Origin: Vulcanimicrobiota bacterium
Lineage (GTDB): Bacteria > Vulcanimicrobiota > Vulcanimicrobiia > Vulcanimicrobiales > Vulcanimicrobiaceae
DNA: 39,530 nucleotides
Direction: 5' to 3'
Assembly (NCBI GenBank): GCA_027459845.1
Contig: DAIDGS010000004.1
Span: forward strand, 1 to 39,530
In this document: in pieces, positions 1 through 39,530 of the stretch
How the letters are laid out: each line of letters opens with the position of its first letter
Numbering within the stretch: position 1 is the stretch's first letter
Notes under the pieces: generated by a model
The model's input: only the letters and a program-made list of their open reading frames with translations
Database searches by the model: none
What the model was told of the DNA's origin: nothing
Position numbers and translations under genes: made by a program

Positions 1-131
1 TCGGCGGCGGCTTCTCGCTCTACAAGGTGCACCCGCCGCACGTCCACAGCTCGTTCGGGATCGTACAGTTTGGGCTCGACGCGCGCGTAGGACTGCGCGA
101 CCCGACCATCCAGTATGTGCCGTGGCCGTGA
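1..131 (+). CDS. 3' end of an unidentified protein
   Basis: An open frame runs from the left edge to a TGA at 129-131 and encodes about 42 C-terminal residues, ending in TIQYVPWP. The stretch is Gly- and aromatic-rich with alternating polar and hydrophobic residues (FGIVQFGLDARVGLRD), as in beta-strand proteins. This is too little to name a family. It converges on the pilin-like gene, with only 7 bases between the two stop codons. The reading frame is inferred from the lack of stops and from codon usage; the start lies outside the window. Confidence 0.5.
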   Translation, partial: GGGFSLYKVHPPHVHSSFGIVQFGLDARVGLRDPTIQYVPWP

Positions 132-138
132 GGCCGCG

Positions 139-2331
139 CTAGCCGGTAAAAGCCAACCCCTCCAGCACGGTCGTACCGTTCAGCTTATCCTTGCAGCCGA
201 ACACGCCGGTCGCGGCCGTGAGGTCGGTGTATTGCAGGTCGAGCGTGATCGTGCCGGTTCCCGACGTACGCGTAATCGTCATCGAGCCCGCGCCGGGATT
301 CGCCGGGCTGCCTGGGATCGTCTGCGTCATCGACCAGCCGCTCGTGGGATTGGTCGCCGCGATGTCCTTGACAAACGCGGCCGCGGTGTGCCCCGGCGTG
401 ACGCTCGACACCGGATCGCCCGAACAGGTGACCGCGACGGCGTAGATCGCATTGGGGAACGTGCAGCTTGCGCCGGGCGGCAGGTAGTAGGTCGAGAACG
501 AGATGCCCTGGGCATTGTTCGCGGTGCCAAGCAACGTACACGGCGCTTCGATCACCTGCGCCGCTTCGGTCGCGGGGCTAGTGCTCGCGGTGTCCCCGAA
601 CTGGTAACTGCAGCCGGTGGTCGGCTGTGCGCCCGCGACCTTGTAGCCAACCGGCCCGGGCTCTGCGCCGGTCACCGGCTTCCAGGGCGACGTCGGCGGC
701 TGCAGCGCGTGCAGGCACCCGTTGCCACTGATTGTGAACGTCCCCGTTCCGCCCGCGCGGTACGCGACGACGCTTTGATCGGTGCTCATATCGACCGGCG
801 TGGTGCCAGCGCTGCCGGTGAAGAGACAGCCGTAGCCGTTGCTGGCGAGCGCGGTTCCGCTCGGGAAGTACGCCGACGACGATCCGCCGCGCAGAATATC
901 CGCAGCCGCCCAGCCTTTGCCGTCGTACGCTTTCGGCTGATTGACCGCGCAGTTCGGTAGGCTTTTCCCAGCCAGCGGATACTGCACCGCCGGCGGCCAG
1001 AGTTCGAGCGGGCCGCTGCCGAACGCAGCGTTGAACGCGATCCCCTCGCCGAGCAGCGCGTTCGGATACTGATCGTAGATCGTGCCGCCGCAGGTGACCG
1101 GCGATCCCGGCGCGCGGATCAGCGTCAACGTGAGCGTGGCCGTGGCCGGTGTAGCCCCGGGCGTGCTCGGCGTCGTGCCGCTCGTCGCGCTTGCGCGCAT
1201 CAACGGCGCGCACGCGGCGTCGAACGCGACCAGCGGCACGAGCGCCTCGGCATCGTAGGTTTTCGCGAGCGCGATCGCGACCGCGCTGCCGGCCCTGGGA
1301 AACGCGTTCGGCGCAATGGTGAGCGGCGCGCCGGCGTGCGTGTAGCTCTTGCCGCCGTAGCCGGCGGTGAGCCAGCCCATCACTTGCACCAGCGCGCTCG
1401 CGCGCTGACCGAACGCGTCGCTTACCGTTGCCGCGCACAGTCCGGCGGCGGCAGGGTCGAGCCGAAAACGTGCCGGCGCATCGTTCATGCTGGCGCCCGC
1501 GGAGTTGGGGTACGAAAACGGTTCGCCGCTCGGCGGTGCCGGCGTCGCCGCGCCTTCGGCAGCGTCGTAGGGCGGCGCGTACGGCGCCGGCAGCACGTTG
1601 GGATAACTCGCGACGCCGACACCGCAGCGCAACCCGCTGGTCGATGCAAACCAGTGCGTGTAGCCCCATTCGGTTGCAACGAACTGCTGCTCGGCATCGG
1701 CCGGCCAGTGATAGATCAGCGTGGTCGGCGTGACGATCGGCACGTTCGGCGTCGGCGAGGGATTCGGCAGCGCCGCGCCGACCGGTGCAAATCCGACCGG
1801 CGTGCACGGCAGCGTGCGCGTGGCGCGCACCCCTTGCGGCGACGTGAAGGTCAGGGTGTAGCCGGCGGGTGGGCACGCCGGTTCGCCGGCCAGCGGCGTA
1901 AACGTCGCGGTTCCGTCGGTTGCGAGCGCCGGATAGTCTGCCAGGCCGCTGACGTGCCCCGATGCGCCGACGAAGAGCGCAAACGGCGGCGCGCCGAGCG
2001 TGGCTTCGCGCACGCTCGCATCGGCAACCAGCGGCATCGCAGTCGTCGCACTTACCGCGCCGGGTGCGTTCGGGCGGCCGGCGTACACGCGTAGCACGAA
2101 TCCCGCGAGACCCTCCGCGCGCGGAGCGAACACCAGCGTCGCGCCGTTGCCGCCGCTCTGCGCCAGTTCGCGCGCGTCGGTCAGCGCCGCGTCGTAACCG
2201 TGCGTTGCCGCCGCCAGCGCGGCCGGATGAAACCCGAGCATCCACACGCCGCCCGCGGCCAGCAGCATCGCGAGAATCCCGACCGCGACCACCGTTTCGA
2301 CCAGGGTGAAACCCCGCTCGGAATCTCTCAC
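139..2331 (-). CDS. Large type IV pilin-like (prepilin N-terminus) secreted protein
   Basis: The N-terminus carries a prepilin-type cleavage/methylation motif, RG-FTLVE, followed by a hydrophobic helix (TVVAVGILAMLLAAGGVWML). This is the signature of type IV pilins and pseudopilins processed by PilD-type peptidase. I chose the GTG at 2331 because it leaves a short basic leader (MRDSERG). An in-frame ATG at 2397 would add 22 Arg-rich residues. At about 730 residues the protein is far larger than a major pilin (150-200). The rest is a Thr/Ser/Pro/Gly-rich, Cys-containing exported region without a domain I recognise. A large minor pilin or pilus-tip protein is the likeliest role, by inference. 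It lies 82-148 bp after the sirtuin gene on the same strand, depending on the start used. Confidence 0.7.
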   Translation of the reverse strand: MRDSERGFTLVETVVAVGILAMLLAAGGVWMLGFHPAALAAATHGYDAALTDARELAQSGGNGATLVFAPRAEGLAGFVLRVYAGRPNAPGAVSATTAMPLVADASVREATLGAPPFALFVGASGHVSGLADYPALATDGTATFTPLAGEPACPPAGYTLTFTSPQGVRATRTLPCTPVGFAPVGAALPNPSPTPNVPIVTPTTLIYHWPADAEQQFVATEWGYTHWFASTSGLRCGVGVASYPNVLPAPYAPPYDAAEGAATPAPPSGEPFSYPNSAGASMNDAPARFRLDPAAAGLCAATVSDAFGQRASALVQVMGWLTAGYGGKSYTHAGAPLTIAPNAFPRAGSAVAIALAKTYDAEALVPLVAFDAACAPLMRASATSGTTPSTPGATPATATLTLTLIRAPGSPVTCGGTIYDQYPNALLGEGIAFNAAFGSGPLELWPPAVQYPLAGKSLPNCAVNQPKAYDGKGWAAADILRGGSSSAYFPSGTALASNGYGCLFTGSAGTTPVDMSTDQSVVAYRAGGTGTFTISGNGCLHALQPPTSPWKPVTGAEPGPVGYKVAGAQPTTGCSYQFGDTASTSPATEAAQVIEAPCTLLGTANNAQGISFSTYYLPPGASCTFPNAIYAVAVTCSGDPVSSVTPGHTAAAFVKDIAATNPTSGWSMTQTIPGSPANPGAGSMTITRTSGTGTITLDLQYTDLTAATGVFGCKDKLNGTTVLEGLAFTG

Positions 2332-2479
2332 GCGAGCGCGAGTGCCCACGCGCGCCCGAATGAGGACTGCCGCGCGCGCTCGCGACGCGCGCGGCATCGT
2401 TCCGCCGTACGACGCGCTGCGGTGCGGCCGATGCCGTGCATCGCGGTATCGCGCACCGCCGACCCAGCTATGCGGCGGT

Positions 2480-3214
2480 TCAGCCGAAGGCGCGTTCGAT
2501 CAGCGCCGGGAGCGCCTGCGCGGCCGGGCTGCGCAGCGTCGCGTCGACGCGCTCGCTGATCGCCGTATCCTCGGGGTTGATTTCGGCGACGAAGGCGCGC
2601 GGGTTGTACTGGGTGGCCAGCGCCGCGGCCGGATAGACGATCGCGCTGGTGCCGATGACCAGGATCAGATCGGCGTGCGCGGCGGCCAGCTCGGCGGCGC
2701 GCCAGACGTCGAGCGGGAGCGATTCGCCGAACCATACGATGTCGGGGCGCATCCGGCCGCCGCACTCGTGCGCGATCGCATCGAGCGGTAACCCTTCGTC
2801 GGCGAGCGCGCGGCGGGCGGCGCAGCGATCGCAGCGCGCTTCGCGCAGGCTGCCGTGGAGTTCGAGCACGTGCTGCGATCCGGCGCGCCGGTGCAGCGAA
2901 TCGACGTTCTGTGTGGCCAGCGTGAAGTGCGGCACGCGCGCTTCCAACTGCGCGAGCGCGTGGTGCGCGGCGTTGGGTTGCGCGCGCCGGTGTACCGCGG
3001 CGCGTTCGTTGTACCAGTTCCAGACCAGCGCCGGATCGCGTGCGAAACCTTCCGGCGACGCGAGTTCCTCCACGCGATGGTTATGCCACAGGCCGCCGAC
3101 GCCGCGAAAGGTCGGCAACCCGCTCTCGGCCGAGATCCCCGAGCCGGTCAGCGCGAAGACCGCCTGCGCGTCGCGCAGCCGCGCGGCCACTTGGGCGAGC
3201 GTCGCGTCGTTCAT
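2480..3214 (-). CDS. cobB: NAD-dependent protein deacylase, sirtuin family (CobB-like)
   Basis: This 244-residue protein is full length for a bacterial sirtuin. It would remove acyl groups from protein lysines using NAD. Visible motifs are TGSGISAESGLPTFRG (about 23-38, NAD binding), TQNVD (101-105), the catalytic His in LELHGSL (His120) and the late RPDIVWFGE and GTSAIVYPAA blocks. Tyr68 and Arg71 (WYNER) match the Tyr-x-x-Arg pair of class III sirtuins, which prefer succinyl or malonyl lysine. The zinc site has only three obvious cysteines (128, 131, 151); the partner expected three residues before Cys151 is Ala. The ATG overlaps the stop of the upstream glycosyltransferase gene (ATGA), so the two are probably translationally coupled. 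Confidence 0.9.
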   Translation of the reverse strand: MNDATLAQVAARLRDAQAVFALTGSGISAESGLPTFRGVGGLWHNHRVEELASPEGFARDPALVWNWYNERAAVHRRAQPNAAHHALAQLEARVPHFTLATQNVDSLHRRAGSQHVLELHGSLREARCDRCAARRALADEGLPLDAIAHECGGRMRPDIVWFGESLPLDVWRAAELAAAHADLILVIGTSAIVYPAAALATQYNPRAFVAEINPEDTAISERVDATLRSPAAQALPALIERAFG

Positions 3215-4725
3215 GCACCGTACCAGCGCAGGTGCGGCCAGATCGCGCGCAGCGGCGCGATCGGATGGCGGCACAGGTAGATCGGTGCCGGCCCTTCGAC
3301 GATCCACTTCAGCGGCGCATCCGAGGTCGCGACCAGCCGGCAGCGATAGTAGCGCTTCAGACGCGCGATGCGCGTCGCACCGATCGCGATCAGCGTGCGA
3401 CCCGCGCGCGGGCCCGGTCCCCATCCGTAGTAGCTGTTCTGCGTCGAGACCGCCGGCGGCAGGCCGTGACGCGGACCGTAGAAGTCGAGCGCGCCGGCGT
3501 CGCCGTAGGTGTCGGCGTAGATCGTCGTCTGCGCGCGCTCGCCCGGCGGCAGCGACGCGTACACGCGCGCGACGTCGCGCGCCAGTGTGCGCCAGCCGAA
3601 CTCCTCGGCGAAGAGCGGCTGGATCAAATGCGCCGGCGTACCGGCGCGCCCGGTCAGGCCGAGCGTTCGGGTATAGGCGATCAACCCGTCGACCGGCAGC
3701 ACCGGGAGCGCCAACGGCAGCGCGAGCAGGCCGAGCGCGACGACGCCGCCCGCGATCGATGCGCGCCAGAGGCGCGCGGCGCGTTCGAGCGCAACCGCAC
3801 CGACCGCAAGCAGCGCTGCGTAGATCCCGACGATGTAGTATCCCTTCGCGCCGAGCAGCAGCGCCATCGCCACCAGCGCCAGGTAGGCGACGCTCAGCGG
3901 TCGCGTGTCGCGCAGTGCGGCGACGCGAAACGGCGCGATCAGTCCGATCGCCCAGAGCAGCGCGCCGAACGGTCCGGTATAGAGCACCTGCTCGGCCGCG
4001 AAGGCCAGTGCGTTGACGGCCAGGTTGCGGTACTCCAACGCAACGCCGCTCTCCAGCGCCGGGCGGTGTGCCGCGTCGCCGTGCAGCACGGTGAAGATCG
4101 GCCAACCGTGCGCGGCCTGCCAGAGCAGGTTGGGCGCAAGGAGCGCGAGTGCCAGCAGCGCGGCGAGCGGCAGCATCGGCGTCGCCAGCACGCGTTGCCG
4201 TCCGGTCGCGAGCAGCCCGACCGCCAGCGCCACCACCAGCAGCGCGATCGAATACTTCCCGTAGCCGCCGAACGCCACGGCGAGCGCCAGCGCCAACCAC
4301 CACCGCCGCCCTCCGCCGCGCTCGATTCGCAGCAGCGCGTAGGCGGTCAGCGTCCAGGAGAGCGGTTCGAACGAGGTCGTCGTGAGCGTGTTGCCGAGCA
4401 GCAGATACGCCGGCGTGAGTGCGACCGCGACGCCGCCCAGGAGCTGGGCGAAGCGCCCGCCGCCCAACTCGCGTATCAAGCGAACGGCGAGCGCGACGGT
4501 CAGCGCTGCGGCCAGCATCGGCAACGCGCGTAGCGCGAGCGGCGCGTAGCCGAACGGCGCGCTCAACCACGCGGCCAGCGCGACCAGCGGCGGCTGATCG
4601 ACGTAGCCCCACGCCAAATGCTGCGCGCACGCGATGAAGTAGAGTTCGTCGCGAAAATACCCGTAACGCCACCCGGTCGACGCGTGGAGGAAGAGCGTCA
4701 GGAGCGCGAGCGCTCCGGCGATCAC
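3211..4725 (-). CDS. GT39/ArnT-type membrane glycosyltransferase (PMT family)
   Basis: This 504-residue polytopic membrane protein has the layout of the dolichyl-phosphate-mannose protein mannosyltransferase/ArnT superfamily (GT-C fold). These enzymes transfer a sugar from a polyprenyl-phosphate donor on the outer face of the cytoplasmic membrane. The first loop carries the expected acidic pair Asp26-Glu27 in YFRDELYF, followed by the HLAWGYVDQPPLVAL block typical of the family. About ten hydrophobic segments follow, then a soluble C-terminal region. The GTG at 4725 overlaps the stop of the upstream membrane protein gene (GTGA), which fixes the start well inside a longer open frame. The acceptor (lipid, protein or glycan) cannot be read from the sequence. 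Confidence 0.85.
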   Translation of the reverse strand: MIAGALALLTLFLHASTGWRYGYFRDELYFIACAQHLAWGYVDQPPLVALAAWLSAPFGYAPLALRALPMLAAALTVALAVRLIRELGGGRFAQLLGGVAVALTPAYLLLGNTLTTTSFEPLSWTLTAYALLRIERGGGRRWWLALALAVAFGGYGKYSIALLVVALAVGLLATGRQRVLATPMLPLAALLALALLAPNLLWQAAHGWPIFTVLHGDAAHRPALESGVALEYRNLAVNALAFAAEQVLYTGPFGALLWAIGLIAPFRVAALRDTRPLSVAYLALVAMALLLGAKGYYIVGIYAALLAVGAVALERAARLWRASIAGGVVALGLLALPLALPVLPVDGLIAYTRTLGLTGRAGTPAHLIQPLFAEEFGWRTLARDVARVYASLPPGERAQTTIYADTYGDAGALDFYGPRHGLPPAVSTQNSYYGWGPGPRAGRTLIAIGATRIARLKRYYRCRLVATSDAPLKWIVEGPAPIYLCRHPIAPLRAIWPHLRWYGA

Positions 4726-5756
4726 GTCGCGCGCCGCGCCGTTGCGATCAGACTGAGCGCGAATCCGGCGACGCCCGACCACAGCCACGCGCCCAGCAAC
4801 TCGTTCCAATCCCACCACGAACCGCCGATCGCCGTCGCGATCAGATAGGTTCCCATGTACGCCATCGGCACCAGCGCGCCGAACCAGCGCGTCGCCGCGA
4901 CACGCTCGGGACTCGGATCGAGCCGCGCCACCAGCGTATCGGCCACCAGCCCCGCAATCAGCGACTGCAGCACGGTGACCGCGAGCAGCGGCGTGAAGTT
5001 GGTGAACGCGGCTGCGGGTGGAATGTTGCCGAGCAGCAAGAGCAGCGTGAAGAAGCCGAATCTGGGTTGGATTCGCGCGACGGCCCACAGCGAAAAGCCC
5101 GCCATTATCGCGCTTTGGAAGATCAGGATCAAGACGCCCAGACCGATCTTGTAATAGCCGAACGTGAGCGCCGAGAAGTAGTCGGGCCGAAACGGCGCGA
5201 TCGGCGGCGGTGCGTCGATCCGTCCGGCCGCCGGATCGAAGGCGTACGCCGTGCCGAAGTGCAGCAGCAGCAGCCAGGCCGCCAGACTCAGCACCATCGG
5301 AAACTGCCGCGCGAAACGCCGCGAGTCGTTAGGGTGCGCCAGCACCGACGCCATCGGTCCGGCCGCGACGAAGAACATCCCTAGGCCGAGCGCTTGATGG
5401 GTCGGGCTCAGCAACGCATCGACGCCTTCTTCGATCCCGAGTAGCAGGTGCCACGTCATATCGCCGAGCCCGGCCACGATGAAGATCGGAATGCCCAGCA
5501 GCGGCAGACGATACGCCGCCGGAATGCAGTCCCGCCAGGCGTACCCGCGCGCGCGATTGCGCAGCGCGAAGACCGCCACGCAGATCAAGCCGGCCAGCAT
5601 CCCGGAGTAAAACGTCGCGTGGTAGGGGGTGAAGAACGTCTCGACCGGCACGTGTCCGTGCGCCCAGGCATCGAAGAAGAAGCCGGTGGTGATCCAGACG
5701 CTGCAGATGCCCATCGCATAGTCGAATGCCAAGTTGCGCGGCGCCGGTCCCTGCAT
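4722..5756 (-). CDS. Polytopic membrane protein with conserved-looking His/acidic residues, unknown function
   Basis: This 344-residue protein has about nine hydrophobic segments and no N-terminal export signal. I do not recognise a characterised family. Histidines and acidic residues cluster at membrane borders: His33, His35 and Glu39 in WAHGHVPVE, His46, Asp99 and His103 in GDMTWH, Glu109-Glu110, and His120 in [10 protein letters not shown]. Such spacing would suit metal or heme binding, but that is inference. The gene starts a minus-strand run and overlaps the glycosyltransferase by 4 bases, suggesting a shared membrane or envelope job. It is divergent from the lipoprotein gene. Confidence 0.75.
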
Positions 5757-5843
5757 CGTGTCTCAGGCTTACCCCTCGTTATGGCAACGCCCTTTCGCGG
5801 CAACGGCAGGAAATCGTCGACCCGGGTGACGAGTTCGCGTGCG

Positions 5844-6269
5844 ATGGCTCTTGGGCGCTCGATCGCAACTCTGCTGCTGCTCGGCTCGCTGCTGGCCGGC
5901 TGCGCGACCCACCGGCCGCCGGTACCGGCCAACGTCACCATCGGCGGGCGACCGCATCTGCCGGCGCCGCGCGCCGCGGCCAATTCCGCACCGCCGCAGG
6001 TGCTGGCCGGCTGGTTCTCCACCCTCGATCTGCGTCGCGGCACGCGCTGGCGCGCGCGCTTCGTCACCAGCTCGAACGTCGCCAGCATCGAGGTCCGCAC
6101 CAACCTGTTTTCGATCGACGTGCCGCGCTGTGGATTCGGATGCTTTGCCTTTCACGCCGACCTGCTCGACGTGCCGCCGATCTTCATTCGGCCGTACGCG
6201 CTGCGCGTGATCGCACGCAACAGCGCCGGAACGGCGGTCGAGGAAGACCTGCCCTTTCGCATCCGATGA
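5844..6269 (+). CDS. Small exported lipoprotein
   Basis: The product is 141 residues. Starting at the ATG at 5844 it has a textbook lipoprotein signal: MALGRS, a Leu-rich core, and the lipobox LLAGC with the lipidated Cys at residue 20. An in-frame ATG at 5781 would add 21 polar residues and spoil the signal, so I prefer the later start. The mature part has two close cysteines (RCGFGCF) and a pattern of beta strands ([34 protein letters not shown]), which suggests a small beta-sandwich domain. The substrate or partner is unknown. Its stop overlaps the start of the enoyl-CoA hydratase gene (ATGA), which may be packing rather than a functional link. Confidence 0.75.
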
Positions 6270-7048
6270 CGGTCGCCCGCTACGAGCTCGACGGGCGCGT
6301 GGCGACCGTCACGTTGGACCGCCCCGAGCGTAAGAACCCGCTCACCTTCGCGCTCTACGCCGAGTTGCGCGACTGGTTTCGCACGCTCGATCCCGCAATC
6401 AAGGCGGTGGTGCTGGCCGGCGCCGGCGGCAACTTCTGCTCCGGCGGCGACGTGCACGAGATCATCGGTCCGCTCACGCGCAGTTCGCCCGAGGAGTTGC
6501 TGCGCTTCACGCAGATGACCGGCGATCTGGTCAAGGCGATGCGGGCTGCGCACGCGCCGATCGTCGCGGCGGTCGACGGCGTCTGCGCCGGCGCGGGCGC
6601 GATCCTGGCGATGGCGTCGGACCTGCGCTACGGGACGGCCCGCGCGCGGATCGCGTTTCTGTTCGTGCGCGTCGGGCTGGCCGGGTGCGACATGGGCGCC
6701 TGCGCGATGTTGCCACGCATCGTCGGGCTCGGGCGCGCCAGCGAGTTGCTCTTCGGCGGTCGTGCGCTCGAGGGCGCGCGCGCGCTGGAGTGGGGGTTCT
6801 TCAACGAACTCTGCGAGCCCGATGCGCTGCTCGCGCGCGCCCGGGCGCTAGCCCACGAACTGGCCGACGGGCCGAGCGCGGCGCACGCGATGACCAAGCG
6901 CATGCTGCACGCCGAGTGGGCGCTTCCGCTCGACGCCGCCATCGACGCCGAGGCGCGCGCCCAGGCCGAGTGCATGCAGACGCGTGACTTCGCGCGCGCC
7001 TACGACGCCTTCGTCGCGCGCCGGCCGCCGCGCTTTGAGGGCGACTGA
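6266..7048 (+). CDS. Enoyl-CoA hydratase/isomerase (crotonase) family protein
   Basis: The product is 260 residues, the usual crotonase length. The oxyanion-hole regions are [15 protein letters not shown] (about 52-66) and [20 protein letters not shown] (103-122). The catalytic glutamates of classical hydratases are not both present: the first is replaced in the [10 protein letters not shown] stretch, and the second position is Asp142 (GCDMGA). This pattern belongs to a divergent subgroup seen beside aromatic-CoA genes, so the exact reaction (hydratase, isomerase or ring hydrolysis) is open. It begins a compact set with an acyl-CoA dehydrogenase and an aryl-CoA ligase, consistent with beta-oxidation-like degradation of a CoA-activated acid in the cytoplasm. 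Confidence 0.85.
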
Positions 7049-7052
7049 GCCG

Positions 7053-8177
7053 ATGCGCGACGACCACCTGAGCTGGCCGTTCTTCGACGACGCGCATCGT
7101 GCGTTCGAAGGCGAGCTGCGCGGTTGGCTCGAGGCCGCGCACGTCGCCGAGGACGAGCGCGATCCCGACGCGGCGGTCCGCGGGTGGGTGGCTGCGCTCG
7201 GCGCCGCCGGATGGCTGCGCGCGTGCATGGAGCTCGACGTCCGCCGCCTCTGCCTGGCGCGCGAGACGCTCGCCTACCGCAGCGCCTTGGCCGACTTCGC
7301 ATTTGCGATGCAGGGGCTCGGCAGCGGCGCCATCGCGCTCTTCGGGAACGATGCGCAGAAGGCGCGCTACCTCGACGCGGTGGCGACCGGGCGGGCGATC
7401 GCGGCCTTTGCGCTCTCCGAACGCGAGGCCGGCTCCGACGTCGCGGCGCTGACCACGCGGGCCCGGCGCGTCGGCGACGGGTATGCGATCGACGGCACCA
7501 AGACCTGGATTTCGAATGCCGGCATCGCCGACTTCTACGTCGTCTTCGCGCGTACCGGCGAACCCGGCACGCGCGGGATCACGGCCTTCGTCGTCGACGC
7601 GGCGACGCCGGGCGTGCGCGTCGGCGAACGCATCGAGACGATCTCGCCGCACCCGCTCGGAACGCTGCACTTCGAGGACGTCCACGTTGGTGCGGAATCG
7701 CGCATCGGCGCCGAAGGCACCGGCTTCAAGGTCGCGATGGCGACGCTCGACGTCTTTCGCAGCACCGTCGGTGCCGCCGCCCTCGGCTTCGCGCGGCGCG
7801 CCTTCGACGAAACCCGCGCGCACGTCGCGCAGCGCCGGCTCTTCGGCGCACCGCTCGCGGCGCTGCAGTTGACGCAGGCCGCGGTCGCCGCGATGGCAAC
7901 CGACGTCGACGCGAGCGCGCTGCTGGTCTATCGCGCCGCGTGGACCAAGGATCGCGGTGCCGAGCGGGTGACGCGCGAGGCCGCGATGGCCAAGTGGTTC
8001 GCGACCGAAGCCGCCGGCCGCGTCTGCGATCGCGCGGTGCAGCTCTTCGGCGGACGCGGCGTCCAGCGCGGCGAGATCGTGGAGCGCCTCTACCGCGACG
8101 TGCGCGCGCTGCGTATCTACGAAGGCGCGAGCGAGGTACAGCAGGTCGTCATCGCGCGCGCGAGCCTCGCACCGTGA
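7053..8177 (+). CDS. Acyl-CoA dehydrogenase
   Basis: This 374-residue flavoprotein has the complete acyl-CoA dehydrogenase fold. The FAD/substrate motif is [15 protein letters not shown], the mid-domain TKTWISNAG and the C-terminal flavin region [34 protein letters not shown] is split into recognisable blocks. The catalytic base is the Glu in RIYEGASE (Glu357). It oxidises an acyl-CoA to the 2,3-enoyl-CoA and passes electrons to an electron-transfer flavoprotein. The ATG at 7053 follows the hydratase stop by 4 bases, with a GAGGG stretch about 11 bases upstream. Its stop overlaps the start of the ligase gene. Substrate specificity is not visible, though the neighbours point to an aromatic-derived acyl-CoA. 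Confidence 0.92.
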
Positions 8178-9802
8178 GCCGCGCGTACAGCGCGCACGTC
8201 GACGACTTCGCGGCGCGGAGTCTGCCGCCGCGTTCGGCGTGGCCGGAGTTGCGCGCCGAGCTGCCCGAGCTGCAGTATCCCGAACGACTCAACGCCGCTG
8301 CCGCGTTGCTGCAGCGTCGGCTGGAGGGCGGCGACGGTGCGCGCGCGGCGATTCTCGCGCCCGAGCTGCGCTGGAGCTATGCGGACCTGGCCGATCGTTC
8401 GGCGCGGATCGCACGCGTTTTGGTCGAGCAACTGGGCTTGGTGCCGGGCAACCGCGTGCTGCTGCGCGCGCCCAACACCCCGATGTTGGCAGCCTGCTGG
8501 TTCGCGGTCCTGCGCGCCGGCGGGATCGCGGTGACGACGATGCCGCTCTACCGCCGCGGCGAGCTGGCGCACATGCTGCGCAAGGCCGCGATACGCTTCG
8601 CGCTGTGCGACGTGCGGCTGCGCGAGGAACTCGACGCGGCGGCCGATGCGGTCGGCGGCGTGACCACGCTCTCCTTCGGCGAGGCTGCCGGCGACGGACT
8701 CGACGCGCGCATGGCGTCCGTCGCGCCCGGCTTCAGCGATGTGCTCACCGCCGCCGACGACGTTGCGCTGATCGCGTTCACGTCGGGAACGACCGGCAAC
8801 GCAAAGGCGACCATGCACGCACACCGCGACCTGGCGGCGATCTGCGATACCTACGCGCGTCACGTCCTGCGCCCGTCGCGCGACGACCTGTTCTGCGGCA
8901 GCCCGCCGCTCGGCTTCACCTTCGGCCTGGGCGGGCTGCTGCTCTTTCCGCTGAACGCCGGGGCGGCCACGCTGTTGCTCGAACGCGCCGGTCCGGCCGA
9001 GCTGTTGCAGGCGGTCGAGCGCGATCGCGTCACCACGCTCTTCACCGCACCGATCGCGTACCGCGCGATGACCGCGATGCTGGATCGTTACGACGTCACC
9101 AGCCTGCACACGTGCGTTTCCGCCGGTGAGAGCCTGCCCGCCACGGTCTGGGAGGGGTGGCGGGCGCGCACCGGGATACCGATTCTCGACGGGATTGGAA
9201 GCACCGAGATGCTGCACATCTTCATCGGCGCCCCGCGCGAGCGCGCGCGCGCCGGTGCGACCGGCACGGTCGTGCCGGGATTCGTGGCCGAAGTGCACGA
9301 CGACGCCGGCCGGCCCGTCCCCGACGGCACCGTCGGCCGCTTGGCGGTCAAGGGCCCGACCGGCTGCCGGTACCTCGACGATCCGCGCCAGTCGGAGTAC
9401 GTGCGCAACGGTTGGAACTATCCGGGCGACGCCTATCGGCGCGACGCCGACGGATACTTCGTGCACGTCGCGCGCACCGACGACATGATCGTTACCGCCG
9501 GCTACAACGTCTCGGGTCCAGAGGTCGAGGCGGCACTGCTCGCGCACGACGACGTCGCCGAGTGCGCGGTGGTCGCGAAGTGGGATGCCGCGCATTCCAC
9601 CGATATCGTCAAGGCCTTCGTGGTGCTGCGCGCCGGCGTCGTCGCGGATGGCGCGACGGCCGAACGGCTGCAGGCGTTCTGCCGCGAGCGCATCGCTGCG
9701 TACAAGGCGCCGCGCGAAGTCGCGTTCGTGGCCGCGTTGCCGCGCACCGAGTCGGGAAAGGTGCAGCGCTTCCGGCTGCGCGAGCGCGTCGCTACGCCGT
9801 AG
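8174..9802 (+). CDS. Aryl-CoA ligase resembling 2-aminobenzoate/benzoate-CoA ligase
   Basis: This 542-residue protein is an ANL-superfamily acyl-CoA synthetase. It carries the phosphate-binding loop [16 protein letters not shown] (Thr203-Gly208 core), a hinge-region aspartate in the [16 protein letters not shown] block, the YNVSGPEVE motif and the C-terminal catalytic Lys529 in ESGKVQR. The stretch after the P-loop ([16 protein letters not shown], then [16 protein letters not shown]) closely resembles aminobenzoate/benzoate-CoA ligases as I remember them. It would activate an aromatic acid with ATP and CoA. The GTG overlaps the upstream dehydrogenase stop (GTGA). Neighbours include a hydratase, a dehydrogenase and a RidA-family gene, as in aerobic 2-aminobenzoyl-CoA clusters. 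The hallmark monooxygenase/reductase gene is not in the window. Confidence 0.85.
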
Positions 9803-10190
9803 CCGGCAGCACCGCGGTCGCCTCGATCTCGACCAGCGCCTCCGGTTCGATCAGCGCGCGCACCTCGACCGCCGTCATGGCCGGATAGTGCGCGCCGACC
9901 GCGCGCCGGTAGATCGCGCCGAGTGCAGCCAGATTGGCCAGGTAGGCGCGCCGGTCGGTCAGGTACCAGGTCAGGCGCACCAGATGTTCGGGACCGCCGC
10001 CGGCCGCGCGCAGGATCGCGACCACGTTCTCGAGCGCGCGTTCGCTCTGCGCCAGAAAGCCCGTGGCCAGCTCGTGCTGCGCGTTCCAGCCGATCTGCCC
10101 GGCGATCGCGAGCCAACGGCCCTCGGCCAGCACGCCGTTGGAGTAGCCGCTCGGGCGCGGCCAGCCGGGCGGGAGGATCGCTTCGTGCAC
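9792..10190 (-). CDS. RidA/YjgF family protein lacking the usual active-site arginine
   Basis: The 132-residue product has the RidA length and trimer-forming features: a GQIG-like motif (30-34), the helix SERALENVVAILRAAGG, and the C-terminal strand VEIEATAVLP. In canonical RidA imine/enamine deaminases an Arg sits in PARSxVEV. Here the equivalent stretch reads PAMTAVEV with Met105, so the protein falls in the Rid branches without that Arg and may not act on 2-aminoacrylate. The gene starts with GTG at 10190 and converges on the ligase gene, overlapping its 3' end by 11 bases. A role in removing the amino group of an amino-acyl-CoA intermediate is possible but inferred. Confidence 0.85.
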   Translation of the reverse strand: MHEAILPPGWPRPSGYSNGVLAEGRWLAIAGQIGWNAQHELATGFLAQSERALENVVAILRAAGGGPEHLVRLTWYLTDRRAYLANLAALGAIYRRAVGAHYPAMTAVEVRALIEPEALVEIEATAVLPATA

Positions 10191-10303
10191 GTCTCTCGCT
10201 TATGAGCGCGGGGGCGCACGTCCTGTGCGACTTTTCTAGGAGTTTGCGGACTGCAGCGCCAACCAAGGGCTAGCTTTTAGGCGCTTTGCGAAAGGAACCG
10301 CGC

Positions 10304-10675
10304 ATGGTCGGTCAACCTCCCACCGATACCCCGTTTGGCATGGAGCCGAACGTGGCTGCCGGACTCGCCTATCTCTTTCCGCTGATCGGCGGCATCGTGA
10401 TGCTGGCGGGCGGCGGTACCAATCGGCTGGTGCGCTGGGCGGCGGCGCAGTCGATCACCTGGGTGGTCGTCTACGTCGTCGCGCAGATCGCGGTCGGCAT
10501 CGTCTCGATGCTCCTGCACCTGTTCCTCGCGATGATGTTCGTCGGCTGGATTCTGTGGCTGGCGGCGTTCGTGATCTGGATCGCGACCACCATCGCCGGC
10601 TTCCAGGGCCGCGACGTGCGCATCCCGTGGATCGCGGGCATCACCGAATCGGTCTTCAAGGGTATCCTCGCCTAA
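10304..10675 (+). CDS. Small DUF4870-like membrane protein
   Basis: The product is 123 residues with three or four hydrophobic segments. The blocks GLAYLFPLIGGIVML and NRLVRWAAAQSI resemble the GLxxLxPxIG and FVRFHAxQSI motifs of DUF4870/Tic20-like small membrane proteins. The function of that family is unknown. The ATG is supported by an AAGGA ribosome binding site 7 bases upstream (10292-10296). The gene stands alone between divergent RidA and a convergent exported-protein gene whose stop is 10 bases away. Confidence 0.75.
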   Translation: MVGQPPTDTPFGMEPNVAAGLAYLFPLIGGIVMLAGGGTNRLVRWAAAQSITWVVVYVVAQIAVGIVSMLLHLFLAMMFVGWILWLAAFVIWIATTIAGFQGRDVRIPWIAGITESVFKGILA

Positions 10676-10685
10676 GCGACTGCGC

Positions 10686-11375
10686 TCAGGGCGACCACGC
10701 CTCGGGTAACGCCGCTGCGCGCGCACCGCTGGCGCGCCACACGTTGGCTGGCATCGTCTTGCCGTTGACCGCGTCGCGATAGGTGACGTCGATCAGCGTC
10801 CCGGCGCTTGCGGCCAGCGGAACGCTTCCGCCGTCGTCGCCCGTCCCGGCGCCGGCCAGCGCCGCGCTGCTGTCGTCGAGCGCGCCGGCCAGGGCCGCGT
10901 ACGGCGCAACGCGGAAGGTGCGAAAGAGTACGCGCCGGCTGCGCGCTCCCAGCGGTGCGCCGTTTGCGCCGCGCACCTGCACGGCGATCGTTGCGCCGAT
11001 GCGCCCCTCGTCGAAGACGTCGTTGCCTTGAAGGTAGGCGATGCAGCCGTCGTCGGCGCACGGCGTTGCGGTGGCGCTCGGCAGCGGCGCGAACGCGACG
11101 CTCGTGGTGGTCGAGAGCGCACATATCCCGGCGTGCGTCACCACGCACTGCGTGCTCGGCGTCGGCGGCGTCGGCGCGCCGGACGGATCGCCGCCGGCCG
11201 CGAGGCCTGCCGCCAGCGCGCGCTGCGCGTTCGCCGCTGCCGAATCCAGCCCTTGATGGAGCGCGGTCGCGACCTCGCGGCGCAGCAGCGCCTTAGCGAG
11301 CGCGTGGGCGCCGGTGGCTAGGGTCTCGGCCAGTGTCGCGAGCAGCATTAGTGCGAAGAGCGTGCGCAGCAGCAC
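10686..11375 (-). CDS. Exported protein, possible minor pilin/pilus-assembly component
   Basis: This 229-residue protein has one N-terminal hydrophobic helix (LLRTLFALMLLATLAETLATGAHAL) and an Ala/Thr/Gly-rich extracytoplasmic part with four cysteines (CVV, ICAL, PCADDGC). I see no recognised domain. It starts with GTG at 11375, one base after the stop of a pseudopilin-like gene, and so is probably co-transcribed. Context and the long N-terminal helix suggest a minor pilin or pilus accessory protein (PilX-like), but no proper prepilin cleavage motif is visible. Function remains open. Confidence 0.6.
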   Translation of the reverse strand: MLLRTLFALMLLATLAETLATGAHALAKALLRREVATALHQGLDSAAANAQRALAAGLAAGGDPSGAPTPPTPSTQCVVTHAGICALSTTTSVAFAPLPSATATPCADDGCIAYLQGNDVFDEGRIGATIAVQVRGANGAPLGARSRRVLFRTFRVAPYAALAGALDDSSAALAGAGTGDDGGSVPLAASAGTLIDVTYRDAVNGKTMPANVWRASGARAAALPEAWSP

Positions 11376-11376
11376 G

Positions 11377-11799
11377 CTACGGCGCGCCGGTTGGGGCGGG
11401 GGCGAGCGCGGGGACGATCACCGTCGAGCCGGGCAGCGGTGCGCGCGCGGCCAGCGTCGCGGCCAGGGTCACGCGCTCACCCGACGCGAGTGCGGTCGCC
11501 GTCACCACGGCGCGCGTCGAACCGTCGGGCGCGCCGATCACCGCCAAGTCGAGGCGTACCGGAACGGTCGTCGCCGACGGCAACGGTAGTGCGGTCGTCG
11601 CGCTGCGCGATACCAGCGTTGCGCCCTGATACTTCAGCACGTCGAGCGCCATCCGCAGTTCGTTGCGCGCCGCGGCGCGTAGTGCATCGCGCACCGGGTT
11701 GCCGCCTGCGGCATGCAGCGCGCTCGCACTCGCACCGAGTGCCGCGACGCCCAGGATGGCGACGAGCGCAGCGGCGACGGCGGCTTCGAGCAGATTCAC
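11377..11799 (-). CDS. Pseudopilin-like protein without a visible leader peptide
   Basis: From the GTG at 11799 the product is 140 residues and begins MNLLEAAVAAALVAILGVAALG. This matches the prepilin helix pattern, with Glu at mature position 5. The codon before the GTG encodes Gly, so the frame reads G-VNLLE as in a prepilin cleavage site. No start codon with a normal leader is evident upstream, where the frame runs through the acyltransferase gene. Either the GTG gives an uncleaved product that already starts at mature residue 1, or an unusual upstream start is used. The GTG overlaps the stop of the acyltransferase (GTGA). A structural role in a pilus or secretion apparatus is inferred. 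Confidence 0.6.
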   Translation of the reverse strand: MNLLEAAVAAALVAILGVAALGASASALHAAGGNPVRDALRAAARNELRMALDVLKYQGATLVSRSATTALPLPSATTVPVRLDLAVIGAPDGSTRAVVTATALASGERVTLAATLAARAPLPGSTVIVPALAPAPTGAP

Positions 11800-13007
11800 A
11801 CCGCAGGTGGTACCCGCGGCGCGCGCCGATGCGACCAGGGCTCGGGCAGCCGCAGCAGCGGGCGCTCGAACGCGTAGGTAAAGAGCGTCGCCTGCGCGAT
11901 CGTCGCGACGAGGGCCGTCCACGTATAGCGCACCTGCCAGCCGAAATCCAGATGGGGATCGCTGCCGCGGTACGGGGGAAGGTGGTGCGCGAGCAACTCG
12001 CGCGCGATCATCTGATGGTAGAGATAGAGGTTGTATGAAATCGCGGCCATGAAGCGCAGCACGGCGTTGTCGAGCAGCCAGGTCCACCAGCGCGGTCCGG
12101 TCAGCGCGCCGAAGGCGATCGCCGCGAATGCCATCCCGAGCAACGGGCGGCGATCCACCTGCCAAACGCCGGCCCACTGATCCACGAAGCGAAAGCCGTA
12201 CAGGCTCTCGAGCAAACCGATCGCCGCCAGGAACCCGAACGCCGCGAGCGCGGTGCCGACGAACTGCAGGCTGCGCGTCGGGCAGCGAACGCGCACGCCG
12301 ACGTAGGCGTACGCGCAGAGCATCCCGCAGGCGAAGATATCCAGATATCCGGGCAGGTTCTCTTCCCACTCGGTGAAGCGCGTGAAGTAGCAGCAGTGCA
12401 GCAGCGTGCTACGCCAGGCCCACGCGATCGCAACCATCGCCGCGAACGTGAGGATCGGCCGGCGCTTGAAGCACCACCATATCAGCGGAAAGAGCGCGTA
12501 GAACTCCACCTCCACCGCGAGCGTCCACAACACGCCGTTGATCGATCCGTAGGTGGCGTCGAACCAGGTATGGACGAAGAGCAGATGCGTCACCACGTCC
12601 CACGCGTTGGCACCGCCGGGTTGGTGCTGGGCGTAGCCGATCGCAAATGCCAGCGCAATCGAGAGCGCGTACGACGGCACGATCTTGAGCGCGCGTCGCC
12701 ACGCAAAGTGCCGCCACGACGGCGGCGGACCGGCGCTGGCCTGCGCGCGCAGAAACGGATACGCAATCACGAAGCCGCTGAGAAAGAAGAAGAGCAGCAC
12801 GCCCACGAAGCCGGTCTCGGGAACGAACTGCAACCACGGTACCGGCGCAGGTAACCACGAGATCTCCCAGACGTGGTACCACAGCACCAGCAGCACGGCC
12901 ACGCCGCGCAGTCCGTCGAGCGCACCGAGGCGCCGTGCTTCGTAAGAGGTACCGCTTGCCGCCACCCGCCCGAGATGCGTAGCCTCACCGTGGCCCCCCT
13001 GCCGCAT
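11796..13007 (-). CDS. Membrane acyltransferase 3 family (OafA/YrhL-like)
   Basis: This 403-residue polytopic protein has the acyltransferase-3 signature LDGLRGVAVLLVLWYH near the N-terminus, including the His used in acyl transfer. It is followed by FFFLSGFVIAYPF, RRALKIVPSYALS, WTLAVEVEFYALFPL and SYNLYLYHQ. These enzymes move acetyl or other acyl groups from acyl-CoA to extracytoplasmic glycans or lipids. There are about ten hydrophobic segments. It heads a minus-strand operon with a pseudopilin-like and an exported protein, and is divergent from the S9 peptidase gene with 47 bases between starts. The acceptor is unknown; a surface glycan or pilus glycan would suit the neighbours. Confidence 0.9.
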   Translation of the reverse strand: MRQGGHGEATHLGRVAASGTSYEARRLGALDGLRGVAVLLVLWYHVWEISWLPAPVPWLQFVPETGFVGVLLFFFLSGFVIAYPFLRAQASAGPPPSWRHFAWRRALKIVPSYALSIALAFAIGYAQHQPGGANAWDVVTHLLFVHTWFDATYGSINGVLWTLAVEVEFYALFPLIWWCFKRRPILTFAAMVAIAWAWRSTLLHCCYFTRFTEWEENLPGYLDIFACGMLCAYAYVGVRVRCPTRSLQFVGTALAAFGFLAAIGLLESLYGFRFVDQWAGVWQVDRRPLLGMAFAAIAFGALTGPRWWTWLLDNAVLRFMAAISYNLYLYHQMIARELLAHHLPPYRGSDPHLDFGWQVRYTWTALVATIAQATLFTYAFERPLLRLPEPWSHRRAPRVPPAV

Positions 13008-13054
13008 CGCGCGATTCGGCGGGGCGCTCGGGCCATGCAGCCGAAACCCGCCGC

Positions 13055-15124
13055 GTGAACCTGCACCCTCGGTTAGCGTGCGTCGCGCTCGGCGCGGCGG
13101 TCTTCCTCGCGGCGTTGCCGCCGCCGGCCGGCGCGCGTGCGTTGCGCGTGGTGCGTGCCGCCGACTACCGCAGGATCGTGCGCGTCGGCGATCCGGCGAT
13201 CGCTCCCGACGGTCGTCACGTCGCGCTGGTCGTCACGCGCGTGCGCTGGAACGCCGATCGTCGCCGCCGCGAGTTGATCTCGATCGACGTCGCGACCAAG
13301 GCGGTCAAGGTGCTCGCACGCGGTGGTGACGTTTCCAGCCCCGCCTATGCACCCGACGGCACGCAACTCGCCTTTCTCGCGACGCGTCCCCACGGCCGGC
13401 ACGACCAGGTGATGGTGATCCCGGCCGGTGGCGGCGCGATCCGGGCCGTGACCCGCGCCCCCGCCGGGGTCGACGCGTTCGCGTGGCGTCCCGACGGGCG
13501 GGCGTTCGCCTACGCGGCCGTCGATCCGCGCCCGCACCGCACGGGCGCCGCGCGCTTTCGCAATAGCTTCGTGTTCACCACCGAACCGATCGTGGCGCAC
13601 TCCAAGCCGCGCCCGGACCACCTCTTCGTCGTGGGAAGCGGCGGCGGCGCAGCGACGCAGCTCACCTTCGGCCCCGCGAGCGCGCTCGACTTTTCATGGT
13701 CGCCCGACGGCAAGCGCATCGCGCTCACGTTGGCGCCCGATGCGATCGCCAACGATAGCGCCTATTCGCACGTCGCGCTCCTCGACGTCGCCTCGAAGCG
13801 GCTGCGCGCGTTGACCGGCCGCAGCATGTGGGAGTTCGATCCCACCTTCTCGCCCGACGGAAGCAAGATCGCCTATCTGTATTCCGACGGCGATCCTCAA
13901 ATCGCGCCGACCGAGCTGTACGTGACCACCCCGCACGGTGGTCCTGGAACGGTGCTCGCGCCGGCGCTCGATCGTCCGGTCGGCGATGCCGTGTGGTCGC
14001 ACGGTGGGCGCAGTCTCATCGTCACGGCCCCCAGCGGCTTGACGAATGCGCTCTATCGCATTGCGCTCACCGGTCGCGTGCAACGGCTCGGCGTCGGAAA
14101 CGTCACGCCGGGCATTCCGCTGGTGACGACCGGCGGCGCCGCGACGCCGCCGTTGCGCGGCGCGCTGGCAAACGACGGCGCGCTGGCGTTTTCGGGCAGT
14201 TGGACGAACCGCGCGCCCGAGGCCTACGTGCGCTTGCCCGATGGCACGACGCGGCAGCTGACTTCAGTCAACGCGGCGCTCGATCGGATCGCCTGGGGCA
14301 GCGCTACGCGCATTCGCTTCGCCACCACCACCGGCACCCGCGGCGACGGCGTGCTTTACCGTCCGCCCGGCTTCGTGGCCGGTCGACGGTACCCGCTGGT
14401 GCTGTACGTCCACGGCGGGCCGGGCGATCCGACCCAACTGAGCTTCGACTTTTGGGCGCAACTGATGGCGGCACGCGGCTGGCTGGTGCTGCGCCCCAAC
14501 TATCGCGGCAGTCCCAATCTGGGCAGCGTCTATCAGCGCGCGATCTTCGACGATCCCGACGCCGGTCCGGGCGACGACCTGATGTCGGCGCTGCACGTGG
14601 TAGAGGCGCAGGGGATCGTCGATCCGGCGCGGATTGCGGTCTGCGGCTGGTCGTACGGCGGAATCATGGCCGCCTGGATGATCTCCAAGTATCACATCTG
14701 GAACTCGGCGGTGGTGGGCGCGTCGGTCAACGACTGGATCGCCGACTACGGCACCGCCGACGACAGTCTGGCCGACCGCGATCTGTTCCCCGGCTCGCCG
14801 TTCGTCGGCGACAACGCCGCACAGTGGCGCGCCGCCTCGGCCATCACCTACGCAGCCGACGTGACCACGCCGGTCTTGATCCTCTCCGATGTCGGCGACA
14901 ATCGCGATCCGTTCGCCACCTCGTCGATGTACTGGCGCGCGCTGCGCGACAACGGTAAGGATGCCACCCTGCGAGTCTGGCCGATTGCCGGCCACTTTCC
15001 GGACGATCCGGTTCGCACCGCCGACGTCTATCACTACTGGATCGCCTACCTGGCGGCGCACTTCACGCTGGGCGCGCTGCGTGCGACCGGCCACGTTCGG
15101 GCGCCGGCCCACGGTTTGCCTTGA
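13055..15124 (+). CDS. Secreted S9 family peptidase (acylaminoacyl/dipeptidyl peptidase-like)
   Basis: The 689-residue product starts at GTG 13055 with a signal peptide (ACVALGAAVFLAALPPPAGARA). The first two thirds hold WD40-like/TolB-like beta-propeller repeats with FSPDGSKIAYL and WSPDGKRIALT units. The last third is an alpha/beta-hydrolase domain. The catalytic triad is visible: Ser533 in GWSYGG, Asp615 in GDNRDP and His647 in AGHFPDD. S9 peptidases trim short peptides entering past the propeller. The protein probably works in the periplasm or outside the cell. Its stop codon lies inside the -35 box of the next promoter. Confidence 0.92.
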   Translation: MNLHPRLACVALGAAVFLAALPPPAGARALRVVRAADYRRIVRVGDPAIAPDGRHVALVVTRVRWNADRRRRELISIDVATKAVKVLARGGDVSSPAYAPDGTQLAFLATRPHGRHDQVMVIPAGGGAIRAVTRAPAGVDAFAWRPDGRAFAYAAVDPRPHRTGAARFRNSFVFTTEPIVAHSKPRPDHLFVVGSGGGAATQLTFGPASALDFSWSPDGKRIALTLAPDAIANDSAYSHVALLDVASKRLRALTGRSMWEFDPTFSPDGSKIAYLYSDGDPQIAPTELYVTTPHGGPGTVLAPALDRPVGDAVWSHGGRSLIVTAPSGLTNALYRIALTGRVQRLGVGNVTPGIPLVTTGGAATPPLRGALANDGALAFSGSWTNRAPEAYVRLPDGTTRQLTSVNAALDRIAWGSATRIRFATTTGTRGDGVLYRPPGFVAGRRYPLVLYVHGGPGDPTQLSFDFWAQLMAARGWLVLRPNYRGSPNLGSVYQRAIFDDPDAGPGDDLMSALHVVEAQGIVDPARIAVCGWSYGGIMAAWMISKYHIWNSAVVGASVNDWIADYGTADDSLADRDLFPGSPFVGDNAAQWRAASAITYAADVTTPVLILSDVGDNRDPFATSSMYWRALRDNGKDATLRVWPIAGHFPDDPVRTADVYHYWIAYLAAHFTLGALRATGHVRAPAHGLP

Positions 15125-15150
15125 CAAGCGCGGCACGGGTGTGGTTGCAT
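15121..15150 (+). promoter_or_regulatory. Sigma-70-type promoter of the aromatic amino acid operon
   Basis: A perfect -35 TTGACA (15121-15126) is followed after 18 bases by TTGCAT (15145-15150), preceded by an extended -10 TGG. The -10 is imperfect at its second position. Transcription would begin near 15157-15160, at or just before the ATG of the leader peptide, so the leader would be translated from a leaderless transcript. Confidence 0.55.
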
Positions 15151-15159
15151 GGCCTCACG

Positions 15160-15219
15160 ATGCGCGCTTCGTACGCCTATTGGTATCCCGCATGCCGTCC
15201 GCAGGGCCGGCGAGGGTAG
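15160..15219 (+). CDS. Aromatic-codon leader peptide (attenuator)
   Basis: A 19-codon frame encodes MRASYAYWYPACRPQGRRG and ends in TAG at 15217-15219. Three Tyr codons and one Trp codon fall within five positions (15172-15186). It is the only reading frame between the promoter and the terminator hairpin, and it sits just upstream of a fused prephenate dehydratase/DAHP synthase, AroH and TyrA. This is the classic arrangement of an amino-acid leader peptide whose ribosome stalls when charged Tyr or Trp tRNA is scarce. No ribosome binding site is seen, and start at the 5' end of the mRNA is inferred. No Phe codon is present. Confidence 0.65.
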   Translation: MRASYAYWYPACRPQGRRG

Positions 15220-15259
15220 CGTTTGCGCCGAAGGTCGAAGTACCGCACGAGCATCTGAC

Positions 15260-15289
15260 GCGAGCCCCCGCCCACCGGCGGGGGTTCGT
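15260..15289 (+). terminator. GC-rich hairpin, attenuator terminator
   Basis: An 8-bp perfect GC stem (15265-15272 with 15277-15284, loop CACC) extends outward by G-U, A-U, G-C and C-G pairs. The downstream tract TTCGTCGTTTCTT is only moderately U-rich, so termination may be partial. It lies 31 bases before the GTG of the fusion gene. Confidence 0.65.
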
Positions 15290-15319
15290 CGTTTCTTCGC
15301 AACGGGGACGAGAACGATC

Positions 15320-17086
15320 GTGACCATCGGAGTCTATCAAGGCGTTGAGGGCGCGCACTCGCAGTTGGTGCTGGCGCACTACCTGCGCGCGCTCGGGGAT
15401 GACGGCGGCGGCTTCGGCGTGCCGGCCTACCGGCAGCTCGCGACGGCGCTGATCGCGCAGCGCGCCGGCGTCGGCGTGTTGCCGATCGAAACGGCGATCG
15501 GCGGTACCGTGCGCGAAGCCTACGACGTGGTCGCCGAGTTCGAACTCGCACCGTACGCCGAGATTGCGTGGCGCACCGACCATCGGCTGCTCGGCGTGCG
15601 CGGCGCCGCGCTCGCCGGCGTGCGCGAGGTGCTGGCGCACCCATTGGTGCTCGCCGAGTGCGGGCACTTCTTGGCGGGATTGCGCGATGCGCGTGCGATT
15701 CCGTGCGAAGATACGGGAATCGCCGCGCGCGAGGTGGCGCGCGGCGGCAATCCGGCGGTTGCGGCGCTGGCGCCGGCCGCTGCGGCGGCGATCTACGATC
15801 TCGACGAACTGGCGCGCAACTGCGCCGACGATCCGGCAACCTACACGCGGTTCTTGGTGGTCGGGCCACCCGGCAGCGCCGCACCGCACGCGCGTGGCGA
15901 GGGATCGCGACGCAAGACCTCGCTGATCTTTGCGGTCGAGGAACGCGTCGGCTCGCTGGCGGCCGCGCTCGGCGCGCTGGCCAATCGCGGCATCAACGGC
16001 GACCGGCTCGACTCCAAGCCGCATCTGGGACACGGCACCGAGCGGCTGTTCTACGTCGACTTCGACGGCGACGTCGCCGACGCCAACGTCGCCGCGGCGC
16101 TACACGACCTTCGAGCGATTTGCAAGCAGACGGTCGTCATCGGCAGTTACGATGCGCACGCCGGTGCGCCGATCGGCGCGCCGGCCGATGCCCCACCGCC
16201 GCGTTCGGCCGCGGTGCGCGAGCGCGCGCCGCGCGCGCCGAGCGCCAACGGCAGTCCGTTTCCGCGCGTGGCGCGGACCGCCAATCCGCTCGGAAGCGTG
16301 GTGCGCGTCGGCGGGCTCACGGTCGGCGATGGAAGTTTTACGATCGTCGCCGGTCCGTGTTCGGTCGAGTCGCGCGAGCAGATCGTCGCGACCGCGCAGG
16401 CGGTGGCGGCACGCGGCGCCGCCATGCTGCGCGGCGGCGCCTTCAAGCCGCGCACCAGTCCGTACGCCTTTCAAGGCTTGGGCTGGGACGGCGTCGAGTT
16501 GCTCGCGGAGGCCGGGCGCGCGAGCGGTTTGCCGACCGTCAGCGAGGTGATGAGCATCGATCAGGTCGAGCGCATGGCCGCCCGGATCGACGTGCTGCAG
16601 ATCGGCGCGCGCAACATGCAGAACTTCGACTTGCTGCGCGCGGTCGGGCGCAGCGGCCGGCCGGTGTTGCTCAAGCGCGGCTTCGCCGCCACGATCGACG
16701 AGATGTTGGCCGCTGCCGAGTACATTCTCGCCGAGGGAAACCCCAACGTCATCCTGTGCGAACGCGGTATCCGCACCTTCGAACCGGCCACCCGGAACAC
16801 GCTCGATCTTTCGGCGGTGCCGGTGTTGCGCGAGCGCTCGCACCTTCCGGTGTTCGTCGATCCGAGTCACGGCGTCGGCGTCAGTCGCTGGGTTGCGCCG
16901 CTCTGTCGCGCGGCCAAGGCGGTCGGGGCGCACGGACTCTTGCTCGAAGTGCATCCCAATCCGAGCGAAGCCAAGAGCGACAAGGAACAGGCGCTGACGT
17001 TCGATGAGTTCGCGCAGGTCGTCGACGAACTGGAACGCATTCCGCTGCCGGATGCCCCGCGCGCGCATCCCGGTGCGTGGCGATGA
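15320..17086 (+). CDS. Prephenate dehydratase - ACT - DAHP synthase fusion protein
   Basis: One 588-residue frame joins two enzymes from opposite ends of Phe synthesis. Residues 2-195 are prephenate dehydratase: GVYQGVEGAHSQL at the N-terminus, a PIETAIGG variant of the PIENS motif, and the catalytic TRF motif (Thr176-Arg177-Phe178). Residues 199-277 form an ACT domain with DSKP (231-234) in place of the usual ESRP Phe-binding motif. After an Ala/Pro-rich linker comes a class I beta-type DAHP synthase (about 320-575): AGPCSVES (Cys347), FKPRTSPY, LLKRGF (Lys452), CERGIRTFE and VDPSHG (His517). The ACT domain sits where many DAHP synthases carry their regulatory domain, so Phe could control both activities. 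The GTG start follows the attenuator; the stop overlaps aroH. Confidence 0.92.
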   Translation: MTIGVYQGVEGAHSQLVLAHYLRALGDDGGGFGVPAYRQLATALIAQRAGVGVLPIETAIGGTVREAYDVVAEFELAPYAEIAWRTDHRLLGVRGAALAGVREVLAHPLVLAECGHFLAGLRDARAIPCEDTGIAAREVARGGNPAVAALAPAAAAAIYDLDELARNCADDPATYTRFLVVGPPGSAAPHARGEGSRRKTSLIFAVEERVGSLAAALGALANRGINGDRLDSKPHLGHGTERLFYVDFDGDVADANVAAALHDLRAICKQTVVIGSYDAHAGAPIGAPADAPPPRSAAVRERAPRAPSANGSPFPRVARTANPLGSVVRVGGLTVGDGSFTIVAGPCSVESREQIVATAQAVAARGAAMLRGGAFKPRTSPYAFQGLGWDGVELLAEAGRASGLPTVSEVMSIDQVERMAARIDVLQIGARNMQNFDLLRAVGRSGRPVLLKRGFAATIDEMLAAAEYILAEGNPNVILCERGIRTFEPATRNTLDLSAVPVLRERSHLPVFVDPSHGVGVSRWVAPLCRAAKAVGAHGLLLEVHPNPSEAKSDKEQALTFDEFAQVVDELERIPLPDAPRAHPGAWR

Positions 17087-17463
17087 ACGCGCCGCGCGTA
17101 CGCGGGGTGCGCGGCGCGATCGCCGTCGACGCCGACACCGCCGAGGCGATCGCGGCGGCTACTCAGCGCCTACTGCGCGCGATGCTCGAGCGCAATCGCC
17201 TCGACCTCGACGACGTCGCCTCGGCGCTCTTCAGCCTCACGCCGGATCTGCGCGCGGCCTTTCCGGCACACGCCGCGCGCGCGATCGGTTGGTCGCACGT
17301 CCCGATGTTGCACTGCACCGAAGTCGACGTGCCGGGCGCGCTACCGCGGTGCATTCGCGTGCTGCTCCACGTGACGACCGCGTTACGCCCCGATGAAATC
17401 GCGCACGTCTATCTCGACGGCGCCGCGGTCTTGCGACCCGACTTGACGGGCGCCCAGGCGTGA
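17083..17463 (+). CDS. aroH: Chorismate mutase, AroH type
   Basis: The 126-residue product matches the trimeric Bacillus-type monofunctional chorismate mutase along its length. Key blocks are RGVRGAIAVDADTAEAI, the NRLDLDDVASALFSLTPDL stretch, ARAIGWSHVPMLH, and the C-terminal CIRVLLHV and HVYLDGAAVLRPDL. It converts chorismate to prephenate, the substrate of the enzymes encoded on both sides. The ATG overlaps the fusion-gene stop (ATGA), and its own stop overlaps the tyrA start (GTGA), so the three genes are tightly coupled. AroH enzymes are usually not feedback regulated, so control would rest on the fusion protein and the attenuator. Confidence 0.93.
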   Translation: MNAPRVRGVRGAIAVDADTAEAIAAATQRLLRAMLERNRLDLDDVASALFSLTPDLRAAFPAHAARAIGWSHVPMLHCTEVDVPGALPRCIRVLLHVTTALRPDEIAHVYLDGAAVLRPDLTGAQA

Positions 17464-18203
17464 GCGCGATCCTCGGTATCGTCGGGCTGGGCGCGATCGG
17501 CGGGTCGATCGGTCTGCGGGCGCGCGCGCTGGGCTGGCCGACGCTCGGGTACGACGCCTCGCCGGAGGCGGCGGCGCTGGCGGAACGCGTGGGCGTCGTC
17601 AACGCGCTCGGCACCCGGGCGGACCTCTACGCCCGCGCCACGACAATCGTCATCGCCGCCCATCTGGACGGCACCCTCGACGAGCTCGCCCGGCTCCGGC
17701 GCGAGCCGGCCGCCGCGTCGTTGATCCTCGACGTGGCGTCGGTCAAGCGACCGGTCGTCGCGGCCGGGCGAGCGGTGCCCGGCTTCGTCGCCACGCACCC
17801 GATGAGCGGCACCGCCGCATCGGGGGCGGCGGCCGCGCGCGCCGATCTCTTCGAGGGTCGCCCGTGGCTCTACGTGCCCTCCACCGATCGCGCGCTCGAC
17901 CGCCGTGTCGAGGCGTTCGTGGCGGCGATGGGTGCCCGGCCGGTCGCGGTCGATGCCGCCGCGCACGACGCGGCCGTCGCGCTGACCTCGCACCTGCCGC
18001 AAGTGCTGGCCTGGGAGTTCGCGCGCATGGTCGCCGAGCGCGGCATCCCGGAGTACTACTTCGGTCCGGTGGCACGCGAACTGCTGCGGATCGCACCGAT
18101 GGCGACGGCGCTCTGGGAGCCGGTGCTGCGCGCCAACGCCGACGCGATCGATCCCCTGCGCGAGGAGCTGGCGCATCGGCTGGGGCGCGTCCAAGGCGTT
18201 TGA
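17460..18203 (+). CDS. tyrA: Prephenate/arogenate dehydrogenase
   Basis: This 247-residue protein oxidatively decarboxylates prephenate (or arogenate) toward Tyr. The N-terminal Rossmann fold has [13 protein letters not shown] (5-17). The catalytic region includes the [10 protein letters not shown] block and a helical C-terminal dimerisation domain ([13 protein letters not shown]). It is shorter than TyrA proteins with an added ACT or mutase domain, so it probably lacks its own feedback domain. Start is GTG overlapping the aroH stop. The neighbours supply prephenate and the first pathway step. Cofactor and substrate preference cannot be decided by eye. Confidence 0.92.
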
Positions 18204-18228
18204 CGCTCGTCGAGCAGCGTGGTACGCT
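18200..18228 (+). promoter_or_regulatory. Candidate rpsU promoter
   Basis: TTGACG (18200-18205) and TACGCT (18223-18228) are separated by 17 bases, a good sigma-70 match. The -35 begins in the tyrA stop region. A start near 18235 would place the adjacent hairpin at the very 5' end of the rpsU mRNA. Confidence 0.5.
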
Positions 18229-18235
18229 AGGGCGC

Positions 18236-18259
18236 GAGGCCCTGGGGGCCTTAATTTTT
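18236..18259 (+). terminator. Intrinsic terminator-like hairpin between tyrA and rpsU
   Basis: AGGCCC (18237-18242) pairs with GGGCCT (18246-18251) around a 3-base loop, with a G-U extension. TTAATTTTT follows, the best U-tract in the window. It probably ends the aromatic operon. It also lies just after a promoter, so it may act as an rpsU leader structure. Confidence 0.65.
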
Positions 18260-18297
18260 GCGCGTCCTGCGCGCTACGAAAGGGGGGTCGTCACCAC

Positions 18298-18468
18298 ATG
18301 GAAGTTCGCATTGCTCCGGGAGAATCGATCGAAAGCGCGTTGCGACGGTTCAAGAAGGCCACCCAGAAGGCTGGTATTCTCGCCGAGGCGCGCAAGCACG
18401 AGCACTACGAGAAGCCCAGCGTTCGCCGCAAGAAGAAATCTGCGGCCGCGCGCAAGCGCCGGGCCTAG
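18298..18468 (+). CDS. rpsU: 30S ribosomal protein bS21
   Basis: A 56-codon gene encodes [18 protein letters not shown] and so on. It shows the bS21 pattern: an N-terminal strand, the conserved [11 protein letters not shown] helix, the [10 protein letters not shown] block, and a basic tail ([15 protein letters not shown]). It is a small-subunit protein that helps mRNA anti-Shine-Dalgarno pairing. A purine-rich AAAGGGGGG (18279-18287) lies about 10 bases upstream of the ATG. yqeY follows 5 bases later, the usual rpsU-yqeY pairing. Confidence rests on the motif and length. Confidence 0.95.
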
Positions 18469-18473
18469 CGTCG

Positions 18474-18920
18474 ATGGGTACGCTCAAAGACCGCATCGCC
18501 GCCGATCTTACGGCGGCGATGAAGGCGCGCGACCAAGTTCGGCTGGATACGCTGCGCTCGGCAATCTCGGGCTTCACCTACAAGCGCTCCGAGGCCGGTC
18601 GCGACCTTAGCGATGCCGACGAGCTGGCGGTCGTCGTGCGGCTGGTCAAGCAGCGTGGCGACTCGCTAGCCGAGTTCGAACGCGCCGGCCGCAGCGAGCT
18701 CGCGGAGAAGGAGCGGCTCGAACGCGCCATCCTCAGCGAATATCTCCCGCAGCAGAAGTCCGAGGACGAAGTTCGCGCCGAGGTGCGCGCGGCGATCGGC
18801 GAGCTGCCTGAGGCGAGCCGCACGCACGGGGCGGCCATGAAGGCGGCGATGAGCCGGCTCAAGGGCGTCGCCGACGGCAATCTCGTGCGCCGGGTGGTCG
18901 AAGAAGAACTGCGCGCGTAA
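18474..18920 (+). CDS. yqeY: GatB/YqeY domain protein
   Basis: The 148-residue protein matches YqeY throughout: KDRIAADLTAAMKARDQVRLDTLRSAIS at the start, LVKQRGDSLAEFERAGR in the middle, and the C-terminal ILSEYLPQQ, AMKAAMSRLKGVADGNLVRRVV helices. The family shares a tRNA-binding-like tail domain with GatB, but its cellular role is not settled. The ATG follows the rpsU stop by 5 bases. The rpsU-yqeY order is widely conserved, which suggests a translation-related job. Confidence 0.92.
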   Translation: MGTLKDRIAADLTAAMKARDQVRLDTLRSAISGFTYKRSEAGRDLSDADELAVVVRLVKQRGDSLAEFERAGRSELAEKERLERAILSEYLPQQKSEDEVRAEVRAAIGELPEASRTHGAAMKAAMSRLKGVADGNLVRRVVEEELRA

Positions 18921-18950
18921 CTTCGCCGCCTTCCGACGGTAGCAACCGGT

Positions 18951-20285
18951 ATGAAGGTGGCTCGATCGGTCCCGCGTATTGCGCTCGTCGCGTTGGTGCT
19001 CGTGGGGGGACTCGGCCTCTTGCGCGATGCCGCGCCGGCGGTCGCCGCATCGGCGGTCGTCGTTCCCGTGCGTGGTACCGTCGACGCTGCCACCGTCGGG
19101 CTGATCCAGCACGCGCTACGCATCGCGGCACGCACTCACGCCGGCGCGGTGGTGCTCGATATCGATAGTTCTGGCGGGCTGATGGCACCCGCCGAAGCTG
19201 CGCGCAACGCGCTGCTGCGCGCCCCCGAACCGGTCGTGGCGTACGTCGATCCGCACGCGTATTCGGTCGCCGCGCTTTTGGCGCTGGCCGCCAACACGAT
19301 CGTCATGGCGCCGGGCGCGAGCATCGGCGACGCTGAGCCGGTTCCGGTAAGCGCCGCCGCGGTGGCCGCCACCCGCGCCGAGTTCGCTGCGACCGCGCGC
19401 GCGCGCGGTCACGATCCGCAGGCGGCGGCGGCGATGGTCGATCGCACGGTCGCGCTGCCGCAGTTCAAACCCGACGGAAGCGTCCTGACGCTGGATGCCA
19501 ACGCCGCGGTTGCCGCCAAGGTGGCCGCCGCGTCGGCCGATTCGCTCGGCGGCGCACTCGCGGTCGCGCATCTCGCCGGCGCCACGCGCCGCACGGTCAC
19601 CTATAGCTGGGGGGAGCGCCTCGCGCGCATCGCGACCAGCCCGCTGGCCAGCGTCGTGTTGCTGGCTCTCGGACTGCTCGGCTTGCTGATCGAGATGCAG
19701 ACGCTGCACGGTATTGCCGGCGCGATCGGGATCGCGGCGCTGGCGCTCTTTTTTGGAAGCCACATCGTCGCCGGATTCAGCAACGGACTGGTGGCGCTGC
19801 TCGCAGTGCTGGGACTGATTGGAATCCTCTGGGAACTGCACGTGGTGCCCGGCCACGGGATTCCCGGTATCGTAGGGGGGCTGGTTTTGATCGCGGCCGT
19901 GCTTTTAGCGTTCGGCACCCCGTTCTTCTTCGTGGCGGTCGAGTCGCTGGCGACCGCGATCGTCCTCACCGCGATCGTCTTCTCGCTGGTGGTGCGGGCG
20001 CATCCGGAAAACGCCTGGATGCAACGCCTCGCCCTCGGTGCGGCGCAGGGCGCCGACTACGTGACCAGTCGCGATTTTCATGCGCTGCTCGGTCGCGTCG
20101 GCGTGGCCGCCTCGTTTCTGCGACCCGCTGGCATTGCGACGATCGACGGCGAGCGCGTCGACGTACTGACGGAGGGGGAGTTCATAGCGCAGGGAACACC
20201 CGTGCGCGTAACCCGGGTGGAGGGCGCGCGTGTGTTCGTCGAGACGGTCGCGCCGCAAGCGCTGCCGCTCCAACCCCCTTCGTGA
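18951..20285 (+). CDS. nfeD: NfeD-type membrane-bound serine protease family protein
   Basis: This 444-residue protein has three parts. After a signal-like N-terminal segment, residues about 35-220 form a ClpP/crotonase-like domain (VVLDIDSSGGLMAPAEAA, VAYVDPHAYSVAALLALAAN with the likely nucleophile Ser, MAPGASIGDAEPV). Several membrane helices follow (about 230-345). A C-terminal OB-like NfeD domain ends the protein (GVAASFLRPAGIATIDGERVDV, EFIAQGTPVRVTRVEGARVFVE). The second catalytic residue of the protease, usually a Lys after the Ser, is not obvious. Full-length NfeD proteins are typically encoded beside a stomatin or flotillin partner, here floA, 21 bases downstream. They are thought to act in membrane quality control or lipid domains. 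Confidence 0.9.
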   Translation: MKVARSVPRIALVALVLVGGLGLLRDAAPAVAASAVVVPVRGTVDAATVGLIQHALRIAARTHAGAVVLDIDSSGGLMAPAEAARNALLRAPEPVVAYVDPHAYSVAALLALAANTIVMAPGASIGDAEPVPVSAAAVAATRAEFAATARARGHDPQAAAAMVDRTVALPQFKPDGSVLTLDANAAVAAKVAAASADSLGGALAVAHLAGATRRTVTYSWGERLARIATSPLASVVLLALGLLGLLIEMQTLHGIAGAIGIAALALFFGSHIVAGFSNGLVALLAVLGLIGILWELHVVPGHGIPGIVGGLVLIAAVLLAFGTPFFFVAVESLATAIVLTAIVFSLVVRAHPENAWMQRLALGAAQGADYVTSRDFHALLGRVGVAASFLRPAGIATIDGERVDVLTEGEFIAQGTPVRVTRVEGARVFVETVAPQALPLQPPS

Positions 20286-20306
20286 AGTTCGACAAAGGAG
20301 TCGTTT

Positions 20307-21326
20307 GTGGTTGAAGCCGGCGCTCTAGGCATGTTGATCGTCGTCGTTCTCCTGATCGTCGCGTTCTTCGTGTTCCTCTACTACTTTCCGATCGCGCTGT
20401 GGATCCGGACGCTGGCTGCGGGCGTGCCGTTGGGCATCATTTCGCTCGTACGCATGCGCCTGATCGGCATCGCGCCCGGCATCATCGTCACCAACTACGT
20501 CCGCGCGCGCAAGGCCGGGCTGACGCTGACGGTGGATCAACTGCAGTCGCACTATCTGGCCGGCGGCAACGTCGAGAACGTTACGCTCGCGATGATCGCC
20601 GCACAGCGCGCGCAGATACCCCTCGATTGGCAGCGCGCGGCGGCCATCGATCTGGCCGGTCGCAACGTCGTCGAGGCTCTGCAGACGTCGGTCAACCCCA
20701 AAGTGATCGAGACGCCGATCTTTCAGGGCGTCGCGCAAAACGGCATTCAGTTGAACGTGAAGGCGCGTGTGACCGTGCGGAGCAACCTGGATCGTTACGT
20801 CGGCGGCGCCGGCGAGCAGACCATCATCGCGCGCGTCGGCGAAGGCGTGGTCGCGGCCGTCGGTGCGGCCATCGATCACAAGGAGGTCCTGGAGTACCCC
20901 GATCGCATCAGCAAGACGGTGCTCTCCAAGGGTCTCGACGCCGGAACCGCCTTCGAGATCGTGTCGATCGATATCGCCGACGTCGACGTCGGCAAGAACA
21001 TCGGCGCCGACCTGCAGATGAGCCAGGCCGAAGCCGATCGCCGGATCGCCCAAGCCAAGGCCTCGGAACGCCAATACGCGGCGATGGCCGCCGAGCAAGA
21101 GCAGAAGGCCGAAACCCAGGCCATGCGCGCCAAGGTCGTCGAGGCCGAAGCGGCCGTGCCGCAAGCCATTGCGCAAGCGCTCAAGAGCGGCAACATCGGC
21201 GTGATGGACCTCTATCGCATGAAGAACATCCAGGCCGATACCGAGATGCGCGGTTCGATCGGCGGCAGCGTCGAGGGTGGCGACGGTCCGGTCGCGCCAC
21301 CGCCGCCCGTACCGCCCGCCAAGTAG
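20307..21326 (+). CDS. floA: Flotillin-like protein FloA
   Basis: The 339-residue product begins at GTG 20307 behind a strong AAAGGAG site (20294-20300, 6 bases). It has an N-terminal membrane hairpin ([24 protein letters not shown]), then the SPFH-type domain with the FloA-specific blocks [19 protein letters not shown] and [20 protein letters not shown] coiled-coil region follows ([37 protein letters not shown]). The tail is Gly/Pro-rich. FloA forms membrane microdomain scaffolds and is encoded with NfeD here as in Bacillus. Confidence 0.95.
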
Positions 21327-21803
21327 GTGCACGCCGGTCAACTGCTCACCTACCTCTGGGTGGGCGTGGTGATCCTCGCGGTCTTCGGGAACATCGCGAA
21401 GTCGGCAAAGCGTCAGGCGGCCCAGCTCCGGCAGCGTCCGCCGGGTAACTCCGGGCAGATCCCGCCCGCAGTGCCGGCCGGCATCCTGCGCCAGTTCGAT
21501 CCGACGGTCGCTGCCCGCGTCGTCGTCGCACCGCGCACCCCGCAGCCGGTCGTGCGGCAGGCGCCGCCGCCGTTCGTCTCCCCGAAGAACGCATCACCGA
21601 CCGTCGCGGCCCCGGAGCGGGCCGTGGCGCCGCTGGCGCCCTCGCCGCCGCCGCGCGAGGTCCTCAGCCCGCCGGCCGGCGACCTGACGCACGCCGGGTC
21701 CCGGCGCCGCAACCCGGGCTGGCTGGCGCAGGGTGGTTGGGCGCGAGCGGTGGTCGCCGCCGAGGTCCTTGGCAAGCCTCGGGCGCTGCGCGACGAATGG
21801 TAG
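21327..21803 (+). CDS. Pro-rich single-span membrane protein of unknown function
   Basis: The 158-residue product starts with GTG directly after the floA stop. It has one N-terminal hydrophobic segment (LLTYLWVGVVILAVFG), a long Pro/Ala/Val-rich low-complexity middle, and a short C-terminal motif (GGWARAVVAAEVLGKPRALRDEW). The C-terminus resembles a WxxAIIxxEILGxPxALR pattern that I associate with small proteins encoded after flotillin genes, but I cannot verify this. Position suggests a partner of the FloA/NfeD pair. The function is not known. Confidence 0.7.
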   Translation: MHAGQLLTYLWVGVVILAVFGNIAKSAKRQAAQLRQRPPGNSGQIPPAVPAGILRQFDPTVAARVVVAPRTPQPVVRQAPPPFVSPKNASPTVAAPERAVAPLAPSPPPREVLSPPAGDLTHAGSRRRNPGWLAQGGWARAVVAAEVLGKPRALRDEW

Positions 21804-21807
21804 GGGA

Positions 21808-22746
21808 TTGCGGACAGAGCGCGCGATCGACCTCGACGGTCTCACCGACCAGGTTCGACTCTTTGGGGAGTACGACCGAAATCTCTCGGCGATCGAGGCC
21901 GCGTTGGCGGTCGAAGTTCGCGCTGCCGGCGGCCGGTTGCACCTTAGCGGCACCGACGACCGCGTCGATCGCGCCGAGAGCGCGGTGCGCCGCCTGCTCG
22001 ATGCCGCGTTAGCGGGCGCGCACATCGGTCCCGACGACGTCACCTTGGCGCTCTCCGACGCCGCCCACGACGAGGTACGCGCGCCGCTTCCGGGGACGCT
22101 GCTGCGCGCCCCGCGCGGACGCGAGATTCGCCCGCGCACGCCCGGTCAGCGCGCCCTCGTCGATGCGATTGCGGCGCACGCGCTGACCTTCGGCATCGGT
22201 CCGGCCGGGACCGGGAAGACGTTTTTGGCGATCGTGATGGCGGTGCGCGCGCTCAAGGCGCACGAGGTCGCGCGCGTGGTGCTCTCGCGTCCCGCGATCG
22301 AAGCCGGGGAGAGTCTCGGGTTTCTGCCGGGCGACGTGCGCGAGAAAGTCGATCCGTACATGCGCCCGCTCTTCGACGCACTCGGCGAACTGCTCGAGAC
22401 GGCGCAACTGGGAAAGCTGCTCGAGCGCGGCGTGGTCGAGGTCGCACCGCTGGCGTACATGCGCGGCCGCACGCTCACCGATGCGTTCGTGATTCTCGAC
22501 GAAGCGCAGAACGCCACCAAAGAACAACTCAAGATGTTTCTCACGCGTCTTGGCCCCTCGTCGCGCATGGTCGTGACCGGCGACGTCACCCAGACCGATC
22601 TGCCGTCGGGAGCACACAGCGGCTTGCGCGACGCCGCGCGCCGGCTGCTCGGCATCGAGGGCGTCGCCGCGGTCGAACTCGACGAACGCGACGTCGTGCG
22701 CCATCCCTTGGTTGCGCGCATCATCGGCGCGTACGCGCGACCGTGA
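21808..22746 (+). CDS. phoH: PhoH-family ATPase
   Basis: From TTG 21808 the product is 312 residues, close to the family norm. The N-terminal KH-like part has VRLFGEYDRNLSAIEAAL. The ATPase domain has a Walker A GPAGTGKT (Lys137), the blocks RPAIEAGESLGFLPGDV and KVDPYMRPL, and a Walker B VILDEAQN. The end is TGDVTQTDLP and VRHPLVARIIGAY. PhoH proteins are linked to RNA processing and ribosome quality, and are often next to ybeY, as here. There is no in-frame ATG. A GTG at 21733 would overlap the previous gene by 71 bases and adds a non-conserved segment, so I prefer TTG. Confidence 0.92.
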   Translation: MRTERAIDLDGLTDQVRLFGEYDRNLSAIEAALAVEVRAAGGRLHLSGTDDRVDRAESAVRRLLDAALAGAHIGPDDVTLALSDAAHDEVRAPLPGTLLRAPRGREIRPRTPGQRALVDAIAAHALTFGIGPAGTGKTFLAIVMAVRALKAHEVARVVLSRPAIEAGESLGFLPGDVREKVDPYMRPLFDALGELLETAQLGKLLERGVVEVAPLAYMRGRTLTDAFVILDEAQNATKEQLKMFLTRLGPSSRMVVTGDVTQTDLPSGAHSGLRDAARRLLGIEGVAAVELDERDVVRHPLVARIIGAYARP

Positions 22747-23207
22747 TCTACTATCGCAACGCGGTGCGAGCCAGCGGCGTCGACGGCCGGGCGCTGGTCG
22801 CCACCGCGCGCAGACTCTTGGATGCCGCCGGTCAGGCCGATGCGTCGCTCTCGCTCACGTTGGTCGGCGACCGTGCGATCGCGACCCTCAACCGGCACCA
22901 TCGTGGCAAGGATAAACCGACCGACGTGCTCAGCTTCGGCGCCTATGCGCCGGGCGAAGCCGCGCCGGCCGGCACCGAACGCCTGCTGGGCGACGTCGTC
23001 ATCTCGGTGGATACCGCGCGCCGCCAAGCTGCCGCGTACGATGCGACGCTGCAGCGCGAGCTCTATCGCCTGTTGATTCATGGCATCCTCCACGTGCTCG
23101 GCCACGATCACGAGGCGCTCGGCGAGCGCCGGCGGATGGAACGCGAGGAACGCAGGTTGGCCCGCGCCATCGACCTGCCGTGGCCGTATCCGGACGACGC
23201 GCCGTGA
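22743..23207 (+). CDS. ybeY: Endoribonuclease YbeY (rRNA maturation factor)
   Basis: The 154-residue product has the zinc-binding signature HGILHVLGHDH (His113, His117, His123) and the upstream TDVLSFGAY, LLGDVVISVD blocks. YbeY is a metal-dependent RNase involved in 16S rRNA 3' processing and 70S quality control. The GTG overlaps the phoH stop (GTGA), a conserved pairing. The neighbouring downstream kinase/phosphatase fusion follows with a TGATG overlap. Confidence 0.95.
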   Translation: MIYYRNAVRASGVDGRALVATARRLLDAAGQADASLSLTLVGDRAIATLNRHHRGKDKPTDVLSFGAYAPGEAAPAGTERLLGDVVISVDTARRQAAAYDATLQRELYRLLIHGILHVLGHDHEALGERRRMEREERRLARAIDLPWPYPDDAP

Positions 23208-23971
23208 TGCACCCGCACGGCGACGAACGCGCCGGCGCACGTCGGAGTTCGGGCGGCAACCGGATGCTGCGCTCGTTCAACCACGCCTTCGACGGGATCG
23301 TCTACGCCGCGCGTACGCAGCCGAACATGCGCGTACACCTCGCGATCGCGGTGCTGGTGCTCGTCGCCACGTTGGTGCTGCGTCTGCAGCGCCCCTACGT
23401 CGTGGCGGTGATCGTGCTGATCGTGGTCGTGCTGGCGCTCGAGTTGGTGAATACGGCGGTGGAGGCGGTCGTCGATCTCTTGACGGTGGCTCACCATCCG
23501 CTGGCAAAAACCGCCAAAGATGCGGCCGCAGGCGCGGTCCTGGTGGCCTCGATCGGCGCCACCGTGTGCGGCTACCTGATCTTCTATCAGGGGATAACCA
23601 GCGGCGGCGCAACCGTGTTTGCCGCCGTTGCCGCGGTGCCCACCCATGTCGCCGTGATCGTCCTCGCGATTGCGGCAATCGCGACCATCTTCGCCAAGGT
23701 CTGGACCGATCGCGGCCGGCCGCTGCACGGCGGCGCGGTCTCCGGACACGCGGCGCTGGCCTTTGCGGCAGCCACCGTACTCGCGCTCTTCTATCGCCAG
23801 CCGCTCGCCGCACTGCTGGGCTACTTCGTTGCGTTTCTGGTCGCGCAGAGCCGCGTCGAAGCGCGCATCCACTCGCCGCTGGAGACGTTCTGGGGAGGCG
23901 CGTTGGGGACGCTCGTCGCGCTGGCGGTCTACCTGTTGATCCGCCCGCACCTTGGGAGCCTCGTGCTATAA
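23207..23971 (+). CDS. Diacylglycerol/undecaprenol kinase - PAP2 phosphatase fusion
   Basis: The 254-residue membrane protein fuses two domains. Residues about 20-130 are a DgkA-type lipid kinase: RSFNHAFDGIVYAARTQPNMR, the LELVNTAVEAVVDLL active-site block and LAKTAKDAAAGAVLV. Residues about 140-250 are a PAP2 phosphatase: GRP (near 175), SGHAALAF, and SRVEARIHSPLE. The last motif fits SR-x5-H-x3-D except that Glu replaces the final Asp. The pair could phosphorylate and dephosphorylate undecaprenol, setting the lipid carrier pool. Fusions of this kind occur in other bacteria. The order phoH-ybeY-dgkA is conserved. Confidence 0.9.
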   Translation: MHPHGDERAGARRSSGGNRMLRSFNHAFDGIVYAARTQPNMRVHLAIAVLVLVATLVLRLQRPYVVAVIVLIVVVLALELVNTAVEAVVDLLTVAHHPLAKTAKDAAAGAVLVASIGATVCGYLIFYQGITSGGATVFAAVAAVPTHVAVIVLAIAAIATIFAKVWTDRGRPLHGGAVSGHAALAFAAATVLALFYRQPLAALLGYFVAFLVAQSRVEARIHSPLETFWGGALGTLVALAVYLLIRPHLGSLVL

Positions 23972-23972
23972 T
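23964..23972 (+). promoter_or_regulatory. Extended -10 promoter for the corC-like operon
   Basis: A perfect TATAAT (23967-23972) is preceded by TGC, giving an extended -10 (TGnTATAAT), inside the last codons of the upstream gene. No convincing -35 was seen. The expected start lies near 23979-23982, which coincides with the TTG start of the next gene and points to a leaderless mRNA. Confidence 0.6.
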
Positions 23973-23981
23973 GGCGCCGAT

Positions 23982-25316
23982 TTGAGTACCGATCCCTCCC
24001 GAAGTAGCCCGGACGCCTTCATCCTCCACCTCATCGTGCTCGCGGTGCTGGTCGGGTTGGCTGCGTTCTTTGCCGCCGCCGAAGCGGCGCTGATCTCGAT
24101 CGGAAAGCTGCGCGCGCGCGCGATTGCCGAACGGCGCGTGCGCGGCGCGCGCAATCTGCTGGCGATGGTCGAGGACAAGAACCGCTTTTTGACCGCGGTC
24201 CTGGTGGGCAACACGATCGTCCTGCTGGTCGCCGATTCGCTCGCGACCTACGTCGCCATCGAACTGCAGCTTCCGTTCGCGGCGGTGGTGTCGACGGTCG
24301 TCACGACCGTGCTGATGCTCACCTTCGGCGAACTGCTGCCCAAGATGGTGGTGACCGCGAATGCCGAGCGCTGGGCGTTGCGGCTGGCCTGGCCGATGCG
24401 CTGGGCGGCGATGCTGCTGACGCCGATCGCGCGCTCGTTTCAGGTGCTGGTGGAGGTGATGCTCCGCCCATTCGGCGTGCGGCCTAGCGGAGGGGTGTTC
24501 GTCACCGAGGACGACATCCGCGCGATCGTCAACGTCGGTGCCGAGCAGCGCGTGATCGAGGAGCAGGAGCGCGAGATGATCCACTCGATCATCGAGTTCG
24601 GCGATACGATCGTGCGCGAGGTGATGAAGCCGCGTCCGGCCATGGTCGCGGTCTCGATCGACGACTCGCCGCGGCGTGCCCTCGACGTGGTGATTGCCGA
24701 AGGCTACTCAAAACTGCCGGTCTACCAGGAATCGAAGGACGATATCGTCGGCGTGGTTCACGATCGCGAACTGCTGGTAGCGCTCGCCAACGGGACGCTC
24801 GCGCAGACGTCGCTGCGCGCGCTGATGCGCCCGGCGCTCCATGTGCCCGAGACGAAGAAGATCGCCGAGTTGCTGCGCATGATGCAGCGCGATAAGTTTA
24901 GCTTGGCGATCGTCGTCGATGAGTACGGCGGTACCGCCGGTCTGGTGACGATGGAGGATCTCCTCGAAGAGATCGTCGGTGAAATTCGCGACGAGCACGA
25001 CGTCGACGAGATGGAACCGATCCACGTCGTGAGCGCGCACGAAGCCGTGGTCGATGCCGGCACGAACATCGAAGACGTGAACGCGAAGCTGCAGACGCGT
25101 CTACCCACCGAGGACTTCGAGACGATCGGCGGATACACCATGGGACTCTTCGGCCGGCTACCCGCTCAGGGCGAAGAGATCGCCGCCGACGAGTGGACGC
25201 GGTTGCGCGTCGATCGCACGCGCGGCCGGCGCATCTTGGCGGTTCGGATCTTCACGAGCGCGATCCCGACCGAACCGATCGAGAGCCCGCTCGATGACGC
25301 CGCCGCGCAGCTATAA
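23982..25316 (+). CDS. CorC/HlyC-type CNNM transporter (hemolysin family)
   Basis: From TTG 23982 the product is 444 residues. It has a DUF21/CNNM membrane domain (about 10-175; FFAAAEAALISI and LTFGELLPKM motifs), a pair of CBS domains (about 205-325; VREVMKPRPAMV, FSLAIVVDEYGGTAGLVTMEDLLEEIVGEI) and a C-terminal CorC_HlyC domain (TRLPTEDFETIGGYTMGLFGRLP). These proteins are implicated in magnesium or cobalt export. A TTG at 23952 is an alternative, but the promoter TATAAT at 23967-23972 lies between the two, favouring 23982. It overlaps recO by 23 bases. Confidence 0.92.
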   Translation: MSTDPSRSSPDAFILHLIVLAVLVGLAAFFAAAEAALISIGKLRARAIAERRVRGARNLLAMVEDKNRFLTAVLVGNTIVLLVADSLATYVAIELQLPFAAVVSTVVTTVLMLTFGELLPKMVVTANAERWALRLAWPMRWAAMLLTPIARSFQVLVEVMLRPFGVRPSGGVFVTEDDIRAIVNVGAEQRVIEEQEREMIHSIIEFGDTIVREVMKPRPAMVAVSIDDSPRRALDVVIAEGYSKLPVYQESKDDIVGVVHDRELLVALANGTLAQTSLRALMRPALHVPETKKIAELLRMMQRDKFSLAIVVDEYGGTAGLVTMEDLLEEIVGEIRDEHDVDEMEPIHVVSAHEAVVDAGTNIEDVNAKLQTRLPTEDFETIGGYTMGLFGRLPAQGEEIAADEWTRLRVDRTRGRRILAVRIFTSAIPTEPIESPLDDAAAQL

Positions 25317-26043
25317 AGCCCGCGGCGTCGTCCTGCGCAGTCGGCCGCTGGGCGAAGCGGATCGCATCCTGACGCTCTTCACCGCCGAGCACGGCCGTAT
25401 CGACGCGGTTGCCAAGGGCATCCGCCGTGCGCGCAGCCGAATGGGCGGTCAACTCCAGTTCGGTAACGAGTGCGCCTTCGGGATGCACCGGGGGCGATCG
25501 CTCGACGTGATTGCGACGGCCGATCTGGTCACGGCGCGCTGGGAACGCTTGGTTCAGCCGGCTTCGTTTGCGGTCGCGTCGTTGCTGGCCGAACTGGTCG
25601 TCGGCTTCTGCGAGCCGGATCTCGCGGTCGACGAGGTCTACGTGCTGCTCAACGGGGCGCTGGATGCACTGGGTCGGGTTGCCGACCCGCGCTCGCTCCT
25701 TCCACGCTTCGGGATGCGCCTGCTCGATGCGCTGGGCACCGCGCCGCCGGTCGACCGCTGCGTACGCTGCATGCAACCGCTGGCAACGCGCGCGTACCTC
25801 GATGCCGAAGGCGGCGGCATGATCGACGAAGCCTGTCGCGAACCGTGGCGCGACATGCCGTTGTGGGATGGCGACGACCTGGCGAACCTTCGCGCGCTCG
25901 CTGCGCCGCGCGACCGCGCCGGCGCGGTCCTGGTGGCCCGTCCGCAGGTGGCACGCGGCGTCGAGGCACTGCTGATGCATCAGCTCGGGCGCCGCCCCAA
26001 AGCCTCCGCGCTGATCGGCGGCCTCGGGGAGACGACGGCGTGA
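25294..26043 (+). CDS. recO: DNA repair protein RecO
   Basis: The 249-residue product has the RecO N-terminal OB fold (YKARGVVLRSRPLGEADRILTLFTAEHGRIDAVAKGIRR) and the helical C-terminal domain with a zinc-finger region. Cys156 and Cys159 (CVRC) pair with Cys181, and a fourth Cys is missing, so the zinc site looks incomplete. RecO loads RecA with RecR in RecF-pathway repair. It starts 23 bases inside corC, and its stop overlaps the yqgF start (GTGA). Confidence 0.93.
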   Translation: MTPPRSYKARGVVLRSRPLGEADRILTLFTAEHGRIDAVAKGIRRARSRMGGQLQFGNECAFGMHRGRSLDVIATADLVTARWERLVQPASFAVASLLAELVVGFCEPDLAVDEVYVLLNGALDALGRVADPRSLLPRFGMRLLDALGTAPPVDRCVRCMQPLATRAYLDAEGGGMIDEACREPWRDMPLWDGDDLANLRALAAPRDRAGAVLVARPQVARGVEALLMHQLGRRPKASALIGGLGETTA

Positions 26044-26462
26044 CCGCCATGGCCCTCGATGTCGGGAGCAAGCGGATCGGCGTTGCCGTGGCCGACCCGA
26101 CGCAAAGTTACGGTCTTCCGGTGGGAACGATCGAGCGGACGAACCTTCGCGCCGACCTCGCCGCGGTGCTCGAGTACGCGCAGAACTACGGCGCACGCGA
26201 GTTGATCGTCGGCGATCCGATCGCGCTCAGCGGTGCTCGCGGTCCGGCAGCGGCGGCGATGGACGCGTTCGTCGCGAAGCTGCGCGACGTAACTCCGCTG
26301 CCGATCCACCGCGTCGACGAGCGCCTGACGACCGCGCAGGCCAACAAGGTGCTGATCGGCGCGGACGTCTCGCGCAAGCGGCGGCGAGCGGTCGTCGACG
26401 CAATGGCCGCCGCGTTCATTCTCGAAAGCTTTCTCGCGCGCCGGCGGCTGGAGAACGCATGA
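26040..26462 (+). CDS. ruvX: Holliday-junction-resolvase-like protein RuvX (YqgF)
   Basis: The 140-residue RNase H-fold protein has MALDVGSKRIGVAVADP (catalytic Asp7), the central LIVGDPIALSG and the VDERLTTAQA motif with its Glu, then VDAMAAAFIL. The family acts in pre-16S rRNA 5' processing in E. coli. It is in the order yqgF-mltG-DUF1292, which matches conserved neighbourhoods in Gram-positive bacteria. GTG start overlaps the recO stop. Confidence 0.93.
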   Translation: MTAMALDVGSKRIGVAVADPTQSYGLPVGTIERTNLRADLAAVLEYAQNYGARELIVGDPIALSGARGPAAAAMDAFVAKLRDVTPLPIHRVDERLTTAQANKVLIGADVSRKRRRAVVDAMAAAFILESFLARRRLENA

Positions 26463-27460
26463 GCGGCCGCATCTTGAAGTGGACTGCGGCCGTCTTCGGC
26501 GCGGCGCTTTCGGTAGCGCTGGTCGCCGTGCTCGCGATCGCCTACCTGTCCTACGGCGACCGCCGGTTGCCGTCGGTACGCACTGGGGTGATCATCGCGC
26601 GCGGATCGACCTTCGCGCAGATCGCCGCCAAACTGGTGCGTCGCGGAGTGATCTCGAACGTGCTGACCTTTCGCATCCTAGCGCGACTGCGCCATGAAGA
26701 AGATGTCGTGCGCGCCGGCGAGTATCGGTTTGCGCCGCACCAATCGCAGTCGAGCGTGTTGCGCGCGCTCGTCAGCGGCGGCGCGCAGGTGGCCAAATGG
26801 GTGACGATTCCCGAAGGCTTTACCGACGCACAGATCGCGGCGCGCCTGGGACGCGAGGGGATCGGGAGCGCCCGCACCTACGCCGCGGCCTTCGCGCGCT
26901 CGAGCATCGTGGTGGACGGCGTTCGTACCACGTCGCTCGAGGGCTTTCTCTTTCCGAGTACCTATCTGATCCCGATCGGCGCCTCCCCGCGCGAAGTCGC
27001 CGGGCGTATGACGCGCCAGTTTCTGCGCGAGCTTCCGAGGGACGCTGCGGCGCGGGCGCGTGCGCTGCACGTGAGCGTGGCCCAAGCGGTTACGGTCGCC
27101 TCGCTGATCGAGCGCGAGGCCAAGTCCGAGGTCGATCGGCCGAAGATCGCCTCGGTCATCTACAATCGCTTGCGCATCGGCATGCCGCTGCAGATCGATG
27201 CCTCGATCGAGTATGCGCTCCCTCACCATGCGTCGGTTCTCAGCTACCGGGACCTGCAGATCGACTCGCCGTACAACACCTACCTGCACGCCGGACTTCC
27301 GCCGACACCGATTGCGAATCCAGGGTTGCCGTCGCTGGAGGCGGCCCTTCATCCGGCGAAGACCGCCGATCTCTACTACGTCTACTGCGGCCATGGGCGT
27401 CACGTCTTTGCAACGACGCTCGCGCAGCATCAGGCCAACGTCGCACGCTGCTTGCCCTAG
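26459..27460 (+). CDS. mltG: Endolytic murein transglycosylase MltG
   Basis: The 333-residue protein has one N-terminal membrane segment (about 8-32), a LysM-like subdomain (GSTFAQIAAKLVRRGVIS), and the YceG/MltG catalytic domain. The catalytic Glu218 lies in VASLIEREAKSEVDRPKIASVIYNRL, followed by PLQIDASIEYAL, SPYNTYLHAGLPPTPIANPG and YYVYCGHGRHVFATT. It cleaves nascent peptidoglycan strands at the membrane and so sets glycan length. The start overlaps the yqgF stop (ATGA). Confidence 0.95.
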   Translation: MSGRILKWTAAVFGAALSVALVAVLAIAYLSYGDRRLPSVRTGVIIARGSTFAQIAAKLVRRGVISNVLTFRILARLRHEEDVVRAGEYRFAPHQSQSSVLRALVSGGAQVAKWVTIPEGFTDAQIAARLGREGIGSARTYAAAFARSSIVVDGVRTTSLEGFLFPSTYLIPIGASPREVAGRMTRQFLRELPRDAAARARALHVSVAQAVTVASLIEREAKSEVDRPKIASVIYNRLRIGMPLQIDASIEYALPHHASVLSYRDLQIDSPYNTYLHAGLPPTPIANPGLPSLEAALHPAKTADLYYVYCGHGRHVFATTLAQHQANVARCLP

Positions 27461-27475
27461 GAAGGAGCATTCGAA

Positions 27476-27823
27476 ATGTCGGCCGAGAACGGCAACACCC
27501 CAACCGGTCCGCTGGAACTCAGCGAGGTGCTGTATATCGAGACGAAGGATGGCAAGCAACTGCCCTTCGAGGTGGTCGGCATCCTGGAAGACCCCGAAGC
27601 CAAGGTCTCCTACGCGGTGCTCGCGCACGAGCCCGAGGACGGCGAGGCCGAGGCCGCCGACGAGGCGGACGGCGATCACGCCCACGACGGCCGGGAGTTT
27701 ATCGTGACCGACCTCGAAGGCAACCTCGTCGACGACGACGAGCTCGCTCAGGAAGTGCTGGACGAGTTCTTGCTCTTTGCGGAAGAAGCCGGCGACGCCG
27801 GCGGCGACGGGAGCAGCGAGTAA
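27476..27823 (+). CDS. DUF1292 (YrzB-like) acidic protein
   Basis: The 115-residue acidic protein has a strong GGAAGGAG site before its ATG. It matches DUF1292: the beta-strand start LPFEVVGILEDPEAKVSYAVL and a C-terminal helix with DDELAQEVLDEF, with an Asp/Glu/Ala-rich insert (about 53-70). The family is encoded with yqgF and mltG in many Firmicutes. Its role is unknown. Confidence 0.85.
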   Translation: MSAENGNTPTGPLELSEVLYIETKDGKQLPFEVVGILEDPEAKVSYAVLAHEPEDGEAEAADEADGDHAHDGREFIVTDLEGNLVDDDELAQEVLDEFLLFAEEAGDAGGDGSSE

Positions 27824-28961
27824 GATTCGCGTCCTGTTTCTCTCCGCCAGCGTCGGCGTCGGCCATGTCTCGGCCGCGAATGCGGTCTGCGCCGGGTTGC
27901 GCCGGATCGATCCGGAGGTCCGAACCAGCGTGGTCGACTCGTATAAGTACGCGGCTTCGGTGGTCTCGCGCGTCGTTTCGGACGGCTATCTGCAGATGGT
28001 CAAAACCATCCCGCAAATGTACCGGTTCATCTACGACCGTGCCGAACGCGCCACCGAAGTCGGCCCGTTTCGGACCTGGGCGCACCAGTTTGCCGCGGGA
28101 AATCTGCGGCCGCTACTGTTGCGCGAGCGACCCGACGTGGTGGTCTGCACCCACGCCTTTCCGTGCGGTGCGATGGCCGAATACAAACGGCAGTTCGCCG
28201 ACGCGCCGCCGGTGTTCGGCATCGTGACCGACTTTGCGGTGCACGCGTTCTGGATCCATCAAAACATCGATGCCTATTCGGTGGCGACCGATGCGGTGCG
28301 CGACGTGCTACTGGCGCGTGGCATCGCGCCCGAGCGCGTCGCGGCGACCGGCATCCCGGTGCGCCCGGAGTTCGCGCCCGATCGCGTCGATCGCGTACGG
28401 TTGCGTGAAGCCTTGGGGCTACCGCGCGAGCGCTTCGTGGTGCTGCTGATGGGCGGCGGGCTCGGCATCGGCCCGCTCGAGCGCGTCATGCACGCGCTCG
28501 AAGGGCTCGAACTGCCGATTACCGTCATCGTGATCGCCGGGCACAGCTCGCGCACCGAGCGCCGGGTGCTGGCTGCGGCCGAGAGCGTGCGCTATCCGGC
28601 GCGGGTGCTGCGCTTCGTCGACAACGTCTACGATTACATGCACGTCGCCGACGCGCTGATTACCAAGCCGGGCGGCTTGAGCCTCGCCGAAGCACTGGTC
28701 GCGCAGGTGCCGATCATTCTCTGCCGGCCGTTGCCGGGTCAGGAGGAGCGCAACGCGCGAGTCCTCGGCGAGGCCGGGGCGGCGGTGCGTACCCGTCGCA
28801 TCGAGGAGCTTCCGGCTGCCCTGACGCGCGCGCTCGGAAACTCGGAGCACCGCGAGCGGATGATCCGGGCAGCCTGCCGGTTGGGCCGGCCGGGCGCGGC
28901 AGGGGAAGTGGCCGCGATGCTGGCACGTCTCATTCAGGCACGAAAGGAGGTCGTCGCATGA
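27777..28961 (+). CDS. MGDG synthase/UgtP-like diacylglycerol glycosyltransferase
   Basis: The GT28/MGDG-synthase-type fold has an N-terminal SVGVGHVSAANAVCAGLRR (Gly-rich acceptor loop), TDFAVHAFWIHQ, SVATDAVRDVLLARGI, the nucleotide-sugar block LLMGGGLGIGPLERVMHAL and the C-terminal ITKPGGLSLAEAL. It resembles processive diacylglycerol glucosyltransferases and MurG relatives, and so probably glycosylates a membrane lipid. Only the TTG at 27777 gives a normal in-frame start, overlapping the previous gene by 47 bases. The conserved part begins at KIRVLFLSA, and an ATT at 27825 just after the DUF1292 stop could be the real start. The stop overlaps doxX. Confidence 0.85.
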   Translation: MRKKPATPAATGAASKIRVLFLSASVGVGHVSAANAVCAGLRRIDPEVRTSVVDSYKYAASVVSRVVSDGYLQMVKTIPQMYRFIYDRAERATEVGPFRTWAHQFAAGNLRPLLLRERPDVVVCTHAFPCGAMAEYKRQFADAPPVFGIVTDFAVHAFWIHQNIDAYSVATDAVRDVLLARGIAPERVAATGIPVRPEFAPDRVDRVRLREALGLPRERFVVLLMGGGLGIGPLERVMHALEGLELPITVIVIAGHSSRTERRVLAAAESVRYPARVLRFVDNVYDYMHVADALITKPGGLSLAEALVAQVPIILCRPLPGQEERNARVLGEAGAAVRTRRIEELPAALTRALGNSEHRERMIRAACRLGRPGAAGEVAAMLARLIQARKEVVA

Positions 28962-29506
28962 AACCTCTGCCGTCCTCAAAAGTCTACGCCACATGGCTCG
29001 CCCTGATGCGCATCATGACCGGCATCATCTGGCTGATCCACGGCGTTCCCAAGTTCACCCAGAGCGATCAGTTCATGCCGCCCAACGGGTTCATCACCTT
29101 TTACGTGACGCATGGCTTGCAACTGACGCACGGGCCCTATCACTGGTTCCTGGCGACGTTGGTGCAGCCGCACATCCTGCTGTTCGCGCAGCTCGTGCGT
29201 TTAGGCGAGGTGCTGGTCGGGCTCGCGCTCGTCTTCGGGCTGCTGACGCGTCTGGGGGGATTCTTCGGAGCGGTGCTCGCGCTCAACTATATGGCGGCGC
29301 TCGGGAGCGTGGCCGGCTTCAATGCGTGGGCGAGCCTGAACGCCTGCGTGCTGATCCTCTCGGTGACCAACTTCGTGTTGCCGACGGGGCGCATGCTGGG
29401 TGTCGATGTGCTCCTGGGAGCACGCCCGCGCACGCGGACCGTCCACGCGGAGTTTGTGGAGGAGCACCCGCTCGACGGGCCCTCGGCGCCGAGCGCGCCA
29501 CCGTAA
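28958..29506 (+). CDS. DoxX/DoxD-like membrane protein
   Basis: The 182-residue protein has four hydrophobic segments (ALMRIMTGIIWLIHGVPKF, LVRLGEVLVGLALVFGLLT, FFGAVLALNYMAALG, LNACVLILSVTNFVL), typical of DoxX. The conserved block LRIxxGxxWLxHGxPKF is clear. DoxX proteins are linked to quinone- or thiosulfate-related redox and oxidative stress. The ATG overlaps the previous stop and has an AAAGGAGG site (28943-28950). Confidence 0.85.
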   Translation: MKPLPSSKVYATWLALMRIMTGIIWLIHGVPKFTQSDQFMPPNGFITFYVTHGLQLTHGPYHWFLATLVQPHILLFAQLVRLGEVLVGLALVFGLLTRLGGFFGAVLALNYMAALGSVAGFNAWASLNACVLILSVTNFVLPTGRMLGVDVLLGARPRTRTVHAEFVEEHPLDGPSAPSAPP

Positions 29507-29557
29507 GCGCACCGAGCATCGCGACCGAAGTCGTATAGGGGTCGGCTGCAGCGGCGT

Positions 29558-29565
29558 GGTATAGT
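29558..29565 (+). promoter_or_regulatory. Extended -10 promoter of tRNA-Ser(GCT)
   Basis: TATAGT (29560-29565) is preceded closely by TGG, an extended -10. The tRNA begins 14 bases later. A clear -35 was not seen. Confidence 0.5.
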
Positions 29566-29579
29566 CGTCGCGGTCCGCT

Positions 29580-29669
29580 GGAGAGATGGCCGAGCGGCTG
29601 AAGGCGGCGGTTTGCTAAACCGTTATACGATGTAAAGTCGTATCGAGGGTTCGAATCCCTCTCTCTCCG
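29580..29669 (+). tRNA. tRNA-Ser (GCT)
   Basis: Acceptor GGAGAGA pairs with TCTCTCC and a G discriminator. The anticodon loop TTGCTAA carries GCT. A long variable arm (TATACGATGTAAAGTCGTAT) marks a class II serine tRNA, and the T-arm has GGTTCGAATCC. CCA is not encoded. Confidence 0.96.
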
Positions 29670-29773
29670 AAGGACAGGATGTCCGGAGTGCCGCGCGCAC
29701 CCCTTTCCTGTTTCTGGAGGAGGTGCGCGGCGCGAAGCGTATCAGGGAAAGTCGCGCACGGGGTTGCGCACGC

Positions 29774-29847
29774 GCGGTCGTAGCTCAATTGGATAGAGCA
29801 ACAGGCTACGAACTTGTAGGTTGGGGGTTCGAGTCCCTCCGACCGCG
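29774..29847 (+). tRNA. tRNA-Arg (ACG)
   Basis: Acceptor GCGGTCG pairs with CGACCGC, the D-arm is GCTC...GAGC, and the loop CTACGAA carries ACG, whose A is normally deaminated to inosine by TadA encoded nearby. The T-arm has GGTTCGAGTCC. CCA is not encoded. Confidence 0.96.
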
Positions 29848-29860
29848 ATTTTGCGAAACG

Positions 29861-29889
29861 GAAGCCTCGGCGGCGCGCCGGGGCTTCTT
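29861..29889 (+). terminator. Possible terminator after tRNA-Arg(ACG)
   Basis: GAAGCCTCGGC (29861-29871) pairs with GCCGGGGCTTC (29877-29887), 11 pairs with one T-G wobble and a 5-base loop. Only TT follows, so the U-tract is weak. Confidence 0.45.
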
Positions 29890-29943
29890 GCCGTAGCGCT
29901 TCGGGCGGGTGCCGGCTGCAACCGCGTCGTAGCGCATCAGCAT

Positions 29944-30015
29944 GGCTCGGTAGCTCAGGGGTAGAGCAGGGGACTCATAAGCCCTTGGTCGTAGGTTCGA
30001 ATCCTACCCGAGCCA
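29944..30015 (+). tRNA. tRNA with CAT anticodon (Met, or Ile with lysidine)
   Basis: Acceptor GGCTCGG pairs with CCGAGCC and discriminator A. The anticodon loop CTCATAA carries CAT. The stem (GGGGA/GCCCT) has a 31-39 A-G mismatch and a G-U at its top. The region around GAGCAGG...GACTCATAA...CTTGGTCG resembles both elongator Met and the Ile(CAT) tRNA modified by TilS, so the identity is left open. CCA is not encoded. Confidence 0.92.
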
Positions 30016-30051
30016 GGAAATCCTCAGTAAGGAACACGGTCGAAAACAGCG

Positions 30052-30285
30052 ATGTCCACAATCCCCTGCGATTTCTGTCCGCATCCGGTCGATCGCGGCC
30101 AGATGGAAGAAATCGAAATCTCTCACTACGTTCCGGATAGCTCCGGCGACGATCTCGCGTACGCGCGGACGTACTTCTTCGGGCATCCCGACTGCGTGCG
30201 CAAGTTCTATCGCACGCTCGTCGACCACAAGCTCGACCTGTTCAAGCACATGCCAACCGGCTCGCCGCCGGAGAGTCCGCGCTAG
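30052..30285 (+). CDS. Small Cys-containing protein, probably zinc-binding
   Basis: A 77-residue frame lies between two tRNA genes. It contains CDFC (Cys6, Cys9), several His and a later HPDC (Cys50), a possible zinc-binding set, then a helical end (VRKFYRTLVDHKLDLFKHM). Codon usage is GC-ending like real genes in the window. No good ribosome binding site is close to the ATG. I know no family for it; it may be a small conserved protein of this lineage. Confidence 0.55.
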   Translation: MSTIPCDFCPHPVDRGQMEEIEISHYVPDSSGDDLAYARTYFFGHPDCVRKFYRTLVDHKLDLFKHMPTGSPPESPR

Positions 30286-30296
30286 ACGCGCGCCGC

Positions 30297-30370
<74 letters not shown>

Positions 30371-30375
30371 AGTCT

Positions 30376-30771
30376 TTACTGCAACGTGAGTTCGTCGGCC
30401 AGCGCGCGCGCCTTCGCCTTGACGAGGTCGCGGATTTCGCGCACCCGCGCCGGCGACGCGCCCTTCGGATCGGGCAGCGCCCAGTCGGCATCGACGCGCG
30501 GCACGCCCTGCACGTCGCACCCCATGGTGATGATGCGCAGCGCCCGCGCCGCCACGGCCGGGTCGATGAGTTTCGGGCGCGCCTCCGCGATGTCGATACC
30601 GTCGTCGCGCATCGCCGCTACGACTCCCGGATCGGGATGCTCGGCCGCCTCGGTGCCGGCCGATGCGACGTCGAGCGCATCGCCGACGAAGGCGCGCAGG
30701 TAGGCTTCGGCCATTTGGCTGCGGCCGGTATTGTGCCGGCAGACGAAGAGGATCAGCGGCTTGGGTGGCAT
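30376..30771 (-). CDS. Low-molecular-weight phosphatase/arsenate reductase-like protein
   Basis: The 131-residue protein has the LMW-PTP P-loop C-x5-R: VCRHNTGRSQMAEAYL (Cys11, Arg17) and the catalytic Asp in LPDPKG (Asp101). The loop sequence with HNTGRS is that of ArsC-type arsenate reductases. Only one further Cys in the resolving region (Cys85, MGCDVQGV) is present, not the Cys pair of thioredoxin-coupled ArsC. A single-Cys mechanism or a protein phosphatase role is therefore possible. The ATG has AAAGGA about 6 bases upstream. It converges on tRNA-Arg(CCG), 5 bases apart. Confidence 0.85.
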   Translation of the reverse strand: MPPKPLILFVCRHNTGRSQMAEAYLRAFVGDALDVASAGTEAAEHPDPGVVAAMRDDGIDIAEARPKLIDPAVAARALRIITMGCDVQGVPRVDADWALPDPKGASPARVREIRDLVKAKARALADELTLQ

Positions 30772-30832
30772 CGAGCATCCTTTGCGAGTGCGACGAAGGG
30801 GTCTGTCGGCGACGCGCGCCGGCACTGTCGAT

Positions 30833-30861
30833 AGCCTGCGCGATCCATCGAGATTTGTCAA
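30833..30861 (-). promoter_or_regulatory. Candidate promoter of the ArsC-like gene
   Basis: On the minus strand, a perfect -35 TTGACA (30861-30856) and a weak -10 CAGGCT (30838-30833) are 17 bases apart, about 60 bases upstream of the ATG at 30771. Confidence 0.45.
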
Positions 30862-30903
30862 TATAGCGGCTTCTGTGCCGGCGGCGTGGAAAAGCGCCGG
30901 GCG

Positions 30904-31386
30904 ATGGACGAAGACCAGCGGTATCTGCGCCGGGCGATCGAGCTGGCCGCGCGCGCGGCCGAGGCCGGCGACGTGCCGATCGGCGCGGTGCTGCTGGTCG
31001 GCGATCGTCACTTCGAGGCGTGGAACGAAAAGGAGCGTCGTCCCGATCCGACCGCCCATGCCGAAGTGCTGCTGATTCGCGAGGCCGCGGCTGCGCTCGG
31101 CCGGTGGCGGCTCTCGGACGCCACCCTTTACGTCACCAAGGAGCCCTGCGTCATGTGCGCCGGTGCAATCGTGGCCGCGCGCATTGGGCGCGTGGTCTAC
31201 GGCGCGCCCGATCCGAAGGGCGGCGCCGACGTCAGCGTCTTCGACGTCTTGCGGTCGCCCAAAACCAACCATCGGCTGGAGGTTACCTCGGGCGTCTGCG
31301 CGACCGAAGCCGCCGAGCAACTGCAACGCTTCTTTCGCGAGCGTCGCGGCAAAGGCGAAGAAGGTTTGCCCGATTCGCCGCCGTAG
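30904..31386 (+). CDS. tadA: tRNA-specific adenosine deaminase
   Basis: The 160-residue protein carries the deaminase zinc motifs HAE (His52, Glu54) and PCVMC (Pro81, Cys82, Cys85), with TadA features VPIGAVLL, NEKERRPDPTAHAE and the KTNHRLEVTSGV stretch. It converts A34 to inosine in tRNA-Arg(ACG), which is encoded about 1.1 kb upstream. The start at ATG 30904 fits the family; a GTG at 30886 is the alternative. tRNA-Ser(CGA) follows 14 bases later. Confidence 0.95.
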   Translation: MDEDQRYLRRAIELAARAAEAGDVPIGAVLLVGDRHFEAWNEKERRPDPTAHAEVLLIREAAAALGRWRLSDATLYVTKEPCVMCAGAIVAARIGRVVYGAPDPKGGADVSVFDVLRSPKTNHRLEVTSGVCATEAAEQLQRFFRERRGKGEEGLPDSPP

Positions 31387-31400
31387 AGAGGCGGTCGCGC

Positions 31401-31491
31401 GGAGAGGTGGTCGAGTGGTTGAAGGCACCCGCCTCGAAAGCGGGCGAACGTGATGAGCGTTCCGTGAGTTCGAATCTCACCCTCTCCGCCA
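31401..31491 (+). tRNA. tRNA-Ser (CGA), with encoded CCA
   Basis: Acceptor GGAGAGG pairs with CCTCTCC, discriminator G and CCA (31489-31491). Stem CCCGC/GCGGG holds the loop CTCGAAA, anticodon CGA. A long variable arm (GAACGTGATGAGCGTTC) and T-arm GTGAGTTCGAATCTCAC complete a class II serine tRNA. Its 3' end starts a 141-bp tandem repeat. Confidence 0.96.
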
Positions 31492-31528
31492 GCATATTCT
31501 GCGTTCCGAACTCACGGAACGCTCATCA
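31451..31528. repeat. 22-bp inverted repeat between tRNA-Ser variable/T-arm and its trailer
   Basis: Positions 31507-31528 are the exact reverse complement of 31451-31472, which is the variable arm and 5' T-arm of tRNA-Ser(CGA). The arms are 34 bases apart. The second unit carries the same antisense copy at 31648-31669. Confidence 0.9.
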
Positions 31529-31604
31529 GCGCAGGCGCGCAGCGCCGTAGCGGTCTCTTCAAACGGGTGGGGTCCCCGCGCGCGAGCGCGTGGGGAATGG
31601 TTGC
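31464..31604 (+). repeat. 141-bp repeat unit 1, starting in the tRNA-Ser 3' end
   Basis: The unit begins with the T-arm and acceptor end of tRNA-Ser(CGA), including CCA, then runs through three hairpin-forming stretches: GCGTTCCG/CGGAACGC (31501-31522), GGCGC/GCGCC, and CCCCGCGC with GCGTGGGG. It differs from unit 2 by a single base (gtctcttc here, gtcttttc there). Confidence 0.9.
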
Positions 31605-31745
31605 GTGAGTTCGAATCTCACCCTCTCCGCCAGCATATTCTGCGTTCCGAACTCACGGAACGCTCATCAGCGCAGGCGCGCAGCGCCGTAGCGGTCTTTT
31701 CAAACGGGTGGGGTCCCCGCGCGCGAGCGCGTGGGGAATGGTTGC
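31605..31745 (+). repeat. 141-bp repeat unit 2
   Basis: A near-identical direct copy of unit 1, including a complete 28-base copy of the tRNA 3' end with CCA (31605-31632). No 5' tRNA half is attached, so it is not a tRNA gene. With unit 1 and the partial third copy it fills the 317-bp gap between tRNA-Ser and the hydrolase gene. Confidence 0.9.
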
Positions 31746-31768
31746 GTGAGTTCGAATCTCACCCTCTC
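31746..31768 (+). repeat. Partial third copy of the tRNA-derived repeat
   Basis: Twenty-three bases match the start of the unit (T-arm and part of the acceptor), then identity stops within the acceptor strand at CCCTCTC. It marks the right end of the tandem array. Confidence 0.85.
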
Positions 31769-31808
31769 GGGCACTTCGGAGTTTTGGGTTCGTGCGGAGA
31801 GAGTGCAT

Positions 31809-32480
31809 ATGGCGTTATTCGTACTGATCCCCGGCGCCGGCGGCATGGCGTGGTATTGGCACCGCGTGACGCCCTTGCTGCACCAAGCCGGGCAACAAGC
31901 CCTCGCGGTCGATCTTCCCGGCGACGACCCGCACGCCGGCCTCGCGGCATACACGGACATCGTCGTACGTGCGATCGCCGGGCGGCGCGACGTCGTTCTC
32001 GTGGCACAGTCGCTGGCGGGCTTCACCGCTCCGCTTGTGTGCGCACGCACGTGCGTGAAGACCCTCGTGTTTGTCAACGCGATGATTCCCATGCCCGGCG
32101 AGACCGCCGGCGCGTGGTGGGACGCCACGGGAGCGATCGCGGCGAGGGAACAGGCCGCACTGCGGCGCGGCTACGCCACGTCGTTCGATATGACGACGTA
32201 CTTTTTGCACGATGTGCCGCCGGACGTGCTGCACGCCGGTCCCGAGGGACCGCGCGAGGAAGCCGCGATCGTTTTTGGCGAGCCCTGCCGCTTCAAGCGC
32301 TGGCCGGAGCTCCCCATTCACGTTCTGGCGGGAAGCGACGACCGCTTCTTCCCGATCGAATTTCAGCGACGCGTTGCGCGTGAACGACTCGGGAAGGACG
32401 TGGACGCGATTGCCGGCGGCCACCTCCTTGCATTGTCCAATCCCGAAGGTTTGGTAAAGCGTCTTCTGGCGTGCGAATGA
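31809..32480 (+). CDS. Alpha/beta hydrolase
   Basis: The 223-residue protein has the small esterase-like alpha/beta-hydrolase layout: LIPGAGGMAWYWHRV (oxyanion), the nucleophile elbow VAQSLAGFT, an Asp in AGSDDRFFP and a His in AGGHLLALSNPE. The elbow has Ala in place of the usual first Gly. This resembles salicylate esterase/methylesterase-like proteins, but the substrate is unknown. The ATG at 31809 is preceded by a purine-rich GGAGAGAG. It lies directly after the tRNA-derived repeats. Confidence 0.85.
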   Translation: MALFVLIPGAGGMAWYWHRVTPLLHQAGQQALAVDLPGDDPHAGLAAYTDIVVRAIAGRRDVVLVAQSLAGFTAPLVCARTCVKTLVFVNAMIPMPGETAGAWWDATGAIAAREQAALRRGYATSFDMTTYFLHDVPPDVLHAGPEGPREEAAIVFGEPCRFKRWPELPIHVLAGSDDRFFPIEFQRRVARERLGKDVDAIAGGHLLALSNPEGLVKRLLACE

Positions 32481-32567
32481 AGCCCGTCGTGCAAGGAGTC
32501 ATAGGGTTATGGCGTCGACCGGGTACACGCCATCGCCGTTCGTCGCCCAGCAGCACGTCGCTTATCT

Positions 32568-32609
32568 CGAACTCACGGAACGCTCGTCGGCGCGCACCGC
32601 CGTAGCGGT
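32568..32609. repeat. Diverged dispersed copy of the tRNA-derived repeat segment
   Basis: CGAACTCACGGAACGCTC begins a 42-bp match to the antisense part of the 141-bp unit, with two substitutions in the 22-nt core and a short deletion before GCCGTAGCGGT. It ends 2 bases from the stop codon of the Nramp-related gene and may lie in its 3' untranslated region. The rest of the 130-bp gap (32481-32610) holds nothing else I recognise. Confidence 0.75.
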
Positions 32610-32610
32610 T

Positions 32611-33954
32611 TTAGAAGAGCGAAACGAAATAGGCGATCGTGGCGGCGACCACGATCGCGGCAACCGACCATCCGGCCAGTGCCAAGCCGGTGCCGATGCG
32701 GTGGCGTCCCATCACGCGTTTCGAGCGCGCGACCAGCAGCATCACCGCGAGCGAAACCGGCGTTCCGATACCCCCGATGATCGACGACGCATAGAGCACC
32801 CCTATCGGCGATGCGCCGAGCAGCCCGACCAGCGCCGCCGCGAACGTCATGACGACCATCGAGCCGTAGAACGCGCGCCCGCGCCACCACTTGGTATCGA
32901 GGGTGGCATTCCAGCCCAGGGCATCGCTGAGCATGTAGGCGCTGGTCGCAATCAACACCGGAACCGCAATCAGCGCCGAGCCGAGGAGGCCGATGCCAAA
33001 GAGCAGTGCGGCATTGCGGCCGGCGAGCGGGGCCAGGGCCTGCGCGGCTTGATCCGCCGTTTCGACGTTTTGGTGGTGGAGCCCAAGCGTCGCGCCGGTG
33101 GCAACCACGATCGCCCAGAACGACGCGCCCGCGATGACCGTTCCAAGCGTCGCATCGGCTTGCACCAGCCCGAGCCGCTTGATCGGCGGCCGTTCCTTGG
33201 CAGTTTCGACGGTCTGCCACACGTACGCGTACGACGTGAGCGTGGTGCCGAGCAACGCGATCGCACCGCTGGCATAGGCCTTGGTGAGCTCGAAATGCGG
33301 CACGAAGGTCCCCACCAAGACGGCGTGCCAATCGGGGTGCGCCAGGATCGCCGAGATCGGATACGCCAAAAAGACCAGGGGAACGATCAACAGCCCGCGC
33401 TTGATTTTATCGTAGGATCCGAACACGAGCATGGCCAGCGACGCGATCGCGATCGGCAGGATCCACCAGCGGTAGTCGATCCCGGTCAATACCTGCAGCG
33501 CGGCGCCACCGCCTTCGAGGTCGGCGACGAGCGTCACGAAGGTGATGCTGACAACCGAGACGAGCAGCACGAACGCCACGGCGCGCCCGTGGAGCGTGCG
33601 CGCGTCGCGTTCCAGCCCGTGGCGCGTGATCGCTCCGACGCGCGATGCGATGATTTGCACGACCGCCAGCATCGGCACGATCAATACCACCAGCCAGCCG
33701 AGTCCAAAGACGGTCGTCGATCCGATGACCGCGAGCGTCGCTACCGTGGTCGGATCGTTGTCGCTCGCACCCGAGACGATTCCGGAGCCGACATACGCCA
33801 GCGGCGATGTCGGCTTGCGCGGCTTACGCGGTGGCCGCGTCGGTTCGGCCGTCACGGGCCATACGGCGGCGGTGCGCACGTCGCGCCGGGCCGCGGGGTC
33901 AGGCGCGTGAGGCTGCGCAGCATAGGCCGCCTTGATTGCCCGCCGAGCACGCAC
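32611..33954 (-). CDS. Nramp-related transporter
   Basis: The 447-residue protein has about eleven hydrophobic segments, and YVGSGIVSGASDNDPTTVATLAVIG at the first helix is the Nramp-family position. The usual DPGN metal motif is replaced by DNDPT. In the sixth-helix region (GTTLTSYAYVWQT) no MPH motif is seen. The changes place it among Nramp-related proteins rather than classical Mn/Fe importers, so the ion is uncertain. The N-terminal 45 residues are basic and cytoplasmic. The GTG start at 33954 is tentative. Confidence 0.8.
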   Translation of the reverse strand: MRARRAIKAAYAAQPHAPDPAARRDVRTAAVWPVTAEPTRPPRKPRKPTSPLAYVGSGIVSGASDNDPTTVATLAVIGSTTVFGLGWLVVLIVPMLAVVQIIASRVGAITRHGLERDARTLHGRAVAFVLLVSVVSITFVTLVADLEGGGAALQVLTGIDYRWWILPIAIASLAMLVFGSYDKIKRGLLIVPLVFLAYPISAILAHPDWHAVLVGTFVPHFELTKAYASGAIALLGTTLTSYAYVWQTVETAKERPPIKRLGLVQADATLGTVIAGASFWAIVVATGATLGLHHQNVETADQAAQALAPLAGRNAALLFGIGLLGSALIAVPVLIATSAYMLSDALGWNATLDTKWWRGRAFYGSMVVMTFAAALVGLLGASPIGVLYASSIIGGIGTPVSLAVMLLVARSKRVMGRHRIGTGLALAGWSVAAIVVAATIAYFVSLF

Positions 33955-34029
33955 GCCCTGCGTCCGGCTCGCGCGGGCGCGGCGCTTGCGCTGCCGATAG
34001 CGCGCTGGAGCCCCGACGGTGGCAGCGCG

Positions 34030-34776
34030 TTACGACGCCGATGGGAGCGGGCTCGGGGTCGGCGTTCCGGCCAACCGTGGATCGGGCGGCGTTGCGGGGA
34101 AGGCGATGTCGGTGAAGCGCACGTCGGCGATCACCTTGAAGGTCATGAAGAAGGCGTGCTGCGTTTCGCTGAACGTGCCGTGCGTGATGACCCAGTGTCC
34201 GTCGATCACCTGATAATCGAGGGCGATCGTCATGTCGTCGCCGCCGGCAACGCGCATCTCGATGTGCGACGGCAGCTGCGTCTGCGGATCCTCGACGATC
34301 TCCGAAGGATAGAAGCCGCCGTTAGCACGCGCGGTCGGTCGAATCAAGAGGTGCAGCGCGGTCGGCGTCGAGTCGGCCGCGTACCGAGCGGCCCAGTAGC
34401 TATTGTACGGAATCTGCATGCTGACGTTCGGATCGGCCGCGGGGATCGGCAACTCGAGCGGTGCGCCGCGCTTGAGCGTGATGTTGACCGCCTTGAGATT
34501 CGCGAAGTAACTGAACGCGAAGCTGCCGAGCGGATCGAAGTAGGCCAGGATCGGAAACGCCTCGCCGGTGCGCTCGGCCCCGCGCGGAAGATCCTGCATG
34601 ATCGCGTAGTCGTCGGCCACGCGCACCGCCACCGAACGATCGATGTCTTGGGTGCGTCCGAGCGATGGCGCGCTCACGTGGGTGTGCTCGCGGTAGGTCA
34701 TGTACGTCGGCGCGTTCTGGGTGTAGAACTGCGAGGTGCGGTCGATCAGGAGTGCGAGGGCCAGGTCGGGAAGCAT
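34030..34776 (-). CDS. Unknown protein, possibly exported
   Basis: The 248-residue product has a weakly hydrophobic N-terminus ([13 protein letters not shown]), too short for a clear signal peptide. It continues with strand-rich segments such as [41 protein letters not shown], and [32 protein letters not shown]. The tail is Pro/Ser-rich. The repeated beta-strand pattern suggests a lipid- or ligand-binding barrel, but no family is recognised. It is divergent from the amidohydrolase gene (56 bp between starts). Confidence 0.6.
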
Positions 34777-34832
34777 CGCGGCACCGACTTCGCTACAGGA
34801 ACCACCGATACCGTCGCGTGAAGAGCCGCGCC

Positions 34833-36035
34833 ATGCTCCTTCGCCCCGACGCCCAACTCACCGACCGGATCGTCGCCTTGCGTCGAACGATTCACCGTCG
34901 CCCCGAACTGGGTTTTGAGGAGCACGAAACCTCGGCGCTGGTCGCGCGTGAGCTCGACGACCTCGGCATCCCGTATCGGCGCGTTGCGCGCACCGGCATC
35001 GTCGGGGTGATCGCCGGCGGACGGCCCGGACGCGTCGCCGCCCTGCGCGCCGACATGGACGCGTTGCCGATCCAGGAGCGCAGCGGCGAGAGTTTCTCTT
35101 CCGAAGTTCCTGGGAAGATGCACGCCTGCGGGCACGACGCGCACACCGCGATGCTGCTCGGCGCAGCGCGCGTACTCGCGGCCGATCGATCGGCGCTGCA
35201 GGGCAGCGTCGTGCTGCTCTTTCAACCCGCCGAAGAAGGTCCCGGCGGTGCCGAGCCGATGATCGCCGAGGGCGTCCTCGACGATCCGAAGGTTGACGCG
35301 GTCGCAATGCTGCACGTGGATACGCGTTTGGCGGCGGGCGAGGTGGGCATTACTCCCGGGCCGGTCAACGCCGCCTGCGACGAGTTGCACGTGCGCGTAC
35401 TCGGCAAGGGGGGCCATGGGGCGTATCCGCACACCGCGATCGACGCGATGCCGCCGAGTGCCGCGTTGATCCTCGCGCTGCAGCATATCGCTGCGCGCGA
35501 GACCGATCCGCTCAAAAGCGTCGTCGTCACGATCGGAACGATTGCCGGCGGCTACCGCAACAACGTCATCGCCGACGACGTGCGCATGACCGGAACGCTG
35601 CGTGCCCACGACCCCGACGTGCGCGACGGCCTTGGCGATCGCGTGCGCCGGATCGCCGCTGGAATCGCCGCCGCGTACGCTGCGACGATCGAGGTCGAGA
35701 TCGTGCGCGGATACCCGCCGGTGATCAACGATGCGGCACTAGCGGAGGGATTCACCGGATTTTTGCATCGCGAGCTCTCCGAGATTCCGGTGCGTCGTCC
35801 GGCGCCGACGATGGGCGGCGAAGACTTCGCCTACTTCGCGCAGCGCGTCCCGGGGTTGCACGTGCGCCTGGGGGTTCGCGATCCCGCGGCGCGCGAGACG
35901 CCGAGCGGACACAGCGCGCAGTTTCGCATCGACGAGCGCGCGCTGCCGGTCGGCGTCGCAACCCTGGCAGCGTTTGCGACCGCGGTCACCAGCGGTGCAA
36001 TCGGTGGAGAGCTATCCACAACCGCTGGTGGATGA
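34833..36035 (+). CDS. M20-family amidohydrolase/aminoacylase
   Basis: The 400-residue protein has M20 metal-site motifs: [15 protein letters not shown] (Cys99, His101), [13 protein letters not shown] (Glu134-Glu135), LHVDTR (His161), and the dimerisation region [14 protein letters not shown]. The C-terminal [10 protein letters not shown] and [17 protein letters not shown] complete the active site. It would hydrolyse an N-acyl amino acid or a related amide. ATG 34833 is chosen; an in-frame GTG at 34818 is possible. The stop overlaps the next gene (ATGA). Confidence 0.93.
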
Positions 36036-36580
36036 CTTTTGTAGGAGCCCCAACATATAGGGTCGAATCGCCGGATATGGCCGTCCTCGCCGAGCCTCGC
36101 CGCGACCCACGGATGCACACCTTTAGCGCGAGCCAGGATGTCGACTCGGCAGCGCAGCCGGTCTTCGCGCTGCTTTGCGCGGTTGAGAAGTGGCCGGTCT
36201 GGTTGCCGTTCGTCCGCAGCGCCAAACTGGCCGGGGCACCGCTCTCCTTGGAGAGCGACGTGATCGTGCGCTCGAACCTCCCGGGCGAGGAAGAGCAGCA
36301 CTTCGAAGTTGACGCCTTCGTGGCCAACTACCACCTCTCGCTGGTCGGGGCGTACTCGGTGCGCCGCCGTATCGACTTTCGCGTCGAGCAGAAGACCGCG
36401 CGCACGAAGGTCCACCTGCGGGTCAGCTACCCGGCCTATCACGGGCGGGTGGGTGCCGCCCTCGAGCGCTGGCGTCGCGGCAAGCGGCTCAACGCCGCGC
36501 TGGAAGCCGCGCTGCTCCACTTCAAGGGTTTGATCGAGCGGCAACACGACGATTTGGCAGTCGTTGACCAAGACTGCTAG
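36032..36580 (+). CDS. SRPBCC (START-like) family protein
   Basis: The 182-residue protein fits the SRPBCC helix-grip fold: [28 protein letters not shown] near the start, then strands ([39 protein letters not shown]), and a long C-terminal helix. Such proteins bind hydrophobic ligands. It starts at ATG 36032 overlapping the amidohydrolase stop; later ATGs at 36077 and 36113 are alternatives. Its 3' end contains the promoter of the next gene. Confidence 0.75.
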
Positions 36581-36592
36581 AGCCGGTATACT
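36564..36592 (+). promoter_or_regulatory. Strong promoter of the FmdB-type gene, leaderless
   Basis: TTGACC (36564-36569), 17 bases, TATACT (36587-36592). The ATG at 36600 lies 7 bases after the -10, so the transcript would start at or within a base of the start codon. No ribosome binding site is needed or seen. Confidence 0.75.
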
Positions 36593-36599
36593 TCCGAGC

Positions 36600-36914
36600 A
36601 TGCCCCTATACGAGTACAAATGCGCGCAGTGCGGCAAGGTCACCGAGGTACGGCACGGCTTCGACGACGGCCATGACGCGCCGTGTCCGGCCTGTGGGGG
36701 AACCCTCGCGCGCGTCTTCAGCGCGCCGCCGATCGTCTTCAAGGGCTCGGGTTTCTACGTCAACGATTCGCGGCCGGCCGGCGGCGCGAAGACCGCCGAC
36801 GCAGCCCCGAAAGCCGACGCCCCGAAAGCCGACGGCGCAAAGTCGGATACCACTGCCGCGGCGTCCGCGAGTTCGAGCACGCCCAGCACCAGCAGCGCCG
36901 AGCCGGCCGCCTAG
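36600..36914 (+). CDS. FmdB-type zinc ribbon protein
   Basis: The 104-residue protein begins MPLYEYKCAQCGKVTEV with a second CxxC (PCPACGG), a four-Cys zinc ribbon of the FmdB regulatory-protein family (about 1-45). The conserved FKGSGFYVND stretch follows, then a low-complexity Ala/Pro/Ser tail (about 60-104). The family's function is unknown despite its name. Translation is likely from a leaderless transcript. Confidence 0.9.
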   Translation: MPLYEYKCAQCGKVTEVRHGFDDGHDAPCPACGGTLARVFSAPPIVFKGSGFYVNDSRPAGGAKTADAAPKADAPKADGAKSDTTAAASASSSTPSTSSAEPAA

Positions 36915-36918
36915 CCGC

Positions 36919-37236
36919 GTGAGCGGCCTCGGAACCTGGTTGCTCGTCGTTCCCGGTGCACTCGGGCTCGTGCTCGCGCTGATCGGGTCGCTCGCCGCCG
37001 CACGCGCGGCCGCGCGCACGCTGGCAGCGGCCACATCGCTCCGCACCGCCGAGGTGATTCCGACTGCCCGATTGCGGGCGGTCGCCGCACGGCTCCAGAC
37101 CAACGCCGCGATGATTCCGTTCGAGGCGGGGCGCGCCGCCCGGGCATGTGCGGAACTGGACCTCGCGTTACGCCGGCTGGGCGTTCCTCAAAGCGCGCGC
37201 ATCGCGCGCCGGCTTCTGCTTCACCTGCTCGGATAA
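36919..37236 (+). CDS. Small membrane-anchored protein, unknown
   Basis: The 105-residue product starts at GTG 36919, 4 bases after the previous stop. It has one N-terminal hydrophobic segment (WLLVVPGALGLVLALIGSLAAA) and a long basic, Ala/Arg-rich helix. Two possible coiled stretches follow (TARLRAVAARLQTNAAM, ACAELDLALRRLG). No family recognised. It converges on the methyltransferase, 10 bases apart. Confidence 0.55.
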   Translation: MSGLGTWLLVVPGALGLVLALIGSLAAARAAARTLAAATSLRTAEVIPTARLRAVAARLQTNAAMIPFEAGRAARACAELDLALRRLGVPQSARIARRLLLHLLG

Positions 37237-37246
37237 GGCCCGCGCC

Positions 37247-38467
37247 CTACGGCCCCAACGGCGGCTGACCGAAGGGCACGTCCTCGTCGCCTTCGGGCGG
37301 TTCCCACTGCCACGCCGTGGTCGGCGGGGGCGCACCGGGATTATCGGGCGCCGGCATCGCAAAGGGCGCGCCGAAGGGCGTTGGCGCCGGCGGGGGTGCG
37401 GCGCTCGGATTGGGCGGCTCCGGCATCCCGAACGGAAGGTTGTTCCCGAAGCCAAACCCCGGCGGCGCGGCCGCTGCCGCCGGTCGTGGCGCCGGGGTGG
37501 CCGGTGGCGCCGCGGCCGCCGGCGTATCGGGCGTACCCGCGGGTTTATCCGGTGCGGCCGGTGCGGCGCCCGCCTTCCCCGCGGCGGAGGGAGGCGACGC
37601 TGCCGGCGCATCGACGGGCGGAAACTCGTACCCGGTCTCGGCACTGACCGCGCGTGGCGCGCCGGGCGTGGGTGCGGCGGCGGGCGGTGCGGCGGCGCGA
37701 GCCGGCTCGGGCTTGGGCTCGCGCGCCGAGAAGTTCGGCGCGGTGAGCTCGCCGACCGGCGCGCCGATCAGCACGAAGCGCGGTGGCGGCAAGAGGACGC
37801 TTTCGGACCGCGCCGCGATGAGCCGTAGCTCGTCGATGTACGGCTGCGGCGCCTGTTCGACCTCGATCGTGCGCAGCAACAGCTCGACGGTGTCGTCGAG
37901 ATACTCGTGGGGCGGCACCTTCGCGAAGGCAAAGACGTGCTGCGCGATGTCGGCCTTCACCGACTGCAGCAGTTTCTTCCAGTATTCGATCGGTTGATAG
38001 TACTCGAAAGCGCCGAGTTCGCGCTTGGCCTGGGAGTAGAGCAACGCGATCCGCTTACCGAGCGCGTCGGCCGGCGGTGCCGGCTCGACGATCCCGACCC
38101 GGTGCGCGACGCGCGCTAGCTCGGCGACGATTTGGGCGTGAAAGAACGGATCGACTTCGTGCAAGTAGTGGATGGAGACCGCCAGATCGAACGAGCGATC
38201 GCGCGCCGGGATCACCGACGTGCTCCCGCGCAGCAACCGCGCGCCCAGATGTGCGAACTGTGCGATCGCGCGATCGCGGTGCTCGATGACGGTCACATCG
38301 GCACCGGCATCGATCGCGCGCCGCACGTACGTGCCGTCGGGTCCGTAGCCGCACATCAACACGCGTGCGCCCGCCGCCACGTCGAGCGCCTCCCACACGT
38401 TGCGTTCGAGATGGCGGGACTCGCGCTCGAACTCGTCGATGGTGTAGAACGGAAGATCGTCGTTCAC
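37247..38467 (-). CDS. SAM-dependent methyltransferase with Pro/Ala-rich tail
   Basis: The 406-residue product has an N-terminal class I methyltransferase-like domain (about 25-150): RVLMCGYGPDGTYVRRAIDAG, VTVIEHRDRAI and FDLAVSIHYLHEVDPFF, with the usual SAM fold but a degenerate GxGxG. A helical region follows. From about residue 240 on the sequence is low-complexity Pro/Ala/Gly with repeated GMPEPP and GAPFAMPAP-type units, perhaps a flexible surface or interaction tail. The GTG overlaps the aroA stop (GTGA), so it is translationally coupled to aroA. Target unknown. Confidence 0.75.
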   Translation of the reverse strand: MNDDLPFYTIDEFERESRHLERNVWEALDVAAGARVLMCGYGPDGTYVRRAIDAGADVTVIEHRDRAIAQFAHLGARLLRGSTSVIPARDRSFDLAVSIHYLHEVDPFFHAQIVAELARVAHRVGIVEPAPPADALGKRIALLYSQAKRELGAFEYYQPIEYWKKLLQSVKADIAQHVFAFAKVPPHEYLDDTVELLLRTIEVEQAPQPYIDELRLIAARSESVLLPPPRFVLIGAPVGELTAPNFSAREPKPEPARAAAPPAAAPTPGAPRAVSAETGYEFPPVDAPAASPPSAAGKAGAAPAAPDKPAGTPDTPAAAAPPATPAPRPAAAAAPPGFGFGNNLPFGMPEPPNPSAAPPPAPTPFGAPFAMPAPDNPGAPPPTTAWQWEPPEGDEDVPFGQPPLGP

Positions 38468-39530
38468 GGCATCACGCTCGCAAGGGTCGGCAAAAAGTCG
38501 GGAAAGCTCACGTCGATGCTGGCGGTGCTGTCGATCGCAAGCGGACCGGCGGCACACGCCAGTGCCGCGGTTGCCATCGCCGTGCGATGATCGTCGTGCG
38601 TGGCGATGATCTCGCTGGCGGCGCGCGGGTGACCGCCGGTGACGGTGAAACCGCCCGAGCTGCTCTCGACCGCGATCCCGACGCCGCCGAGCATGCGCTC
38701 GATCGCCGCAATCCGATCCGATTCCTTGGTGCGCAGATCGCGTGCCCCGGCGACGGTGGTCGTGCCCTCGGCGAAGGCGGCGGCCACCGCGATCAGCGGA
38801 ACCTCGTCGATGCAGCGCGGGATCAGGTCGGCCGCCACGCCGACGCCGCGTAGCGGGGCCGCTTCGACCGCGATGTCGGCGACCGGCTCGCCCGCCCACT
38901 CGCGTGGGTTGCGTAGCTCCACACGCGCGCCCATCTGCGCCAAAACCTCGAGCAGGCCGGTACGGGTCGGGTTGACGCCGACGTCGCGAATCACGAGCGC
39001 GCTGCCGGGTGCGATCGTGGCCGCGACCACGAAGAATGCCGCCGACGAAAAATCGCCTGGGATGTCGAGAGGGCGTGCCTGGAGTGCGCCGGCGCGCAAT
39101 GCGATGCTGCGGCCGTCCCAGGCGATCTCGGCGCCAAGGTAGCGTAAGAGGCGCTCGGTGTGGTCGCGCGAGTGCGCGTCGCCGCTTATGGTGATGTCGG
39201 TCTGCGCGAAGAGCGCCGCGAAGAGCAGCGCCGACTTCACTTGCGCCGAGGGTGCCAGCAAAATGAAGTCGCGCGTTTCGATGCGCGGACGCGCGTGGAT
39301 CTGCAGCGGCAGGCAGCCCCCGGTCGTGTCGATGCGTGCTCCAAAGGCGCGTAGCTGCGCGGCAACCGGTTCCATCGGCCGGCGGCGGAGCGACGCGTCG
39401 CCGTCGAAGCGCGCCGGAAGGTTGGCACCGGCACAGACCCCCAGCAGCAACCGCGCGGTGGAACCGGAGTTCATGCAGTCGAGTGCGCCGGGAGCCTCAC
39501 GTAAGCGGCCGCCGCCGACCCGATGGGTGG
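38464..39530 (-). CDS. aroA: 3-phosphoshikimate 1-carboxyvinyltransferase (EPSP synthase), 5' end cut by the window
   Basis: About 355 C-terminal residues are present; the gene continues past the right edge, since the frame stays open to 39530. Motifs are LDCMNSGSTARLLLG (usual LDxGNSGTTMRLL), GDASLRRRPMEPV, IPGDFSSAAFF, DEVPLIAVAAAFAEGTT, RTKESDRI and HDDHRTAMA. EPSP synthase joins shikimate-3-phosphate and phosphoenolpyruvate in chorismate synthesis. The Met in LDCMNSG is not a start but replaces the conserved Gly. It belongs to the same pathway as the operon at 15121-18203, but is unlinked to it by 20 kb. Confidence 0.95.
   Translation of the reverse strand, partial: THRVGGGRLREAPGALDCMNSGSTARLLLGVCAGANLPARFDGDASLRRRPMEPVAAQLRAFGARIDTTGGCLPLQIHARPRIETRDFILLAPSAQVKSALLFAALFAQTDITISGDAHSRDHTERLLRYLGAEIAWDGRSIALRAGALQARPLDIPGDFSSAAFFVVAATIAPGSALVIRDVGVNPTRTGLLEVLAQMGARVELRNPREWAGEPVADIAVEAAPLRGVGVAADLIPRCIDEVPLIAVAAAFAEGTTTVAGARDLRTKESDRIAAIERMLGGVGIAVESSSGGFTVTGGHPRAASEIIATHDDHRTAMATAALACAAGPLAIDSTASIDVSFPDFLPTLASVMP

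Follow-up and report, generated by a model that had tools for sequence, protein, structure and literature searches.

The window analysed here, a stretch of 39,530 nucleotides, belongs to a genome (G000) of 2.7 Mb that is 94% complete and whose named relatives are Candidatus Eremiobacterota assemblies. An operon for aromatic amino acid biosynthesis lies on its + strand. The first gene (15320..17086, GTG start) encodes a fused prephenate dehydratase (PDT)-ACT-DAHP synthase (Pfam PF00800, 4.7e-33; PF00793, 6.9e-78); the second (17077..17463) encodes a chorismate mutase of the AroH type (PF07736, 3.9e-44); and the third (17460..18203) encodes the prephenate dehydrogenase TyrA (PF02153, 3.3e-19; PF20463, 2.3e-6). 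A terminator-like hairpin at the operon end (18236..18252, + strand) was located by pattern scan and is assigned by consensus only. Upstream, on the same strand, a gene encoding an S9 peptidase ends at 15124. Elsewhere in the window, Rfam detected a cluster of five tRNA genes at 29580-31488, also on the + strand.

Between the peptidase gene and the fused gene there are a promoter, a short frame and a GC hairpin, all of which were found at the positions given in a preliminary description of this DNA. The -35 element of the operon promoter, TTGACA (15121..15126, + strand), lies at the very end of the peptidase gene and is separated by an 18-nt spacer from a -10-like element, TTGCAT (15145..15150, + strand), which is preceded by TGTGG. 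This element is a consensus assignment only and, with its upstream TGG, would be of the extended -10 type; the pattern TGG-T..A.T is conserved at this distance in 54 leaders. A promoter scan of the window did not call the promoter at 15121-15150, because its -10 element is a weak match. The frame (15160..15219, + strand) encodes a leader peptide of 19 codons, MRASYAYWYPACRPQGRRG, from the ATG at 15160 to a TAG stop codon at 15217-15219. Its regulatory codons, Tyr-Ala-Tyr-Trp-Tyr, occupy 15172..15186 (+ strand), and the whole frame holds three Tyr, one Trp and no Phe, as had been correctly counted before. The terminator (15257..15297, + strand), detected by pattern scan, includes a hairpin whose core at 15260-15289 has 13 pairs, ten of them G-C, and a loop of 4, followed by a T-rich tail in which the U tract (CGTTTCTTCG) is poor. 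Compared with shuffled sequences the terminator departs strongly from chance (z = -5.4).

A short frame with at least four aromatic residues in five codons appeared in one of 5000 dinucleotide shuffles of 15121-15319, and no second frame of 10-40 codons with four aromatics in five codons was found on either strand of the 39.5-kb window. In the minimum-energy fold of the full leader, the terminator is present and segment 1 (15175..15191, + strand; codons Ala6 to Ala11), the protector, is paired with 15210-15235. Segment 2 (15209..15226, + strand), the antiterminator strand, is composed of 2a (GGCGAGGG, 15209-15216) and 2b (GCGTTTGC, 15219-15226), and its partners in the window fold are 15264-15272 and 15257-15261/15251-15253. 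Segment 3 (15257..15272, + strand) makes up the terminator's left arm and can pair with segment 2 instead, as indicated by pattern scan, folding and family covariation. The pairing of GGCGAGGG with this arm in seven of eight positions, reported in the preliminary description, matches 15265-15272, and unconstrained folding recovers the antiterminator if the terminator's right arm is omitted. When the Tyr/Trp codons were removed, mimicking a stalled ribosome, and the right arm was absent, 15209-15217 paired with 15264-15272 and 15219-15223 with 15257-15261. These predicted folds (1:2 and 3:4 versus 2:3, with the Tyr/Trp codons in segment 1) are the classical attenuation arrangement.

Because the DNA is so GC-rich, seven of eight pairs against a C-rich arm are unremarkable. 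The energy of the window 2:3 duplex was not significant against a dinucleotide-shuffled segment 2 (z = -1.12, with 45 of 300 shuffles equally good), and the antiterminator step therefore rests on the family. In addition, the terminator form (-45.6 kcal/mol) outweighs the antiterminator (about -32.8 kcal/mol) at equilibrium, so that the attenuation model needs co-transcriptional timing, as known attenuators do.

The comparison set comprised 27 loci from the same GTDB family that encode the fused enzyme (L001-L026 and L030). The preliminary description had named relatives devoid of a Tyr/Trp frame or hairpin as evidence against an attenuator; the opposite was found, since the full leader, with aromatic-rich peptide, terminator and antiterminator strand, is conserved at 22 of the 27 loci. 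The order of leader frame, terminator and fused gene is kept in these 22, several of them with non-homologous upstream sequence, and the leader is also carried by two further named Eremiobacterota loci, L032 and L042. The aromatic-rich frames occur in the same place as in the window, with cores such as FSFAYWYYYF, AYAYWY, YAYAYYF, AFAYYYYF, WLYVAYYY, FSYFAYFFSW and WSYRYFYA; at least four aromatics in five codons were found in 16 of 20 orthologous leaders, versus 0.17 expected from shuffles. Conservation of the peptide across relatives is limited to this aromatic core, within which the mixture of Tyr, Trp and Phe varies. The leader of L023 is divergent and Phe-only, and that of L025 is interrupted by Ns. 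Leader peptide and terminator are absent from L002, L003 and L004 (genus g18), whose enzymes are 72-73% identical to that of the window. They are likewise absent from L031; over these four loci the fused enzyme is 71-73% identical to the window enzyme, and an apparent loss of the attenuator is seen in L002-L004 and L031. Loci L006 and L026 present an additional GC hairpin (CCGGCTCGTCGCCGG / CCGGCCAGACGCCGG) between the leader stop codon and the terminator.

The covariation of the two pairings, which the preliminary description had proposed as a check, was analysed in an alignment of 17 leader sequences and yielded both compensatory changes and partner-specific 2:3 pairing. For the terminator, 97% of cells are paired across the 17 relatives, with two-sided compensatory changes in 4 pairs (15 cells); for the antiterminator, 75% of cells are paired, with compensatory changes in 5 pairs (11 cells). 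Both values fall to 32-58% when the partner is slid by 1-3 columns. Differences in loop length shift the register, so that the antiterminator shows only modest covariation when counted by column. A register-free energy test was therefore added, in which the pairing of each segment 2 with its own segment 3 was compared with its pairing with that of every other species. The native mean was matched by 2 of 20,000 permutations for the 17 sequences and by 20 of 20,000 after dereplication to 13; dereplication controls kinship among the leaders only in part. No permutation among 50,000 matched it for 31 dereplicated aromatic leaders (z = -8.4), for 14 branched-chain leaders or for all 51, and shuffling of segment 2 in 60 leaders gave a mean z of -2.7 for the native 2:3 pairing. 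In the partner test, no member of the family has a weaker 2:3 pairing than the window. The specificity is clearly seen in L007 (GCCGGATCGGCG with CGCCGATCCGGC), L017 (GCCGCTTCGGC with GCCGAAGCGGC) and L006, where the loop is now GAAG and the partner has shifted to CTTCGGC; in these three the antiterminator extends over the left arm of the terminator and across the loop into the first bases of its right arm. The 1:2 hairpin is present in full folds of most relatives, and its partner specificity was not significant in the family permutation test.

Start codons and Shine-Dalgarno sequences were surveyed in 54 dereplicated leaders, called by a rule of 34-43 nt. The start codon lies 36-42 nt from TTGAC, with the extended -10 visible, and a Shine-Dalgarno-like tetramer occurs in 6 of the 54 leaders versus 9 of 13 structural genes. 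Given this spacing and the lack of a Shine-Dalgarno sequence, the RNA from which the leader peptides are translated is probably leaderless or nearly so, and a 5′ UTR of about 1-4 nt is expected for the window leader.

Scanned over 117 genomes of the class, a covariance model built from the 17 leaders gave matches (E up to 1) in 81, and outside the class a single genome was matched at E up to 0.001. The genes downstream of 20 additional matches were examined with NCBIfam/Pfam; 18 were assigned and two had no family. The leader before thrC (threonine synthase) reads TTTTTTTTTTTT; in L146 (G006:C23:76110-77942) it has 12 consecutive Thr codons. Leaders of the LVLVVVILI type (Leu/Val/Ile) precede ilvB, ilvC and ilvE; SLLLLALAL precedes leuA; an Ile-rich leader precedes ilvA; and HWCVHWC precedes trpD. 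Leaders with CCC, MMMCC or MCMCC are found before sulfite reductase or sulfonate transport, MMCSMCRCMQM before homoserine dehydrogenase, and FWYRRYY before aroA. A separate search at trpE in the sister family f3 found leaders with WWWW, WWW or WW (L189, L194, L206, L200, L207 and L210). Under a fixed calling rule for the leaders (start codon 34-43 nt after TTGAC), cognate residues made up a fraction of 0.30, versus 0.17 under permutation of labels, and none of 100,000 permutations reached the observed value.

In the window genome itself, a Met-rich leader with MRFMM (L141, G000:C128:35951-36058; MRFMMRCALWRRWG) stands with a terminator before a cystathionine gamma-synthase-like gene. No ilvB (acetolactate synthase) was found in G000 with a relative's protein as query, and threonine synthase (thrC) gave only a weak partial match (E = 3.5e-4), a gap that may reflect incompleteness or auxotrophy. 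Two Tyr-rich leaders with terminators, TYAYGYYYYGY in L155 (G011:C12:179862-181716) and SYYYGRF in L160 (G032:C33:176508-178348), precede genes for haem-oxygenase-like proteins, the former with a weak match to PF14518 and the latter with none; a sequence search found no relative of the L155 protein in the PDB. The leader codons suggest a link of this protein to tyrosine, and it is perhaps a CADD-like enzyme, forming p-aminobenzoate from tyrosine.

We propose that 15121-15297 very probably attenuates transcription by the classical, ribosome-mediated mechanism of trpL/pheL and senses aromatic amino acids. This reading is supported by the sequence elements, their conservation, the match between codons and pathway and the partner-specific alternative pairing across the family; we infer the transcription start, the stalling, the termination and the real signal amino acid. 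Transcription would start at or just before the leader ATG, giving a nearly leaderless RNA from which the 19-aa Tyr/Trp peptide is translated. With plentiful charged Tyr- or Trp-tRNA, the ribosome would get to the stop codon at 15217 and cover segment 2, the hairpin at 15257-15293 would form, and transcription would stop before the fused PDT-DAHP synthase gene. If aromatic tRNA were uncharged, the ribosome would stall at codons 5-9 and cover segment 1 (15175-15191); the free segment 2 (15209-15226) could then pair with segment 3 (15251-15272), which would block the terminator and allow transcription of pdt-aroF/aroH/tyrA.

A simpler origin of the hairpin would be that it terminates the S9 peptidase gene, which ends at 15124 on the same strand, about 135 nt upstream, and that the small frame is a coincidence. 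Against this, the gene has TTGACA at its very end, relatives whose upstream sequence differs share the promoter, frame and hairpin, the aromatic codons and the 2:3 pairing are conserved, and leaders of the same shape with matching codons precede other pathways. We rejected this explanation, which is very improbable, on the conservation of the leader beside other upstream sequence. Long leaders with a terminator before an amino-acid operon are also typical of T-boxes in Firmicutes, so the terminator might be controlled by a T-box, a riboswitch or an RNA-binding protein, with an incidental peptide. No Rfam leader or riboswitch family was reached at gathering score in the window or 14 related loci, Trp_leader and Phe_leader included; no T-box covariance match was obtained; and with E up to 10 the window leader gave only unrelated weak matches. 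T-box, riboswitch and the known leader families were rejected for this lack of Rfam matches. Moreover, the identity of the codons tracks the pathway, which only sensing by translation explains, and control by another RNA switch is just as hard to credit as a peptidase terminator.

The leader peptide could also act by translational coupling or reinitiation, or in trans as a peptide or small RNA, attenuation being secondary; in S. meliloti, trpL gives rise to a small RNA and a peptide that are both active (PMC7298713). Here, on the other hand, the stop codon lies 100 nt before the structural gene with the terminator between them, too far for simple coupling, and the peptide is conserved in its aromatic core only, which makes this possibility unlikely, if slightly less so than the two preceding ones; a role in trans on top of attenuation is conceivable. 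Compatible with the attenuator proposed above, as a sub-case of it, is that a true attenuator responds chiefly to a single aromatic amino acid, or to starvation in general, instead of to Tyr and Trp jointly. The aroR leader before the aroF operon of C. glutamicum, with Phe-Tyr-Phe, responds to Phe and not to Tyr (PMC11802643), which calls for caution in reading specificity from codons alone, and the Y/W/F mixture varies among the orthologues. The stall region of the window, with three Tyr codons, one Trp codon and no Phe, is compatible with either case, and we regard this sub-case as quite possible, at a little under even chances. Since the orthologues mix Tyr, Trp and Phe, the sensor is best described as a general aromatic one. 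The Tyr/Trp attenuator of the preliminary description stands as regards frame, terminator and alternative pairing, all conserved, while its tuning to tyrA, deduced from the absence of Phe, goes too far.

As in the E. coli pheL-pheA, pheST and trpL-trpEDCBA systems, the regulatory codons are predicted to lie in segment 1 and antiterminator and terminator are mutually exclusive; those systems differ in sensing a single amino acid, and the window leader has no match to the Rfam families Phe_leader and Trp_leader. The E. coli pheL, pheST and trpL leaders are Shine-Dalgarno-led. In Sinorhizobium meliloti the attenuator RNA of trpL (rnTrpL/peTrpL) begins at the ATG of the leader peptide and is leaderless (PMC7298713); compared by description, the window leader would resemble it in this respect; it differs in sensing Trp only and in preceding trpE(G). 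Leaderless short ORFs with polycysteine have been described in mycobacteria (Canestrari et al. 2020, as cited in PMC13236596) and, as far as that citation goes, likewise encode leader peptides in which cognate codons are repeated, ahead of genes for amino acids; they belong to Actinobacteria and concern Cys only, and the Cys-rich leaders L150 and L154 are the nearer parallel here. In Actinobacteria, comparative genomics predicted classical attenuators for several amino-acid operons in one group, namely trp, trpS, leuS and ilvB (PMC1262725), to which the class studied here, from another phylum, adds candidates for thr, met, cys, ilvC, ilvE, leuA, aroA, aroF and tyrA, all found by one covariance model.

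No attenuator was found described for the exact PDT-DAHP synthase-AroH-TyrA operon, as the preliminary description had held, but a close precedent exists in aroR-aroF of C. glutamicum. There, too, a DAHP synthase operon follows a leader peptide that contains aromatic codons, and ribosome stalling induces it, as we propose for the window; the system belongs to another phylum and operon and is Phe-responsive, whereas the family of the window has mixtures of Tyr, Trp and Phe before the fused PDT-DAHP synthase, aroH and tyrA. A search that covered the open-access literature found no study of attenuation in Eremiobacterota.

Ribosome-mediated attenuation is textbook knowledge, known mainly from Proteobacteria and Actinobacteria, and the mechanism itself is already established by trpL/pheL of E. 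coli and aroR of C. glutamicum. A class-wide attenuator regulon in an uncultured phylum appears to be undescribed in the open literature searched. On balance we favour, with some reserve, a class-wide control in Eremiobacterota: most amino-acid biosynthesis would be governed by leaderless leader-peptide attenuators that form a single homologous family, with duplication and recoding for the aromatic, branched-chain, Thr, Met and Cys pathways. Their antiterminator strand would, in addition, draw on the loop of the terminator and the beginning of its right arm. It is such a regulon, class-wide, recoded and probably leaderless, that a specialist would not expect. Its coherence and wide occurrence in an uncultured phylum would point to an old mechanism or to one with repeated origins. 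The leader codons would also predict operon function by indicating the product or the substrate of an unknown downstream gene. Finally, a question of RNA evolution becomes testable, namely how the recoding of one attenuator for another amino acid proceeds when a peptide and two exclusive folds have to be preserved at once.

Follow-up and report, generated by a model that had tools for sequence, protein, structure and literature searches.

A tandem array behind tRNA-Ser(CGA) of a Vulcanimicrobiota bacterium as a variant of a lineage-restricted three-hairpin element with antisense to the host tRNA

Tandem units located directly behind a tRNA gene have been described in E. coli, where 178-bp units with GC-rich hairpins follow tRNA-Tyr at tyrT/tyrV and are the source of rttR (RtT RNA). 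RtT RNAs are described as products released from tRNA transcripts that modulate the stringent response (PMC4986893). Integrative elements and genomic islands at tRNA genes (Islander) are accompanied by a regenerated tRNA 3′ end and a displaced 3′ fragment (PMC4383910). The palindromic elements of Rickettsia and Wolbachia (RPE, WPE) are lineage-restricted repeats of 100–150 bp that can lie inside genes (PMC3767692). Template switching, in turn, creates, maintains and mends RNA hairpins (PMC8794818).

The stretch of DNA analysed in the present study, referred to as the window, comprises 39,530 nucleotides of contig DAIDGS010000004.1 from a Vulcanimicrobiota bacterium (GCA_027459845.1). The features of the array found behind its tRNA-Ser(CGA) gene are listed in Table 1.

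Table 1. Features of the tRNA-Ser(CGA) array and its surroundings
Feature	Position	Strand	Remarks
tRNA-Ser(CGA)	31401..31491	+	ARAGORN and Rfam; 3′ part (~31459 onward) forms the first copy of the shared segment S
Repeat unit 1, 141 bp	31459..31599	+	Order: tRNA 3′ part, spacer, antisense, core hairpin, right hairpin
Repeat unit 2, 141 bp	31600..31740	+	2 differences from unit 1
Third copy of tRNA 3′ part, partial	31741..31768	+	CCA end missing
Antisense A1, unit 1	31507..31528	+	Perfect reverse complement of tRNA positions 51-72 (31451-31472)
Antisense A2, unit 2	31648..31669	+	Perfect reverse complement of tRNA positions 51-72
Core hairpin, unit 1	31529..31553	+	GCGCAGGCGCGCAGCGCCGTAGCGG
Core hairpin, unit 2	31670..31694	+	
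Right hairpin, unit 1	31573..31596	+	TCCCCGCGCGCGAGCGCGTGGGGA
Right hairpin, unit 2	31714..31737	+	
R1 element-model match, unit 1	31514..31597	+	E 2e-4
R1 element-model match, unit 2	31655..31738	+	E 1e-4
Older fragment	32567..32612	+	Antisense (21/22 complementary to tRNA), core hairpin and T-run
Cytidine/deoxycytidylate deaminase-family gene (TadA-like)	30886..31386	+	Upstream of tRNA
Alpha/beta hydrolase gene	31809..32480	+	Downstream of array

Tandem Repeats Finder reported the repeat at 31459-31768 with a period of 141, 2.2 copies and 98% matches, and the two complete units are unlike only at 31462 (C/G) and 31557 (C/T), so that the near-identical repeat of exact 141-base period claimed in the first-pass annotation is borne out. 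The near-identity is also compatible with the recent duplication or gene conversion suggested there. The third, partial copy has three differences over 33 nt. The tRNA 3′ end is indeed repeated, as that annotation stated; its placing of the unit start at the T arm needs refinement, since the repeated part comprises the end of the variable arm, the T arm, the acceptor and the CCA (tRNA position ~59-63 onward). The antisense segment and the conserved hairpins of each unit had been missed. The older fragment, located beyond the hydrolase gene, is decayed and has neither the right hairpin nor a copy of the tRNA. The source assembly is of metagenome type, with 205 contigs, which leaves some room for an assembly artefact; the copies, however, differ at two bases, the array does not lie at a contig end, and other genomes, including some on large contigs, show the same architecture with other unit lengths, and an artefact is scarcely conceivable.

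Searches of related genomes with the core of the window units, and then with a canonical copy, revealed a family of repeat elements. The canonical element is about 95 nt long and consists of a left hairpin (GGGGGCCCC..CGGGGGGC), a core hairpin, a short link and a right hairpin (GGGGTCCCC..GGGG). A covariance model, R1, was built from 19 copies, the window units not being among them. Both units match this model with E about 1e-4 and contain its core hairpin (GCGCAG-stem-CGNAGNG) and then its right hairpin (CCCC..GGGG), in this order. The canonical left hairpin is missing from the window units, and the antisense to the tRNA is found in its place. As judged by these matches, the window array is a variant, not a canonical copy, of the three-hairpin element.

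The R1 model found about 145 elements at E<=1e-4, spread over 48 of 99 genomes from the family of the window, and 55 of the 99 genomes were positive at E<=1e-3. A single genome holds up to 12 copies. No R1 match was found in the 50 other genomes of the phylum searched. In the GTDB species collection, a strict pattern of the element was met only in records of Candidatus Eremiobacterota and in contigs of the MAG REEB354 (titled ‘bacterium’). The search of plasmid and viral collections found no match. The literature searched on rtT, palindromic elements and Eremiobacterota repeats, which included few subscription papers, contains no description of the family. The lineage-restricted structured repeat family is real, and its tRNA-matched antisense variant is unusual. 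In size and lineage restriction the element is comparable to RPE and WPE; for these, the passages of PMC3767692 consulted report no target 3′-end copies or gene-matched antisense.

An alignment of 104 copies demonstrated that 97.3% of paired cells are standard pairs and that double-sided changes occur in 22 of the 23 helix pairs. The helix covariation reached 0.459, compared with 0.126 in shuffled alignments and at most 0.084 in slid ones. The helices contain 105 G.U and 15 C.A combinations; this large excess of G.U suggests that what is maintained is the RNA of this strand and not a DNA hairpin. It is probable from this pattern that the element is maintained as RNA, and the tolerance of G.U pairs argues against template switching as the sole means of helix upkeep.

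The search of relatives proposed with the first-pass annotation also showed how the elements are placed. For 18 of the 104 aligned copies, a tRNA is found no more than 20 nt away; 21 copies have one within 50 nt, and 18 of these 21 share its orientation (p = 0.0015). Other sites include the RNase P RNA (rnpB), the position after an M-box riboswitch, and positions behind fliG and nusG. At five loci (L146, L151, L152, L077 and L081) the element is located inside the RNase P RNA, apparently in the P12 region, and some genomes have two copies there. At L145 355-765 (G052:C67), an M-box magnesium riboswitch is directly followed by two tandem elements. The fliG-fliH junction has an element behind fliG in three genera, including the window's own genome (L147, L187, L159).

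After the elements at tRNA-Gln, tRNA-Arg, tRNA-Val, fliG and nusG, the 3′ end of the upstream gene occurs a second time, scoring above the 99% null. In two genera, the displaced fliG end closes with RLV-stop, and the conserved start of the following gene, MGKIV, comes immediately after it. This identifies the displaced copy as the original fliG end and the upstream copy as the one that arrived with the element. The duplicated fliG 3′ end at the fliG-fliH junction of two genera has codon differences between its copies and reads into a small chimeric ORF. At L175 (G020:C126), a tandem array of the nusG 3′ end, spacer and element runs off the contig end.

The displaced ends bear on two other explanations of the array. 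Replication slippage at the strong hairpins behind the tRNA might produce a plain tandem duplication with no mobile element involved. The near-identity of the two units would agree with it, as would the repetition of the terminator in a tRNA-Gln array of one genome (G032) and of its own spacer in the nusG array. Slippage is nevertheless unlikely, with the hairpin part belonging to a family interspersed across unrelated sites and with the sequence past the displaced copy at tRNA-Val, tRNA-Arg and fliG being unlike the spacer past the first copy. The other explanation invokes insertion at the tRNA 3′ end by a tyrosine recombinase, with the 141-bp unit as a gene-less mini-integrative element or an att-site remnant. 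Integration at tRNA genes is recognised by a regenerated target together with a displaced fragment (PMC4383910), the window array has these two at its ends, and displaced copies adjoin the native downstream gene. Unlike the Islander elements, the unit contains no gene and is too small for an integrase, occurs in arrays, and carries the antisense and a conserved RNA structure. No integrase was found within or beside it, the same element is present in rnpB and elsewhere without target copies, and an att footprint would not be expected to have a conserved, covarying RNA structure, all of which makes this explanation improbable. The first-pass annotation had considered the array as a possible footprint of excised elements integrated at a tRNA 3′ end. 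The geometry does fit integration at gene 3′ ends; the excision part is not supported, since the unit belongs to an interspersed hairpin family, contains no integrase and appears to have been inserted and not left over. The best reading is that the array is the element itself.

The antisense segment is directed against the variable arm and the 5′ side of the T arm of tRNA-Ser. The score of A1 (22) exceeded that of all 3000 dinucleotide shuffles of the downstream stretch (maximum 14). Among 174 tRNA genes in the examined loci, self-antisense of at least 16 nt located no more than 250 nt downstream was detected at 13, namely 10 Ser and 3 Gln genes from several genera. The antisense starts at tRNA position 50-53 in all Ser cases and at position 15 in all Gln cases, and the displaced 3′ copies begin a few nucleotides further into the tRNA. 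Further tRNA-Gln cases were found in one genus, some having no core or displaced copy. At the ten Ser loci, the antisense matched its own tRNA at 203 of 230 positions, compared with a mean of 177 and a maximum of 201 in 1e5 reassignments, and the number of double-change cells was 22 against 8.0 +- 2.2 in shuffles; both tests ignore relatedness, and three of the ten loci come from one genus. Because the antisense in relatives changes in step with the tRNA, the array is, on the evidence of these alignments, more than a simple duplication.

The plan of the array resembles that of E. coli tyrT/tyrV, where each unit ends in the tRNA 3′ end (19 nt), which the window units also contain. In E. coli K-12 tyrV/rttR (L285 867-1045), the unit holds a 19/22 antisense of the T arm of tRNA-Tyr, and 2 of 3000 shuffles were as good; this antisense is weaker than the perfect 22-nt antisense of the window. 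A small protein (tpr) is annotated inside E. coli rttR, which is another difference from the window. E. coli rttR was rejected as a sequence relative of the element, the best R1 match at that locus having E 0.35, and Rfam RtT gave no match in the window up to E 5. A sub-threshold match to sX4 in a loose-threshold Rfam search corresponded to the tRNA-Ser part itself and was also rejected.

The same features could belong to a functional RNA array like E. coli rtT, in which the tRNA transcript would run through the units and the freed trailer RNAs, containing antisense and hairpins, would tune the folding, processing or amount of tRNA-Ser, the antisense being able to pair with the variable and T arms. 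The RNA-type covariation with its excess of G.U pairs, the common orientation with tRNAs, the plan in common with rttR and the fit of each antisense to its own tRNA all favour such a role. The predicted antisense-tRNA duplex has an energy of -42.8 kcal/mol, and several genomes have kept the antisense without a core or displaced copy. The array of processed small RNAs that the first-pass annotation offered as its alternative may likewise exist, given the RNA-type covariation of the helices. On the other hand, the antisense is absent behind most tRNA-Ser genes of the family and decayed in some genomes, a strong terminator-like hairpin parts it from the tRNA in some genera, and a simple scan found no promoter-like or terminator-like site at the array. 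Taken together, this makes a functional array rather doubtful.

In the predicted minimum-energy fold of the tRNA with one unit, the tRNA 5′ end pairs with the distal 3′ copy and the antisense pairs with the proximal copy. The former pairing would suit a functional array too, and in this fold the unit can be viewed as an insertion into a loop of the tRNA, comparable to the elements located inside the RNase P RNA. In several Ser cases, the outer arm of the right hairpin is the tRNA's own 5′ end, and the inner arm is altered to match it (CCTCTCC..GGAGAGG). Together with the antisense, this suggests that at both ends of the element the outer helix arm can be supplied by the host and the inner arm by the element.

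We therefore return to the reading that we prefer, with a probability of roughly 0.55: the array consists of two units of a lineage-restricted, RNA-forming three-hairpin element of about 95 nt, inserted in the 3′ half of tRNA-Ser(CGA) and carrying an antisense that probably derives from template switching. A unit provided with a spare copy of the tRNA 3′ end (S) would enter the variable arm of the tRNA and push the old 3′ end downstream, the S segment brought by the unit restoring an intact tRNA. A second insertion, or recombination between copies of S, would then give the tandem array. The antisense would replace the usual left hairpin of the element, so that the left helix could be formed with the tRNA itself. 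It probably began as a template-switch (reverse-complement) copy and its match to the tRNA may have been preserved through additional template switching or because RNA pairing was selected for. In template-switch hairpins, reverse-complement copying likewise makes or maintains perfect stems (PMC8794818); here, by contrast, the copy belongs to an interspersed element and has a tRNA gene as its stem partner. We infer the insertion mechanism, transcription, template switching and any function from the sequences. The misfit of the left half of the window units to the canonical element counts against the preferred reading, as does the negative result of the helper-gene search described below. In one relative (G110), only the distal unit has decayed, the proximal one being intact. 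This would be expected if new units were added next to the tRNA or if repair maintained the proximal unit.

A helper gene for the element was not found among the Y1 transposase and reverse transcriptase genes of the family. REP/BIME elements are interspersed palindromic repeats of intergenic regions, mobilised by RAYT (Y1) transposases. The element of the window's family is longer than these and has three hairpins, and Y1 transposase is present in 4 of the 99 family genomes and absent from the remaining 95, including the window's, so a REP/RAYT helper was rejected. A remnant of a group II intron or retroelement was rejected as well: reverse transcriptase is present in 11 of the 99 genomes, not including the window's, and the Rfam search gave no intron match in the window.

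More tentatively, with the odds against it, the family might represent mobile structured RNA elements of a new class. Such an element would insert into gene ends or into the loops of structural RNAs, tRNAs among them, and would spare the host gene by bringing a 3′ end to replace the displaced one; its left arm would become antisense to the tRNA that harbours it and evolve together with that tRNA. If this is true, the element would fit itself to its tRNA and pair with it specifically, and the process would have taken place independently at the E. coli tyrT repeats; by analogy, a general process may lie behind those puzzling repeats. Palindromic repeat elements, antisense RNA and integration at the 3′ ends of tRNAs are usually treated separately; all three come together in this array. 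An antisense that tracks its tRNA across several genera is either a working RNA that pairs with the tRNA or among the cleaner traces that template switching has naturally left beside an essential gene.

At L037 201-1354 (G009:C7), a second copy of the 3′ part of tRNA-Ser(TGA) is located ~1.07 kb away from the gene, and the insert between them contains a 275-aa ORF on the minus strand. At the tRNA-Gln genes of two genomes (L291 and L225, of G109 and G107, respectively), the displaced 3′ copy of the tRNA is interrupted by a TCCTTCGACAGGCTCAGGATGACA repeat; in G109, the element has been lost and part of the displaced copy is kept.
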